Assembly: GCA_035533755.1 (NCBI GenBank)
Contig: DATLTC010000100.1
Coordinates: 62,001 to 126,000, forward strand
Origin: Gemmatimonadaceae bacterium
Lineage (GTDB): Bacteria > Gemmatimonadota > Gemmatimonadetes > Gemmatimonadales > Gemmatimonadaceae
Direction: 5' to 3'
DNA: 64,000 nt
In this document: in pieces, positions 1-64,000 of the stretch
Position numbering within the stretch: the stretch's first letter is position 1
Layout: each line of letters opens with the position of its first letter
Position numbers and translations under genes: made by a program
The notes under the pieces: generated by a model
The model's input: the letters and a program-made list of their open reading frames with translations, nothing else
What the model was told of the DNA's origin: nothing
Database searches by the model: none

Positions 1-988
<988 letters not shown>

Positions 989-996
989 GCAGTCCT

Positions 997-1578
997 CTAT
1001 CGGTACAACCCGGCCGTGGCGATGTAATCCGCCACGGCATCCGTGACAAACCCGCGGAGCGGCGCCCGGCGCCGGACCCGCTCGCGGATCTCGGTGGACG
1101 ACAGGTCCACCCGACGCGTGTGCAGCCTGACGACCGACGCCGGATCGAGGCCGGCGGGCGGCGCCACCGGCGCGTCGCCCAGGCGCTCCATGACCGCCAG
1201 TCGCGCGAGGGCGACGATTCCCGCCGGATCGCGCCACTGCGCGAACGACGCGAATGCATCGGCCCCGACCAGGAAGAACCGCTCCGCGTCCGGATACCGG
1301 CCCGCGAACGCGGTCAATGTATCAACCGTGTAAGATAACCCCTCGCGTTCGATTTCGACCGGGGACACCGAAAACCGGGGGTCGCCGTCCACCGTCAGGT
1401 GGACCATGGCCAGCCGCTGCTCGGGCGACGCCAGGACGGCGCCCTGCTTGAGCGGCTGCGCCGCCGCCGGTACCCAGACGAGTTGGTCGAGCCGCAGTTC
1501 CTCGCACGCATCGCTCGCCGCCAGCAGGTGCCCCACGTGCGGGGGGTCGAAGCTGCCCCCGAGGATGCCGAGGCGCAT
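997..1578 (-). CDS. nadD: Nicotinate-nucleotide adenylyltransferase
   Basis: Converts nicotinate mononucleotide plus ATP to deamido-NAD in NAD synthesis, in the cytoplasm. The 193-residue protein has the family's nucleotidyltransferase signature [11 protein letters not shown] at residues 7-17 and the [11 protein letters not shown] motif (ISSTxIR type) near the C-terminus. Length matches NadD (about 190-215). The start is ATG at 1578, 3 bases after the bamD stop, and secA follows 8 bases downstream, so the three are surely co-transcribed. Nothing unusual was seen. Confidence 0.95.
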
Positions 1579-1581
1579 CGC

Positions 1582-2391
1582 CTAGCGCGGAGGCGGGGCC
1601 GGCGGCGTGGGCGGCGGCCCGCTCGTGGTGTCCGAGGGCGCCTTCACGCCGCGACAGTCCTTCGCGACATCCGAGTCCTTGGGATACAGCGACCGCATCT
1701 GCTTGCAGATGTCGGCCAGGTCGTCCTTGTAGTTGATCACCCGGTACGACTCGGCCAGGCGCAGCATCGACAGGCGGGCGTGCCGCGTCTCCGGCCATTG
1801 GGCGATGACGTCCTTGAAATACAGGATCCCCGAATCCCACGCCTTGTTCTTGAAGTAGAACAGCCCGGTCTCGTAGTCCTTGGTCGCGAACCACTCGTTG
1901 AGGGTGGCGATCTCCTGCTTCGCGGTGTCGGCGACGGCCGGGTTGGTCTGCGCGTAGAGCTGGATGAGCGTCGTGTACGTCTGCATCGCCGTGAGCCCGT
2001 ACGTCTCGTCGAGCGACGGATTGCGCCAGAGGCGCTGGTACGACCGGCCGGACTCGAGCGCGGCGCGCGGCCCGAGCGAGTCGTCGGGGAACGACTCGAC
2101 GAGGCGCGAGAACGCTTCGGCGGCGAGCAGGTCCTCGCCCTGCTTCTCGTGGGCCCGGCCCAGATACCAGTAGGAGCGCACGAGCAGCGTGTCGCGCACG
2201 CCGAGATCGAGGGTCAGCTTGTCGAAACCGGAGACGGCGTTCTCCCAGTGCCCCTTCTGGAATTCGGCCAGCGACGCGCGATACAGCGCCTCGTTGGTGG
2301 GGAACTTCGTGACGACGAATGCCGGCCGGCACGCCGTGGCGGCGAGCGCCAGCGCGAGCGCCGCGACGAGTTCACGGGTCGGTCGATTCAT
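1582..2391 (-). CDS. bamD: Outer membrane protein assembly factor BamD (TPR lipoprotein)
   Basis: BamD is an outer-membrane lipoprotein of the beta-barrel assembly machine, facing the periplasm. An upstream in-frame ATG at 2436 exists, but the ATG at 2391 is chosen. It begins MNRPTRELVAALALALAATAC, a proper lipoprotein signal with the lipidated Cys at residue 21, and is preceded by CAGGA about 6 bases upstream. The mature part shows TPR-like helical pairs (LYRASLAEFQKGHWENAVSGF, then AREKQGEDLL-type repeats), then a Pro-rich tail of TPPAPPPR type. Length is 269 residues, near the usual 240-280. It sits between the nucleotide-sugar genes (41-base gap after the UDP-xylose synthase) and nadD. 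Being a generic TPR lipoprotein, a related role is possible, but the overall match to BamD/ComL is good. Confidence 0.85.
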   Translation of the reverse strand: MNRPTRELVAALALALAATACRPAFVVTKFPTNEALYRASLAEFQKGHWENAVSGFDKLTLDLGVRDTLLVRSYWYLGRAHEKQGEDLLAAEAFSRLVESFPDDSLGPRAALESGRSYQRLWRNPSLDETYGLTAMQTYTTLIQLYAQTNPAVADTAKQEIATLNEWFATKDYETGLFYFKNKAWDSGILYFKDVIAQWPETRHARLSMLRLAESYRVINYKDDLADICKQMRSLYPKDSDVAKDCRGVKAPSDTTSGPPPTPPAPPPR

Positions 2392-2432
2392 AAGTCCTGA
2401 AAGATAACGGGCGGGCGGCCCGCGGCGCGCCC

Positions 2433-3416
2433 TCACGCGACGGACTTCCCCGCCGGACGCGGCGCGCGGGGGGCCATGCGCGACGTCCCGAGGAGCGTGC
2501 GGAAGAATTCGATGGTGCGCTGCAGCCCCTCGCGCAGGGGCACCTGGGGCTCCCAGCCCAGCAGTTCGCGGGCCCGCGTGATGTCGGGCTGCCGCAGCCG
2601 GGGGTCGTCCTGCGGGAGGGGCCGATGCTCGATCGGCGCCGGGCTTCCCGTGAGCTCCTTGATCAACTCGGCCAGTTGCGTGACCGTGTGCTCCGTGGGA
2701 TTCCCGATGTTCGTGGGCTGGTGGTCGCCCCGCATGAACAGCCGGTAGATCCCGTCCACCTCATCGGACACGTAGCAGAAGCTGCGCGTCTGGCGCCCTT
2801 CGCCGTAGATCGTGATCGGCTCCCCGTTGAGCGCCTGAACGATGAAGTTCGACACCACGCGTCCGTCCCGCGGACGCATCCGCGGGCCGTAGGTGTTGAA
2901 GATGCGCACGATCCGCGTGTCGAGTCCGTGATAGGTGTGATAGGCCATCGTCATCGCTTCGGCGAACCGCTTCGCTTCATCATAGACACCGCGGGGCCCC
3001 ACCGGGTTCACGTTTCCCCAGTACGTCTCCTTCTGCGGATGCTCCAGGGGGTCGCCGTACACCTCGGAGGTGGAGGCGAGCAGGAACCGCGCCCCCTTGG
3101 CCTTGGCCACTCCCAGCGCGTTGTGCGTGCCCAGCGATCCCACCTTGAGGGTCTGGATCGGCAGTTCGAGATAGTCGATCGGGCTGGCCGGCGACGCGAA
3201 GTGCAGCACGCCGTCCACGGGCCCGGCCACGTATGTAAACGTGGAAACGTCGTGGCGGATGAACTCGAACGCCGTGTCGCCCATCAGGTGCGCGATGTTG
3301 TCGGGATGGCCGGTGACGAGGTTGTCGATGCCCACCACGGTGTGCCCTTCGGCGAGAAACCGGTCGCACAGGTGCGACCCCAGGAATCCCGCGGCTCCGG
3401 TGATGACGATCCTCAC
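2433..3416 (-). CDS. UDP-glucuronate decarboxylase (UDP-xylose synthase)
   Basis: Extended SDR that oxidises and decarboxylates UDP-glucuronate to UDP-xylose, for cell-surface glycans. It has GAAGFLG at 7-13, the YxxxK pair Tyr145/Lys149, TSEVYGD near 116-122, and the HFASPASP stretch near 72-79 that marks UXS-type enzymes. The [10 protein letters not shown] block is also present. The start is GTG at 3416, overlapping the ugd stop as GTGA, which is why the long in-frame upstream extension is rejected. That gives 327 residues, typical for the family. The preceding gene, ugd, makes its substrate, so the two form a two-step UDP-Glc to UDP-Xyl module. Confidence 0.9.
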
Positions 3417-4723
3417 GCGCTTCCCCCCCGGCCGATGGACACGTACTGGAAGCCGAGGGTCCGCATCTTGGCCGGATCGTAGAGATTCCGCCCGTCGATG
3501 ACGATCGGCTGCTTGAGGCTCCGCTTGATGCGCGCGAAGTCGGGGTGCCGGTACTCGTTCCAGTCGGTCACCACGACCAGCGCATCGGCGCCGTCCAGCG
3601 CGGCATACCCCGTGTCGGCGAAGGTGATCCGGTCGCCGAGCTTGCGCCGGGTCTCGGGCATGGCCGCCGGATCGTGGGCCGCCACCGACGCCCCGGCGGC
3701 GAGCAGCGCCTCGATGAGCACGAGCGACGGCGCTTCGCGCATGTCGTCGGTGTTCGGCTTGAACGCCAGCCCCCACACCGCCACGCGCGCGCCCCGCAGC
3801 CGGTCGCCGAGCACGCCCCGGAGCTTCTCGAACAGCCGGAGCTTCTGGCGGTCGTTCACCGCCTCGACCGCCGCCAGCACCGCCAGCGGCGCCTCGTACT
3901 CGTGGCCGGTGCGCACCAGCGCCTTGACGTCCTTGGGAAAGCACGAGCCCCCGTACCCGGGCCCCGGGAACAGGAACGCCGGGCCGATGCGGTCGTCGCT
4001 CCCCACGCCCTTGCGCACGAGGTCCACGTTGGCGCCCACGCGCTCGCACAGATTCGCGATCTCGTTCATGAACGAGATCCGCGTGGCGAGCATCGCGTTG
4101 GCCGCGTACTTCGTCATCTCGGCCGACGGGATGTCCATGAAGATGATCGGTCGCCCGGTGCGCACGAACGGCGCGTACAACTCCGCCATCACGCTGCGCG
4201 CGTGATCCGTCTCGACGCCGATCACGACGCGGTCGGGCTTCATGAAGTCGTCCACGGCGGCGCCTTCCTTCAGGAACTCCGGATTGCTGCACACGTGGTA
4301 CGAATGCTGGGCGTGCGCGCCGATCGCCGCCGCCACCTTGGCCGCCGTGCCCACGGGCACGGTGGACTTGGTGACCACCACGAGTTCGCGCCGCATGTGC
4401 TTCCCGATCTCACCGGCCACGGCGAGCACGTGGCGGAGGTCCGCCGAGCCGTCCTCGTCGGGCGGCGTGCCGACGGCGATGAACACGACCTCCGCCGAGC
4501 CGATGGCCGACGCCACGTCGGTGGTGAACCGCAGCCGGCCGTCGCGCTGATTGCGCTCCACATAGGCGTCGAGCCCCGGCTCGTAGATCGGCAACACGTT
4601 GCGCGTGAGCCCGTCGATCTTCCCCTCGTCGACATCGGCACAGACCACGGCGTTGCCGGTCTCCGCCAGACAGGCGCCCACGACGAGCCCCACGTATCCC
4701 GTCCCGACCACCGTGATGTTCAT
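3413..4723 (-). CDS. ugd: UDP-glucose 6-dehydrogenase
   Basis: Oxidises UDP-glucose twice with NAD to UDP-glucuronate. The 436 residues show the Rossmann motif GTGYVG at 7-12, the NPEFLKEG block near 147-154, Lys205 in [12 protein letters not shown], and the catalytic Cys261 in [12 protein letters not shown]. The C-terminal UDP-binding third has [17 protein letters not shown] at 4723 starts the Rossmann strand directly, so the start is secure. Its stop overlaps the GTG start of the decarboxylase (GTGA). It is distinct from the paralogous dehydrogenase upstream (4760-6112), which matches UDP-HexNAc dehydrogenases instead. Confidence 0.95.
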
Positions 4724-4759
4724 ACGATCCTTGTGATGAAGGGGCGCCCTGGCCCGCGG

Positions 4760-6112
4760 TCAGACATCGGCGCGCGCCGGTTCATCGGGCTCGCGGGCCG
4801 TGGCCAGCGACAGCACCCGCGCCCGCGACGGCCGCGTGCGCACGGTGGCGTTGCGGCTGTCGACCACGAGGTCGGCATGGTCCACCACGCGCTGGTAATC
4901 GACGGACGAGTGATCGGTGACGATGACCACGGCGTCCGCCGCCTCGAGTTCGGCGTCGGTGAGCGCCACGCCGAACTTCTCGTGGCCGTCCTCACGCACC
5001 ATGGCGATGTATGGATCGTGGAACGCCACGTCGGCGCCGTGCGCCTCGAGCAGCCGCATGACGTCCAGCGCCGGACTCTCGCGCACGTCGTCGATGTCCT
5101 TCTTGTACGCCACGCCGAGCACGAGCACGCGACTCCCGTTCACCGCCTTGCGGCGCTCGTTCAGCCCCTGCGTCACCTTCTCCACGACGTAGGACGGCAT
5201 CTGACTGTTGATCTCGCTGGCCAGATCGATGAACCGCGTCTTGTAGTTCAAGGTGCGCATCTTCCACGCCAGGTAGTGCGGATCGAGCGGAATGCAGTGC
5301 CCGCCGATGCCCGGCCCGGGCGTGAATTTCATGAAGCCGAACGGCTTCGTGGCCGCGGCGTCGATCACTTCCCACACATCCACGCCGAGCTTGTCGCACA
5401 CGATCGCCATCTCGTTGGCGAGCCCGATGTTGACCGAGCGGAAGGTGTTCTCGAGCAGCTTGGTCAACTCCGCCGTCTCGGCGCTCGATACCTCGACCAC
5501 GGTCTCGATGCACACCCGATAGAGCGCCGCGGCAACCTCCGTGCACGACGGGGTGATGCCGCCCACCACTTTGGGCGTGTTGCCGGTGTGGTACCGCGGA
5601 TTGCCCGGATCCACGCGCTCGGGACTGAAGGCCAGGAACACGTCGCGACCCACGGTCAGGCCGGCGCGCTCCAGCACCGGCTGCAGCAGCTCGCGCGTGG
5701 TGCCCGGATACGTCGTGCTCTCCAGCACCACGAGCTGGCCGGCCCGCGCATGACGCCCCACCGTCTCGGCGGCGGAGATCACGTAGCTCATGTCCGGGTC
5801 GCGCGTCTTGGCCAGCGGCGTGGGCACGGCGATCGAGATCGCGTCCACCTCGCCCAACCGCGACTCGTCAGCCGTGGCCTCGAACATCCCCGATTTCACG
5901 AACGCCGCCACATCCGCCGCCGCCACATCCTGGATGTGCGACTCCCCGCGGTTGAGCAGCGCCACCACCCGCTCGCTGATGTCGTATCCCACCACGCGCA
6001 GGCCCGCCCTGGCGAACTCCATGGCGAGCGGCAGCCCCACGTACCCGAGGCCGATCACCCCGACCACGGCCCGGCGCCGCTCGATCTTGTCCAGCAGTCC
6101 GCGCTTGTCCAT
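4760..6112 (-). CDS. UDP-N-acetyl-hexosamine 6-dehydrogenase (WbpA/WecC type)
   Basis: NAD-dependent dehydrogenase likely turning UDP-GlcNAc into UDP-GlcNAc uronic acid. GLGYVG lies at 21-26, SPERVDPGN near 163-171, and catalytic Cys273 in GPGIGGHCIPLDP. The IGGHCIPLDP form and the LLENTFRSVNIGLANE block are those of the UDP-HexNAc branch, not of UDP-glucose dehydrogenase. The 450-residue length fits. It lies 5 bases after the aminotransferase stop and is the last of four cassette genes (acetyltransferase, oxidoreductase, aminotransferase, dehydrogenase) matching the WbpA/B/E/D set. Its own chemistry would be the first step. UDP-ManNAc as substrate (WecC) cannot be excluded from sequence alone, but the neighbours favour UDP-GlcNAc. 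Confidence 0.9.
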   Translation of the reverse strand: MDKRGLLDKIERRRAVVGVIGLGYVGLPLAMEFARAGLRVVGYDISERVVALLNRGESHIQDVAAADVAAFVKSGMFEATADESRLGEVDAISIAVPTPLAKTRDPDMSYVISAAETVGRHARAGQLVVLESTTYPGTTRELLQPVLERAGLTVGRDVFLAFSPERVDPGNPRYHTGNTPKVVGGITPSCTEVAAALYRVCIETVVEVSSAETAELTKLLENTFRSVNIGLANEMAIVCDKLGVDVWEVIDAAATKPFGFMKFTPGPGIGGHCIPLDPHYLAWKMRTLNYKTRFIDLASEINSQMPSYVVEKVTQGLNERRKAVNGSRVLVLGVAYKKDIDDVRESPALDVMRLLEAHGADVAFHDPYIAMVREDGHEKFGVALTDAELEAADAVVIVTDHSSVDYQRVVDHADLVVDSRNATVRTRPSRARVLSLATAREPDEPARADV

Positions 6113-6117
6113 GGAGA

Positions 6118-7230
6118 TCAGCGACCGTAAAAGGATTTCACGCCCGCCACGACTTCATCCAGCTGGGCGACCGTCAGTTCGGGATAGATGGGCAGCGAGA
6201 GCACTTCACGGGCCGCCCGCTCCGACTCCGGACATGCGCCGGCCTGGTAGCCCAGGTACGCGAAGCACGGCTGGAGGTGCAGCGGCAGCGGGTAATAGAT
6301 CGACGTGCCGATCCCCTTGCCCTTGAGGTGCGCCTGCAACTCATCGCGCCGGTCGGCCCGGATCGTGTACTGATTGAAGATCGACTCGTTGCTGGGGTCG
6401 ATCGCTGGCGTCGCCAGCCCGGCGATCCCGTACAGCGCCTTGGAATAGTACGCGGCGTTCTCGCGCCGCTTGGCGCTCCACGCCGCGAGGTGCGGGAGCT
6501 TGGCCGAGAGCACGGTGGCCTGCAGGGCGTCGAGCCGGCTGTTGAACCCCACCTCGTCATGGAAATACTGGCGCGACCCACCGTGCATCCGCAGCCGCTT
6601 GAGGCGCTCGGCGAGCTTGGGATCCTGGGTGACCATCATCCCGCCGTCGCCGTACCCGCCCAGATTCTTGGACGGGAAGAAGCTGAACGTGCCGATCGTG
6701 GCCACCTCGCCCGCCATCCGCGACTCCCCGTCGATCATCCGGCGCGCGCCGATGGACTGCGCCGCATCCTCGATCACCGGAATGCCCCGGGCCACCGCCT
6801 GGATGCGCTCGATGGGCGCCATCTGCCCGAACAGGTCCACGGGCACGATGGCCTTGGTCTTGGGCGTGATGGCGGCCGCGATCGCGTCGACCGAGATGTT
6901 GTACGTGTCGGGCGCGATGTCCACGAACACCGGGGTGGCGCCCACGTTGTGGATCGTGCCGGCCGTGGCGAAGAAGGTGAACGGGGTCGTGATCACCTCG
7001 TCTCCGGGGCCGATGTCCAGCGCCCGGAGGGCGAGCAGCAGGGCGTCGGTCCCGCTGGCGCAACCCACGGCGTACGCCGTGTGCGACAGCTGGGCCACTT
7101 CTCGCTCGAGGCGCTCCACGGGAGCGCCGAGGATGAACAGTTGGGCATCGACCAGATCCAGCACCGACTTCACGACCTCGTCCTTGATCGTGGCGTGCTG
7201 CGCACGGAGATCCAGCAGGGGGACAGGCAT
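6118..7230 (-). CDS. DegT/DnrJ/EryC1 aminotransferase, WbpE-like
   Basis: PLP-dependent sugar aminotransferase, likely adding the 3-amino group to a UDP-3-keto-GlcNAc uronic acid. The PLP lysine is Lys188 in FFPSKNLGGYGDGGM. EDAAQSIGA near 154-162 is the family's cofactor-ring motif, and the GCASGTDALLLALRAL block binds phosphate. ATG at 7230 is taken over a TTG 6 bases upstream, giving 370 residues, normal for the family. A 113-base gap separates it from the upstream oxidoreductase, and it is 5 bases from the dehydrogenase. Substrate assignment rests on the neighbouring WbpA-, B- and D-like genes. Confidence 0.88.
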   Translation of the reverse strand: MPVPLLDLRAQHATIKDEVVKSVLDLVDAQLFILGAPVERLEREVAQLSHTAYAVGCASGTDALLLALRALDIGPGDEVITTPFTFFATAGTIHNVGATPVFVDIAPDTYNISVDAIAAAITPKTKAIVPVDLFGQMAPIERIQAVARGIPVIEDAAQSIGARRMIDGESRMAGEVATIGTFSFFPSKNLGGYGDGGMMVTQDPKLAERLKRLRMHGGSRQYFHDEVGFNSRLDALQATVLSAKLPHLAAWSAKRRENAAYYSKALYGIAGLATPAIDPSNESIFNQYTIRADRRDELQAHLKGKGIGTSIYYPLPLHLQPCFAYLGYQAGACPESERAAREVLSLPIYPELTVAQLDEVVAGVKSFYGR

Positions 7231-7343
7231 GGTCAATTGGGAAAAGCCCGGCAGGCGGGCGTTGGAATCCGGATGTTGAAAGGCGGCGCAAGTCCAACCG
7301 CCATCGAAAGTTCGCCGGGTGGTGGGCCGGCGTCAATTCGAGG

Positions 7344-8387
7344 TCATGAGCCCACGCGCAGGGGGATCGGGATGCTCTGCCCCGTCTTGGCCGACTCATA
7401 GATGGCCAGGATCAGTTCGAGCGACTTGCGGCCCGCCCGGCCGTCGGTGTCGGGCTTGGCCTCGCCGCGGAGCACGGCCAGCACGTTGCGGTAGTACCCT
7501 TGATGGCCGAATCCGTACACGTTGGGCGGATTGGTGTTCACGGCGTCCACCAGCTTGTCGTCGTCGTCATACTCGGCGAACGCCCAGTGTTCCACCTTGT
7601 TCACGGCCGTCCCGCCGATCTTCACCGACCCCTTCTCGCCGAGGATCGTGAGCGACCCCTCGAGGTTCCGGGGGTACGTGAGGACATTGACCTCGATCAC
7701 CCCGAGCGCGCCGGACCGGAACCTGAGCACGGCGGCCCCGGAATCCTCGGCCTCGATGCGCCGCGCCTGCGTGGCGGTTTTGGCGACGACGCTGTCCACG
7801 GGGCCCACCAGCCACTGCATGAGGTCCACGTAATGCGAGGCCTGGTTCATGATCGCGCCGCCGTCGAACTCCCAGGTGCCGCGCCAGGGGGCCGCGTCGT
7901 AGTACTCCTGCGGGCGCTGCCAGCGCACCGTGACGTTGGCCATGTAGATCCGCCCGAACCGCCCCTTGTCGACCGCGCGCCGCAGTAGCTGGATGGGCGG
8001 GTTGAGGCGATTCTGCTTGACCACGAACAGCTGGACGCCGGCGCGATCGCACGCCTCGACGAGGTCATCCGCCGCGCCGAGCGACGTGGCCATGGGCTTC
8101 TCGCTCAGGACGTGCCGGCCGGCCCGGGCCGCCAGGATCCCCTGCGGCGCGTGCACGCCCGACGGGGTGCACAGGGCGACGATGTCGCACGGCTGCACGC
8201 GCAGCAGCTCTTCGAGCGAGGTGAACCAGGGCACCCCCTGCTCCTCGCCCGCGGCCCGGGCCCGAGCCTCTTCGACGTCCGCCACCCCCACCAGTCGCAG
8301 CCCGTCGGTCTGGGCAATGGCGTCGAAGTGGTTCTTGCTGATGCGCCCGCAGCCGACGAGCGCGATGTCGAAGGTTCGGTGGGTCAT
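7344..8387 (-). CDS. Gfo/Idh/MocA oxidoreductase, WbpB/WlbA-like
   Basis: NAD-dependent oxidoreductase that in the Wbp pathway oxidises C3 of UDP-GlcNAc uronic acid to the 3-keto sugar. N-terminal Rossmann motif VGCGRISKNH at 11-20; Glu96-Lys97-Pro98 is the family EKP signature. The VVKQNRLNPPIQLLRRAVD stretch and GGAIMNQASHYVDLMQWL are typical of the WbpB/WlbA group. 347 residues. It starts 10 bases after the acetyltransferase stop, in the same run. Family assignment is certain, while exact substrate is inferred from context. Confidence 0.88.
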   Translation of the reverse strand: MTHRTFDIALVGCGRISKNHFDAIAQTDGLRLVGVADVEEARARAAGEEQGVPWFTSLEELLRVQPCDIVALCTPSGVHAPQGILAARAGRHVLSEKPMATSLGAADDLVEACDRAGVQLFVVKQNRLNPPIQLLRRAVDKGRFGRIYMANVTVRWQRPQEYYDAAPWRGTWEFDGGAIMNQASHYVDLMQWLVGPVDSVVAKTATQARRIEAEDSGAAVLRFRSGALGVIEVNVLTYPRNLEGSLTILGEKGSVKIGGTAVNKVEHWAFAEYDDDDKLVDAVNTNPPNVYGFGHQGYYRNVLAVLRGEAKPDTDGRAGRKSLELILAIYESAKTGQSIPIPLRVGS

Positions 8388-8397
8388 GGCCGGAGGG

Positions 8398-8978
8398 TCA
8401 GGAGGCGCGCGGCGCGACGGGGCGGATGCCCTCGCCGTGGCGCTCGTAGGTGGTACCGCAGGCCGCGCAGGTGCCGGCGCCGGCGGCGGGCAGCCGCTCG
8501 CCGCACTGGCACATCCAGCCGATGCGGCGCGCGGGCACGCCGGCCATCAGGGCATAGGCGGGCACGTCGCGCGTGACGACGGCGCCCGCCCCGATGAACG
8601 CGAATTCCCCGAGCGTGGTCCCGCACACGATCGTGGCGTTGGCGCCGATCGACGCCCCGCGCTTGACGTGCGTGGTGCGGTACTCGTGCTTGCGCGACAC
8701 GTGGCTGCGCGGGTTCATGACGTTCGTGAACACCATCGACGGTCCGCAGAACACGTCGTCGTCGAGCACCACGCCCTCGTAGATCGAGACGTTGTTCTGG
8801 ATCTTCACGTTGTTCCCGATCCGCACGCTGTTCATGACGACGACGTTCTGGCCCAGGCTGCACCGCTCGCCGATCACGGCGCCGCCCATGACGTGGCAGA
8901 AGTGCCAGATGCGCGTGCCGGCGCCGATCGCGGCGCCGTCGTCGACGTAGGCCGACTCGTGGATGAAGGTGGCGTCGC

Positions 8979-8982
<4 letters not shown>
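8398..8982 (-). CDS. Left-handed beta-helix N-acetyltransferase, WbpD/WlbB-like
   Basis: Hexapeptide-repeat acetyltransferase likely acetylating the 3-amino group to give UDP-2,3-diacetamido-glucuronate. Residues 10-140 are hexapeptide turns ([42 protein letters not shown]), with the FTNVMNPRS loop near 85-93. The C-terminus (158-175) has Cys158, Cys160, Cys172 and Cys175 as CxC...CxxC, suggesting a small zinc knuckle. ATG at 8982 overlaps the carB stop as ATGA, which fixes the start despite a long open frame continuing upstream inside carB. 194 residues. It is the first cassette gene transcribed, although its reaction is the last. Confidence 0.88.
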
Positions 8983-14159
<5,177 letters not shown>

Positions 14160-14170
14160 TCAGGGATGAA

Positions 14171-14202
14171 GAAAAAAGGGGGAGCCGCGGTGCGCTCCCC
14201 CC
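14171..14202 (-). terminator. Intrinsic terminator of the rpmB end of the ribosomal operon
   Basis: Read on the minus strand, an 8-9 bp GC stem (GGGGGAGC ... GGCTCCCCC) with a 7-base loop is followed directly by six T. It sits 26 bases after the rpmB stop and before gmd, so it closes the ribosomal block. Confidence 0.88.
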
Positions 14203-14227
14203 TCATCGCAGCGTGCGACACCACGCG

Positions 14228-14446
14228 TCAGGCGGCCCGACCGCGCGGGGCCCGCTTGAGCTTGCCCGCATGCAGGCAGCGCGTGCAGACCTTGACCTTG
14301 ATGATCTTGCCCTCGGGCCCGACGATGCGCATGACCTGGAGGTTGGGCTTCCAGGTACGGCGCGTCTTGTTGTTGGCGTGGGACACGTTATTTCCGAACG
14401 CCACGCCCTTGTCGCAGCTGTAGCAGCGATGTCTCGCGATAGCCAT
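14228..14446 (-). CDS. rpmB: 50S ribosomal protein L28
   Basis: Large-subunit ribosomal protein. 72 residues starting [20 protein letters not shown] with [13 protein letters not shown], as in bacterial L28. Cys8/Cys11 and Cys54/Cys57 make this the zinc-binding (C+) version. It starts 4 bases after the rplQ stop and is followed by an intrinsic terminator, so it is the last gene of the rpoA operon here. Placement of rpmB after rplQ is less common than the rpmB-rpmG arrangement. Confidence 0.96.
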
Positions 14447-14450
14447 GGGA

Positions 14451-14807
14451 TCAGCCCTCCATCAGCTCGATGCGCGCCATCTCGGCGCCGTCACCCTTGC
14501 GGTGGCCGGTCTTGAGAATGCGCGTGTACCCGCCGGGACGCTTGGCGAACCGCGGTCCCAGTTCCTGGAACAGCTTGTCCGCCGCCGCCCGCTTGTGAAT
14601 GTCACGGCCGGCCAGGCGGCGCGCGTGGAGCGTGCCGGTCTTGGCCTTGGTGATCAGCTTCTCGACGAAGGGCCGCAGTTCCTTGGCCTTCGCTTCGGTC
14701 GTTTCGATCGCGCCCTGCTCGATGAGCGAGGTCGCGAGATTCCGCATCAGGGAGAGCTTCTGCTCGCTGGTTCTGCGCAGCGCGCGCCCCGCCTTGGCAT
14801 GCCGCAT
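14451..14807 (-). CDS. rplQ: 50S ribosomal protein L17
   Basis: 118 residues, with the L17 core [43 protein letters not shown], and [20 protein letters not shown]. It follows rpoA by 3 bases, the standard bacterial order. Length matches the short core form. Confidence 0.97.
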
Positions 14808-14810
14808 TGC

Positions 14811-15881
14811 CTACTCCTCCATGTCGTCGGGCGCCGCCGCGGCGGCCCGGCTCGGTGGCGTGCCCCAATCGAGCACCCGCACCCCTTCGCCGTTCTCTTC
14901 AAACCGCATCCCGAAATTCAGTCCTTCACGCTCGAGCAGATCGGCGATCTCCTGGAGCGACTTCTTGCCGAAGTTCTTCACCTGCAGAATCTGACTCTCG
15001 GTCTGGCGCACGAGGTCGCCGAGCGAGCGAATGCTGGAATTCTTGAGCGAGTTCACCGAGCGCACCGACAACTCGAGGTCGTCGATGGGCGTCTTGAGCA
15101 GCTGGGCCATGCGCGTGGCGTCGCCGTCGCTGGACTCGGAACTCTCTCCCAACGGGGCCGACGTGTGCGAGCCGAAGTCCACGAAGTACTGGAAGTGCGA
15201 CTGCGCGAGCGCGGCCGCGTAGCTCACCGCCTCGGCGGGGGAGATCGTGCCGTTGGTCTCCACCGTCAGCGTGAGCCGATCGTAGTCGGTGCGCTGGCCC
15301 ACGCGGGTCTCGGCCACCGAGAAGTTGGCCCGGCGGACGGGGTTGTAGATCGCGTCGATGCGCACCAGATCCACCGGACGGCCGCGGTCCAGCGGATGCT
15401 GGTCGGCCTCGAGGTAGCCACGACCCTTGTTGACGTACAGATCCATCGTCAGGTCGCGGTCATCCTGCAGCGTGAGGATGTGGTGCGACTGGTCGATGAC
15501 CCGCACGCCGCTGGCCGACTGGATGTCGGCCGCCGTGACCACGCCCGCCTTGGACTTGGCGATGTGCACCACGGCCTCTTCGACGTCCTCGTCGAGCACC
15601 AGCGTGAGCGTCTTGAGGTTGCCGATGATCTGGTGGACGTCCTCGACCACGCCCGAGATGGTCTGATGTTCGTGCACGACGCCGTCGATGCGGAACGCCC
15701 AGACGGCGGAGCCGCGCAGGGAGGACAGCAGCATGCGCCGCATGGCGTTGCCGAGGGTGTGCCCGAAGCCGCGCTCGAGCGGCTGCAGACGGAACTCGGC
15801 AACGTTGGGATTATCATCGCGCGTCGTCGATTCGACGAGCTGCGGGCGGACGAGTCCGCGAAGATCGATCGTGTTGGCCAT
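14811..15881 (-). CDS. rpoA: DNA-directed RNA polymerase subunit alpha
   Basis: Alpha subunit nucleates RNA polymerase assembly and contacts UP elements and activators. The start is ATG at 15881 (MANTIDLRGLVRPQLVE); the in-frame extension to 16022 is low-complexity leader and is rejected. The N-terminal dimerisation domain (about 1-235) has LERGFGHTLGNAMRRMLLSS. The C-terminal domain (about 265-325) has ELSVRSVNSLKNSSIRSLGDLV and the helix-hairpin motif NFGKKSLQEI. 356 residues, with a short Ala-rich acidic tail. Gene order rpsD-rpoA-rplQ is standard, but a 249-base gap precedes it, holding repeats and a G-rich leader. Confidence 0.97.
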   Translation of the reverse strand: MANTIDLRGLVRPQLVESTTRDDNPNVAEFRLQPLERGFGHTLGNAMRRMLLSSLRGSAVWAFRIDGVVHEHQTISGVVEDVHQIIGNLKTLTLVLDEDVEEAVVHIAKSKAGVVTAADIQSASGVRVIDQSHHILTLQDDRDLTMDLYVNKGRGYLEADQHPLDRGRPVDLVRIDAIYNPVRRANFSVAETRVGQRTDYDRLTLTVETNGTISPAEAVSYAAALAQSHFQYFVDFGSHTSAPLGESSESSDGDATRMAQLLKTPIDDLELSVRSVNSLKNSSIRSLGDLVRQTESQILQVKNFGKKSLQEIADLLEREGLNFGMRFEENGEGVRVLDWGTPPSRAAAAAPDDMEE

Positions 15882-15934
15882 TATCGTGTGTGTCCTTGGT
15901 CCGACCGGGTGACCCCGGTGTCGCCCTGCCCCGC

Positions 15935-15969
15935 CCCTAACGCGCGGCAAGCTCGAATGGGAGTTAGGG
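15935..15969 (-). other. Inverted repeat in the rpoA leader
   Basis: CCCTAAC at 15935-15941 pairs with GTTAGGG at 15963-15969 across a 21-base spacer. It lies 54-88 bases upstream of the rpoA start and has no T-run, so it is not a terminator. Role unknown. Confidence 0.4.
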
Positions 15970-16002
15970 TCCCGACCCATTGCACTGCACCACACCGCAC
16001 CG

Positions 16003-16033
16003 CCCCTCTCCTCCCCACCCACCGCACCGCCCC
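16003..16033 (-). other. G-rich tract in the rpoA leader, possible G-quadruplex
   Basis: On the minus (mRNA) strand this stretch has four runs of three or more G (complement of C runs at 16003-16006, 16013-16016, 16018-16020 and 16030-16033), with loops of 9, 1 and 6 bases. That meets loose G-quadruplex rules. It lies about 120-150 bases upstream of rpoA within CACCGC-type low complexity. Confidence 0.35.
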
Positions 16034-16123
16034 GTAGGAGGGTAGGAGGGTAGGAGAGTAGGAGGGTGAGACAGCAACCGTTGGGCAGTTATTCAGTCCT
16101 ACTGTCCTACACCCCTACTGTCC
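16034..16123 (-). repeat. GTAGGA-type tandem repeats with partly complementary TCCTAC copies
   Basis: The plus strand shows four near-copies of GTAGGAGG from 16034, then GTCCTACTGTCCTAC at 16096-16110 and CCCCTACTGTCC at 16112-16123. The segment 16050-16063 can pair with 16097-16110 over 14 positions with one mismatch and a 33-base loop. It begins right after the rpsD stop. An almost identical 15-mer occurs at 54254-54268, right after the actF stop, in the same orientation. Confidence 0.6.
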
Positions 16124-16130
16124 GACCGCG

Positions 16131-16766
16131 TTACTTGGAGTACAACTCGACCACGAGCTGCTCCTGCGCCGCGATCGGGATGTTCGGCCGGGTGGGACGC
16201 TCGAGCATCCGGCCGCTGAACGTGCCCTTGTCCACGGCGAGCCAGGACAGCGCGCCGCCGCGGCCCGACTGCTCCAACGCCGCCTGCACGGCGACGATCT
16301 CGCGCGACTTCTCGCGGACGCGGATCTCTTCGCCAGGCTGGGCCACGTAGCTGGCCACGTCCACCGTGCGGCCGTTGACCTCGATGTGGCGATGCCGGAT
16401 GAGTTGGCGCGCCGCCTTGCGGCTGGGCGCGAACCCCATCCGATACACGAGGTTGTCCAACCGGCTCTCGAGGTTGGCCAGCAGGTTGTGTCCGGTCACG
16501 CCGGGAAGGCTCGACACCCTCTCGAAGATGTTCCGGAACTGCTGCTCGCCCAGCCCGTACATGCGCTTGATCTTCTGCTTCTCGCGCAGCTGCTTGGCGT
16601 ATTCCGACGCCTTGCGCCGGCGCGCCGTGCTCTGCCCGTGCTGGCCGGGCGCATACGGGCGCCGCTCGACGGGGCACTTCTCGGTGAAGCACTTGGTGCC
16701 CTTGAGGAAGAGTTTGGTCCCCTCCCGCCGGCACAGCTTGCAGCTCGCTCCCAGATACCGACTCAT
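16131..16766 (-). CDS. rpsD: 30S ribosomal protein S4
   Basis: Primary 16S rRNA-binding protein and assembly nucleator. 211 residues, with the zinc-ligand set Cys9, Cys12, Cys26 and Cys31 (C+ form), PYAPGQHGQ near 42-50, LREKQKIKRMYGL, and an S4 RNA-binding domain with HRHIEVNGRTVDVASYVAQPGE. Start ATG at 16766, 3 bases after rpsK. A 249-base repeat-bearing gap separates it from rpoA. Confidence 0.97.
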   Translation of the reverse strand: MSRYLGASCKLCRREGTKLFLKGTKCFTEKCPVERRPYAPGQHGQSTARRRKASEYAKQLREKQKIKRMYGLGEQQFRNIFERVSSLPGVTGHNLLANLESRLDNLVYRMGFAPSRKAARQLIRHRHIEVNGRTVDVASYVAQPGEEIRVREKSREIVAVQAALEQSGRGGALSWLAVDKGTFSGRMLERPTRPNIPIAAQEQLVVELYSK

Positions 16767-16769
16767 GGC

Positions 16770-17147
16770 TCAGACTCTCCGGCGCTTTGGCGGACGGCAG
16801 CCGTTGTGCGGAATCGGCGTCACGTCCTTGATCGACTTGACCTGCAGGCCCGCCGACGCCAGCGCCTGGATGGCGGACTCGCGCCCGCTCCCCGGTCCCT
16901 GCACGCGCACGTGCACCCGCTTGACGCCGAGGCTGAGGGCCTCGCGCGCGCACTGCTCGGACGCGACGGTCGCCGCGAACGGCGTGCTCTTCTTGGAGCC
17001 CTTGAACCCGGCCTTGCCCGACGAGCCCCAGGACACCGCGTTCCCGTGCATGTCGGTGATGGTGACCATCGTATTGTTGAACGTCGCGTTCACGTGGGCG
17101 ATGCCTTCCGCCTCCACGACGCGCTTGGACTTCTTGCCAGTGGCCAT
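16770..17147 (-). CDS. rpsK: 30S ribosomal protein S11
   Basis: Small-subunit platform protein. 125 residues, with [53 protein letters not shown]-type segment (here [17 protein letters not shown]) and the C-terminal [17 protein letters not shown]. Four bases after the rpsM stop, standard order. Confidence 0.97.
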
Positions 17148-17151
17148 AGGA

Positions 17152-17529
17152 TTACTTGGTTACCTTCTTCTTGCCGGCGATCGCGCGGCGGGGGCCCTTC
17201 TTGGTGCGGGCATTGGTGTGCGTCCGCTGACCACGCACCGGCAGACCGCGGCGATGACGCACGCCCCGATAGGAGCCGATGTCCATCAATCGCTTGATGT
17301 TCATGGCCACCTCGGTCCGCAGCGCGCCTTCCACCTTGTAGTCGCGCTCGATCACCTGGCGCAGCTTGTTGACGTCGGCGTCCGACAGATCGCGAATGCG
17401 CAGCGATCCGTCCACGCCTGCCTTCTGGATGATCTCGGCCGCGTGCTTCCGCCCGATGCCGTAGATGTAGCTCAAGCCGATCTCGACCTTCTTGTCGCGA
17501 GGGAGATCGACGCCACTGATGCGCGCCAT
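17152..17529 (-). CDS. rpsM: 30S ribosomal protein S13
   Basis: Small-subunit head protein. 125 residues beginning [20 protein letters not shown] with [33 protein letters not shown] and the basic tail [19 protein letters not shown]. Starts 3 bases after rpmJ; standard order. Confidence 0.97.
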
Positions 17530-17532
17530 GGA

Positions 17533-17649
17533 TTAGCCTTGCCGCTGCTTATGCTTAGGGTTGCGCTTGCAGATGATGCGGATCACGCCATTCCGCTTGA
17601 CCACCTTGCAGTGCTCGCAGATCGGCTTCACGCTGCTGCGTACTTTCAC
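17533..17649 (-). CDS. rpmJ: 50S ribosomal protein L36
   Basis: 38 residues beginning [20 protein letters not shown], with zinc ligands Cys11, Cys14, Cys27 and His33, the canonical C+ L36. The start is GTG at 17649 and the stop is TAA at 17533-17535, 3 bases before rpsM. It is the first gene of this ribosomal block in the window. Neither secY nor infA precedes it, so the operon has been split from the usual spc cluster. Confidence 0.96.
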
Positions 17650-17675
17650 GAAAGCTCCGGTCCCGACAGAAACAG

Positions 17676-17681
17676 ATTCTA
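17676..17681 (-). promoter_or_regulatory. Candidate -10 box of the rpmJ-rpsM-rpsK-rpsD-rpoA operon
   Basis: TAGAAT on the minus strand, 5 of 6 to TATAAT, lies 26 bases upstream of the rpmJ GTG. The -35 region (TTAAGG at 18-base spacing) is weak. A second possible pair upstream is TTGCGT, 17 bases, TACTGT. Confidence 0.4.
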
Positions 17682-17735
17682 AAGGAATTCCAGCCAGACC
17701 TTAACAGTAACCGGGGCCTCAACTTGACGCAAGCC

Positions 17736-17760
17736 GGACACGCACCGTAAATGCGCGTCC
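17736..17760 (-). terminator. Possible weak terminator hairpin after pyrF
   Basis: On the minus strand GGACGCGCA and TGCGTGTCC can pair over 9 positions (one G-T wobble) with a 7-base loop, 20 bases after the pyrF stop. No T-run follows, so intrinsic termination is doubtful. Confidence 0.3.
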
Positions 17761-17779
17761 CCATCCGCCCGCAACAGGC

Positions 17780-18508
17780 TCACGACGCGCCCACGCTCCG
17801 GAGCTCGGCGAGCACCCGTTCCAGGGCCCCCCGGCGGTCGGCCGCGGCCGTCACGGTACGCCCCAGAACCACGTACGACGCGCCGGCCCGAGCCGCCTCA
17901 GCCGGCGTCACCACGCGCGCCTGATCCTGCGCCCCGGCCCCCGCCAGCCGGACCCCCGGCACCAGCGTGGCCAGGCTTCCCCCGAACCGCGCGCGCACCG
18001 CCGCGGCCTCGGGGCCGCCGCACACCACGCCGTGCAGCCCGGCGCCCGCCGCATCGCCGGCGAGCCGCAGCACCTCCGCCAGCACGTCGAGCGGCGCCGG
18101 TCCGTCCGCCCGCCCCCAGGCCGCCGCGAGCGCAGGCGCATCGAGCGAGGTCAGCACGGTGACGGCCAGGAGTTCGCAGTGCGCACCCGAATCGCCGGCC
18201 CCCCGCTGCGCCGCCTCCAGCATCGCCCGCCCACCCGACGCGTGTACCGTGACGAGGCGAACGCCATGGGCCGCCGCCCGCTCCACCGCGCCGCGCACGG
18301 TGTTGGGAATGTCGTGCAGCTTGAGATCGAGAAACACGTCGGCGCCGCGATCGAGCAGCGTCCGGACCACCCGCGGCCCCTCGGCAGTGAACAGCTCCAG
18401 CCCCACCTTGTAGAAGCCGCACAGCCCGTCGAGTTCGTCGGCCAGCGCCAACGCGGCCGCCAGCGTCGGCACGTCGAGGGCGACGATGGGCGTGGTCACG
18501 CCGGCCAT
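17780..18508 (-). CDS. pyrF: Orotidine 5'-phosphate decarboxylase
   Basis: Last step to UMP. 242 residues starting MAGVTTPIVALDVPTLAAAL. Catalytic DxKxxD is Asp61-Lys63-Asp66 in FLDLKLHDIPNTV; the phosphate-binding end has VTPAEAARAGASYVVLGRTV. ATG at 18508 lies 13 bases inside the pyrD coding end, so the longer in-frame extension is a shadow. Forms the tail of smpB-amidase-pyrD-pyrF. Confidence 0.95.
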   Translation of the reverse strand: MAGVTTPIVALDVPTLAAALALADELDGLCGFYKVGLELFTAEGPRVVRTLLDRGADVFLDLKLHDIPNTVRGAVERAAAHGVRLVTVHASGGRAMLEAAQRGAGDSGAHCELLAVTVLTSLDAPALAAAWGRADGPAPLDVLAEVLRLAGDAAGAGLHGVVCGGPEAAAVRARFGGSLATLVPGVRLAGAGAQDQARVVTPAEAARAGASYVVLGRTVTAAADRRGALERVLAELRSVGAS

Positions 18509-19440
18509 ATGAGGCTCCCGCGAATGGTTGCCAGATCGCGCACCGCGTGCGCAGCGCACCACCGCGCCAGGTCGCGCACCACGCGCTCCGGCTGCCGTGG
18601 ATCGCGCAGCGCCGCCGTGCCCATGCCGACGAGCGATGCGCCGGCCATGAGGTACTGCAGCGCGTCGCCGGCCGTCCGCACGCCACCCAACCCGATCACC
18701 GGCACGGACACGGCCCGGGTCACCTTCCACGTGGCGAGCACGCCCACCGGCAGGATGGCGCTCCCGCTCACGCCGCCCGTGCCGAACCCGAGCGCCGGAC
18801 GCCTGGCCTCGACGTCCACGACGAGCCCCGGGATGGTGTTCACCACGGTGATCCCATCGGCGCCGGCGTCCACGGCCACCCGCGCCGTGCGCGCGATGTC
18901 GGGCAGCGCGGGCGAGAGCTTGGCGAATACGGGCCGTGCGGTGGCGCGGCGCACGCCCGCGACCACCGCCCGGAGCGCCGCGTCGTCGGCGCCGAATTCC
19001 ATGCCGCCGGCCTTGGTGTTCGGGCAGCTCACGTTGAGTTCGTAGCCGTCGATCGCGCCCGCGGCCGGCTCGCAGTCCTCCAATCGTCGCACGACGTCGG
19101 CGAATTCGTCGACGTCGAATCCGACCACGTTCACGAGCTTGCGCGTGGCCGGCAGCGACGCCGCGAGCCATGGCAGGTGCGCGCGGCACACCTCGTCCAC
19201 CCCGGGATTGGCGAGCCCCACGGCGTTGATCATCCCGCCGTCGAACTCGGCCACGCGCGGCGGTGGCGCTCCCTCGCGCGGCGCGCGGCTCACGGCCTTG
19301 GTCACGAGCCCGCCCAGTGCGGCAAGATCCATCACGCCGGCCAATTCATGGCCGTAGCCGGCCGTGCCGGCGGCGAGAAGGATGGGATTCTGGAAATCGA
19401 GTCCGGCAACGCGAACGCGGAGCGCGGACGCCGAGGTCAT
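18496..19440 (-). CDS. pyrD: Dihydroorotate dehydrogenase, class 1 (PyrDB type)
   Basis: Oxidises dihydroorotate to orotate with FMN. The 314 residues include FQNPILLAAGTAGYG, NAVGLANPG, the catalytic Cys139 in NVSCPNTKAGGMEFG, and C-terminal FMN-phosphate motifs GLGGVRTAGDALQYLMAGAS. Cys instead of Ser as base and the NVSCPNTK...G form place it in class 1, most like 1B. The partner PyrK (iron-sulfur/FAD subunit) is not adjacent in the window. ATG at 19440 overlaps the amidase stop (ATGA). Confidence 0.93.
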   Translation of the reverse strand: MTSASALRVRVAGLDFQNPILLAAGTAGYGHELAGVMDLAALGGLVTKAVSRAPREGAPPPRVAEFDGGMINAVGLANPGVDEVCRAHLPWLAASLPATRKLVNVVGFDVDEFADVVRRLEDCEPAAGAIDGYELNVSCPNTKAGGMEFGADDAALRAVVAGVRRATARPVFAKLSPALPDIARTARVAVDAGADGITVVNTIPGLVVDVEARRPALGFGTGGVSGSAILPVGVLATWKVTRAVSVPVIGLGGVRTAGDALQYLMAGASLVGMGTAALRDPRQPERVVRDLARWCAAHAVRDLATIRGSLIWPA

Positions 19441-20315
19441 GGATTGCCGCCGTTCACGCGGTTGGCCACGCCTCGCACACTGCCCCAGTACGCGTTGAGG
19501 TAGTCCACGGCGGCGTCCGCGATCGAGTCGGCGATCTCGGACTGCTTGGACGGATCGCTGATGAACGCGGCGTCCTGGCGATTGGTGCCGAAACCGATCT
19601 CGACGAGGACGGCCGGCATGTACGCCGTCACGAGCACCATGAACCCGGCCTGCTTCACACCGCGGCTCGGACCGGGCTCGACGCCGCCGAGGTGCGCCTG
19701 GACGGAATCGGCCAGCTTCATGGACTCGCGGAGGTGCTCGTTCTGCTGCATGTCGCTGAGGATGAAGCTGAGCGGGTCGTCCCTGGAGACCGCAGGCCCG
19801 GTCTCGAAGCGCACCGACGCGTTTTCCATCTTTTCCACGCGGCGGGCGTCCTCGGTCTTGGCCTCGGACAGGAAATACGTCTCGTATCCGCGGGCCGCGC
19901 CCGGATCCTTCCAGTTGGGATTGGCGGCGTTGACGTGGATCGAGATGAACAGGTCGCCGCCCGCCTGGTTGGCGATCCGGCCGCGGTCGCCGAGGGCGAT
20001 GAGGGTGTCGGTGGTGCGGGTGTACACCACGTGCACGCCGCGCGCCTTGAGCGCGGCGCCGAGCTTGAGCGCCACCTGCAGCGTGATGTTCTTCTCGTAG
20101 ATCTTGTGGACGGCGCCCACCGGACCGCTCATGCCGTTGTCGGGCCCGCCGTGGCCGGCGTCCACGACCACGGTGCGCCGGACGTCGCCCTCCAGGCGCG
20201 GATGCGCGCCGACCTCCACGACGTGGCCCGCCAGTGCGTGCCGGGGTCGGGCCGGCACGTCGCGCACCGGCGCCGCGGCCGCCATCTGGAAGGCCGCGAA
20301 CGCGAGGGCGATCAT
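19437..20315 (-). CDS. N-acetylmuramoyl-L-alanine amidase (Amidase_3 fold)
   Basis: Zinc amidase that removes stem peptides from peptidoglycan during cell separation or remodelling. The N-terminal 15 residues are a short hydrophobic signal (MIALAFAAFQMAAAAP). The zinc and catalytic set of the AmiC/CwlV fold is present: His55 in VVVDAGHGGPDNG, Glu74, His127 in FISIHVNAA and Glu239 in VLVEIGFGTN. 292 residues, with no clear separate wall-binding or AMIN domain. The start at 20315 overlaps the smpB stop (ATGA). Confidence 0.92.
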   Translation of the reverse strand: MIALAFAAFQMAAAAPVRDVPARPRHALAGHVVEVGAHPRLEGDVRRTVVVDAGHGGPDNGMSGPVGAVHKIYEKNITLQVALKLGAALKARGVHVVYTRTTDTLIALGDRGRIANQAGGDLFISIHVNAANPNWKDPGAARGYETYFLSEAKTEDARRVEKMENASVRFETGPAVSRDDPLSFILSDMQQNEHLRESMKLADSVQAHLGGVEPGPSRGVKQAGFMVLVTAYMPAVLVEIGFGTNRQDAAFISDPSKQSEIADSIADAAVDYLNAYWGSVRGVANRVNGGNP

Positions 20316-20782
20316 CGTCCCCGCCCCACGCGGGCCATCTCGCGCTCGGCGTCCCGCGTGCGCTCGGTATCCCGCTTGTCGTGCACCTTCTTTCCCTTGC
20401 CCAGAGCCATCGTCACTTTCGCCACTCCGTTCTTGAAATACAGATCGAGCGGGACGAGCGTGAGACCCTCGCGCTCCACCGCCCCGATCAAACGACGGAT
20501 TTGACGCTTGTGGAGCAACAGCTTGCGCGTTCGGGTGGGCTCGTGGTTGTTGTAACTGCCCTGTTTATAGGGCGAAATATGCAGGTTGAGGAGATAGACC
20601 TCGCCGTCCTTGACGATCCCGTAGGCGTCGGTGATCTGGGCCTTCCCGTCGCGCAGGGACTTGACTTCGGTGCCGGTCAGCACGAGCCCCGCCTCCCACG
20701 TCTCGAGGATGTGGTAGTCGTAGCGCGCGCGCTTGTTTCGCGCGATCGGGATGGTGTCGTTGGCTTCGTTCGTTGACTTCAT
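20312..20782 (-). CDS. smpB: SsrA-binding protein SmpB
   Basis: Partner of tmRNA in ribosome rescue. 156 residues, with IARNKRARYDYHILETWEAG, GTEVKSLRDGKAQITDAYG, HISPYKQGSYNNHEPTR and the basic C-terminal tail HDKRDTERTRDAEREMARV. Start ATG at 20782. It heads a run into the amidase and pyrimidine genes. The plus-strand tRNA-Leu promoter -35 (20773-20778) lies inside its first codons. Confidence 0.95.
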   Translation of the reverse strand: MKSTNEANDTIPIARNKRARYDYHILETWEAGLVLTGTEVKSLRDGKAQITDAYGIVKDGEVYLLNLHISPYKQGSYNNHEPTRTRKLLLHKRQIRRLIGAVEREGLTLVPLDLYFKNGVAKVTMALGKGKKVHDKRDTERTRDAEREMARVGRGR

Positions 20783-20801
20783 GTTCAGCCGTCAATAATA
20801 T
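20773..20801 (+). promoter_or_regulatory. Sigma-70 type promoter of tRNA-Leu
   Basis: TTGACT at 20773-20778 (5 of 6 to consensus), a 17-base spacer, and TAATAT at 20796-20801 (4 of 6) sit 10 bases before the tRNA 5' end. The -35 overlaps the start of smpB on the opposite strand. Confidence 0.7.
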
Positions 20802-20811
20802 CCGCGTTCAC

Positions 20812-20895
20812 GCCGAAGTGGTGGAACTGGTAGACGCGCTGGCTTCAGGAGCCAGTGGGTGCAAGCCCGTGCGGGTTCGAGTCCCGCCTTCGGCA
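20812..20895 (+). tRNA. tRNA-Leu (anticodon CAG)
   Basis: Acceptor stem GCCGAAG pairs with CTTCGGC; discriminator A at 20895. Anticodon stem CTGGC/GCCAG with loop TTCAGGA gives anticodon CAG for CUG codons. T arm GCGGG TTCGAGT CCCGC. A variable arm is present, as expected for Leu. CCA is not encoded (CTCCA follows). Confidence 0.95.
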
Positions 20896-20907
20896 CTCCA
20901 GGATCGC

Positions 20908-20939
20908 GAGGGGGCTGTTCCTTCCGGAACAGCCCCCTC
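20908..20939 (+). terminator. Strong hairpin between tRNA-Leu and the convergent unknown gene
   Basis: A perfect 14-bp stem (GAGGGGGCTGTTCC with its complement) and loop TTCC. It lacks a T-run on either strand but sits where transcription of tRNA-Leu (plus) and of 20955-21509 (minus) should end, so it is probably a bidirectional stop. Confidence 0.65.
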
Positions 20940-20954
20940 GTGCCGTCTGGTGGG

Positions 20955-21509
20955 TCAGCGGCGGTCGATCGCCGACGGCGGCACGTGTTCGGGCAGGGTG
21001 GCGGTGCCGAATTGCTCCCGCAGCGACGCGTTGGCCGCGGCGAGATCACGCGCCAGGAGGTCGCCCGCCCGTTCCACGTTGGCGTCGATCTCGCGAAACG
21101 AACCGCCCGAGAATGCGAGCAGGGTGCGCCCGAGGCGGGCGGGCGTGGCCGCGTTCACGCGGGCACCGACGGCGTCGCGGTAGGCGCTCAACCGCGCGTT
21201 GAACTGGCGCTGGGAGAGTTCCAGGCGATCGCGGTCGATGCCCCGATCGCGCGCGAACGCCGCGGCCATGGCATGCGCCACGACAGCGCCGGTCCGGTCG
21301 TCCAGCGCGTCACGCTGGGCGCTCACCAGGCCGAGCGCGCGGCGCGCGTAGCGGAGTTCCCAGGCCGCGTGATCCCGGTCGCCGCGGGTGGCGCACTCGG
21401 CCAACCACGAGACATCGGCGTCGTCGGGTTCGACGAGTAGCCCGGCCACGAACCGTTCCGCGCGCTCGTGCAGTTTTCGCTCGGCTCGCCACCGTCCGAA
21501 GATCGGCAT
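20955..21509 (-). CDS. Unknown alpha-helical protein downstream of an Rrf2 regulator
   Basis: Not recognised. 184 residues from ATG at 21509 (MPIFGRWRAERKLHERAERF); the in-frame extension into the rrf2 gene is a shadow. It has no signal peptide or membrane segment. The composition is Ala/Arg-rich and the pattern suggests mostly helices (for example DRDHAAWELRYARRALGLVSA). One Cys (in WLAECATRG). It begins 26 bases after the Rrf2 stop, so it is probably co-transcribed with it and shares its conditions. Codon pattern and size support a real gene. Confidence 0.7.
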   Translation of the reverse strand: MPIFGRWRAERKLHERAERFVAGLLVEPDDADVSWLAECATRGDRDHAAWELRYARRALGLVSAQRDALDDRTGAVVAHAMAAAFARDRGIDRDRLELSQRQFNARLSAYRDAVGARVNAATPARLGRTLLAFSGGSFREIDANVERAGDLLARDLAAANASLREQFGTATLPEHVPPSAIDRR

Positions 21510-21535
21510 GGACCGAACGCGCGGCGCGAACGCGC

Positions 21536-22030
21536 TCAGAAGCTCTGGAGAACGGGCAGGCCGCGACCGATCTCGGCCTCGATGACGGGGCCGAGTCCCA
21601 CGCGGATGCGCACCTCGCCTTCCTCGTGGAGCAGATCGGACAACCGCACGCCCTCGAGCACCTCGTCGATCTTCTGCTGCAGCATGAGCCACACGGGGCG
21701 GATGCTGCACTCGTGCGACGCGGAACAGCGCGCCTCCTCCACCGGATGCGACACGCAGTGGAGGTCGAAGGTGGTGAGTTCCGAGGCGGCGATCACGTCG
21801 CGCACGGTAATCTCCTCCGGCGGGTGGGCCAGCGCATACCCGCCGCGTGCCCCGCGCGTGCTCTTCACGATGTCGGCCCGCCTGAGCCGCAGCAGGATCT
21901 GCTCCACATAGTCCACCGGCAGCCGTTCGGTGGCCGCGATCTCGCGACCCGTGACCGGCCCATCATCGCTGCGCTTTGCCAGGTGGAGCGCGCAGATCAC
22001 GCCGTATTCGGCCAAGGTGGTTATACGCAT
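21536..22030 (-). CDS. Rrf2-family transcriptional regulator with three Fe-S cysteines
   Basis: Winged-helix regulator of the IscR/NsrR/RsrR family. The N-terminal DNA-binding part (1-85) starts MRITTLAEYGVICALHLAKR, with LPVDYVEQILLRLRRADIVKSTRGARGGY as recognition helix and wing. Cys92, Cys102 and Cys108 are spaced 9 and 5 apart and probably hold a [2Fe-2S] cluster; IscR itself has 5 and 5. 164 residues. It lies 59 bases after the aspartase/fumarase gene. Which signal it senses (Fe-S status, NO, redox) is not visible; nearby trxB suggests redox. Confidence 0.88.
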   Translation of the reverse strand: MRITTLAEYGVICALHLAKRSDDGPVTGREIAATERLPVDYVEQILLRLRRADIVKSTRGARGGYALAHPPEEITVRDVIAASELTTFDLHCVSHPVEEARCSASHECSIRPVWLMLQQKIDEVLEGVRLSDLLHEEGEVRIRVGLGPVIEAEIGRGLPVLQSF

Positions 22031-22089
22031 AAATGGAGCTTAATGCGGGGGCATGGAGGGGGAAAGAGGGAATCCGGCCCGGGGGGCGG

Positions 22090-23508
22090 TCACGCCCCCC
22101 CGTGCTTGCCGCCTGGAACGCCGATTTCGGTCATCTTGCGCATGTCGAGCGCTTCGGCGATCGCCTCGGGCGGCAGGACCTTCTCGCGCTCGACGAGGGC
22201 CCGGATGAGCACGTTCTCCTTGACCGACCGCTTGCTGATCTCGGCGGCCTTGGCATATCCGATCTGCGGCGCCAGAGCGGTGGCGAGCGCGGCCGAGCGC
22301 TCGAGCCAGTACTCGCACTGCGCGCGGTTGGCCTCGATGCCGATGACGCACCGCTCGGTGAGCACCGTGGCGGCGTTGGTGAGGATGATCATCGAGAACA
22401 TCAGGTTGTGCGCGATCACCGGCATCATGACGTTGAGTTCGAGCTGGCCGTGCTCGGCGGCCGCGGCCACGCAGGCGTCGTTGCCCACCACCTGGAAGCA
22501 CACCTGATTGACCATCTCGGCCACCGAGGGATTGATCTTCCCGGGCATGATCGAGGAACCGGGCTGCACGGCCGGGAGCACGATCTCGTCGAGGCCGGTG
22601 CGCGGACCGCTCACCATGAGGCGCAGGTCGCTGGCGATCTTGCTGAGGTCGAGCGCCAGCACCTTGATGGCCGCGGAGAACGCGGCGGCGTCGCCCATGC
22701 TCTGCATGAGCTGGATGCGATCCGCGCCCACGCGCAGGTCGAGCCCCGTCACCTGCTCGAGGTACGTGTGCATGAGCGCCGGATACTCCGGCTCCACGTT
22801 CACGCCGGTGCCCACGGCGCTGCCGCCGATGCCGAGGTCGCGCAGGTAGTCCGCCGACTGACGGACGCGCGCCAGATTGCGCTCGATGGTCCCGGCATAC
22901 GCCGCGAACTCCTGCCCGAGGCGGATCGGCATCGCGTCCTGGAGATGGGTGCGCCCCGACTTGAGCACGTCGTCGAACTCACGGCCCTTGGCGGCGAGGG
23001 CGTCGCGCAGCGCGCCGAACGCGCGATCGAGCGGTTGCAGCAGGTCGAGCCCGCCGAGACGGATTGCCGTGGGGATCACGTCGTTGGTGGACTGCGCCAT
23101 GTTGACGTGATCGTTGGGATGCACGGGCTTGTACTCGCCCCGCTTGCCGCCCAGGAGCTCGTTGGCCCGATTGGCCAGCACCTCGTTGCAATTCATGTTG
23201 TGCGACGTGCCGGCGCCGGCCTGGTACACGTCGACCACGAAGTGCGCGTCGTGCGCGCCGGCCAGCACCTCATCGGCGGCGGCGACGATCGCGTCGGCGA
23301 GCCTGGCGTCGAGCCGCCCGGTCTGCTTGTGCGTGAGCGCGGCGGCCTTCTTGATCCAGATCACGGCGCGGACGAACTCGCGCAGCGGCTTGAGGCCGCT
23401 GATCGGGAAGTTCTGCAGGGCGCGCTGCGTCTGCACGCCATAGTAGGCATCGGCCGGCACATCGAGCGGGCCGAGCGGATCCTTTTCGGAACGAGTCGCG
23501 GAAGTCAT
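22090..23508 (-). CDS. Aspartate ammonia-lyase / fumarase superfamily enzyme, aspartase more likely
   Basis: Class II fumarase/aspartase fold. The catalytic mobile loop GSSIMPGKINP lies at 317-327, GRTHLQDA near 185-192, and ASTNDVIPTAIRL-type segment at 139-150. YYGVQTQRALQNFPISG and especially MVNQVCFQVVGND after the catalytic loop resemble aspartases (fumarases have NPTQCEA there). That favours aspartate to fumarate plus ammonia, but fumarase cannot be ruled out. 472 residues from ATG at 23508; the longer frame to 23598 runs into the upstream gene. It lies 52 bases from the DUF4149 gene. Confidence 0.85.
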   Translation of the reverse strand: MTSATRSEKDPLGPLDVPADAYYGVQTQRALQNFPISGLKPLREFVRAVIWIKKAAALTHKQTGRLDARLADAIVAAADEVLAGAHDAHFVVDVYQAGAGTSHNMNCNEVLANRANELLGGKRGEYKPVHPNDHVNMAQSTNDVIPTAIRLGGLDLLQPLDRAFGALRDALAAKGREFDDVLKSGRTHLQDAMPIRLGQEFAAYAGTIERNLARVRQSADYLRDLGIGGSAVGTGVNVEPEYPALMHTYLEQVTGLDLRVGADRIQLMQSMGDAAAFSAAIKVLALDLSKIASDLRLMVSGPRTGLDEIVLPAVQPGSSIMPGKINPSVAEMVNQVCFQVVGNDACVAAAAEHGQLELNVMMPVIAHNLMFSMIILTNAATVLTERCVIGIEANRAQCEYWLERSAALATALAPQIGYAKAAEISKRSVKENVLIRALVEREKVLPPEAIAEALDMRKMTEIGVPGGKHGGA

Positions 23509-23560
23509 GGGAGGAGTCGCGAGCGGATGAGAGGAATGAACACGAGGATGAGCGGCGCGG

Positions 23561-24046
23561 TCACGGCGCCGAATGCAGGTCGCGCACGGCGACGCCAAGC
23601 ACGACGGCAGCGGACACCATGGCGATGCCGAGCAGCACCACGCTCAGCGCGTGCAACTGGCCGAACGCGATGCGCAGCGGGTCGGTGACGGCGAGCGCAT
23701 CGACGGGACCGTGGATGCGAACGCGCACGCGCGCGATCCACGAATCGACGACGAGCTGGGCGATCATGCACGACGCGCCGCCGAGGGCGGCGGCGAGGAT
23801 GCGCGGCTTGAGCCGCGACCGCGCGTCGGCGCGCACGCCGAGCAGCACGACCGCGGCGAACAGCGCCATGCCCGACCAGAACACCACGGGGAGGACACGG
23901 CCCACGAGGTCGCCCGCCAGCGTGCGGGTGGGGAGCGCCGCGAACGCGGCCGGCGCCACCGCGGCCGCGAACAGCACCGTGGCCCCCAGCCAGAGGGAGG
24001 TCAACACCACCTGCCAGAGCCCGGCGCCACGGCGCGTGAGGGTCAT
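23561..24046 (-). CDS. Four-helix membrane protein, DUF4149-like
   Basis: Resembles the DUF4149/TMEM205-like family, whose function is not established. 161 residues with about four membrane segments: near 10-35 (VVLTSLWLGATVLFAAAVAP), 50-70 (VVFWSGMALFAAVVLLGV), 82-100, and 130-155 (ALSVVLLGIAMVSAAVVLG). Start ATG at 24046 overlaps the upstream hydrolase stop (ATGA), so the two are translationally coupled. In other bacteria such proteins also lie beside small-molecule enzymes. No catalytic motif is visible. Confidence 0.7.
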   Translation of the reverse strand: MTLTRRGAGLWQVVLTSLWLGATVLFAAAVAPAAFAALPTRTLAGDLVGRVLPVVFWSGMALFAAVVLLGVRADARSRLKPRILAAALGGASCMIAQLVVDSWIARVRVRIHGPVDALAVTDPLRIAFGQLHALSVVLLGIAMVSAAVVLGVAVRDLHSAP

Positions 24047-24684
24047 CGGCGCACCGGCATCGCCGTCCCGTTGAGGAACGGATTGGTCTCGAGCTCTTCG
24101 GCGATGGTGGTGGCCGGCCCATGGCCGGGATGCACGATGGTTCCGGCCGGCAGCGCGCTCACGCGGGCGAGCGATGCTTCCATGTCGGGCGCGCTGCTGA
24201 ACGGCAGGTCGGTGCGCCCCACGGACCCGCGGAACAGCAGGTCGCCGCCGAGGATGACGCCGTGTCCGTGGAAGATCACGTGGCCGGGCGCATGGCCCGG
24301 CGTGTGCAACACCTCGAACCGGAGCGCCCCCACCGTCATCACCGCGCCGTCGGCCAACTCGCGGTCGGGGGGATCGGGCTGTTCGAACGGGATCCCGTAC
24401 AGCACCGCGATCTCGGCGGCCCGATCGTAGAGCGGACGGTCGAGCGGATGCAGGTACACCGGCACCGGATGCGCCCGGCGCACGCCGTTGATGGCCCCCA
24501 CGTGGTCGAGGTGGGCGTGCGTGAGCCAGATCGCATCGAGCCGGGCGCCCGAGCGGGCGATCAACTCGAGCAGCCGGAGCGGTTCGTCGCCGGGGTCGAT
24601 GAGGACGGCGCGCCCGGCCTCCTCGTCCACCACGAGGTAGCTGTTCTCCTGGAACGGGCCGACCGTCTCGGCACTGATCTTCAT
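24043..24684 (-). CDS. Metallo-beta-lactamase-fold hydrolase (glyoxalase II-like)
   Basis: Binuclear metal hydrolase, cytoplasmic, no signal. The motif THAHLDHVG gives His56, His58, Asp60 and His61. HTPGHAPGHVIF, GDLLFRGSVGR and VHPGHGPAT complete the metal ligands. At 213 residues it matches the small glyoxalase II-like group (YcbL-type), probably acting on thioesters such as acyl-glutathione/bacillithiol analogues. The start MKISAETVGPFQENSYLVVD at 24684 is typical of that group. Gap of 16 bases to trxB. The exact substrate is unknown. Confidence 0.88.
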   Translation of the reverse strand: MKISAETVGPFQENSYLVVDEEAGRAVLIDPGDEPLRLLELIARSGARLDAIWLTHAHLDHVGAINGVRRAHPVPVYLHPLDRPLYDRAAEIAVLYGIPFEQPDPPDRELADGAVMTVGALRFEVLHTPGHAPGHVIFHGHGVILGGDLLFRGSVGRTDLPFSSAPDMEASLARVSALPAGTIVHPGHGPATTIAEELETNPFLNGTAMPVRR

Positions 24685-24700
24685 GGCCGCCCCGCGGCGT

Positions 24701-25669
24701 TCACGCGGCGCCGACTGGCTTGGCCACGTCGGCGCGCGCCTTGAGGTACTTCTCGGCCGCGATGGCAGCCGTGGTCGCGTCGCCCACCGCGGTCGTGACC
24801 TGGCGCGTGAGCTGCACGCGCACATCACCGGCCGCAAACAGTCCCGGAATGGACGTCTGCATATTCCAGTCGGTGCGCAGGTAGCCCATCTCGTCATGGT
24901 CCACGTGATCGGCGATGACGCCGGTGTTGGGCCGGAAGCCGACGAAGATGAAGAGCCCGGTGACCGCGAGGTCCCGGCGCTCGCCGGTGATCAGGTCGCG
25001 CAGCGCGAGGTGATGGAGCAACCCCTGGTCGTCGCCCACTGCTCGCTCGACCACGGTGTTCCAGATGAATTCGATTTTCGGGTTCTCGAACGCGCGCTCC
25101 TGGAGGAGCTTGGAGGCGCGCAGTTCGGCGCGGCGATGCACCAGATACACCTTCTCGGCGTAACGGGTGAGATAATCGGCCTCCTCCACCGCCGCATCGC
25201 CGCCACCGACCACGGCGATGGTGTGCCCGCGGAAGAAGGCGCCGTCGCACACCGCGCAATACGACACGCCCTTGCCGGCGTATTCCAGTTCGCCGGGGAC
25301 GCCGAGTCGCACCGGCGTTCCGCCGGCCGTGACGATGACGGTGGGCGAGACGTAGACGTCGCCGCCCTCGGTGGTGGTGTCGAACAGGCCGTCCTCACGC
25401 TTCTTGATGGACGTGACGACGACACCGGTCTGGATATCGGCGCCGAACTTGGTGGCGTGATCGGCGAATTTCTGCGCGAGCTCGTGCCCGAGGATGTGCT
25501 CGAAACCCGGATAGTCCTCGATCATTTCCGTGTTGAGCAACTCTCCGCCCGGCGCGCCGCGCTCGAGCACCACCGCTTTCAGCATGCCGCGGCCGGCGTA
25601 CATTCCGGCGCACATGCCCGCGGGGCCGGCGCCGATGATCACGACCTCATACTCGTGGGTCTGTGCCAC
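24701..25669 (-). CDS. trxB: Thioredoxin-disulfide reductase
   Basis: FAD/NADPH enzyme that reduces thioredoxin. The N-terminal FAD motif GAGPAGMCAGMYAGR lies near 13-27, redox CAVC at Cys138/Cys141, NADPH motif GGGDAAVEEADYLTR, and C-terminal GLFAAGDVR. 322 residues. The start is GTG at 25669 with GAGGG 7-8 bases upstream. It leads the run trxB-hydrolase-DUF4149-aspartase-rrf2. Its FAD and NADPH motifs are intact. Confidence 0.95.
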   Translation of the reverse strand: MAQTHEYEVVIIGAGPAGMCAGMYAGRGMLKAVVLERGAPGGELLNTEMIEDYPGFEHILGHELAQKFADHATKFGADIQTGVVVTSIKKREDGLFDTTTEGGDVYVSPTVIVTAGGTPVRLGVPGELEYAGKGVSYCAVCDGAFFRGHTIAVVGGGDAAVEEADYLTRYAEKVYLVHRRAELRASKLLQERAFENPKIEFIWNTVVERAVGDDQGLLHHLALRDLITGERRDLAVTGLFIFVGFRPNTGVIADHVDHDEMGYLRTDWNMQTSIPGLFAAGDVRVQLTRQVTTAVGDATTAAIAAEKYLKARADVAKPVGAA

Positions 25670-25784
25670 AGCGATCCCTCTCTTTATTTAGGCGCGCGTG
25701 ACCGCGCGCGATGTTTCGCTGCCTTGGAATCTCGCCAGAAGCACGGGCGTTGGGAACCGTGCGCACAGGCCCCGGCCGCTCCGA

Positions 25785-26588
25785 TCAGCCGTTCGCCGCA
25801 TCCGGCGTCGGGGCGATCACCACGCGGCTGAGCGCGCCGTGGCAATGCGAGACCGTGCCCACGAGCGCATCCACCGGGCGGTTCCCCGCCCCGGCGTCGC
25901 GCACGGCCCGGTCGGCCGCGAGCACGTCCCGCACGTCGATCATCCCGACGCCGTACGCGCGGTGCGTGCACCGGAACAGGAACGGTCCGAGCACGGGACG
26001 GCCGGCCGCGCGCTCCGCGTCGGCGTAGTCGCGGATGGCCGGCGCCAGACTCCAGTCGCGCGGTCCCCGGGTGTGGGGACACACGGCCGGCTCGATGCAG
26101 TTGATCGGACAGGTCCAGGTGGCGAAGCTCACGTAGTGCGTGCCATCGGGCGCCGCGCGCTCCCACGGCACGGCCGGCGGACCATGGAGCGCCGCCACGC
26201 GCGCGGGACGCGCGGGCCATCGGAGGCGCGCCGCGTCCACCAGCCAGTCGCGCAGCAGGTGCGGCATCAGCGGCGACGGCACGATCGCATCGTCCTGCGA
26301 CTCGCCGGCATCGCCGGCCGCGCCCAGGTGCCGGGCAAGGAAGTCCCGCCACTCCGCCACCGTCACCCGCACGAGCGGATCGCCGGGCGCGAGATCGCGC
26401 GCCACGGCGCAGTCGGCATCGCGGTCCACCACCACCACCTCGCGGCAAAACACCGCGCCCGCGTCCACGGCGCGACGCAGTTGGCGCACGTAGTAGCCGC
26501 CGTAGCAGCCGCCGCCGACAACGACGATCGTGCCGAAGCGCTGCGGCGGCGCGAACCGCGGATTAGTGGCGGACACGCCGGCCGCCAT
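25785..26588 (-). CDS. Uncharacterised protein: Rossmann N-terminus plus Cys cluster
   Basis: No named family is recognised with confidence. It resembles hypothetical proteins, seen in other phyla, that combine a nucleotide-binding start with a CPxxCxEPxxC motif. The N-terminus has IVVVGGGCYGGYYVRQL at 21-37, a Rossmann-like glycine-rich turn followed by VVVVDRD. Residues 103-116 (VPSPLMPHLLRDWL) and 152-159 (YVSFATWT) lead into Cys160, Cys164 and Cys170. Further on are Cys207-x-His209 and His248-Cys249-His250, so a metal or Fe-S site is plausible. 267 residues, no membrane segment. The ATG at 26588 lies 26 bases inside the SDR gene end; a GTG at 26576 is an alternative start. Confidence 0.75.
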   Translation of the reverse strand: MAAGVSATNPRFAPPQRFGTIVVVGGGCYGGYYVRQLRRAVDAGAVFCREVVVVDRDADCAVARDLAPGDPLVRVTVAEWRDFLARHLGAAGDAGESQDDAIVPSPLMPHLLRDWLVDAARLRWPARPARVAALHGPPAVPWERAAPDGTHYVSFATWTCPINCIEPAVCPHTRGPRDWSLAPAIRDYADAERAAGRPVLGPFLFRCTHRAYGVGMIDVRDVLAADRAVRDAGAGNRPVDALVGTVSHCHGALSRVVIAPTPDAANG

Positions 26589-27300
26589 CGACGACGATCG
26601 TCTCGCCGGTGACGAAGTCCGCCTGCAACAGGTAGAGCACGGCCTGGACCACGTCGTCCGGCGTGCCATGCCGCTGGAGGGGCGTGGTGGCCCGCAGCGC
26701 CTCGCCCTCGGGCGCCGTCCACCCTTCGGGCAGGAGCACCGTTCCGGGCGCGACCGCGTTGACGCGCACCGCGGGGGCCATGACGCGGGCCAGCGACCGG
26801 GTCATGTGCACAACGGCGCCCTTGCTCAGGCCGTGCGGGATATAGTCGGGCCACGTCTCGAAAGCCGCGAGATCGGCGATGTTCACGATCGCGCCGCCGC
26901 CCTGGGCGCCCGCGAGATGCGGCGCCGCCGCCTGGCACAGGAAGAACGGCGCGCGCAGGTTGAGCGCGAAGATCCGCTCCCACTGCGCCACGGAGATGGC
27001 GCCGAACGGCGTGCGCTCCATGACGGCAGCGGAGTTCACGAGCACATCGAGCCCGCCCAGCGCGGCCACGGCCTGCGACACGAGCGCCGGCGCGGCGTCG
27101 GGATCGCCGAGGTCGGCGCGCAGCGCATGGGCGGTGCCGCCCGCCGCTTCGATCAGCCGGACGGTCTCGTCGGCCCCGTCCGCGGATCCGTGATAGTGCG
27201 CGGCCACGTGCATGCCGCGCGCGCCGAGGGCCACGGCGATCGCCTGCCCCACCCGCCGACCGGCGCCGGTGACGAGCACCGTCCGTCCGTGCAGCTCCAT
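26563..27300 (-). CDS. Short-chain dehydrogenase, pteridine-reductase-like, catalytic Tyr replaced by His
   Basis: Classical SDR fold of 245 residues. TGAGRRVG at 11-18 has the Arg-rich turn of FolM/PTR1-type pteridine reductases; NSAAVMERTPFG near 89-100 and the N-terminal strand MELHGRTVLVTG are typical. The active site YxxxK is altered. The codon four before Lys160 is CAC, giving His156 where Tyr is expected (context DYIPHGLSKG), and the usual Ser is also absent (NIADLAAF). Ordinary reductase activity is therefore doubtful. The start at 27300 is taken because further upstream is the PHP gene's shadow. It lies 25 bases after the PHP gene. Confidence 0.85.
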   Translation of the reverse strand: MELHGRTVLVTGAGRRVGQAIAVALGARGMHVAAHYHGSADGADETVRLIEAAGGTAHALRADLGDPDAAPALVSQAVAALGGLDVLVNSAAVMERTPFGAISVAQWERIFALNLRAPFFLCQAAAPHLAGAQGGGAIVNIADLAAFETWPDYIPHGLSKGAVVHMTRSLARVMAPAVRVNAVAPGTVLLPEGWTAPEGEALRATTPLQRHGTPDDVVQAVLYLLQADFVTGETIVVDGGRRVRH

Positions 27301-27325
27301 CGTCGCTCCAGCGTCCGGAGTGGTG

Positions 27326-28201
27326 CTACAATCCGCTCGGCACGGCCAACTGCGCCACCCGCGCTTCCTGCAGGGCCAGCCATTCCTCCGGCACCCGCAT
27401 CGACCCGAGGGTCCGCGCGCCGTCGCTGGCGCCGTGCCAGTCGGACCCGCCACTGGGGATTAACCCCAGAAAGTCGGCCAGCGTTCGCAGGCGCGCGATG
27501 TCTTCGGCGCTGTGGCTGGGGTGGAGCACCTCGACGCCGTCCAGTCCCTGGGCAGCCAGCGTCTCGAGGCGTTCACGCGTGCCGGCGTGGCCGGGATGGG
27601 CGACGACGGCCACGCCGCCGGCGCGATGGATCATCGCGATCGCGTCCACCATCGACAGCCGGTCCTTGGCCACGAATGCGGGACGCCCATTGCCGAGGTA
27701 TCGATCGAAGGCGTCGCGGACGTCGGTGGCCCACCCTTCCTGCACCAGGGCGCGGGCCACGTGCGGGCGCCCGATCGCGCCGCCGGCCGCCTGGTCGAGC
27801 ACCGCCGGTACCCCGATCCGCACGCCCAGCTCGTTGAGCCGCGCCACCATGCGCTCGGCGCGCACGCGCCGCATATCGCGCAGCGCGGAGAGCCCGTCTT
27901 CGATTTCGGAGAGCCGCGAGAGGTGCAGCCCGAGCAGGTGCGTTTCGGTATCGCCCTCGACGGCGCTCAGCTCCACGCCGGGGATCAGGCGCACGCCGAG
28001 GGCCTCGGCGGCCTCGGCGGCCTCGGCGATTCCGGCGACGGTGTCATGATCGGTGAGGGCGATGGCGGCGAGGCCGGCCGCGCGCGCGGCGGCCATCACG
28101 TCGGCGGGAGGACGGGAGCCGTCCGACGCGGTGGAGTGCGAATGCAGATCGATGAACGCCGGACGATGCGGCGCGTCCGCGGCGCCGATCGGCGCCGTCA
28201 C
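27326..28201 (-). CDS. PHP-domain phosphoesterase (YciV/TrpH type)
   Basis: Metal-dependent phosphoesterase of the polymerase-and-histidinol-phosphatase fold. DLHSHSTASDG near 18-28 supplies the HxH start; LTDHDTVAG near 49-57, PGVELSAVEG, the IGRPHVARALV segment, VVAHPGH, and the C-terminal GSDWHG complete the metal ligands. 291 residues matches RNase AM / 3',5'-nucleoside bisphosphate phosphatases, which trim RNA 5' ends or act on pAp, but specificity here is not shown. ATG at 28201 overlaps the 88-residue gene's stop (ATGA). Confidence 0.88.
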   Translation of the reverse strand: MTAPIGAADAPHRPAFIDLHSHSTASDGSRPPADVMAAARAAGLAAIALTDHDTVAGIAEAAEAAEALGVRLIPGVELSAVEGDTETHLLGLHLSRLSEIEDGLSALRDMRRVRAERMVARLNELGVRIGVPAVLDQAAGGAIGRPHVARALVQEGWATDVRDAFDRYLGNGRPAFVAKDRLSMVDAIAMIHRAGGVAVVAHPGHAGTRERLETLAAQGLDGVEVLHPSHSAEDIARLRTLADFLGLIPSGGSDWHGASDGARTLGSMRVPEEWLALQEARVAQLAVPSGL

Positions 28202-28464
28202 GCGGAGTAGTCGGCTTCGGGCGACGTGAAGCTGGGCTGGGAGTAGCCGAACAGTTGCTGGAGCTCGGCGTCGCTCAACTCGGCCAGGGCCTGCTCGCGC
28301 GAGCGGGCGCCGTGCGGCGAGTAGCGGGTGACGCGGACCTCGCGATCGTCGCCGGCGCCGGCGATGAAGAGCAGCGCGAATTCGTCGTGGTCGGACTGCG
28401 TGACGCGGCCGGAGGGCACGATGCGCCAGGTCTTGCCGTGCGCGGACAGGGTGCGGGTGGGCAT
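28198..28464 (-). CDS. Small unknown protein (88 aa)
   Basis: Not recognised. 88 residues, soluble, with strand-rich pattern (TWRIVPSGRVTQ, FALLFIAGAGDDREVRVTRYS) and an acidic C-terminal third (ALAELSDAELQQLFGYSQPS). It abuts the 86-residue gene upstream (28465) with no gap and overlaps the PHP gene by ATGA, so all are translated together. That tight packing and the coding-like sequence support it. Confidence 0.65.
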   Translation of the reverse strand: MPTRTLSAHGKTWRIVPSGRVTQSDHDEFALLFIAGAGDDREVRVTRYSPHGARSREQALAELSDAELQQLFGYSQPSFTSPEADYSA

Positions 28465-28725
28465 CTAGGGGAGCTCCACTTCAATGTAGATGCGGCCGGC
28501 ATCGAGAATCGGGTCGGGCGCGCCGGCGTGGGCGCGGGTCAACGTCTCGACATCGGGCGCTTCGAAGAATTCGAGGAATGCCCCAGGCAGCGCCTCTTCC
28601 TCGAACGCCCAGAAGTGGCAGTTGGCCTTGGCGTAGTACTCTTTGCGCCGCGCGAGGCGGTCGGCGTAGCGCTTGCGATCCTGCGGAGGAATGAGCGTGC
28701 GCTGGACGGTCAGGGCGCGCCGCAT
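28465..28725 (-). CDS. Small unknown protein (86 aa), dimeric alpha-beta-barrel-like pattern
   Basis: Not recognised with certainty. MRRALTVQRTLIPPQDRKRY, then CHFWAFEEEALPGAFLEFFE and IYIEVELP at the end, suggest a small alternating strand/helix fold like antibiotic-biosynthesis-monooxygenase or NIPSNAP-type barrels. One Cys (near 37). It follows the E2 stop by 2 bases and abuts the next small gene. Confidence 0.65.
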   Translation of the reverse strand: MRRALTVQRTLIPPQDRKRYADRLARRKEYYAKANCHFWAFEEEALPGAFLEFFEAPDVETLTRAHAGAPDPILDAGRIYIEVELP

Positions 28726-28727
28726 GC

Positions 28728-30071
28728 TCAGAGTGCCGTGTCGGGAAACGATTCGATCGTGCGCTTGATATGACCGAGGAACTGATCGGCCACGGCGCCG
28801 TCGATGATGCGGTGGTCGAACGACAGCGACAGATACGAGCAGGTGCGGATGGCGATCACGTCCTCGCCGTCGGCCCCGGTGAGCACCTTGGGCCGCTTCT
28901 CGATCGCGCCGATGCAGAGGATCGCCACCTGCGGCTGGTTGATGATCGGCGTGCCGGTGAGCGACCCGAAGACGCCCGGGTTGGTGATCGTGAACGTGCC
29001 GTCCTGCACCTCGCGCGGATCAAGCCGCTTGGCGCGGGCGCGGGCGGCGAGGTCGTTGAGCGCCCTGGTCAGGCCGCTCAGCGACAGGTCGCCGGCGTTC
29101 CGGATCACGGGGACGATCAGCCCCCATTCGAGCGCCACCGCGACGCCGATGTTCATCGCCTTGCGGTAGATGACGTTGGTGCCGGCCACGGAGGAATTCA
29201 CCACCGGGAACGCCTTCAACGCATCCACCGTGGCCTTGATGATGAACGGCATGTAGGAGAGCTTCTGGCCGGTAGCCGCCTCGAACTCCGCCCGGCGCGC
29301 CGCACGGATGCGCGCCACGCGCGTGAAGTCCATTTCCATGATCGACGTCACGTGGGCGGACGTGTGGCGCGAGACCACCATGTGCTCGCTGATCAGGGCG
29401 CGCATCTTGCTCATCGGCTCGACCACGTCGCCGGCCCATGGCTCGGGCATCGGGGCCGCGGCGAGGCCGGCGCCGCCCGGGGCGGGCATCGCCGCGCGAG
29501 CCGCGGGCTGGACGGCGCCCGAGTCCATGAACTGCACGATGTCGCGCTTGGTGACGCGGCCGGCGATCCCGGAGCCCTGCATGGCGGCGAGCTCGATGCC
29601 GTGCTCCGCCGCGATCTTGCGGACGAGGGGCGACGACTTGGTGCGCAGCCGCTCCTCGAGCGAGTGGCCGTTGCCGGCCGCGAACGCCGGCGCCGGTGCC
29701 GGTGCCGGTGCCGGTGCCGCCGGAACGGGAGCCGGCGCAGGGGTCGGCGCGCTCGGAGCCGCGGGGACCGCCGCGGGAGCAGCGACCACGGGAGCCAGCG
29801 CCGACGGCGCGGCGGCGATGGCCGCGCCCTTTTCCGTTTCGAGACGCGCCACCACCGCCTGCACGGGGACCGTCTGTCCCTCGGTGACGATGATCTCGGC
29901 CAGCACGCCGGCCGCGGGCGCCGGGATCTCGGCGTCCACCTTGTCCGTGGAGATTTCGAAGATCGGCTCGTCGCGTTTGACCTCGTCGCCGACCTTCTTC
30001 AACCATTTGGAGAGCGTGCCCTCGGCGATCGATTCGCCCATCTGGGGCATGATGATGTCTATGCGTGCCAC
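28728..30071 (-). CDS. 2-oxo acid dehydrogenase complex E2 (dihydrolipoyl acyltransferase)
   Basis: Core acyltransferase of a pyruvate, 2-oxoglutarate or branched-chain 2-oxo acid dehydrogenase. In order: a lipoyl domain (1-80) with Lys44 in EISTDKVDAEIP; a long Ala/Pro linker (about 90-140); a peripheral-subunit-binding domain (about 145-185, RTKSSPLVRKIAAEHGIELA); a second flexible stretch; and the catalytic domain (about 215-447) ending with SFDHRIIDGA. 447 residues with one lipoyl domain. The start is GTG at 30071 (MARIDIIMPQMGESIAEGTL). E1 and E3 genes are not in the window, so which complex it serves is open. The linker DNA is a low-complexity GCCGGTGCC-type repeat. Confidence 0.92.
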   Translation of the reverse strand: MARIDIIMPQMGESIAEGTLSKWLKKVGDEVKRDEPIFEISTDKVDAEIPAPAAGVLAEIIVTEGQTVPVQAVVARLETEKGAAIAAAPSALAPVVAAPAAVPAAPSAPTPAPAPVPAAPAPAPAPAPAFAAGNGHSLEERLRTKSSPLVRKIAAEHGIELAAMQGSGIAGRVTKRDIVQFMDSGAVQPAARAAMPAPGGAGLAAAPMPEPWAGDVVEPMSKMRALISEHMVVSRHTSAHVTSIMEMDFTRVARIRAARRAEFEAATGQKLSYMPFIIKATVDALKAFPVVNSSVAGTNVIYRKAMNIGVAVALEWGLIVPVIRNAGDLSLSGLTRALNDLAARARAKRLDPREVQDGTFTITNPGVFGSLTGTPIINQPQVAILCIGAIEKRPKVLTGADGEDVIAIRTCSYLSLSFDHRIIDGAVADQFLGHIKRTIESFPDTAL

Positions 30072-30075
30072 GGGA

Positions 30076-30369
30076 TCATCCTCGGTCCGATTTCGCCGCC
30101 GCGAGCCGGCCGCGGCGGAGCTTGAAGAAGACGATCGCCGGAAGCAGGACTCCGCCGGCGAGCGCCCCGATGAGCCAGAATTTCCCCCAATCGCAGGGGG
30201 CTCCGGTGTTGGCGTCGGCGACACAGTGGCGCGCCGCGCCGTAGATCTTGGCCGCCATCACGCCGAGCATCCCGCCGCCGAACAGGCCACCGGAGAGCGT
30301 GATGCACCCTATGCCAACATACTGCCATGCGCGGCCGGATTCGAGCGGGGGCCCTTCCGGCGCCGTCAT
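30076..30369 (-). CDS. Small membrane protein with two TM segments
   Basis: Not recognised. 97 residues with membrane segments near 17-40 (VGIGCITLSGGLFGGGMLGVM) and 65-82 (FWLIGALAGGVLLPAIVFF). Between them a short loop holds two Cys (HCVADANTGAPC), possibly a disulfide if it faces the periplasm. The C-terminal tail is basic. 4 bases before the E2 start. Confidence 0.65.
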   Translation of the reverse strand: MTAPEGPPLESGRAWQYVGIGCITLSGGLFGGGMLGVMAAKIYGAARHCVADANTGAPCDWGKFWLIGALAGGVLLPAIVFFKLRRGRLAAAKSDRG

Positions 30370-30414
30370 GCGGCCACCCGGTGCGGCGCGCGGCGCGGTG
30401 TGGGCGCGCCTCCC

Positions 30415-30708
30415 CTAGTAGGCCGCTTCAAGAACGTGCCGTGGGTCTTCGGTGCGATGCAGCGACACGAAGAATCGCTTCACGTTGCGATCGAGCCGGC
30501 TCTCGCCCATCTGGTCGGTCTCGACCTCGACGAACGTGTAGTGGCCGCCCTCGGGCTTGACGGTGAGACGCAGCGCGCCGAGGGGGCCGCTGAACGTGCG
30601 CGCCCGGGCGGGGGCGGCGGTGTTCTGCAGCCCGCGCTCGGGGAAGAAACGATCCGCGGCCGTGAGGACGTCCGCCGGAACCAGGTGACTGCGGTAGAAG
30701 TGTCGCAT
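30415..30708 (-). CDS. Small unknown protein (97 aa), SRPBCC-like size and pattern
   Basis: Not recognised as a named family. Starts MRHFYRSHLVPADVLTAADR, then GLQNTAAPARARTFSG, LRLTVKPEGGHYTFVEVETD and a conserved-looking MGESRLDRNVKRFFVSLHR. The mix of an N-terminal helix, antiparallel strands and a C-terminal helix hints at a small helix-grip (SRPBCC) fold. No signal peptide. Its ATG overlaps the lipoprotein's stop (TGATG), so it is translationally coupled to the inositol operon. Confidence 0.65.
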   Translation of the reverse strand: MRHFYRSHLVPADVLTAADRFFPERGLQNTAAPARARTFSGPLGALRLTVKPEGGHYTFVEVETDQMGESRLDRNVKRFFVSLHRTEDPRHVLEAAY

Positions 30709-31127
30709 CAGGGAGTGGAGTCCGCCCGTTCGTTGAACACGTCCTGCATCCAGTCCACGCGCTCGAGCGGATGCAGGGAATCGCGCCGGAATTGGATCGC
30801 CATGGCCCACTGGCCGGCGACCACGAAATTCAGCTTGCCGTAATACGTTCCCACCTGCGGGCCGTTCTCGAAGCCGTCCCACGTACTGGCCCCATCGCGG
30901 GTGTTGGCGAAGATCCGCCCCTCGCCGTTGTCGATGGGCTGCTGGGTCTTGCGGTCGAGGACGGTGACCTTGTAGGTGATGCTCTCGCGCGCGTGGGGCG
31001 GAATATCCGAGGGCTCGATGGTGAAGTCGTAGCTCTTGGACGGCAGGTGCAGCACCGGCCGGCGCGGCTCGCCACATGCGGCGGCCGTGACGGCGAACCC
31101 GAGGAGCAGCGCGCGCGCGATTCGCAT
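30708..31127 (-). CDS. YtkA-like lipoprotein in the inositol operon
   Basis: 139 residues. The N-terminal signal MRIARALLLGFAVTAAACGE has the lipidated Cys at 18. The mature part (about 30-125) is strand-rich: FTIEPSDIPPHARESITYKV, then DRKTQQPIDNGEGRIF and AGQWAMAIQF, like the immunoglobulin-type YtkA/FixH domain found in copper and oxidase-assembly contexts. No Met/His/Cys metal motif is clear here. An ATG at 31127 is chosen; a GTG at 31130 overlapping the INO1 stop (TAG/GTG) is an alternative. Directly after INO1. Confidence 0.7.
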   Translation of the reverse strand: MRIARALLLGFAVTAAACGEPRRPVLHLPSKSYDFTIEPSDIPPHARESITYKVTVLDRKTQQPIDNGEGRIFANTRDGASTWDGFENGPQVGTYYGKLNFVVAGQWAMAIQFRRDSLHPLERVDWMQDVFNERADSTP

Positions 31128-31129
31128 CA

Positions 31130-32458
31130 CTATCGATAGTACTCCAGGCCGAGGTGCGTGATCTGCTCCTCGCCCATGAGGTGGCGGAGCGTGTTCTTCA
31201 GCTTGGTCTGCTGGATGAACAGATCATGTTCGGGCTGCAGGCCGGCCGCCGCCATCGGCGACTTGTAATAGAAGCTCAGCCATTCCTGGATGCCCTTCAT
31301 GCCGGCGCGGCTGGCGAAGTCGGAGAACAGCGCGAGATCGAGCACGATCGGCGCGGCGAGGATCGAATCGCGGCAGAGGAAGTTCACCTTGATCTGCATC
31401 GGGTAGCCCATCCACCCGAAGATGTCGATGTTGTCCCAGCCTTCCTTGTTGTCGCCGCGCGGCGGGTAGTAATTGATGCGCACGACGTGCGAGAAGTCCT
31501 TGTACAGATCGGGGTACTGCTCGGGCTGCAGGATCGTGTGCAGCACGCTGAGCTTGGACTCTTCCTTGGTCTTGAACGACTGCGGGTCGTCGAGCACCTC
31601 GCCGTCGCGATTGCCGAGGATGTTGGTGGAATACCAGCCGGCAAGGCCGAGCATCCGCGCCTTGATGGCCGGCGCGATGACGGTCTTGAGCCACGTCTGG
31701 CCGGTCTTGAAGTCCTTGCCCGAGATCGGGACGCCACGCTCATTGGCGAGCTGGATCAGGGCCGGCGTGTCGACGGCCAGATTGGGCGCGCCGTTGGCGT
31801 ACGGGATGCCCTCCATGATCGCCGCGTAGGCGTAGAGCATGGCCGGCGAGATGGCCTCGTCGTTGCGCTCCATGGCCTTCTCGAACTGCTCCACGGTGGC
31901 GTGCTGCGGGCCGGGCCGGATGAAGATCTCCGTGGACGCGCACCACACGATCACGAGCCGATCGAGGTTGTGCTTGGCCTTGAAGTCGCGCATGTCCTGG
32001 CGGAGCTGCTCGGCCAGGTCGCGCTTGGTCTTGCCCGTCTTGACGTTGGCGCCGGTGATGCGCGTGACGTAGTGGTTGTCGAACACCGCGGGCATCGGCT
32101 TGATGGCTTTGAGGAAATCGGCCACCCGTTCGAGATCAGCGGATTCGAGCACGCCGGCCTTCTTGGCCGCGGTGTACGCGTCGTCGGGGATCGGATCCCA
32201 GGCGCCGAACACCAGATCGTCCAGCGAGGCGAGCGGCGCGAAGTCCTTGATCAGCGGCGCGCGATTGTCGGTGCGCTTGCCGAGGCGGATCGTCGCCATC
32301 TGGGTGAGCGAGCCGATGGGTTTCGAGTAACCGCGTCGGATGCTCTCGACGCCGGCCATGAACGTGGTCGCCACCGCCCCGAGACCGGGCGTGAGCACGC
32401 CCAGCTTGCCGGTGGCCGGACGTGGCGGTGTGCGCGTGTCGGATGACGAACCCTGCAC
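31130..32458 (-). CDS. ino1: Myo-inositol-1-phosphate synthase
   Basis: Converts glucose 6-phosphate to myo-inositol 1-phosphate with NAD. 442 residues: NAD motif LGVLTPGLGAVATTFMAGV near 19-37, the DNHYVTRITGANVKTGKTKR stretch, WCASTEIF, YANGAPNLAVDTPALIQLA, and the catalytic segment GKDFKTGQTWLKTVIAPAIK. Ends LGLEYYR. Cytoplasmic. It follows the CDP-alcohol phosphotransferase by 4 bases, suggesting that inositol phosphate is fed straight into a phospholipid. Such a pair is known from mycobacteria and some Bacteroidetes; the present pair is inferred to act the same way. Confidence 0.93.
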   Translation of the reverse strand: MQGSSSDTRTPPRPATGKLGVLTPGLGAVATTFMAGVESIRRGYSKPIGSLTQMATIRLGKRTDNRAPLIKDFAPLASLDDLVFGAWDPIPDDAYTAAKKAGVLESADLERVADFLKAIKPMPAVFDNHYVTRITGANVKTGKTKRDLAEQLRQDMRDFKAKHNLDRLVIVWCASTEIFIRPGPQHATVEQFEKAMERNDEAISPAMLYAYAAIMEGIPYANGAPNLAVDTPALIQLANERGVPISGKDFKTGQTWLKTVIAPAIKARMLGLAGWYSTNILGNRDGEVLDDPQSFKTKEESKLSVLHTILQPEQYPDLYKDFSHVVRINYYPPRGDNKEGWDNIDIFGWMGYPMQIKVNFLCRDSILAAPIVLDLALFSDFASRAGMKGIQEWLSFYYKSPMAAAGLQPEHDLFIQQTKLKNTLRHLMGEEQITHLGLEYYR

Positions 32459-32462
32459 GACG

Positions 32463-33173
32463 TTATTCTCCTTTGAGCAAGGGACGCGGCTCGAACGGGT
32501 GCGACGGCAGCGTGTGCTGCCCTTCGCTCTCGGGGGAGGACTTGGCGTCCGTGGGCGTCGTGGCGTGATACACGCACGCCACGCGCTGGTAAACGGTGAT
32601 CCACGCCGTGACGGTGAGGATCACGATGATGACGGCGAGTACCACGCCGTGAAGCGTGAGGCCGAAGAACGCCTGCGGGACCGACAACAGCACCACGCGC
32701 TCGGGACGCTGCAGGATCCCGACCTTCGCGTCAATGCCCAACGCCTCGGCCCGGGCCCTGGTGTACGACGTCAGGAACGCCCCGATGAGGCCCAGCAGGC
32801 ACACCACGACCATCGGCACGCTCGCCCAGGAATGGTGCGCCTGGTTGAGCGCATAGAACACCGCCAGGCCGCCGAGCACGAACCCGTCGGCCAGCCGGTC
32901 GAGCGTGGAATCGAGAAACGCGCCGAACGTGGACGTCCTGCCCGACCGCCGAGCCACCGTTCCGTCGAGCACGTCGAACAGCGCGGTGAGCCCCAGAAAG
33001 AATCCGCCCCAGCTGATGTGCCCCGTCCCGTAGATCACGCCACCGGCCACGGTACAGACCGTGCCGATCACCGTGATCGTGTTGGGATGCACATCGTGCC
33101 GCACACACCAGTCCGCGACGGGATCGATGAGGCGCAGGTATCCGTTCTTGAGCCAGTCCGGCAGGATCTTCAT
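32463..33173 (-). CDS. CDP-alcohol phosphotransferase, likely phosphatidylinositol-phosphate synthase
   Basis: Membrane enzyme swapping CMP of CDP-diacylglycerol for an alcohol phosphate. The CDP-AP signature has Asp67, Asp70, Gly71, Ala74, Arg75, Gly84, Asp88 and Asp92 (DVLDGTVARR ... FGAFLDSTLD). Downstream, SYTRARAEALGIDAKVGILQ followed by RPER resembles the inositol-phosphate-binding segment of mycobacterial PIP synthase (KARAE ... ERPER). About six membrane segments in 236 residues. The start is ATG at 33173 (MKILPDWLKNGYLRLIDPVA), and the longer frame is low-complexity shadow. 4 bases before INO1. A PI-phosphate phosphatase gene is not adjacent. Confidence 0.85.
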   Translation of the reverse strand: MKILPDWLKNGYLRLIDPVADWCVRHDVHPNTITVIGTVCTVAGGVIYGTGHISWGGFFLGLTALFDVLDGTVARRSGRTSTFGAFLDSTLDRLADGFVLGGLAVFYALNQAHHSWASVPMVVVCLLGLIGAFLTSYTRARAEALGIDAKVGILQRPERVVLLSVPQAFFGLTLHGVVLAVIIVILTVTAWITVYQRVACVYHATTPTDAKSSPESEGQHTLPSHPFEPRPLLKGE

Positions 33174-33240
33174 TCGGCTCCGAGACGCAGCACTCGGCGA
33201 ACGCCTCGCCGCACGAAACGCAGGCGGGGGCGGGGGCGAA

Positions 33241-33271
33241 AAGCAAAACGGCCGGAGCGACGCCCCGGCCG
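33241..33271 (-). terminator. Terminator-like hairpin in the leader of the inositol-lipid operon
   Basis: On the minus strand CGGCCGG pairs with CCGGCCG (7 bp, 9-base loop) and is followed by TTTTGCTT. No minus-strand gene lies upstream, so it is not the end of another operon. It sits 68-98 bases upstream of the phosphotransferase start, so it could be an attenuator in the mRNA leader. Confidence 0.5.
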
Positions 33272-33352
33272 CTAAAAGTATCCCGTCCACAGACTTGTAG
33301 CAACCGCGCCGGCACCGCTTCCCAGGGCCGCGCGGGCGCGTATTCTTGGAGC

Positions 33353-34570
33353 ATGACGAGTGCCCGAATGCAGAGTCTGCTGGTCGCCATTCTCACCCTC
33401 GCGATCGCCGCCCCACGGCCCGCCGCCGCCCAGGCGCCACGCCCCGAAGCCAGCGCGCGCGCGGCGCTCGCCCACGCCCTGGCCGACACCCTCCGTAACG
33501 TCCTCGACTCGGCCGTGCGGGAGCGCGCCTTCCCGGGCGCGTTCGCCGCGGTGGGCGATCACACGGGCATCCTTGCCGAGTACGGCGCCGGCCATCTGGA
33601 CTGGGATCCGTCGCCGCGCCCCGACGAGCACACGATGTGGGACCTGGCCTCGCTCACCAAGGTGGTGGGAATGACGTCGGCGATGATGCAGTTGGTCGAG
33701 GAAGGCAAGGTGGTGTTGGACGCCCCGGTGCAGCGCTACCTGCCCGAGTGGCAGGGCCCTCACAAAGCCGACGTGACGGTGCGCAACCTGCTCACCCACA
33801 CGTCGGGGCTGCCGGCGTTTCGCGCGTACGACAAGATCACCACCAACGCCGACAGCATCGCCGCGCTGATGATGGCCGAGCCGCTCGAGGCGCTCCCGGG
33901 CACCCGATTCGTGTACAGCGACATCGGCGCCTACCTGGCCGGCAAGGTCGTCGAACGCGTGTCGGGCGAGCGGCTGGACCGCTACCTGGCGCGGCATGTG
34001 TTCGGCCCGCTGGGCATGGACGAAACGATGTACAACCCGCCCGACTCCCTGCGGCCACGCATCGCGCCCACCGAGGTCGATCCGCTGCGCGGCGGCAAGC
34101 TCCGCGGCAAGGTGCACGACGAGCGCGCATACTACCTGGGCGGCATCTCGGCGCACGCCGGACTATTCAGCAGCGGCCGCGACCTGGCCCGGTTCGCGGA
34201 GATGTACCTGAACGGCGGTGCGCTGGGCGCCGTTCGGATGTTCACGCCGGAGACCGAGCGCGAATTCACCGCGATCCAGGACCGCGCGCTCTCCAACCGC
34301 GCCATCGGGTGGGAGAAGCCGAACGGCACCAATTCGGCGGGGCACTTCATGTCGCCCTCGGCGTTCGGGCACACCGGCTTCACGGGGACGTCCATCTGGA
34401 TCGATCCCGCCCGCGACCTGTTTGTGGTGCTGCTCACCAACCGGGTGGACCCGACGCGGGCGAACACCCGCATCGGCGGCGTGCGGATCAGGGTCTCGGA
34501 CGCCGTGGAGACCGTGGTGGCGCGCGAGGCGGCCGACGAGCGGCGGCGGGGGATCGGGGGCCGGCCATAG
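33353..34570 (+). CDS. Exported serine hydrolase (class C beta-lactamase / PBP-like)
   Basis: Penicillin-binding-protein-fold esterase/peptidase. A signal peptide lies at about 1-27, ending AAAQA. The SxxK motif is Ser100-Leu-Thr-Lys103 in WDLASLTKVVGM; the second motif is YSDIG near 191, in the usual YxN place (YSD is common in esterase-type members); HTG occurs in FGHTGFTGTS. 405 residues, periplasmic. ATG at 33353 has GGAG 4-7 bases upstream; Met6 is an alternative. It opens the plus-strand block leading to the Fe-S carrier, symporter and kinase, but a promoter lies between. Substrate unknown; a wall-fragment role would fit the kinase. Confidence 0.88.
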   Translation: MTSARMQSLLVAILTLAIAAPRPAAAQAPRPEASARAALAHALADTLRNVLDSAVRERAFPGAFAAVGDHTGILAEYGAGHLDWDPSPRPDEHTMWDLASLTKVVGMTSAMMQLVEEGKVVLDAPVQRYLPEWQGPHKADVTVRNLLTHTSGLPAFRAYDKITTNADSIAALMMAEPLEALPGTRFVYSDIGAYLAGKVVERVSGERLDRYLARHVFGPLGMDETMYNPPDSLRPRIAPTEVDPLRGGKLRGKVHDERAYYLGGISAHAGLFSSGRDLARFAEMYLNGGALGAVRMFTPETEREFTAIQDRALSNRAIGWEKPNGTNSAGHFMSPSAFGHTGFTGTSIWIDPARDLFVVLLTNRVDPTRANTRIGGVRIRVSDAVETVVAREAADERRRGIGGRP

Positions 34571-34597
34571 CGTAGCGGCCGGCGTGCCAGGCCCAGC

Positions 34598-34626
34598 TTG
34601 AAGCGCCACCTGGGGGCCCCTATATT
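34598..34626 (+). promoter_or_regulatory. Sigma-70 type promoter before the Fe-S carrier gene
   Basis: TTGAAG at 34598-34603, a 17-base spacer and TATATT at 34621-34626 (5 of 6) stand out in GC-rich DNA. A 6-bp hairpin GGGCGG/CCGCCC (34641-34646 with 34656-34661) and a TTGGAGG ribosome site follow before the ATG at 34680. Confidence 0.65.
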
Positions 34627-34679
34627 TTACTGGTAGCAAAGGGCGGGAGCACAAGCCGCCCAACGACTTGGAGGCATTG

Positions 34680-35036
34680 ATGAGCACCACCCAGCAGCCC
34701 GATGTCCTGGTAACCGTCACCGACGTTGCCGGCACCGAGGTGAGGAAGTTCATGGATCAGGAAGGGGTCGATCCCACCGTGGGCGGCCTCCGGGTGAGCG
34801 TACAGCCCGGCGGATGCAGCGGATTCAAGTACGGCCTGCTGATCGAAGACGCGGCCGCCGAAGACGACTTCGTGGTGGATCAGGGCGGTTGGCGCGTCCT
34901 CGTCGATCCATTCTCGGCGCAGTACATCAATGGCGTCACGATCGACTACGTGTCGTCGATGCAGGGATCGGGCTTCACGTTCAAGAACCCGAACGCTACG
35001 GGCGGGTGCGGGTGCGGTAGCTCCTTCACGGCTTGA
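34680..35036 (+). CDS. A-type iron-sulfur carrier (ErpA/IscA/HesB)
   Basis: Carries Fe-S clusters to apo-enzymes. 118 residues, with the three family cysteines Cys46 (GGCSGFKYG), Cys110 and Cys112 (GGCGCGSSF), and the QGSGFTFKNPNA stretch. ATG at 34680 has TTGGAGG upstream. The upstream in-frame TTG is only the ribosome site. Its TGA overlaps the TTG start of the symporter (TTGA), an unusual partner. ErpA, SufA and IscA cannot be told apart here. Confidence 0.92.
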   Translation: MSTTQQPDVLVTVTDVAGTEVRKFMDQEGVDPTVGGLRVSVQPGGCSGFKYGLLIEDAAAEDDFVVDQGGWRVLVDPFSAQYINGVTIDYVSSMQGSGFTFKNPNATGGCGCGSSFTA

Positions 35037-36553
35037 GTAGCGGATTCACCGGTCTCGACGCCGTCGTCCTCGTCGCGTATCTCGCGGGGACGACGGCGTT
35101 CGGCATTCGACTGGGCCGCCGGCAGAAGGACGCCCGGGACTACTTCGTGGCCGGCCGCAACATCCCCTGGCTGGCGGTCCTGTTCTCGGTGGTGGCCACC
35201 GAAACCAGCGCGCTGACGTTCATCAGCATTCCCGGGCTGGCCTATATCGGCAACCTCGGATTCCTGCAGGTGGTGGTGGGATATCTCCTGGGCCGCATCG
35301 CGCTGGCCTTCACCCTCCTGCCCCGCTACTACCAGGGCGAGATCGTGACCGCGTACGCCATGCTCGAGCAGCGATTCGGGCTCGCCACGCGGCGGTTCAC
35401 CTCGATCGTCTTCATGGGCACGCGAGCCATGGCCGACTCGGTGCGCGTGTTCGCGACCGCGATCCCGGTGGCGATGATCCTCAGCGGCACGGGCACCGTG
35501 CCGCCGCGCTACATGATGCCGGCGGCGATTCTCATCCTGGGCGCGCTCACGGTCCTGTACACCTACAAGGGCGGGATGCGCGCCGTGGTGTGGACGGAGC
35601 TCATCCAGGCCGGCGTGTACCTCGTGGGCGGGATCGCCGCGATCGTCCTGCTCGGGCGCGGCACGGCGGGAGGATGGCACGCCATCCTCGACTCGGCGGG
35701 GGCCGCCGGCAAGCTGCGCGTGCTGGACTTCTCCACGCGACTCGACCGGCCGTTCACCGTGCTCGCGGGGTTGCTGGGCGGGGCGTTCCTGTCGATGGCG
35801 TCGCACGGGGCCGACCAGCTGATCGTGCAGCGGCTGTTGTCGGCGCGTTCGCTGCGCGACGCGCAGAAGGCGGTGATCGGGAGTGGCGTCGCGATCATCG
35901 CCCAGATGGCGCTGTTCCTGTTCATCGGCATCGGACTGTGGGCGCACTTCGGCGGCCGCGCGTTCGCCTCACCCGACGACGTCTTCCCGACGTACATCCT
36001 CGAGGCGATGCCGCCGGGACTGCTGGGGCTGGTGGTGGCGGCGATCGTGGCAGCCACGATGAGCACGCATTCGGCGGCGATCAACGCGCTGGCGGCGTCG
36101 GCCACGCACGACATCTACCTGCCGCTCACCGGTCGTTCGGCCGACGACCCGCGCGCCCTGCGCGTGGGCAAGATGTTCGCGCTGTTCTGGGGCGTGGCGC
36201 TCACCGCGGGCGCGTTGATGTTCCGCCAACAGGGCACGCCGGTGGTGGTGATCGCGCTGTCGATCGCGTCGTTCACCTACGGCGGGTTGCTGGGAGGGTT
36301 CTTCCTGGCGCTATTCGTCTCGCGCGCCGTGCAGCGCGACGCGATCCTGGGCATGTCGGTGGGCATCGTCGCGATGTCGTTCGTGGTGTTCGCGAAACCG
36401 CTCGCGACCGCGTATCCTTCACTCGCCGCGACGCTCGGGCCGCTGGGCGCGATCGCGTGGCCCTGGTACGTGCTGATCGGCACGACCATCACCCTCCTCA
36501 CCGGATCCCTGTCGTCGCTCACGCACGCGCGTGAGCGGGCGGCGCAAGTCTGA
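35033..36553 (+). CDS. Sodium:solute symporter (SSS family)
   Basis: Na+-coupled uptake carrier, inner membrane, with about 13 membrane segments. FGIRLGRRQKDARDYFVAGR and IPWLAVLFSVVATETSALTF, then GTRAMADSVRVFA, are family hallmarks near 20-130; STHSAAINALAASATHDIYL matches the Na-site helix near 345. 506 residues. The start is TTG at 35033, overlapping the preceding stop (TTGA). Two bases after its stop begins an N-acetylhexosamine-type kinase, so an amino sugar or other sugar is the likely cargo; sequence alone cannot decide. Confidence 0.9.
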   Translation: MSSGFTGLDAVVLVAYLAGTTAFGIRLGRRQKDARDYFVAGRNIPWLAVLFSVVATETSALTFISIPGLAYIGNLGFLQVVVGYLLGRIALAFTLLPRYYQGEIVTAYAMLEQRFGLATRRFTSIVFMGTRAMADSVRVFATAIPVAMILSGTGTVPPRYMMPAAILILGALTVLYTYKGGMRAVVWTELIQAGVYLVGGIAAIVLLGRGTAGGWHAILDSAGAAGKLRVLDFSTRLDRPFTVLAGLLGGAFLSMASHGADQLIVQRLLSARSLRDAQKAVIGSGVAIIAQMALFLFIGIGLWAHFGGRAFASPDDVFPTYILEAMPPGLLGLVVAAIVAATMSTHSAAINALAASATHDIYLPLTGRSADDPRALRVGKMFALFWGVALTAGALMFRQQGTPVVVIALSIASFTYGGLLGGFFLALFVSRAVQRDAILGMSVGIVAMSFVVFAKPLATAYPSLAATLGPLGAIAWPWYVLIGTTITLLTGSLSSLTHARERAAQV

Positions 36554-36554
36554 C

Positions 36555-37484
36555 ATGACGGCACTCGTAATCGGCGTAGACGGCGGCGGCAGCAAGACCA
36601 CGGCACTGGTCGCGGACGAACAGGGCACCCCGATTGCCGAAGCGACGGGCGCCCCCAGCGCCGTGCGCGCGGGCTACGTGGACGACAGCGCGGACGCGAT
36701 CTGCGCCGTGGTTCGCGATGCCCTGGCGCAGGCCAACGCGGGCGACGAGACGCCACGCGTGGTGTGCGTGGGCGTGGCGGGCGTGGGGCGCGAAGCGCTC
36801 CGGCTGCAACTCTGGGAGGCGTTGACGAGCCGCGCGCTGGCGGAGGAGGTGGTGGTACACACCGATTTCGCGGTGGCGTTCGACGATGCGTTCGGCCAGG
36901 GGGCCGGCATCCTGGTGCTCGCCGGCACGGGGTCGGTGGCGATCGGGCGCGCCCCGACGGGCGCGACGGCGCGATGCGGCGGCTGGGGACCGGAGTTCGG
37001 CGACGAGGGCGGCGGCGCATGGATCGGGCGGCATGCCCTGTCGGTCGTGGCCGCCGCTTCGGACGGCCGTGAACCGGAGACGGCGCTCACCGGGGCCATC
37101 CTCACGGCGACCGAATCCAAGGAAGTGGCCGACCTCGTGTCGTGGGCCGCCGACGCGACGCCGGCCACGCTGGCGACGCTGGCGCCGGTGGTGTTCCAGG
37201 TGGCCGACGCGGGCGATCTACGGGCCAATTCCCTGCTCGACCTCGCCACGGAGGAGTTGGCCCTGCACGCGCGCGCGTTGGCCCGGCAACTGTTCAGCGA
37301 CGAGCGCGCCGCGATCTCGATTGCCCTGAGCGGCGGGCTGCTCGGCCGCGGCGCCGCGATGCGCAAGCGGCTGGAGCACCGGCTCAAGAGCGCCGTGCCG
37401 GGCGCGCAGGTGGGCCATGAGGAGGTCGTCGCCGCGCGCGGCGCGGTGCGATCGGCGCTGCACTTCCTGGGCGACGCCGTGTAG
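36555..37484 (+). CDS. BadF/BadG-type kinase, likely N-acetylglucosamine or N-acetylmuramate kinase
   Basis: ASKHA-fold sugar kinase. DGGGSKTTALV near 9-19 is the phosphate-1 loop; GVAGVGREALRLQLWE, LAGTGSVAIGRAP (phosphate-2), GGWGPEFGDEGGGAWIGR and ISIALSGGLLGRG (adenosine) follow. The GDEGGG-A-IGR block is that of N-acetylglucosamine/MurNAc kinases. 309 residues from ATG at 36555. It pairs with the upstream symporter for uptake and phosphorylation, perhaps of peptidoglycan sugars. Its 3' end faces gltP with only 5 bases between. Confidence 0.88.
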   Translation: MTALVIGVDGGGSKTTALVADEQGTPIAEATGAPSAVRAGYVDDSADAICAVVRDALAQANAGDETPRVVCVGVAGVGREALRLQLWEALTSRALAEEVVVHTDFAVAFDDAFGQGAGILVLAGTGSVAIGRAPTGATARCGGWGPEFGDEGGGAWIGRHALSVVAAASDGREPETALTGAILTATESKEVADLVSWAADATPATLATLAPVVFQVADAGDLRANSLLDLATEELALHARALARQLFSDERAAISIALSGGLLGRGAAMRKRLEHRLKSAVPGAQVGHEEVVAARGAVRSALHFLGDAV

Positions 37485-37489
37485 GTGCG

Positions 37490-38803
37490 CTACGCCGCCC
37501 GCTCCAGCGGCGCGGCCGCCGGCAGTTCGCCTTCGATGCGCGCCATGACCACCGTGGCGAGGCAGTTGCCCAGCAGGTTGATCGACGTGCGCGCCATGTC
37601 CATGAACGCGTCCACGCCGAGGATCACGGCCACGCCCTCGAGCGGCAGATTGAATTGCGTGAGGGCGCCGGAGAGGATGACCAGCGCCGCGCGGGGCACG
37701 GCGGCCACGCCCTTGCTGGTGAGCATGAGCGTGAGCATCATCACGATCTGCGTGGAGAGGGGCATGTCGATGCCGGCCGCCTGGGCCACGAACACCGAGG
37801 CGAGCGCCAGGTAGAGCGTGCTGCCGTCGAGGTTGAACGAGTAGCCGGTGGGCAGCACGAAGGCGACGATGCGTTTGGGGACGCCCATCTCCTCGAGGCG
37901 TTCCATGGCCAGCGGCAACGCGGCCTCGGACGACGCGGTGGTGAAGGCGATCAGCCAGGGCTCCTTCACGGCGCGCACGAACCGCCGGATGGGAATCCTG
38001 AATGCCAGCGCGATGGGAAGGAGCACGCCGAGGGCGAACACGACGAGCGCCCCGTACAGCGTGAGCACGAGCACGCCGAGCTTCTGCAGCACCATGAGGC
38101 CGCTGGTGCCCACGGTCACGGCGATCGCGGCGCCGATGCCGATCGGCGCGAACTTCATCACGATACCCGTGAACTTGAACATCACCTGCGACAGCCCCTC
38201 GCAGAACGCCAGCATCGTCTCCTTGGGCCGCCCGGCGGGCAGCTGGGAGAGCGCCACCGCGAACAGGATGGCGAAGAACACGACCTGCAGCACTTCGTTG
38301 CTCGCCGCGGCCTCGAAGAAGCTCTGGGGCACGGTGTGCTCGAGCACGCCGCTGAACGTGGCGTGGGTGCTGGCCAGTTGCGCCCCGGTGGTCGGCGTGG
38401 CGGCACCGAGCGACACGCCGCGGCCCGGCTTGACCAGGTTCACCGCCGCCAGCCCGACGACGAGCGCCATGGTGGTGACGAGCTCGAAGTACACGATCGA
38501 CCGCACGGCCAGCCGTCCCACGCGCTTCATGTCGTCGCCGTGGCCGGCGATGCCCACGACGAGAGTGCCGAAGATGAGCGGGACGATCAGCGACTTGATC
38601 ATGCGGAGGAAGATCGTGGCCCAGATCTTCAGATCGGGGGCCGCCCATCCGTGCTGGGCCCGGGCGCTTTCGGGGAACGCCCAGCCGATGAACACGCCGA
38701 CGATCATCGCAACGATGATCCACTGCGAGAGCGTGATCCGGCCCAGGAACCCGCGGCGCGGGGGCGGCGCCGACGCGGGGCCGGTGGCGGGGACGGGGCT
38801 CAC
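37490..38803 (-). CDS. Dicarboxylate/amino acid:cation symporter (GltP/DctA type)
   Basis: SLC1-like symporter, inner membrane, eight segments plus two re-entrant loops. PKRIVAFVLPTGYSFNLDGS (near 300) and SKGVAAVPRAALVILSGAL are the HP1/TM7 substrate-site motifs, and VILGVDAFMDMARTSINLLGN carries the TM8 Asp and Asn. 437 residues. GTG at 38803 overlaps the permease stop (GTGA). Cargo is glutamate, aspartate or a C4-dicarboxylate; the serine-rich signature is present but does not decide among them. Confidence 0.9.
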   Translation of the reverse strand: MSPVPATGPASAPPPRRGFLGRITLSQWIIVAMIVGVFIGWAFPESARAQHGWAAPDLKIWATIFLRMIKSLIVPLIFGTLVVGIAGHGDDMKRVGRLAVRSIVYFELVTTMALVVGLAAVNLVKPGRGVSLGAATPTTGAQLASTHATFSGVLEHTVPQSFFEAAASNEVLQVVFFAILFAVALSQLPAGRPKETMLAFCEGLSQVMFKFTGIVMKFAPIGIGAAIAVTVGTSGLMVLQKLGVLVLTLYGALVVFALGVLLPIALAFRIPIRRFVRAVKEPWLIAFTTASSEAALPLAMERLEEMGVPKRIVAFVLPTGYSFNLDGSTLYLALASVFVAQAAGIDMPLSTQIVMMLTLMLTSKGVAAVPRAALVILSGALTQFNLPLEGVAVILGVDAFMDMARTSINLLGNCLATVVMARIEGELPAAAPLERAA

Positions 38804-40362
38804 GCCGACCGGGCCCGCGCGTCGGCCCGGCGACGCAGCGTGGAATGCGTGTAGCCGTACGTGAAGTAGAGCACGAGGCCGATCACGAGCCACACGCCGA
38901 ACCGGATCCACGTCACGGTGGGCAGCTGCCACATGAGGTAGAAGCAGGCCACGATCGAGATCAGCGGGGTGAGTGGGACCCAGGGCACGCGGAACGGGCG
39001 GGGACGGTCGGGCTCCAGGCGCCGGAGGAAGATCACGCCCGCCGAGACGAGGACGAACGCGAACAGCGTGCCGATGTTGGTGAGGTCCACCACCTCGGCG
39101 ATGTTGGCGAAGGCGGCGAAGGTGGCGACGAAGATGCCGGTGAGAATGGTCCCCACGTAGGGGGTCCGGTACTTGGGGTGGAGCCTGGCGAGGATGGGCG
39201 GGAGGAGGCCGTCGCGCGCCATGGAGAAGAAGATGCGCGGCTGCCCGAGCTGGAAGACGAGCAGCACGCTGCCCATGGCGATCACGGCGCCCAGCGAGAT
39301 GATGAACCGCGACGCGTTGAGCAGCGCCGGCGGTCCCGAGGCGAACTGCAGGGCGGTGATCATGGGCTCCGCCGTGCCGAGCGACTTCCACGGCGCCATG
39401 CCGGTCATGACGATGGAGATCGCGATGTACAGCACGGTGCAGACGAGCAGGCTCATGATGATGCCGAACGGCATGTCCCGGGGCGGATCCCTGGTTTCCT
39501 CGGCCGCCGTGGACACCGCATCGAAGCCGATGTAGCTGAAGAAAATGATGGCCGCCGCGGCGCTGATGCCCCGGAAGCCATTGGGGTTGAAGCCGCCCGT
39601 GGCCGGATTGGTCCAGTTGTGCGGCTTGATGAGGAAGATGCCGACGGCGATGAAGAACAGGATGATGGCGACCTTGAGGAGCACCATCGCGTTGTTCGCG
39701 TCGGCCGATTCCTTGATCCCGATGACGAGGATCACCGTGATCAGCGCCACGACGGCCACGGCCGGGATGTTGATGATCAGCGGGATGCGGAAGATATGCG
39801 GCGCCGCCGTCCAAGCCGACGCCAGGTACCTGGTGGTGGGGTCCACGCCCGCGGCGCCGGCGGCCGTGAGTTGATTGAAGGCGTCGTGCGCCGATCGGTA
39901 GTCGGTGGCCGTCCACGCCGGGAGGTTGATGCCGAAGTGGCCGACGAGTTCACGGAAGTAGCCGGCCCACCCGATGGCGACGCCGATGTTGCCCACCGCG
40001 TACTCGATGATCAGGTCCCAGCCGATGATCCAGGCCACGAACTCGCCGATCGACGCGTAGGCGTACGTGTACGCCGAGCCCGAGACCGGAACCATGGCCG
40101 CGAACTCGGCGTAGCAGAGCGCCGCGAACCCACAGGCCACGGCGGTGAGAAGGAACGAGAAGATAATCGCCGGCCCGGCGCCGGGGCGAGCGGCATCGCC
40201 CACGATCGCCGTGCCGGTGGTCGCGAAGATGCCGGCGCCGATCGTCGCGCCGACGCCGAGTGCGGTGAGGTGCCACTTGCCGAGCGAGCGTTTGAGCCCG
40301 CCGTGCTGAGCGACGTCGGCCTCGAAATCGGCGACCGACTTCCTCGCGAACAGTGAATTCAT
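38800..40362 (-). CDS. APC-family amino acid permease, cationic-amino-acid type
   Basis: Twelve-segment transporter. LKRSLGKWHLTALGVGATIG then GAGIFATTGTA near 25-50 is the first-helix substrate motif; CYAEFAAMVPVSGSAYTYAY and FFSYIGFDAVSTAAEETRDP are typical of the CAT/YfnA group. 520 residues from ATG at 40362. It overlaps gltP (GTGA) downstream and lies 33 bases after the pyrophosphatase stop. Likely substrate is a neutral or basic amino acid. Confidence 0.9.
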   Translation of the reverse strand: MNSLFARKSVADFEADVAQHGGLKRSLGKWHLTALGVGATIGAGIFATTGTAIVGDAARPGAGPAIIFSFLLTAVACGFAALCYAEFAAMVPVSGSAYTYAYASIGEFVAWIIGWDLIIEYAVGNIGVAIGWAGYFRELVGHFGINLPAWTATDYRSAHDAFNQLTAAGAAGVDPTTRYLASAWTAAPHIFRIPLIINIPAVAVVALITVILVIGIKESADANNAMVLLKVAIILFFIAVGIFLIKPHNWTNPATGGFNPNGFRGISAAAAIIFFSYIGFDAVSTAAEETRDPPRDMPFGIIMSLLVCTVLYIAISIVMTGMAPWKSLGTAEPMITALQFASGPPALLNASRFIISLGAVIAMGSVLLVFQLGQPRIFFSMARDGLLPPILARLHPKYRTPYVGTILTGIFVATFAAFANIAEVVDLTNIGTLFAFVLVSAGVIFLRRLEPDRPRPFRVPWVPLTPLISIVACFYLMWQLPTVTWIRFGVWLVIGLVLYFTYGYTHSTLRRRADARARSA

Positions 40363-40395
40363 ATCAGCAAACGCCTCCGAGCCCGCGCGGGCGGC

Positions 40396-42903
<2,508 letters not shown>

Positions 42904-42981
42904 GGTTGTCGTTCTCCAGGGTGACGGGCAGACGCCGGACGCGGCGGGGCGCCACGCGGTCGTCGGTCGAACGGAAGGCGC

Positions 42982-42999
42982 CGTCCGCCGAGGCGGACG
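42982..42999 (-). terminator. Hairpin between the LAT-like permease and the pyrophosphatase
   Basis: GTCCGC pairs with GCGGAC around a CGAG loop, with one extra C-G pair. It follows the permease stop (43026) by about 27 bases on the minus strand. There is no T-run. Confidence 0.4.
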
Positions 43000-43025
43000 C
43001 CGCAATCCGGTGCAGCGCGCGGCGT

Positions 43026-44540
43026 TCAAGCGGCTGGTTTCTCCACCGCGCGCCAGAGGAAGTACACGGGAATGCCGATGGCCACGATCACCAGGCCCGA
43101 AACGGCTTCGGTCCTGGAAGGCGGCGACATCAGAATAAGAATCATAACCCCCGCCGCCATCGCGAGGTACAGGGCCGGGACGAACGGGTAGCCCACCACC
43201 CGGTACGGCCGTTCGGCGTCGGGTCGCCGGGCCCGCAGGATGAACAGCCCGGCCGTGGTGAGCACGTAGAACACGAGATTGGCGAAGATCACATAGTTGA
43301 GCAGTTGCCCGTAGGTGCCGCTGAGGCAGAGCAGTGCCGTCCAGACCGACTGCAGCACGAGCCCCACGGCGGGCACCCCGCGGCCGCTCAGCGTGCCCGC
43401 GGCCTTGAAGAACAGTCCGTCCCGGGCCATCGCGTAGTACACGCGGGCGCCGGCCAGAATGAGGCCGTTCATGCAGCCGAACGTCGAGATCAGAATCCCG
43501 ATCGCCATCATCGTGCTTCCCGACGCGCCGAACATCTGTTCCATGGCCGCCGTGGCCACGCGGTCCTGCGTGGCCGCCGTGATGCCGCGGGCCATGACCG
43601 TGGCGCCGTGCGGGTCGCCGGCGAACGGCAGGACGTTCAGGTACGCCACGTTGGTGAGGAAATACAACACCGTGACCAGCCCGGTGCCGAGCATCAACGC
43701 GAGCGGCAGGTTGCGCTGCGGATTCTTCACCTCCGCCGCCGCGAACGTGACGTTGTTCCAGGCATCGCTGGAGAACAGCGAGCCCACGAACGCCGCGCCG
43801 AAGGCCACGACCCACGCGCCGGTGATGTCCACGTGGCCCCAGAAGTGGCCGCTGCCGAAGTTGGCCGCGATCGCCTGCGCATTGCGCCCCACCGTGAGGC
43901 CCAGGCCCATGAGCAGGAAGAGCGCGCCGGTCTTGATGATCGTGAGCGACGTCTGGACGAACTTGCCTTCGCGCACGCCGCGCAGGTTGATCCAGGTGAG
44001 CAGGGCGATGGCGAGCAGGGCCACCACGCGCTGCGCGGAGAGCCCGAACTGGATGGCGCTCGACGGATCGGTGCAGCCGAGCCACGCCGTGCACACGTCG
44101 ACGTGGGGGAACCAGGCGTAGCGATCGGGGGAGACGCCGGGCGCGAGCACGCCCAGGAACTTGCCGAACGCCACGCCCACGGCGGCGATCGTCCCCGTCT
44201 GGATCACGGCGAACAGGGTCCATCCGTACAAAAAGCCCACGAGCGGGCTCATGGACTCTCTGAGGAAGATGTACTGGCCGCCGGCTCGGGGGAACATCGC
44301 GGCCAGCTCGCCGTAGCTGAGGGCGCCGAAGAGGGTCATCACCCCGGTCAGCAGCCAGGCCACGAGCAGCCAGCCGGGCGATCCCACCGACCGCCCCATG
44401 TCGGCCGAGACGATGAAGATGCCGGATCCGATCATGGCGCCGGCCACGAGCATCGTCGCATCGGTGAGCGTGATGGCCTTGACGAATCCGGATGGTGCCT
44501 GAGTCGATGACGCGTCGGATTTGGCGGTCACGTTCGACAT
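43026..44540 (-). CDS. APC-family amino acid permease, LAT-like
   Basis: Twelve-segment transporter with FVKAITLTDATMLVAGAMIG and SGIFIVSADMGRSVGSPGWL at 19-60, SYGELAAMFPRAGGQYIFLR near 75-94, and FSSDAWNNVTFAAAEVKNPQ, all matching the L-type (SLC7-like) branch. 504 residues from ATG at 44540. The soluble N-terminus of about 18 residues is Ser/Thr-rich. A neutral amino acid cargo is likely. It is not coupled to the other permease. Confidence 0.9.
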   Translation of the reverse strand: MSNVTAKSDASSTQAPSGFVKAITLTDATMLVAGAMIGSGIFIVSADMGRSVGSPGWLLVAWLLTGVMTLFGALSYGELAAMFPRAGGQYIFLRESMSPLVGFLYGWTLFAVIQTGTIAAVGVAFGKFLGVLAPGVSPDRYAWFPHVDVCTAWLGCTDPSSAIQFGLSAQRVVALLAIALLTWINLRGVREGKFVQTSLTIIKTGALFLLMGLGLTVGRNAQAIAANFGSGHFWGHVDITGAWVVAFGAAFVGSLFSSDAWNNVTFAAAEVKNPQRNLPLALMLGTGLVTVLYFLTNVAYLNVLPFAGDPHGATVMARGITAATQDRVATAAMEQMFGASGSTMMAIGILISTFGCMNGLILAGARVYYAMARDGLFFKAAGTLSGRGVPAVGLVLQSVWTALLCLSGTYGQLLNYVIFANLVFYVLTTAGLFILRARRPDAERPYRVVGYPFVPALYLAMAAGVMILILMSPPSRTEAVSGLVIVAIGIPVYFLWRAVEKPAA

Positions 44541-44610
44541 GCAACTCCCAAGTAGTGCGCGTGGGAATCATCCGGCGGGCGGGGCGCGCCGGGGGGCAGG
44601 AAGCCGCGCA

Positions 44611-44616
44611 ATAATA
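44611..44616 (-). promoter_or_regulatory. Candidate -10 box of the LAT-like permease
   Basis: TATTAT on the minus strand, 71-76 bases upstream of the permease ATG, in an otherwise GC-only 172-base gap. No good -35 was found at 16-18 bases. Confidence 0.3.
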
Positions 44617-44712
44617 GCGCGAGGCGCAGCCCCGGGGCCAGGGGAAGTCCGCGAAGAATTTCGTGGCGTGCCGACGACGGGCCACCGCGCGCGACGGGGG
44701 CGGCCTCGTGGG

Positions 44713-45555
44713 TCAGTACAGATCGACGACGATCTGCGCCTTCATGCGCAGCGGCGTGCCGTCCGGCATCGTGCCGGGCCGAAACTTGAACGACCGGAAT
44801 ACGTCGCCCAGCCGCCGGTTATAGCCCCCGTTGGGGGTGGGGGTGAAGTCCATGCTCAGCACGCGGCCCGTGGAATCGACGTCGAACTCGGCGACCAGGT
44901 GAAAGCCCTTCACGTTGCCCGGAATGGGGTACGGCGGGAGAAAGACCTCGATCGGCTGCGGCGGATAGTTGGCCTGCGTCCCGCCGCCGGTGCCGGGCCC
45001 GGTGCCCGATCCCCGTCCCGTGCCGACGCCCGACCCCACGCCCCCGCCCCGGCCCGGCCCGTTGCCGGCACTGCCATCGCGCCCGCTGCCGCCCCCCGTG
45101 CCGATCGTGGATGCCACCTCGAGGGGTTTGGCGGCCGGGGCCGCGGTCGTGGGCACCGCGGTGATCAGCTCGGCCGTGGGCGGCGGCTTCTTGACCACGG
45201 GCGGCGGTGGCACGGCAACGGGCTTGGGCTTGGGTGGCTGGACTGCCGGCGCTTTGGGTTTTGGCGCCGGAGCCATGCTGACGAAATCGAGATGCTCGGT
45301 TTCGGCGCGCGTCTGACCGCCCGTGCCGCCGCGTCCGCCCCCTCCACCACCAGCGGGCCCCTTACCCCCGGCGCCCTGCAGGATCTCGACGATCGGGCCG
45401 TGGGCCACGAACGGCGCGATGAGGAGCAGGAGGATGAGGACATGCACGAGCACCGACACGATGGCGCCGAAGCGGCGGTTCTCGCGCCCCTTGGGGATAC
45501 CCAGCGGGGGGCGGTAGGCTGGCCGGCTGGCGGGCAGAGTGGGGTCGGGATGCAC
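44713..45555 (-). CDS. TonB-family energy transducer with Gly-rich linker
   Basis: Links the ExbB/ExbD motor to outer-membrane receptors. A cytoplasmic N-terminal 28 residues precede one membrane segment (about 29-52, FGAIVSVLVHVLILLLLIAP). A Lys/Pro stretch (about 95-125, KPKAPAVQPPKPKPVAVPPP) and then a Gly-rich spacer (about 150-195) follow. The C-terminal TonB-like domain (about 200-280) has FLPPYPIPGNVKGFHLVAEF and FRPGTMPDGTPLRMKAQIVV. 280 residues from ATG at 45555. It follows a strong hairpin 56 bases upstream, so it may be transcribed at a reduced level or from its own promoter. Confidence 0.85.
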   Translation of the reverse strand: MHPDPTLPASRPAYRPPLGIPKGRENRRFGAIVSVLVHVLILLLLIAPFVAHGPIVEILQGAGGKGPAGGGGGGRGGTGGQTRAETEHLDFVSMAPAPKPKAPAVQPPKPKPVAVPPPPVVKKPPPTAELITAVPTTAAPAAKPLEVASTIGTGGGSGRDGSAGNGPGRGGGVGSGVGTGRGSGTGPGTGGGTQANYPPQPIEVFLPPYPIPGNVKGFHLVAEFDVDSTGRVLSMDFTPTPNGGYNRRLGDVFRSFKFRPGTMPDGTPLRMKAQIVVDLY

Positions 45556-45610
45556 GGACGTCCGGAAGTGAAGCGTAGGCGGGGCGCGGCGGGGGCCACC
45601 CCCGAAAGTA

Positions 45611-45648
45611 ATACGACGGACGAGCCCCGAAGGGTTCGTCCGTCGTAT
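45611..45648 (-). terminator. Strong terminator hairpin after the ExbD genes
   Basis: A 17-bp stem (13 perfect pairs ATACGACGGACGA with its complement, then G-T and three C-G pairs) and a CGAA loop. On the minus strand TACTTTC follows, a modest T-rich tail. It separates exbB-exbD-exbD from the second TonB gene. Confidence 0.75.
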
Positions 45649-45667
45649 CCCCGCGATATGGGCGGGA

Positions 45668-46110
45668 TCAGCTCTTACACGATCCGCCGGCGGAGCCCGG
45701 CGTGTCCTTGGGCGGCACGCCGATGACCTTGACGCCGGCGCCGCGGGAGATATCCATGGCGTCGATGACGTCCTGGACCTTCACCTTGGGATCGCCCTTG
45801 ATGAAGATGATCTTGTCCGGGCGCGGATCGTAGATATCGCGCAGTTCCTGGGCCAGCTGGTCGTGCGTGACGATCTTGGTGTTGATCGCGTAGCAGCCGT
45901 TGGGGCCCACTTCGAGCACGATCTGATCCGACTTCGCGTTGGCCGGGGCGACGCTCGGATTGGGATCGGGAAGCTGGAGATCGATGGCCTTCCGCATGGA
46001 CGGCAGCGCCGCCATGAAGATGATCAACAGCACGAGCAGCACGTCGATCATGGGCGTCACGTTGATCTCGTTGCTGAGACCCGCCGAGCCGCCACCTGCT
46101 GACATGGCCA

Positions 46111-46111
<1 letters not shown>
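45668..46111 (-). CDS. exbD: ExbD/TolR family biopolymer transporter (second copy)
   Basis: Small inner-membrane motor subunit. Membrane segment about 18-38 with the key Asp in INVTPMIDVLLVLLIIFM; a periplasmic domain follows with DKIIFIKGDPKVKVQDVIDA. 147 residues, ending in a Gly/Ser/Cys tail. It starts at the base where the first ExbD stop ends (46111). The paralogue is 46111-46584. Confidence 0.93.
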
Positions 46112-46584
<473 letters not shown>

Positions 46585-46614
46585 ACGCCAGACTCCTAGG
46601 TCGAAGGGACGGGC

Positions 46615-47352
46615 CTACTGCTTGATCGGAGCGCCGGCGCTGGTCGACGCATTGAACTCACGCGTGAACCGCGAGCGGCCGAATTCGCCCGACACGCCCT
46701 TGATCAGGTAGTCGATCATTTCCTTCGACACGTACGTCATCTCGGCGGTCAGGTTGTCGATCTTGGTCGTGAAGTAGGTGTACGCCCACACGGCCGGGAT
46801 GGCGACAAGCAGACCGAACGCCGTGGTGATCAGGGCTTCGGCGATACCGCCGCCGATGGCGGCCAGGCCGCCGGACCCGGACACGGCCATGCCCGTGAAC
46901 GCGTTCACGATACCCATCGTGGTGCCGAGCAGTCCGACGAACGGCGCCGTGGCGCCCACGGTGGCGAGCACGGCGAGGCCGCGCTTGAGGTTGGTGATCT
47001 CGAGGAGCATGTTGCGCTCCACCGCGCGTTCGGCCGAGTTGATGTCGGCCACGGTCACGGAGCCGTCCTGGATGAGCGGCTTGACCTCACCCAGCGCGCC
47101 GCCGAGCACGAGCGCGACGTGCGACCGCTTGTAGCTCTCGGCGAGGTTGATCGCTTCGGTGAGATTGTCCTCTTCGAGGAACTGCGAGAACTCGGGGGCG
47201 AACTTGATGGTTTCCTTCTGCGCCTTGCGCAGGTTCCACCACTTCGAAACCATGACGGTCAGCGAGTAGATGGACATGGCGGCCAGGACGAAGACGATGC
47301 CCTTGGCGAAATTGCCCATCTGGTGCCAGAGACCAAGCAGTGAGACATCCAT
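46615..47352 (-). CDS. exbB: MotA/TolQ/ExbB proton channel
   Basis: Three-segment motor subunit. An N-terminal segment near 15-35 (GIVFVLAAMSIYSLTVMVSK), a cytoplasmic loop, then LAVLATVGATAPFVGLLGTT (the family TM2 signature) and IAEALITTAFGLLVAIPAVW (TM3). 245 residues. The start ATG at 47352 lies 66 bases after the TonB gene; both are in one operon with the ExbD pair. Confidence 0.93.
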   Translation of the reverse strand: MDVSLLGLWHQMGNFAKGIVFVLAAMSIYSLTVMVSKWWNLRKAQKETIKFAPEFSQFLEEDNLTEAINLAESYKRSHVALVLGGALGEVKPLIQDGSVTVADINSAERAVERNMLLEITNLKRGLAVLATVGATAPFVGLLGTTMGIVNAFTGMAVSGSGGLAAIGGGIAEALITTAFGLLVAIPAVWAYTYFTTKIDNLTAEMTYVSKEMIDYLIKGVSGEFGRSRFTREFNASTSAGAPIKQ

Positions 47353-47418
47353 AAGACGTTGAACTCCGAATGAGGGATGCGAGGTTGAACGACCGCCGCG
47401 AGCGTGGCCGTCGAGGGA

Positions 47419-48132
47419 CTACCGACCGCTGAGGCTGAACTGGAACGGCTGCTGCACGAGCTGTTTCACCTTGCGGCCACCGATCTCCGCCGGGTAGAAC
47501 CGATAATTCTGCAACGCATTCTTGACGGCCTGCGAGAACAGTTCATGGGTGGTCTTGATGACCTTGAACGTGCTCATGTCGGCCCGGCCGTTGGTGTCGA
47601 CCACGAACGAGGCGATCACTTCGCCCTCGATGTTGGCCGACCGGAGCATGTCGGGATAGTGCGGCGGTGCGTTGCCGGGCGCCATGTCGACCTGCTTCTC
47701 CACCTGGAAGGCGAAGAACGTGTTGCTCTCGTTCGGCGGCGCGGTGCCACCGACGACACCCTTGGCGATACCGCCCGCCACACCCTTGCCGGTGAAGTCG
47801 TTCTCGTTGGTGACGCTCTTGGAGAGGTCGATCTTCGGCAGCACGTCGGGAATCTTGATCGGTGCGGTGAGCACCTGGAAGCCCTTGGGCGGCGGTGGGG
47901 CTGCGACCACATCGGGCGGCGGCGGCGCCTTCTTCTCCGGCGGCGGCGCCTCCTTCTTCTCGACCTTGACGAAATCGACCTTCTCGGCCTTGGGCTTGTC
48001 GAACTTCTGCCCGGCCTGCAGCGTACCGTAGACCGCGGCCGAGATGAGCACGGTGTGCACCACCAGGCTCATGAACATGCCGCCAGCCGTCTTCTGCCTC
48101 TTGGCCTTCGACTCGATGAGGTTGTTGAACAT
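47419..48132 (-). CDS. tonB: TonB-family energy transducer heading the Exb operon
   Basis: 237 residues from ATG at 48132 (MFNNLIESKAKRQKTAGGMF), which gives a short basic cytoplasmic end before the membrane segment (about 20-42, MSLVVHTVLISAAVYGTLQA). GAGG lies just upstream. Proline/lysine stretch APPPEKKAPPPPDVVAAPPP (about 65-85) spans the periplasm. The C-terminal domain has PPHYPDMLRSANIEGEVIAS and FYPAEIGGRKVKQLVQQPFQ, the usual TonB fold. It is more classic than the Gly-rich copy at 44713-45555. The in-frame extension to 48198 is unlikely to be translated. Confidence 0.88.
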   Translation of the reverse strand: MFNNLIESKAKRQKTAGGMFMSLVVHTVLISAAVYGTLQAGQKFDKPKAEKVDFVKVEKKEAPPPEKKAPPPPDVVAAPPPPKGFQVLTAPIKIPDVLPKIDLSKSVTNENDFTGKGVAGGIAKGVVGGTAPPNESNTFFAFQVEKQVDMAPGNAPPHYPDMLRSANIEGEVIASFVVDTNGRADMSTFKVIKTTHELFSQAVKNALQNYRFYPAEIGGRKVKQLVQQPFQFSLSGR

Positions 48133-48268
48133 ATCCTCGATGATCCTGCCTGAGGGGAGGACAACACACGGGGAACGCAGGGAGTAAGCTACGATCACCG
48201 CGGATGATCGGAATACCGCGCAGATTAAGATACGATGAAGCGACTATTAGAAAGTCATGGCAACGGCG

Positions 48269-49774
48269 TCACGCCTCTTGCGCCTCGCCCGGCGGCGCGT
48301 CGGCGCCCTCGTCGGCGAGCATCGGCAGCAGCACCGTGAACACGCTCCCGCGCCCGAGGCGCGACTGCACGGTGAGCGTGCCGCCGTGCGCCTGGACGAT
48401 CCACTGCGCGATGGCCAGCCCGAGCCCGAACCCGCCCCGCTCCGACGCCCGCGAGCGCACGCGGTCGGCCCGCCAGAACCGCTCGAACACATAGGGGAGA
48501 TCGGCCGCCGAGATCCCCAGCCCGGAGTCGCGGACGGCGAACGCCACGGCGTTGTTGTTCCGGTGGCTCAACGTCATCTCCACCTTGCCGCCCCGCGGCG
48601 TGTACTTGATGGCGTTGGTGACGAGGTTCAGGAACAGCTGGCGCAGGCGCGCGGCGTCGCCCAACACCATGGCATCCTCCACGAGCGGCAGCGACACGGT
48701 GAGCCCGGCGCCCTCGCCGAGGATGGTGGCCGTCTCGGTGACATCGCGCACGATGGGCTCGAGGTGGATGGGCCCGCGGTGCAGATCGAAGCGGCCCTCG
48801 TCGGCGCGAGCGAGCGTGAGTAGGCTGTCCACGAGGTCGGCCATGCGGGTGATCTCCTGCATCGCCTCCTCGAGGGCGACGAGGCGGTCGGCCTGCGGCG
48901 TGCCCGGGTGCATGGCGCGCTCGATGTCGGCCCGCAGCACGGTGAGCGGCGTCTTGAGCTCGTGGCTGGCGTCGGCCGTGAACCGCCGCAGGGCGCCGAA
49001 CGACGCCTGCAGGCGCGCGATCATCCGGTTGAGCGTTTCGGCCAGGCGGGCCAGTTCGTCGTCGGCGCTGTCGGTGGGCAGCCGGCGGTGGAGGCTGCGG
49101 CCGTCGGTGATCGCCTCGACCTCGTTGATGATCACCTCCACCGGCTTGAACGCGCGGGCCGACAGGAAGTACGCGGCGGCGAGCGAGATGATGAGCACGA
49201 GCGGCGCCAGCAGCAGCATGGTGCCGATGAGGAGCTGGGGCGCGAGGTCGGCCGTGGACGTGGGCACGCCGGCCACGACGCGCGACACGTTGAGCCCGGT
49301 GGCGGTATCGCTCATCGACACCACGAGCAGCCGCGCGTGGAACAGCGTGTCCATGGGCAGCGGCACCACCGCGCCGGCACCGCCGGCGAGGAGCGCCCGC
49401 CCCACGTTGTAGACAGTGTCCTGATCGACCTGGGCGAACAGCCGGAGCGTGGTGGACGAGTACAGGATCCGGTCCTGCGGATCGAGCACGATGAAGTACC
49501 CGGGCACGTGCGCCAGCAGCTCGTTCATCGCCGGCATGGGCTGGATCACCGGCCCGGTGATCGGGCGGCTCAGGATGGTGGTGAGCTGCTGGCCGCCGGT
49601 CTGGGCGGCGACGATGATGTGGAGCACCGTCTGCGCCTGGTCGCGGGCCCGCGCCGACAGCTCGTCGATGGCCGACGCCCGGCGCGCGGCGTACAGCGCG
49701 GCGCCGAAGGCGATCATCGTCGCGAACAGGAGGCCGGCGTAGGCCGTGGTGAGCCGGGTGCGGGTGCTGTTCAT
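48269..49774 (-). CDS. Membrane sensor histidine kinase (OmpR-partner type)
   Basis: 501 residues: TM1 about 8-30, a periplasmic sensor of about 150 residues, TM2 about 183-207, HAMP linker (about 208-260), dimerisation helix with His in FTADASHELKTPLTVLRADI (about 263-282), and ATPase domain with NLVTNAIKYTP, DSGLGIS and GGFGLGLAIAQWIVQ. Start ATG at 49774. It follows the OmpR-type regulator gene by 24 bases, forming a pair. The signal is unknown; heavy-metal and envelope-stress kinases of the CusS type share this layout. Confidence 0.9.
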   Translation of the reverse strand: MNSTRTRLTTAYAGLLFATMIAFGAALYAARRASAIDELSARARDQAQTVLHIIVAAQTGGQQLTTILSRPITGPVIQPMPAMNELLAHVPGYFIVLDPQDRILYSSTTLRLFAQVDQDTVYNVGRALLAGGAGAVVPLPMDTLFHARLLVVSMSDTATGLNVSRVVAGVPTSTADLAPQLLIGTMLLLAPLVLIISLAAAYFLSARAFKPVEVIINEVEAITDGRSLHRRLPTDSADDELARLAETLNRMIARLQASFGALRRFTADASHELKTPLTVLRADIERAMHPGTPQADRLVALEEAMQEITRMADLVDSLLTLARADEGRFDLHRGPIHLEPIVRDVTETATILGEGAGLTVSLPLVEDAMVLGDAARLRQLFLNLVTNAIKYTPRGGKVEMTLSHRNNNAVAFAVRDSGLGISAADLPYVFERFWRADRVRSRASERGGFGLGLAIAQWIVQAHGGTLTVQSRLGRGSVFTVLLPMLADEGADAPPGEAQEA

Positions 49775-49798
49775 GGCGCGGGAGCGGCGGGGGCCGCG

Positions 49799-50467
49799 TC
49801 AGGCCTTGATCATGTAGCCGACGCCGCGCACGGTCGTGATCAGCCGCTTCTGCCGCCCGGCGTCGATCTTCTTGCGCAGGTGGTTGATGACGACGTCGAC
49901 GATGTTGGTGCCGGGATCGAAGTGATAGCCCCACGCATACTCGGTGATGAGCGTGCGGCTCATCACGCGGCCCTGGTGCCGGATGAGGTACTCGAGCACG
50001 GTGAATTCCTTGGGCGTGAGCTCGATGAGCCGCGCGCCGCGGCGCACTTCGCGGGTGCCGAGGTCGAGCTGCAGATCGGCCACGCTGAGGATGGGCGACG
50101 CGATGGCGCGCGGGCGGCGCAGCAACGCTTCGACGCGGGCGAGCAATTCCTCGAACGCGAACGGCTTGGTCACGTAGTCGTCGGCGCCGGCGCGCAGCGT
50201 CGTGACCTTGGCATCCACGGCGTCCTGCGCCGTGAGCACGAGCACCGGCCGGCCGAAGCCGGAGTCGCGCAGCGACCGGAGCACTTCGAGGCCGCTCTTG
50301 CCGGGCAGCCGCATGTCGAGGATGATCAGATCGTAGGCTTCGGAGCTGGCGCGACGTTCCCCTTCCTCGCCGTCGGGCACGAGATCCACGGCCCACCGCT
50401 GCTCCTCGAGTCCGCGCTTCACATGCTGCCCCACCGTGGGGTCATCCTCGATCACCAGGATGCGCAT
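49799..50467 (-). CDS. OmpR-family response regulator
   Basis: 222 residues. Receiver domain 1-115 with Asp51 as phosphoacceptor in YDLIILDMRLPGKSG, DD8-9, TAQD and the Lys in DDYVTKPF. The C-terminal winged helix has ELTPKEFTVLEYLIRHQGRV and VVINHLRKKIDAGRQKRLIT then VRGVGYM. Paired with the kinase downstream; it begins 3 bases after the sigma-54-type regulator gene. Confidence 0.93.
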   Translation of the reverse strand: MRILVIEDDPTVGQHVKRGLEEQRWAVDLVPDGEEGERRASSEAYDLIILDMRLPGKSGLEVLRSLRDSGFGRPVLVLTAQDAVDAKVTTLRAGADDYVTKPFAFEELLARVEALLRRPRAIASPILSVADLQLDLGTREVRRGARLIELTPKEFTVLEYLIRHQGRVMSRTLITEYAWGYHFDPGTNIVDVVINHLRKKIDAGRQKRLITTVRGVGYMIKA

Positions 50468-50470
50468 GGG

Positions 50471-51823
50471 TCAGGGCCGCCGGGGCCGCTTGAGGCCGTA
50501 CTCGCGAATCTTGCGATACAGGGTCTTGGGCGAGATGCCGAGGACGTCGGCCGCGTGCCCCTGGTGCCAGCCGGTGTGGGCGAGCACCGATTCGATGTGC
50601 CGCCGCTCGAGATCGCTGAGCGACACGCGGCTGCCGGGCAGGCCCGCGGCCAGCTTCACCTGGGTGATGGGCAGGTCGGCCGCCGAGAGCACCGGCCCGC
50701 GGTGCAGGAGCAGGGCGCGCTCGATGACGTTGCGCAGCTCGCGGATGTTGCCGGGCCATTCGTAGGCCTGAAGCATCTCCACGGCGTCGGGGGCGAGCGT
50801 GGGGGCTCCCTGGCCGCGGAACCGCTGCAGGAAGTGCTCGGCGAGCAGGGGAATGTCCACCACCCGCTCGCGGAGCGGCGGCAGCGCGATCGTCACGGTG
50901 TTGATGCGGTACAGCAGATCGCCGCGGAACTTGCCCTCGCCCACCAGCGTATCGAGGTCGCTGTTGGTGGCCGTGATGAGGCGGGTGTGGATCTCCACGC
51001 GCTGCATGCCGCCCAACCGGAAGTAGCTGCCGTGTTCGAGGGCGCGGAGCAACCGCCCCTGCATGCGCGATTCGAGTTCGCTCACCTCGTCCAGGTAGAG
51101 CGTGCCGTTGGTGGCCATCTCGAGGAAGCCGATCTTGCGCTCGGCGGCGCCGGCGAACGCGCCGCGCTCGTAGCCGAACAGCTCCGTCTCGAGATTCTGG
51201 TCGGACAGCATGGCGCAGTTGAGGTCCACGAACGAGCCCGATCGCTCCGAGAGGTGGTGGATGGCCCGCGCCACGAGATCCTTGCCCGTGCCCGACTCGC
51301 CGGTGATGAGCACCGGGGCGTCGCTGGGGGCCGCCTTCTCGATCACATCGAGCACCGCCTGCATGGGCGCGTAGCGCGTCTCGACCACGGGCGCGCCGTC
51401 GATCCGCGAGAGGCGCTGGTGCAGGAACTGGTTCTCGCGGGCGAGCTGCCGCTTCTCCCACGCCCGCTGCACCAGCACGTCGATCTCGGCCATCCGGTAC
51501 GGCTTGGTCATGTAGTCGTAGGCGCCGAGCTTCATGGCCGTGATCGCGTTGTCGATGGTGCCGTTGCCGGTGATGATGATGACCTCGGGCGGCGCGGGGT
51601 CCTCGCGGATCTGGCGCATGACCTCGAGGCCGTCGAGCTCGGGCATGACGATGTCGAGCAGGGCGACGTCGAACGACTCGGCGCGCATGGCTTCGAGCGC
51701 CTGGCGCCCGTCGGACGTGACGCGCACCGAGTGCCCGCGCCCGGCGAGGTACGAGGCCAGGATCTCGGCGAGCTTCTGCTCGTCCTCGGCGATCAGGATG
51801 CGAATGCCGTTGTCGTTGCTCAT
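50471..51823 (-). CDS. NtrC-family response regulator with altered sigma-54 loop (GAFAGA)
   Basis: 450 residues. Receiver 1-120 with Asp57. AAA+ domain about 145-375: Walker A GESGTGKD at 175-182, Walker B TLYLDEV with Asp245/Glu246. In place of GAFTGA it has Gly221-Ala-Phe-Ala224-Gly-Ala226, losing the Thr that contacts sigma-54. The second region is NSDLDTLVGEGKFRGDLLYR and arginine fingers of the LRERV type. C-terminal HTH of Fis type at about 410-445 (LERRHIESVLAHTGWHQGHA, then ADVLGISPKTLYRK). ATG at 51823 overlaps the partner kinase stop (ATGA). Confidence 0.92.
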   Translation of the reverse strand: MSNDNGIRILIAEDEQKLAEILASYLAGRGHSVRVTSDGRQALEAMRAESFDVALLDIVMPELDGLEVMRQIREDPAPPEVIIITGNGTIDNAITAMKLGAYDYMTKPYRMAEIDVLVQRAWEKRQLARENQFLHQRLSRIDGAPVVETRYAPMQAVLDVIEKAAPSDAPVLITGESGTGKDLVARAIHHLSERSGSFVDLNCAMLSDQNLETELFGYERGAFAGAAERKIGFLEMATNGTLYLDEVSELESRMQGRLLRALEHGSYFRLGGMQRVEIHTRLITATNSDLDTLVGEGKFRGDLLYRINTVTIALPPLRERVVDIPLLAEHFLQRFRGQGAPTLAPDAVEMLQAYEWPGNIRELRNVIERALLLHRGPVLSAADLPITQVKLAAGLPGSRVSLSDLERRHIESVLAHTGWHQGHAADVLGISPKTLYRKIREYGLKRPRRP

Positions 51824-53487
51824 CGCCCGGCCTCCTCGGGAAGCACGATCCTGAACACGGAGCCGTGGCCGAAGGTGCTGCTCACCTCGATGCGGCCACC
51901 GTGATCGGACACGATGGAATAGCACACCGACAGCCCCAGACCGGTCCCCCGCCCCACGGGCTTGGTGGTGAAGAACGGCTCGAAGATCCGGGGCAGATCC
52001 GCGCGCCGGATGCCCTCGCCCCGGTCCTCCACGTCGATCAGCACCGCCCCCGCCTCGCGGCTGGTGCGCACCTGGATCGTGCCGCGGTCGCGCATCGCGT
52101 CCATGGCGTTGAGGAGGAGCGCCATCACCACCTGGATGAGCTGCTCGTCGTTCCCGATCACCGGGGGGAGGTCGGGTTGCAGGGCGACGGCCACCTCGAG
52201 CTGCTTGAACCGCGCATGGTGGCCGAGCAGGAACAGCGTGCGCTCGACGATCTCGTTCACCGCCACGCGTTCGCGCTGGGCCGGCTTGGGCCGGCTGAAA
52301 TCGAGCACGCCGCCGACGATCGTGCTGCACCGATTCACCTCGTGCGCGATGAGGCCGAGCACGGCGTAGAGCTCGGGGACCAGGGCGTCGCCGCCCAGCG
52401 CGCCCTCCCGCACCCGCATGTCCAGCGATTCCGACGCGGCGGCGATCGTGGCCAGGGGATTGTTGATCTCGTGCATCACGCCCGCGGCCAGCGTGCCGAG
52501 CGCCGCGAGCTTCTCGGCCTGCGCGATGCGCGCCTCGGCCTGTTTCCAGTCGGTGATGTCCTCGCCGATCGTGATCGCGTGGGTGATCTCGCCGCCGCCG
52601 GTGCGCATGGGGATCTTGGTGAGGCGGTAGATGCGCGGCTCGCCGGTGGCGTTCGATTCGGTCTGGAACTGCTGGATCTCCCCCGTATCGAAGAGCTGCT
52701 GGAACTCGTGGCGGAGCACGTCGGCCGGCTGGCGGTGGAGCACGTCGAAGATCGTGTGGCCGAGGACTTCGGCCCGGGCCACGCCCTGCAGGCCCGTCTC
52801 ACGCTTGCTGTTCCAGGCGCGCACGCGGAAGTCGCGGTCGATGACGTAGAGCCCCACGGGCAGCGTATCGACGATGCGCTCGAAGAAGGCGCGCTGCTCG
52901 TCGATCTCGCGCGTGCCGGCGGCCACCGTTTCCTCGAGGCGATTGGCGCGCTCGGCCTGGGCGAGCATCGGCGCGAGCACGCTGCCCACGTCGTTCAGGA
53001 ACTTCCGCTGCGCGGCCGTGACGGCGTTCGCCAGGCGGACGACCAGGATGCCGCCGCGGCGTTCGCCCGCCCGGAGCGGCACGATGAACGGCGCGGTCGC
53101 GGAGCGCCGCCGCTCGCGGAGGGCGCGGGCCGCGAGCTCGATGGTGAGCCCATCGTCGCCGACCGCCCACGTCTGGCGGGGACCGGCCGGACGATCCACC
53201 CAGATGCTGCAGCCGCGGGCCCCGACCTCGCGCCGGACCGCACGCAGCGCGGCCGGAATGGCCCGGTCCAGATCCTCGCCGCGGGCGAACGCCTGCGCGA
53301 CGCGATGAAGCGCATCGCCCGACCCACGCGCGGGCGTGGCCGTCCTGGGGCGCGCCGGCGGTCGAGCACTGGAGGAGCGAGAGAGGCGAGGCAGGGGCGA
53401 ACTCCGGCGGGATAGGATTCGCAAGCTACGGCGCCGCGGGGGAACGGACAAGATGACCGATCCCCCGCGGCGGTAATCCAGATACAC
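51820..53487 (-). CDS. Cytoplasmic GAF-PAS histidine kinase (NtrB-like)
   Basis: Partner of the NtrC-type regulator. No membrane segment. After an Arg/Ser/Pro-rich first 55 residues (which may be untranslated; the GTG at 53487 is uncertain), a GAF-like domain spans about 60-190 (ARGCSIWVDRPAGPRQTWAV). A PAS domain about 205-320 (FFERIVDTLPVGLYVIDRDF, RAWNSKRETGLQGV) follows, then a dimerisation helix with His in LAAGVMHEINNPLATIAAAS and ATPase with LLLNAMDAMRD and VGRGTGLGLSVCYSIV. 555 residues in the longest form. It starts 6 bases after the peroxiredoxin stop. Confidence 0.9.
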   Translation of the reverse strand: MYLDYRRGGSVILSVPPRRRSLRILSRRSSPLPRLSRSSSARPPARPRTATPARGSGDALHRVAQAFARGEDLDRAIPAALRAVRREVGARGCSIWVDRPAGPRQTWAVGDDGLTIELAARALRERRRSATAPFIVPLRAGERRGGILVVRLANAVTAAQRKFLNDVGSVLAPMLAQAERANRLEETVAAGTREIDEQRAFFERIVDTLPVGLYVIDRDFRVRAWNSKRETGLQGVARAEVLGHTIFDVLHRQPADVLRHEFQQLFDTGEIQQFQTESNATGEPRIYRLTKIPMRTGGGEITHAITIGEDITDWKQAEARIAQAEKLAALGTLAAGVMHEINNPLATIAAASESLDMRVREGALGGDALVPELYAVLGLIAHEVNRCSTIVGGVLDFSRPKPAQRERVAVNEIVERTLFLLGHHARFKQLEVAVALQPDLPPVIGNDEQLIQVVMALLLNAMDAMRDRGTIQVRTSREAGAVLIDVEDRGEGIRRADLPRIFEPFFTTKPVGRGTGLGLSVCYSIVSDHGGRIEVSSTFGHGSVFRIVLPEEAGR

Positions 53488-53493
53488 GCGGCG

Positions 53494-53967
53494 CTACTTG
53501 AGCTTGGCGATTTCGGCGAAGATTTCCGAATTCTGGCGCCGATCGCCCGGCTTGGCTTCGACGTGAGCCCAGCGGACGATGCCGCTCCGATCGATGAGGA
53601 AGTACGCGCGGTTGGAGTAGAAGCGATCCTCGATCAGAGTGCCATAGGCGCGCGATACGTCGCGCTTGAAATCACTGAGGAGATCGGCCTTCATGGCGTG
53701 TTTCAGCTTGAACTCCTGGAGGCTGTTCACGGAGTCGACGCTGATCGGGAGGATGACCACGTCCCGGGAGGCGAACTGATCGTAGTCGTCGCGCATGTCG
53801 CACAACTCGGAGGTGCAGACGCTGGTGAAGGCCAGCGGGAAGAAGGCCAGCAGCACGTTGCCGCCGCGGAGCGCCGAGAGGGTGACGGGTTGTCCGGAGG
53901 TGGAGGCGAGCGTGAAATCGGGGGCGGTCTGGCCGGCGGTCGGGACTGGAGCGATGGTGTTGGACAT
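53494..53967 (-). CDS. Peroxiredoxin (BCP/AhpE type)
   Basis: Thiol peroxidase, cytoplasmic. 157 residues from ATG at 53967 (MSNTIAPVPTAGQTAPDFTL). The active site is FFPLAFTSVCTSELCDMRDD, with peroxidatic Cys51 and a likely resolving Cys56 five residues later, as in the BCP/PrxQ group. The conserved Arg lies downstream in DRFYSNRAYFLID. Its gene heads a run with two two-component pairs, so oxidative stress could be the theme. trxB (24701) may reduce it via thioredoxin. Confidence 0.92.
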   Translation of the reverse strand: MSNTIAPVPTAGQTAPDFTLASTSGQPVTLSALRGGNVLLAFFPLAFTSVCTSELCDMRDDYDQFASRDVVILPISVDSVNSLQEFKLKHAMKADLLSDFKRDVSRAYGTLIEDRFYSNRAYFLIDRSGIVRWAHVEAKPGDRRQNSEIFAEIAKLK

Positions 53968-54072
53968 GGGCGGTGGGATGAAGGACGAGGGGACGGACGG
54001 GGCCGGCAAACGAACGCGAGGACCGCGGGCGGAATCGGCGCGCGGTCCTCGCGTGGTCCGGCCGGACGGCCA

Positions 54073-54145
<73 letters not shown>

Positions 54146-54158
54146 GAGTTGAACATCA

Positions 54159-54185
54159 AATATAAGCGGCTCGGTACCGTTGCAA
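54159..54185 (-). promoter_or_regulatory. Candidate promoter of tRNA-Ala
   Basis: TATATT at 54159-54164 (5 of 6), 13 bases before the tRNA 5' end; TTGCAA at 54180-54185 at 15-base spacing. It may also serve the peroxiredoxin and regulator genes. Confidence 0.5.
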
Positions 54186-54211
54186 CGACGCGGCGGTGCC
54201 GCGGGAAACAG

Positions 54212-54239
54212 GAGGGGCCCGGCGGCAGCCGGGCCCCTC
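54212..54239 (-). terminator. Hairpin after actF
   Basis: A 12-bp perfect stem (GAGGGGCCCGGC with its complement) and a 4-base loop, 33 bases after the actF stop. Only a weak TGTTTC follows on the minus strand. Confidence 0.6.
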
Positions 54240-54253
54240 GAACTGCGAACTCC

Positions 54254-54268
54254 GTCCTACCGTCCTAC
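54254..54268 (-). repeat. Second copy of the GTAGGAC repeat 15-mer
   Basis: GTCCTACCGTCCTAC on the plus strand, differing at one position from 16096-16110. On the minus strand it reads GTAGGACGGTAGGAC and begins 4 bases after the actF stop. An AGTTCG direct repeat follows. Confidence 0.6.
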
Positions 54269-54272
54269 CAGG

Positions 54273-55598
54273 CTACTCATGCGCCGGCAGCGGCTCCATC
54301 GTCTCGGGATCCACCGGCACCTGGATCTCGTCGCGATAGGGCGAGGTCATGGCGGTGAGGCGCATGCGCGGGAAGGCGTCCATGAACTTGATGTAGCACA
54401 GGCCCCAGAGGCCGAGGTACAGCGCCGCGACGCCGAGTTCCCAGACGCCGAACGGCGCCGAGGCGGTCACGCCGTACGCCGAGGGATAGACCTCGATGTA
54501 GCGCATGAGCCAGAGGCCCACGAGGCTGGACACCGCGAAGAAGAGGTGCGTGGGCCGGTACATCTTGGCGGCCTTGGAGATCAACCCGAAGAACGGCAAC
54601 ACGAACGCGAGACAGACCGACGCGACGGTGATCACCATCCACGGGTGGATCAGCCGGAGGCGCATGAAGAACGTCTCGTCGCCCATGTTCCCGTACCAGA
54701 TCACGAGATACTGGCCGAACGTCAGGTAGCCCCAGAACGCGGTGAACGCGAAGCAGAGCTTGCCGAGGTCGTGGATCTGCTTGTCGGTGATCAGGTCCTC
54801 GGCGTTCAGGTATTTCCGCCAGGCGTGCACGAGAAGGGTGAGCACCATGAACGCCGAGAGCCAGGCGCCCATGAAGAACCACCAGCTGTAGAGCGTGCTC
54901 ACGAAGTGGAGGCTCAGGCCCATGGAGAGGTCCCAGGCCAGCACCGACCAGCCGTAGCCGTAGAGCAGCACCATCGCCACGGCGAGCTTGCCGTGCAGGG
55001 AGTGCGTGCGGTGGATCTCGCGGCGCTCGTCGCCGAACCCGCGCCGCATCCGGGCGCGGATGCCGGCGGCCCACGGGGCGCCCGCCTCGGGAATCTGCGC
55101 CACGTCCAGTCGCACCGAGCGATACACGAACCAGATCGAGAGGATCGTGAGGAGACCGTAGATCACGATGTCCCGCACGGTCAGGAAGAGCGGGTTGAAA
55201 TAGGTGGCCCGCTCGGGGTTCGGATACGCCTGGTGCGCCCACGGGAAGATGTACCCCTTGCCCACGAACAGGCTGACGAGCAGGAATACGAATGCCACGG
55301 GCAGGAAGGCCACGTAGCCTTCCGCCATGCGCACCACGGGACGCGACCAGCGCGCCGTGGTGATGCGCTGGACGGCGACGATCGTCGCGCCGGCGGACGT
55401 GAGCCCGGCAAAGAACAGCCAGTTGAACTGCCAGGCGTGCCACACGCGCTCGGGGGCCAGGAACAGGCCGGCCGCGAACACGAGCGCGCCGACGGCGGCG
55501 AGCGCGAGCGAGAGCGTGGTGAGCGATCTGGGGAGCGGCTTGCTGGTGGCCGCCAGGATTTCGTCGCGCGTCGGCACGCGGGGAGGATGGAGGCTCAC
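54273..55598 (-). CDS. actF: Alternative Complex III subunit ActF
   Basis: Second NrfD-like quinone-site membrane subunit of the quinol:cytochrome c oxidoreductase. 441 residues with about ten segments, including LAVAMVLLYGYGWSVLAWDL, LYSWWFFMGAWLSAFMVLTL and FTAFWGYLTFGQYLVIWYGN. Soluble ends are short. ATG at 55598 overlaps the ActE stop (ATGA). It is the last act gene; a terminator hairpin and a tRNA follow. NrfD-like members are easily confused, but order and length support ActF. Confidence 0.92.
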   Translation of the reverse strand: MSLHPPRVPTRDEILAATSKPLPRSLTTLSLALAAVGALVFAAGLFLAPERVWHAWQFNWLFFAGLTSAGATIVAVQRITTARWSRPVVRMAEGYVAFLPVAFVFLLVSLFVGKGYIFPWAHQAYPNPERATYFNPLFLTVRDIVIYGLLTILSIWFVYRSVRLDVAQIPEAGAPWAAGIRARMRRGFGDERREIHRTHSLHGKLAVAMVLLYGYGWSVLAWDLSMGLSLHFVSTLYSWWFFMGAWLSAFMVLTLLVHAWRKYLNAEDLITDKQIHDLGKLCFAFTAFWGYLTFGQYLVIWYGNMGDETFFMRLRLIHPWMVITVASVCLAFVLPFFGLISKAAKMYRPTHLFFAVSSLVGLWLMRYIEVYPSAYGVTASAPFGVWELGVAALYLGLWGLCYIKFMDAFPRMRLTAMTSPYRDEIQVPVDPETMEPLPAHE

Positions 55599-56341
55599 GG
55601 CTGCCGTCCCTTCTTCGAAGTGTCCGCAGGCGCCGGCACGCGGACGATCGCGTGCTGCGCCGAGTCGAGGGGCAGGCCGGCCTGCGAGCCGGTCTGGATG
55701 TAATACGGCGCGGGACGGGTCGGTCCCATCTGCGTGACGCCGGGCAGCGTGGCGCCGGTCTCACCGGGCTTGCCGAGGGGGCCGGTGGCCACGGTCACGC
55801 CGGGCAGCTTGCCCTGCAGGGCGCGAATGTAGTTCACGATGTCCCAGCGATCGGGCTCTTCGATGCGGTTGTACGTGGGCATGATGCCGCGGCCGTTGCG
55901 GATCATGCCGAAGATGTAGCCATCCGACAGGCTCTTGGCGTGATCGGACGTGAGCGGCATGGGCACCATGCCGTACTTGGTGGCGATGCCGTCGCCGGCG
56001 CCGGCGAAGCCATGGCACACCGAGCAGTTGATGGCGAAGTACTTGTGGCCGTTGGCCAGCGAGCGGGCGTCGGGCGCCACGGGATTCTTGATGCCCGACA
56101 TCGAGTCGATGGTAGTGGGCAGCTGGGCCCGGCTGTAGATGAAGCCCGGCGCCGCCGTGCCGTACACCGACACTGAATTCTGCGGATTGCCGCGGGGCGG
56201 AATCGTGTCGGACGCGCTCTGCCACGGATGGATGCTCGGTTGCCGCTTCATGTCGGTGAACCAGGAGCACCCCGAGAGCATCAGGGCGGCATACCCGAAC
56301 GCGGCGATGCGCATCGCCTGGCGCGGGAGACTAGCGCTCAT
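55595..56341 (-). CDS. actE: Alternative Complex III subunit ActE (lipoprotein cytochrome c)
   Basis: Monoheme cytochrome c attached to the membrane by a lipid. Signal MSASLPRQAMRIAAFGYAAL ends with lipidated Cys25 in LSGC. Heme motif CSVCH in KYFAINCSVCHGFAGAGDG, and axial Met in the GRGIMPTYNRI segment. 248 residues with a proline-rich C-terminal third. ATG at 56341 overlaps the ActD end by 11 bases; Met10 (56314) is an alternative. Confidence 0.92.
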   Translation of the reverse strand: MSASLPRQAMRIAAFGYAALMLSGCSWFTDMKRQPSIHPWQSASDTIPPRGNPQNSVSVYGTAAPGFIYSRAQLPTTIDSMSGIKNPVAPDARSLANGHKYFAINCSVCHGFAGAGDGIATKYGMVPMPLTSDHAKSLSDGYIFGMIRNGRGIMPTYNRIEEPDRWDIVNYIRALQGKLPGVTVATGPLGKPGETGATLPGVTQMGPTRPAPYYIQTGSQAGLPLDSAQHAIVRVPAPADTSKKGRQP

Positions 56342-56831
56342 GCCGCACCTCCGTCGCGCCGTGCCGGCGGAGCAGGTCGGCGGCCGCGTCGGCGCGGGCC
56401 GGGGTGGTCTCGACCCACACGCCGAAGTGCCCACCGCTGAACCGCGGGTCGTAGCCCACGGTGGTGGTGAGCCGCGGCACGCGCGCATTGGCGAACATGC
56501 CGAACACCGTGGCCAGCGAGCCGACGAGCACCATGACCTCGAAGCCGTAGATCGTGTACGGCACCCAGGCCACGATGGCTTTTCCGCCGACCACGAGGGG
56601 CCAGTAGCGGGACACCCAGACCCAGATCCAGTAGCCGAACGAGCAGCCGAGCAGGCCGCCGATGAGGGTCCACCGGCGCACGTGGCTCTCCGGCCGGGCC
56701 AGCAGCTCGTCGAACTCGTGGCGCGGCGTGGGCGTGTACACCGTGATCTCGCCGAACCGCTCCTTCTTCAGGTCTTCCACCGCATGCACGGCGGAATCCA
56801 ATTCGTGAAAGGCCCCGATGACGCCTTGCAT
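56331..56831 (-). CDS. actD: Alternative Complex III subunit ActD (DUF3341)
   Basis: Two-segment membrane subunit. 166 residues starting MQGVIGAFHELDSAVHAVED, then EITVYTPTPRHEFDELLARP, TM1 near 55-78 (WTLIGGLLGCSFGYWIWVWV), TM2 near 92-115, and C-terminal YDPRFSGGHFGVWVETTPAR. ATG at 56831 overlaps the ActC stop (TGATG), which fixes the start. Confidence 0.93.
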   Translation of the reverse strand: MQGVIGAFHELDSAVHAVEDLKKERFGEITVYTPTPRHEFDELLARPESHVRRWTLIGGLLGCSFGYWIWVWVSRYWPLVVGGKAIVAWVPYTIYGFEVMVLVGSLATVFGMFANARVPRLTTTVGYDPRFSGGHFGVWVETTPARADAAADLLRRHGATEVRHER

Positions 56832-58240
56832 CAGTGGGCTCCTCCGTCCGCGGTCTCGTGCTTCATGCGCGCCGGGATGAGTTCCTTGAATTCCGAGATC
56901 GCGATCGTGGGCATCTGCTTGATGAACAGCAGGAACCACATGAAGAACCAGCCGAAGCTCCCGAGCAGGATGGCGTAGTCCACCCACGTGGGCGCGTAGC
57001 TGCCCCACTGCCAGGGCTCGAACTCATGGGACAGCGAGGGCACGACGATCACGAACCGCTCGAACCACATGCCGAGGTTGATGAACAGCGACAGGATGAA
57101 CAGCCAGGTCGTGTTGCGGCGCAGCTTCTGGGAGAAGAGCGACAGCGGGAGCACGGTGTTGCAGATCAGCATGATCCACGCCGCCCACGCCCACTGGCCG
57201 AACACGCGATTGTACCAGAACTCCTGCTCCACGCTGTTGCCGCCGAGCCACCCCATCTGGAACTCGGTGAGGTAGGCGAGCCCGACCACCAGCGACGTGA
57301 ACAGGCACAGCTTGGCCGCGGCGTCGAGGTCGTTGAGCGTGATGTAGTGCTGGAGCTTGAAGAACTTGCGCAGCGGGATGACGATCGTGAACACCATCCC
57401 GATGCCGGAGAAGATGGCGCCGGCCACGAAGTACGGGGGGAAGATCGTGGCGTGCCAGCCCGGCGTGTTGGCCATGGCGAAGTCGAACGACACGACGGAG
57501 TGCACGGAGAGCACGAGCGGCGTGGCGAACGCGGCCAGGAACAGGTACGCCCGCGCGAAGTGGCGCCACTCCCGATCGGAGTTGCGCCATCCCATGGCGA
57601 GCACGGCGAAGAGGCGCTGGCGGATGGGGTTCTTCTCGCGATCCCGGATGACGGCGAAGTCGGGAATGAGTCCGACATAGAGGAAGGTGGCCGACACCGT
57701 GAGGTAGGTCAGGATGGCGAAGACGTCCCACACCAACGGGCTTTTGGGGTTGGGCCAGATCATGCGCCAGTTCGGATACGGAATCAGATAGAAGAACTTC
57801 CACGGCCGCCCGAGGTGCAGGATCGGGAACAGGCCGGCCGTCATCACCGCGAACACCGTCATCGCCTCGGACACGCGATAGATGCTGGTGCGGAATCCGG
57901 CCCGGAACAGATAGAGGATGGCGGAGATCAGCGTGCCAGCGTGGCCGATACCGACCCAGAACACGAAGCTGACGATGTAGACGCCCCACATCACCGGCGG
58001 GTGGTACCCGGCGGCGCCCAGGCCCGTGTAGATCTGGTAGATCCACGTCCCCGCCCCGATCAGGAGGCAGAGGATCGCCACGGCGAGCATGGCGAACCAC
58101 CCGAGCGTGGGACGCAGGGTGGCGACGATCTCGCGATCCACCTGTTCGTAGGTCTTGATCGCCGGAAAGTGCACATCCGCCGAAGCGACGTTGGGGCGGA
58201 GCTCGTCGGCCGGCGGGAAGGGCGCGGCAGTCGTGGCCAT
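56831..58240 (-). CDS. actC: Alternative Complex III subunit ActC (NrfD-like)
   Basis: Membrane subunit with a quinol site and a proposed proton path. 469 residues, about ten segments: MLAVAILCLLIGAGTWIYQI, VSFVFWVGIGHAGTLISAIL, LHLGRPWKFFYLIPYPNWRM, SVVSFDFAMANTPGWHATIF and LPLSLFSQKLRRNTTWLFIL. The HxGR and GIGHAGT motifs are typical. It follows actB by 12 bases. Confidence 0.93.
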   Translation of the reverse strand: MATTAAPFPPADELRPNVASADVHFPAIKTYEQVDREIVATLRPTLGWFAMLAVAILCLLIGAGTWIYQIYTGLGAAGYHPPVMWGVYIVSFVFWVGIGHAGTLISAILYLFRAGFRTSIYRVSEAMTVFAVMTAGLFPILHLGRPWKFFYLIPYPNWRMIWPNPKSPLVWDVFAILTYLTVSATFLYVGLIPDFAVIRDREKNPIRQRLFAVLAMGWRNSDREWRHFARAYLFLAAFATPLVLSVHSVVSFDFAMANTPGWHATIFPPYFVAGAIFSGIGMVFTIVIPLRKFFKLQHYITLNDLDAAAKLCLFTSLVVGLAYLTEFQMGWLGGNSVEQEFWYNRVFGQWAWAAWIMLICNTVLPLSLFSQKLRRNTTWLFILSLFINLGMWFERFVIVVPSLSHEFEPWQWGSYAPTWVDYAILLGSFGWFFMWFLLFIKQMPTIAISEFKELIPARMKHETADGGAH

Positions 58241-58252
58241 ACTGGGCGCTCC

Positions 58253-61200
58253 TTAAGCGTTCGCCGCCGTTGCCGGCGTCGGATGGTTGACCTTCTTCAA
58301 GTATGTCACCGCGGGGTAGGTGTTGAGTTCCGTGAACACGTGGTACGCGCGACGGTCCTCAATGAGCTTCGTGACCGACCAGCGCTCGTCCGCCGCATCA
58401 CCGAAGGTGATCGCCCGCGACGGACAACTCGCGGCGCACGCGGTGGTGAACTCGTCCGGGATCAGCTCGCGATGCTCGAGCGTGGCCCGGTTCTCCGCCT
58501 CGCGAATGCGCTGCACGCAGAACGAGCACTTCTCCATGACGCCCTTGCTGCGCACCGTGACGTCGGGGTTGAGCTGCCAGTTGAGCGGCTCGGGGAACGC
58601 GTACTGGCGGCGGTCCTTCTCGCCGTACCCGAACCAGTTGAAGTACCGCACCTTGTAGGGGCAGTTGTTGGAGCAGTAGCGCGTGCCCACGCACCGGTTG
58701 TACACCTGGACGTTGAGCCCGTCGGGCGAGTGGTACGTGGCGAACACCGGGCATACAGGCTCGCACGGCGCGTTGCCGCATTGCTGGCACATCATCGGCA
58801 CGAACCGCCCTTCGAAGTGCTCGCCGAACTTGGCGTCGAGGTTGCCCTCGAAGTAGCGCTCGAGACGAATCCAATTCATCTCGCGGCCGCGCACGATGTT
58901 GTAGCCGGTCTTCTCCACCGCGTACACGGAGGCGTTCTGCCAGGCCGCGCCCACGGTGGGGATGTTGTTCTCCGAATAGCACGCCGTGACGCATGCCGAG
59001 CAGCCGGTGCACCGCGCCAGGTCCACGGTCATCGCCCAGCGCCGTTTGGCCATGCCGAGCGGGTTCTTGGGATCGTACATCCCGAGATGCGTGCCCGAGT
59101 CGGCCGCCGTGGGGGCGCCGAGTTCACCCTGCGCATCGGCCGCCACCGGCGCCCGGAGCCCCGGCAGGTACTCATGCGACGCATCGCCGGGAACGGTCGC
59201 CTCGGGCACTTCCTCGGCCTTGCCGCTGAGGAGGTCGGTGATCGAGATCGCCTGCGCGATGCCGCGCCCGTGCTGGCGGGCCGAGCCTTCGGTGGACGGC
59301 ACCAACTCGTGGTCGGCGGTCTTCGTGATCGACGCCCGGGTGGAGGTCCACACGAAACCGCCGGCCGCGTCGGCGGTGGCCGTCATCACGTCGAACGGAT
59401 TCACCCCCACGTTCCGCGCGTAACGGCCGTAGCCCCACTGGAGGTTGGTGACGGGATTCTGGTGGAGCGGATCCCAGTTGGGAACCGGCGAGGCGGCGCG
59501 ATGCCCCTGCCCCAGCGCGAGGGCGACCGTGTCGGGCCGCACGCCGAGGTAGAGGTACGCAGGCGCCTTCACCGAACCGTGGGCGGTTTTCACTTCCACG
59601 ACGTCGCCGCGCTCGATGCCGAGCCTGGTCGCCGTCTCCGGATGGATCTCGACCCACGAGCTCCAGAGGATCTTGGCAACGGGATCGGGCAGCTCCTGCA
59701 GCCAGGGCTTGTTGGCGCCGCGCCCGTCGCCGAACAGCGCGTGCGGATGGGTGACCAGGTAGAAATCGCCGCCGGCGGCGTCGAGCGACGCCGTGCGCGC
59801 GGGCGCCGGCGCCGCGGCCGGCGTGGGCCGGGCGGCGATCGTGCCCGCGGTCACGCCCTTGGGCAGCGCGGCGGCGAATGCCGCCGGGCCACCGACGAAC
59901 CGCGCCATGAGCCAGGCGCGATAATCCTTGGCCGGGAACCTGGCCGCGGCCGCCGGATCCTTCTGGGCGAGCGCGAGCAGCACGTCACCGGCGCCGCGCG
60001 TGCCTTCGAACACCGGATCCATGGTCGGCTGCTGGAGCGAGAGCGTGCCCTTGATGGGTTGCGAGTCGCCCCACGTTTCGAGTGCGTGGAGATCGGGCAG
60101 GATGAGATCGCAGAGTTCCGCGGTCTCGTCGGGCTGCGTGGCGAACGCCACCTTGAACGGCACCTTGGCGAACGCGTCGGCGAAGTTGGCCGCACGCGGC
60201 AGGTAGTACGCCGGGTTGGTGCCGCGCACCATCACCAGCGGCACGCTCCCGCCGCGCATGCGTTCCACCGCGTCGGCGAGGTCGGTGTATCGCGACATCC
60301 CGTCGAACAGCGTCACCGGCTCGGCGGGCAGGATCGTCTTGCCCACGTTGCCCGCCGCCTGATTGATGGACGCCACGGCGAGCGCCACGTCGAGCGCGTT
60401 GTCGGTACGCACGCCGGAGAGCACGAGGCTCGGCCGGCTCGCGCCGATCTCCTTGGCCAGCGCGCCGAGGACGTCGGCGCCGATGCCGCTGGCCTGGGAG
60501 GCCTGCGCGATCGAGACGTTGCCGCCGCGCCCCATGGTGCCGAGGACGGCCTGGGCGATCAGATGCTCGGTGCCGGGCTTGCAGGCGATCCACTGGTCGG
60601 CGTTGAGGCCGGTGAGCGAGCGGCGCGGGCCGATGTAGATGAACCGCGGCGCCGTGGCGACGTTGGCGCGCGCATCGGCGAAGTCGAGCTGCTGCGGCAC
60701 GGCGGCGCCCCAGCCGTCGAGGAAGTCGGCGCCGAACGAGACGATGAGGCGGGCGTCGGCGAAGCTGAGCCGCGGCCACGCGACGCCGTAGCTGCGGCGG
60801 TTGGATTCGAGCGTGGCCTGGTCGGCTTCGAAGTCCACGCTCACGTGCGGCTTCATGCCGAAGGCGGCCAGCCACTGGTCCACGAACTCGGCAAAGCTGC
60901 CGCTCTCGTGCTGATTGATGAACAGGGCGTTGCCGGCCACGTTGCGGCTCTTGGCCTCGCCGAGCTTCTGGCTCACGAGGGCGAGCGCATCGTTCCAACT
61001 GATCGCCTCCCAGCCACCGGCCTTCTTCATCAAGGGCGTGCGCAGGCGGTCGGGATTGTACAGCCCCTGGAGCGCGGACTGTCCGCGGGCGCAGATCGCG
61101 CCGCGGTTGAGCGGGTGCGCCGGGTTGCCTTCGAGCTTGATGGTACGGCCGTCGCGCGTCTCGGCGATGACGCCGCAGCCCGCCGCGCATTCGCGGCAGG

Positions 61201-61384
61201 TGGTGGCGTAGTAGGTGGAGACGCCGGGCACCGTCTGGTCGGGCGAGATGAGGTACGGAATCAGCTTGCCGGCCTTCTCGGGGCTGCAGCCGATGGTACC
61301 GACGGCGGCGCCGCTGGCTCCGAGAATCTTCAGAAAGTCTCGGCGCTTGACGCCCTTGTCCTTCGGTTCCGATGCCTTGCTCAT
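58253..61384 (-). CDS. actB: Alternative Complex III subunit ActB (molybdopterin-like plus Fe-S)
   Basis: 1043 residues, a fusion of a molybdopterin-oxidoreductase-like half (about 1-750) and a four-cluster ferredoxin half (about 780-1010). A Tat signal with KRRDFLKILGASGAAVG leads. TTCRECAAGCGVIAE and NRGAICARGQSALQGLYNPD are near 60-115. The Fe-S half reads CTGCSACVTACYSENN, CQQCGNAPCEPVCPV, CVGTRYCSNNCPYKVRYFNW and CSFCVQRI ... CAASCPSRAI. Known relatives lack Mo, so the first half is thought to be structural. Start ATG at 61384. Confidence 0.95.
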   Translation of the reverse strand: MSKASEPKDKGVKRRDFLKILGASGAAVGTIGCSPEKAGKLIPYLISPDQTVPGVSTYYATTCRECAAGCGVIAETRDGRTIKLEGNPAHPLNRGAICARGQSALQGLYNPDRLRTPLMKKAGGWEAISWNDALALVSQKLGEAKSRNVAGNALFINQHESGSFAEFVDQWLAAFGMKPHVSVDFEADQATLESNRRSYGVAWPRLSFADARLIVSFGADFLDGWGAAVPQQLDFADARANVATAPRFIYIGPRRSLTGLNADQWIACKPGTEHLIAQAVLGTMGRGGNVSIAQASQASGIGADVLGALAKEIGASRPSLVLSGVRTDNALDVALAVASINQAAGNVGKTILPAEPVTLFDGMSRYTDLADAVERMRGGSVPLVMVRGTNPAYYLPRAANFADAFAKVPFKVAFATQPDETAELCDLILPDLHALETWGDSQPIKGTLSLQQPTMDPVFEGTRGAGDVLLALAQKDPAAAARFPAKDYRAWLMARFVGGPAAFAAALPKGVTAGTIAARPTPAAAPAPARTASLDAAGGDFYLVTHPHALFGDGRGANKPWLQELPDPVAKILWSSWVEIHPETATRLGIERGDVVEVKTAHGSVKAPAYLYLGVRPDTVALALGQGHRAASPVPNWDPLHQNPVTNLQWGYGRYARNVGVNPFDVMTATADAAGGFVWTSTRASITKTADHELVPSTEGSARQHGRGIAQAISITDLLSGKAEEVPEATVPGDASHEYLPGLRAPVAADAQGELGAPTAADSGTHLGMYDPKNPLGMAKRRWAMTVDLARCTGCSACVTACYSENNIPTVGAAWQNASVYAVEKTGYNIVRGREMNWIRLERYFEGNLDAKFGEHFEGRFVPMMCQQCGNAPCEPVCPVFATYHSPDGLNVQVYNRCVGTRYCSNNCPYKVRYFNWFGYGEKDRRQYAFPEPLNWQLNPDVTVRSKGVMEKCSFCVQRIREAENRATLEHRELIPDEFTTACAASCPSRAITFGDAADERWSVTKLIEDRRAYHVFTELNTYPAVTYLKKVNHPTPATAANA

Positions 61385-61468
61385 GAAATGTTCCTCGAAC
61401 GACGAACGACGCGCGCGGCGCGCGCGAAGGACCAGACCTGCGAGCGGTGGGAAAGGATCACGGGGCGC

Positions 61469-62152
61469 TCAGTAGTGGCAGACGGAACAGTCGTAACGCG
61501 CCTTCTTGCGCAGCGAATCGGGCGTGGCGGCGGGCGGATGGTCGGCCATCGCGGCGGGAAGGACGGCCCCGCCCTTCCCGTCGGACACCATCGACGCCAT
61601 CTCCTCGCCCGTGCGCGGATCGTAGCCGTTCACGTGGCAGTTCACGCACCAACCCATATTGAGCGACGAATACTGATAGACGCGGTCCATCGTCTGGATG
61701 GGTCCGTGGCACGTCTGACAGGTGACGCCCGCGTTCACGTGACGCATGTGCGGAAAGTGCACGTACTCCGGCAACTTGTGGATGCGCACCCAGGGAATCG
61801 GGTGGCCGGGCTTGCTCGGATACCCGGCGTATTCCCAGAGCTTCTCGATGCCGACGCTCTTGCGGGCGGGCCCGAGGTCGGTGGCCGGGCGCTGCGGCCC
61901 GATCAACGTGTGACACCCCATGCACGTGGACACGGCGGGGAGTCCCGGATCGGGCGACTTGTTGGCCGCGTAATGACAGTAGACGCAGTTGATCCCGAGC
62001 TTGCCGACGTGCACCGAATGCGGGAACGCGATCGGCTGGATGGGAGAACTGTTCTGCGAGGAGGATGCGCCGCTGTAGGCGGACAGGATCACAGCCCCGG
62101 CGGCCAGTGCAATCAGCCCGGGAATGGCTGTCCACTTCCTTCGCTTGGTCAT
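61469..62152 (-). CDS. actA: Alternative Complex III subunit ActA (pentaheme cytochrome c)
   Basis: 227 residues with a single N-terminal membrane anchor (about 8-28) and five CxxCH motifs: CVYCH, CMGCH, CQTCH, CVNCH and CSVCH. SVHVGKLGINCVYCHYAANK and PHMRHVNAGVTCQTCHGPIQ are typical. This is the periplasmic electron outlet. ATG at 62152 starts the operon actABCDEF. A CRP/FNR-type palindrome lies 63-82 bases upstream. The 84-base actA-actB gap has a GC palindrome but no terminator. Confidence 0.95.
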   Translation of the reverse strand: MTKRRKWTAIPGLIALAAGAVILSAYSGASSSQNSSPIQPIAFPHSVHVGKLGINCVYCHYAANKSPDPGLPAVSTCMGCHTLIGPQRPATDLGPARKSVGIEKLWEYAGYPSKPGHPIPWVRIHKLPEYVHFPHMRHVNAGVTCQTCHGPIQTMDRVYQYSSLNMGWCVNCHVNGYDPRTGEEMASMVSDGKGGAVLPAAMADHPPAATPDSLRKKARYDCSVCHY

Positions 62153-62214
62153 CGCGATGTGGTGCGGGAGGGTCTCACGTTGGATACGGGAGCCTTGTGG
62201 TGGGGAAGCGCCGG

Positions 62215-62234
62215 TTTGTGAACGAATTCACAAA
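62215..62234 (-). promoter_or_regulatory. CRP/FNR-family binding-site-like palindrome upstream of actA
   Basis: TTTGTGAACGAATTCACAAA has perfect 8-base arms and fits the TGTGA-N6-TCACA form of CRP. TTGTGAA/TTCACAA also resembles FNR-type sites. Centred 72 bases upstream of the actA start in a 287-base gap; a further TGTGA follows at 62237-62241. No matched -10/-35 was settled. Confidence 0.6.
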
Positions 62235-62439
62235 TCTGTGACGGACGAAAAAATTTCACCGCCCGGGCCATTTCGCGCAAGTATTGTACGCCAAGAAGTT
62301 ACCACGCTTGGGCATCTGCCCCACCAGGCCACCGCGAGCCTCGCGATCGGCCCCGTGGATCACCGGAGACGCCGCGCCCCGCGACCCGAGCGCGCCCTGC
62401 CATTCGACACTCGCAGGACCCCGGCGCGTGGTGGCTGCG

Positions 62440-63201
62440 TCACACGAACAACCGATCGGGATCGCCGAGTGTGGCGCCGGCCACGTCCTCTGGCAGCAGC
62501 GCGAGATTGGCCCGCGGCGCCTGCGTCAGGCGCAACGGCCACTGGGTGCCGTACACGAACCGCTCGGCGCCGATCGCGCGGAACAGCTTGGCCAGGTGGT
62601 CTTCGGGCGGGCCCCAGATCCACGAGATGTCCCAGAGCACGCGCTGCCGCTCCTCGGGGGTGAGCCCCCAGTGCACCTCTTCGATCATGTCGCGCCCCGC
62701 CGCGGTCACGACGAGGCGGACGCCCTGCCCCGCCCGCGCGAGGTCGCGCACCGCGGCGGCCGTGAGATCGCCGGCGCGATCGAGCGGGTGGCGCTGGCGC
62801 AGATCTTCGAACCGCACGGTGAGCAGCACCGCGAGCCTGGCGGCGCCGCAGGCGACGACCAGCTCCCGCATCCGGGCGTCGTGCGGACCCATCTCCCAGA
62901 GCGTGGGATACGCGCGCACGGCGGGAGCGCCGGCGTCCACGGCCGCGCGCAGGGCGCGCTCCCAGTGGGGCCAGTCGGGGCGGATGGTGGGCACCGGCCG
63001 CAGCGTGCTCGCATGCGGCGCCAGGGCCGTGTAGAGTTGGGCGTTGCCCGCGGACGGATCGCGATAGAACGCGCTGGGCAGGTGCCCCACCCACGCGCCC
63101 CGCAGCCCCTCGCGTTCGAGCACGCGCACGAGCACGTCGGGGTCCGGGTGCGGCAGGTACCGGAACGGATACGGTCCGATGAGCGCGTTGACGTCGATCA
63201 T
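62440..63201 (-). CDS. Amidohydrolase-related protein with altered metal site
   Basis: TIM-barrel amidohydrolase-2-like, 253 residues from ATG at 63201 (MIDVNALIGPYPFRYLPHPD). The usual DxHxH start is replaced by DVNALIG and the usual GTDxP end by YGTQWPLR, so several metal ligands are missing and hydrolysis is doubtful. Other barrel features, such as VRAYPTLWEMGPHDARM and IEEVHWGLTPEERQRVLWDI, remain. ATGA overlap with the upstream amidohydrolase means the two are made together, perhaps as an uneven pair. Confidence 0.75.
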   Translation of the reverse strand: MIDVNALIGPYPFRYLPHPDPDVLVRVLEREGLRGAWVGHLPSAFYRDPSAGNAQLYTALAPHASTLRPVPTIRPDWPHWERALRAAVDAGAPAVRAYPTLWEMGPHDARMRELVVACGAARLAVLLTVRFEDLRQRHPLDRAGDLTAAAVRDLARAGQGVRLVVTAAGRDMIEEVHWGLTPEERQRVLWDISWIWGPPEDHLAKLFRAIGAERFVYGTQWPLRLTQAPRANLALLPEDVAGATLGDPDRLFV

Positions 63202-64000
63202 CCGGCCACCGGCGCCCGGCGCGATAGGGGCGCGTCGATGCCCGGGAAGCTGCCGGGCGGAAAGATGCGCAGCGCGTTGCCGTACCGGATCCGGGCCGCG
63301 TCGTCCGCGGTGAGGCGGATGGCCTCGAATCCCATCAGCTTGGCGAGCCCGGTTTCCATCGTCACGTCGCTGCCCCACACCAGCCGCTCAGCGCCGAGGC
63401 GCAGGATGGCTTCGTCGAGCATGCCGCGATCGACGCCGCTTCCCGAGAGATCGGCGAGAATGTTGGGGACGTCGGCGATGGCCGGAAGGGTGTGCATGTA
63501 GTCGCCGCCGCCGCCGATGTGGGCGAGGATGAACCGGACCGTGGGGTGCCGGCGCGCGAGCTCGGCGAGGTCGAGGCCATCGGAGATCTCCTGCGACGGC
63601 CACTCGCGCGTGCGGTGCTGCCAGATATGATGGAGGATCGGCAGCCCATGGCGCGCCGCCGCTTCGCAGATCGGGTCGAGCAGCGGGTCGCTGGCGCGGC
63701 GGCTGGCGGCGAGCTTGATGCCCACGGCGCCGGCCGCGACGCCGCGGCCGATCTCGTCCACCGCGTGCGCGGTGTCGTTGGGATTCACCGTGACGTACAT
63801 GCGCACGCGATCGGGATGCGCGGCGGCGATGGCGCGCATGGCGTCGTTCCCCGCCGTGACGTCGCGCGGCGACGGGAAGTACGTGGGCGACGTGAAGCCG
63901 AAGCTTCCGAGGATGGACGCGACGTGGTACGTGACGCCGATGCGCTCGCCGGCGCGGAAGCGGGCGGCGTTCACCGCCTCCCAATCGGCGCGGCCGGCGT
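63198..64000 (-). CDS. Amidohydrolase-2 family protein (N-terminus beyond window edge)
   Basis: At least 267 residues are visible; the frame stays open to the edge (GRADWEAVNAARF), so the true start lies outside. The barrel has MYVTVNPNDTAHAVDEIGRG, GIKLAASRRASDPLLDPICE, GLPILHHIWQH with paired His, FILAHIGGGGDYMHTLPAIA, and LVWGSDVTMETG with the expected Asp. Family members decarboxylate or hydrolyse small rings and amides. The substrate is unknown. Confidence 0.85.
   Translation of the reverse strand, partial: AGRADWEAVNAARFRAGERIGVTYHVASILGSFGFTSPTYFPSPRDVTAGNDAMRAIAAAHPDRVRMYVTVNPNDTAHAVDEIGRGVAAGAVGIKLAASRRASDPLLDPICEAAARHGLPILHHIWQHRTREWPSQEISDGLDLAELARRHPTVRFILAHIGGGGDYMHTLPAIADVPNILADLSGSGVDRGMLDEAILRLGAERLVWGSDVTMETGLAKLMGFEAIRLTADDAARIRYGNALRIFPPGSFPGIDAPLSRRAPVAG

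Follow-up and report, generated by a model that had tools for sequence, protein, structure and literature searches.

A short-chain dehydrogenase/reductase (SDR) resembling the pteridine reductases PTR1 and FolM, in which histidine takes the place of the catalytic tyrosine, is probably a dihydrofolate reductase (DHFR) that stands in for FolA, an enzyme lacking in most sampled members of the phylum Gemmatimonadota. The gene of this candidate dihydrofolate reductase (P0002, positions 26563–27300, minus strand) lies in the window, i.e. the whole stretch of 64,000 nucleotides that was analysed, next to that of P0001 (25785–26588, minus strand), an orphan protein of 267 residues composed of a Rossmann half and a Cys/His domain. 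As far as can be told from its sequence, P0001 is a member of an unnamed and undescribed protein family. The evidence in hand for the SDR as a DHFR consists of its motif, its conservation and its inverse distribution with FolA. Taken alone, this role appears slightly favoured; combined with a reading of P0001 as a two-domain Rossmann/metal-site protein, we see the balance as even. The broader proposition, that most Gemmatimonadota reduce dihydrofolate via a Tyr→His SDR of the PTR1/FolM type and that P0001 is a separate, NAD- or FAD-linked protein with a new Fe-S or metal site, is put forward more tentatively.

Analysis of the SDR active site reveals that the classical Ser-Tyr-Lys triad reads Asp-His-Lys. 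The description of this SDR as Tyr-less in the sequence-only reading was correct, the Y of YxxxK being H156 (26833–26835, minus strand). D143, at the position of the PTR1 catalytic Asp and of the classical Ser (26872–26874, minus strand), is found in 116 of 122 loci, H156 likewise in 116 with Tyr in the other six, and the catalytic K160 (26821–26823, minus strand) in all 122; one of 123 loci was dropped from this count for its length, and near-copies were kept. The six exceptions correspond to a different, S-Y-K type of SDR (34–37% identical) that is present instead of the P0002 type. Among 19 further loci without an adjoining P0001 gene, picked from the SDR profile matches, His is found in 18 and Tyr in L185 only. 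Residues T11, G12, R16, G18, N114, D143, H156 and K160 are invariant in 31 diverse copies of the SDR, from which we infer that the active site is maintained and not decayed. R16 and G18 lie in the stretch TGAGRRVG (residues 11–18; 27247–27270, minus strand), which follows the pattern TGX3RXG described in a passage of PMC1971073 as the PTR1/FolM signature.

P0002 has the SDR fold according to its matches with PF13561 (E 2.6e-49) and with the FolM structure 5tgd (E 5.8e-37). Of the FolM/PTR1 features it possesses the TGX3RXG motif and the Asp and Lys of the triad, the triad Tyr being replaced by His. Its best model is the NCBIfam pteridine reductase entry NF006598, which is matched by all 31 rows of the SDR alignment but reached by P0002 with 231 bits only, below the curated cut-off of 288. 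Since the Tyr is missing and the score lies under this cut-off, the SDR is not classed here as a pteridine reductase. The identity between P0002 and Escherichia coli FolM, a D-Y-K enzyme annotated as dihydromonapterin reductase, amounts to 30% (E 4e-25). When P0002 was compared with the PDB using phmmer, FolM 5tgd came out as the second match; the family profile built from the 31 rows places a FabG-type reductase first (201.6 bits), FolM 5tgd eighth (183.3 bits) and PTR1 lower. Because the profile ranks FabG-type enzymes above FolM and PTR1, the sequence does not pin down the substrate class. In our reading, the SDR would work like FolM/PTR1.

We propose that this PTR1/FolM-type SDR most likely reduces dihydrofolate to tetrahydrofolate using the retained N114, D143 and K160, with His presumably standing in for Tyr. 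In PTR1, as described in part of PMC1618733, the proton is passed by Tyr in the initial reduction, from the oxidised to the dihydro form, whereas the second, DHFR-like step (dihydro to tetrahydro form) combines the NADPH hydride with a proton from water. As the second step takes its proton from water, loss of the Tyr would be expected to spare the DHFR step of the SDR. It is unlikely, in our estimation, that the SDR instead acts on another substrate (dihydromonapterin, biopterin or a ketone) or is a pseudo-enzyme, its inverse relation with FolA having other reasons. That explanation draws on the lack of the catalytic Tyr, on the annotation of E. coli FolM, on the first rank of FabG-type reductases in the profile search and on the prediction, stated in PMC1971073, of a chiefly pteridine-reducing role for FolM-like proteins. 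The Asn, Asp, His and Lys are, however, all invariant in the 31 rows, unlike what decay would produce, and a passage of PMC7973133 states that E. coli FabG mutants devoid of the Tyr still act on the natural ACP substrate but not on a CoA analogue.

The distribution of the SDR across 298 genomes of the phylum was compared with that of DHFR, ThyA and ThyX, the cut-offs being at least 100 bits for DHFR, at least 200 bits for ThyA (29/32), E ≤ 1e-60 for the SDR and E ≤ 0.001 for ThyX; the SDR tally reflects the profile score, the His being unchecked genome by genome. SDR and DHFR co-occur in five genomes, while 248 have the SDR only, 22 DHFR only and 23 neither (p 2e-16, uncorrected for ancestry). 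DHFR_1 was thus scored in 27 genomes, and the SDR is absent from 22 of them, compared with 45 of all 298. With Pfam's own cut-off, which counts 33 DHFR genomes, the corresponding numbers are 11/242/22/23 (p 3e-13); the six genomes between this cut-off and 100 bits all have the SDR. When all 39 DHFR matches at E 0.001 are counted, p is 2e-13. That nearly half of the SDR absences (22/45) fall in the 27 DHFR genomes argues against an SDR acting on another substrate.

Family f2 holds 21 of the 27 DHFR genomes, and the anticorrelation could reflect the history of just one or two clades. This we regard as improbable, since the anticorrelation persists inside f2 (2 with both, 32 with the SDR only, 19 with DHFR only, 12 with neither; p 2e-6, uncorrected for ancestry) and DHFR genomes without the SDR are also present in f1 (G218), f7 (G203) and f11 (G009, 84% complete). 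At individual loci, the operon lacks the SDR gene in the DHFR-positive genomes G036 and G120 (loci L037 and L041), and L104 agrees in contig number and place with G218, where the operon reads PHP – P0001 – TrxB without SDR and where DHFR and ThyA are present with no match to ThyX or the SDR.

In the home genome, ThyX, DHPS and FolK were matched, and a search for DHFR (PF00186) and ThyA gave no match. ThyA accompanies DHFR in 26 of 27 genomes. The SDR and ThyX are found together in 239 genomes, the SDR without ThyX in 14, ThyX without the SDR in 21 and neither in 24. Twenty-one of the 23 genomes with neither SDR nor DHFR have ThyX, ten of them belonging to f2; some members must consequently rely on something else, and these 21 genomes count in favour of another substrate for the SDR. 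FolK is absent from 16 of 69 relatives, and all 13 of these that are among the 298 genomes keep the SDR, which weakens an argument based on de novo synthesis. Retention of the SDR in FolK-less genomes fits folate salvage but would also agree with a different pterin substrate; salvage, according to a passage of PMC1971073, needs a DHFR as well. The preferred reading of the SDR remains that of a dihydrofolate reductase.

The sequence-only reading had joined the SDR and P0001 into one undescribed redox module. The two genes lie in an operon whose order, E2 (2-oxoacid dehydrogenase E2) – small gene – PHP – SDR – P0001 – TrxB – MBL – fumarase, is largely kept across f1 and f2, the names being mostly assigned by eye. 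The gene named by eye as PHP-domain protein (27326–28201, minus strand) lies upstream of the SDR and is found in 80 of 83 testable loci; thioredoxin reductase TrxB (24701–25669, minus strand; CAVCDG, named by eye) is the next operon gene after P0001 and lies downstream in 85 of 91; the metallo-beta-lactamase-fold (MBL) hydrolase, also named by eye (24043–24684, minus strand), follows downstream in 70 of 78. All these counts concern non-redundant loci with enough flanking sequence. The TrxB slot is occupied by two rather different types, either about 38–43% or 63–86% identical to the TrxB of the window. An SDR stands directly upstream of the P0001 homologue in 87 of 93 such loci, a number that includes the different S-Y-K SDR because any SDR at 1e-6 was accepted; one of the six misses, L127, comes from the choice of start codon, its SDR being located at −695. 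The overlap of 26 bases with the SDR had been read correctly (the SDR ends at 26563, and the P0001 ORF spans 25785–26588), and is one value within a spread of −32 to +38 between SDR stop and P0001-homologue start in 115 of 123 loci, with starts chosen by alignment.

A single dedicated redox module would account for genes that in most loci overlap or lie almost end to end, and for the SDR found immediately upstream in nearly all of them; we nevertheless consider it highly improbable. Over the 298 genomes both genes occur in 89, P0001 only in 20, the SDR only in 164 and neither in 25 (Fisher p 0.24), and within f1 and f2 together the numbers are 87/20/48/13 (p 0.69). Each gene is, moreover, cleanly missing in places where the other is present. 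Of the 48 genomes of f1 and f2 that have the SDR but lack P0001, the 13 whose loci were inspected all keep SDR and TrxB with P0001 cleanly absent and 40–230 nt between the two; a tblastn search for P0001 remnants over these loci gave ten matches with E ≥ 0.31, none in the SDR–TrxB gap. Conversely, P0001 and PHP are present without SDR in L037, L041 and L104, and the two f4 loci (L031 and L032) have a P0001 homologue without adjoining SDR. Some of the 87 upstream SDRs, finally, are of the different S-Y-K type. The SDR and P0001 thus occur independently and are not an obligate unit. The data lend no support to a module, and a FolM/PTR1-like reductase is a better explanation of the SDR than a module partner. 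The pair would rather represent two distinct redox genes in one conserved operon, translationally close and without functional dependence on each other.

The features of P0001 pointed out by the sequence-only reading, a protein of 267 residues with a GGGCYG turn, C160-x3-C164-x5-C170, C207-x-H209 and H248-C249-H250, are all present as described. That reading had named variable cysteines or a clear match to a known family as grounds for abandoning its proposal, and neither was found: C28, C160, C164, C170 and C249 are conserved in 95 of 95 homologues, and Pfam, NCBIfam and the PDB gave no convincing match. In particular, P0001 matched 0 Pfam families, nothing better than E 0.13 was obtained with NCBIfam, and the best sequence match in the PDB has E 0.032. 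Weak Pfam matches were obtained among 21 relatives, the commonest being AveC_like (seven relatives, best E 0.0023), followed by DAO (five of 21, best E 4e-4) and NAD_binding_8 (four of 21).

Conservation was assessed on 95 homologues less than 90% identical and 225–300 residues long, retained from 131 matching loci after exclusion by hand of L032, an in-frame fusion. H110 and H209 are invariant together with the five cysteines, whereas H250 (94/95), C60 (93/95) and C207 (91/95) are nearly so and H248 (71/95) is not conserved. The residues of the loop C160-P-x2-C164-x-E-P-x2-C170 (26079–26111, minus strand), of C207-x-H209 (25962–25970, minus strand) and of H248-C249-H250 (25839–25847, minus strand) include the candidate metal or Fe-S ligands, and the Cys/His conservation, judged on this alignment, is more than chance. 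The turn GGGCYG (residues 25–30, including C28; 26499–26516, minus strand) is invariant in the 95 rows, as are G25, G27 and G30 within it and the acidic D55.

P0001 is single copy in the home genome. Its homologues were recovered in 109 of the 298 genomes: family f1 contributes 61 (of 103 genomes), f2 contributes 46 (of 65) and f4 two, the order containing f4 having a homologue in two of 154 genomes. The homologues recovered in these genomes and among the best 80 of 166 relatives listed in a contig search come from the window's phylum or from contigs with Gemmatimonad titles. The exceptions are L104, titled Candidatus Kuenenia, L085, titled Acidobacteria, and L089, titled only 'bacterium'. All three keep the synteny, and L085 and L104 nest within the Gemmatimonad part of the P0001 gene tree. 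No relative was found in the viral contigs and plasmids searched. In this tree, for which the root is a midpoint only, 15 f2 rows fall on one side of a branch with 100/100 support, and L031 of f4 has a very long branch; from this pattern, descent with losses appears to fit better than frequent transfer. The f4 homologues have other neighbours, each one following a TrxB-like flavoprotein gene without CxxC that was read by eye as ferredoxin-NADP reductase (FNR).

Structure prediction, which the sequence-only reading had recommended together with a fold search, gave a confident two-part model. The AlphaFold model of P0001, computed from 95 sequences, has a pLDDT of 91.9 and a pTM of 0.89. It comprises an N-terminal Rossmann-type half (residues 1–124; 26217–26588, minus strand) with GGGCYG, D55 and PSPLMPH, and a Cys/His C-terminal domain (residues 125–267; 25788–26216, minus strand). 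The latter, modelled alone, reaches a pLDDT of 90.9 and a pTM of 0.85 and is probably a separate domain, given that it is confidently predicted on its own. Apart from the first ten residues, the least confident block is formed by residues 161–170 (mean pLDDT 65), as might be expected of a loop that requires a ligand. A Foldseek search with the whole protein against PDB and BFVD gave no match at E ≤ 0.001, and the C-terminal domain searched against the PDB yielded a best E of 1.1. Structural matches obtained with VIA cover just 66–101 residues, which corresponds to part of a Rossmann fold, and mix methyltransferases with dehydrogenases; the best Z of 7.9 (87 residues, 3.0 Å) is within the range of common arrangements. 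The best VIA Z of the C-terminal domain is 4.3 (99 residues, 4.5 Å), with several tied thiolase-fold rows that we do not read as a sign of kinship. The predicted C-terminal domain has no convincing match to a known fold, which does not by itself prove a new one.

A GxGxxG motif after strand 1 together with an acid ending strand 2 is the usual pattern of NAD- or FAD-binding Rossmann domains. P0001 displays both, the strands being taken from the AlphaFold model, and the designation as an uncharacterised dinucleotide-type Rossmann protein holds, in line with the predicted Rossmann half and the lack of a known family. The N-terminal half would thus probably bind NAD(H) or FAD through GxGxxG and the acidic D55. 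In the C-terminal domain, C160, C164, C170, C207, H209, C249 and H250 may constitute a metal site, either [4Fe-4S] or Zn, and P0001 might exchange electrons with a flavoprotein of the TrxB/FNR type. This reading of P0001 is based on residue invariance, predicted fold and the recurrent place beside genes of TrxB-family flavoproteins. The flavoprotein neighbour is the sole hint at an electron partner, a weak one because TrxB persists where P0001 is absent, and the linkage may be plain synteny. Radical-SAM Fe-S enzymes carry a CX3CX2C motif; the spacing C160-x3-C164-x5-C170 of P0001 does not fit it. The classification given here to P0001 goes no further than an uncharacterised family of Rossmann type with a putative metal site.

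It is possible, if somewhat doubtful, that P0001 has no redox function at all but acts as a regulator, with a Zn of structural or sensory role in the Cys/His set and with SAM or a nucleotide bound by the Rossmann half. Such a role would agree with the absence of a match to any known redox family, with the mixture of methyltransferases and dehydrogenases in the VIA rows, with the suitability of Cys and His as Zn ligands and with a gene that is patchy and dispensable within its operon. On the other hand, GGGCYG with an acidic residue closing strand 2 is what NAD- or FAD-binding proteins typically show, the invariant cysteines exceed the needs of one Zn site, and the weak matches of relatives include DAO and NAD_binding_8, even though AveC_like is the commonest. 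As regards a link with folate, P0001 is not associated overall with DHFR (p 1.0) or ThyX (p 0.86) over the 298 genomes. Inside f2 it is inverse to DHFR (seven genomes with both, 39 with P0001 alone, 14 with DHFR alone, five with neither; p 1e-5), which is read as an effect of lineage, since P0001 is present in each of the three f1 genomes with DHFR.

According to a passage of PMC1971073, many bacteria are without a recognisable DHFR, and most of these use ThyX and still need the activity, the gene for which was yet to be identified at the time of that report. Were our proposal true, the SDR would be the DHFR so far missing from the ThyX-dependent bacteria of this phylum, an enzyme dedicated to the Tyr-independent step, and the folate-reducing enzyme of these bacteria would differ from FolA. 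The widespread Tyr→His FolM-like SDR with its inverse relation to FolA makes the missing-DHFR question directly testable in one phylum. With P0001 comes a further undescribed family, whose Cys/His set is strictly conserved and whose C-terminal domain resembles no known fold convincingly. Searches of the open literature with short lists of terms returned no paper recognisable by title or abstract as describing P0001 or the SDR.

Comparing these proteins with known systems, the SDR would share with FolA (PF00186) the reaction from dihydrofolate to tetrahydrofolate, whereas the FolA fold is unrelated to that of SDRs. The likeness to FolM and PTR1 comprises the SDR fold, TGX3RXG, the Asp and Lys of the triad and the 30% identity to E. 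coli FolM; the differences are the His in place of the catalytic Tyr and the score below the NCBIfam cut-off. Moreover, the SDR is inverse to FolA in this phylum; E. coli, by contrast, carries folM alongside folA according to PMC1971073. As for P0001, part of its Rossmann half resembles two-domain dehydrogenases, namely glucose-6-phosphate dehydrogenase and saccharopine dehydrogenase-like homospermidine synthase, with VIA Z values of 5.4–6.3 over 89–101 residues (rmsd 3.4–4.0) that are in the range of common arrangements. These enzymes differ from P0001 in that they have no sequence match to it and leave its C-terminal Cys/His domain unmatched. Similar proteins were suggested by the sequence-only reading to occur in other phyla; uncharacterised Rossmann proteins with a CPxxC..P..CP motif may be present there, and their motif pattern would be like that of P0001.

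Among the 298 profiled genomes of the phylum, a ThyX match (E ≤0.001) was absent in 26 of the 29 containing ThyA (≥200 bits), and 21 ThyX genomes matched neither the D/H/K SDR, the candidate dihydrofolate reductase with His in place of the catalytic Tyr (E ≤1e-60), nor DHFR_1 (≥100 bits). As a side observation, thyA adjoins folA as a cassette in several genomes, G013 and G219 among them. In thirteen genomes of family f1 (G004, G019, G026, G028, G030, G039, G080, G101, G139, G144, G202, G236, and G281), FolK yielded no match and DHPS none above the cut-off, which suggests that part of this family consists of folate auxotrophs.

Family f2 contains a second SDR with an S-Y-K signature, which lies in the operon of the D/H/K SDR, with or without that gene. 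It lies upstream of the D/H/K SDR at L042 and L046 and is also found at L036, L038, L043, L048, L123, and L129, the likeness among copies being judged by eye. At L038, L043, and L048 it is kept and the D/H/K SDR is gone; DHFR was not found for the species concerned.

The TrxB slot of the operon (24701–25669 in the window, minus strand) is occupied by two different TrxB types, varying by species across loci L001–L130 and L167–L179, one about 38–43% and the other 63–86% identical to the TrxB of the window. All TrxB adjoining P0001, the Rossmann and Cys/His protein, at the f1 and f2 loci contain CAxCDG, and the two types apparently swap for each other in situ. At L032 (6877–8079), a response-regulator receiver domain, recognized by eye, continues in frame from the P0001 homologue, reflecting either a fusion or a missing stop. 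Gemmatimonad synteny and gene-tree position were observed for L104 and L085, whose contigs, titled Candidatus Kuenenia and Acidobacteria, respectively, are probably mislabelled bins.
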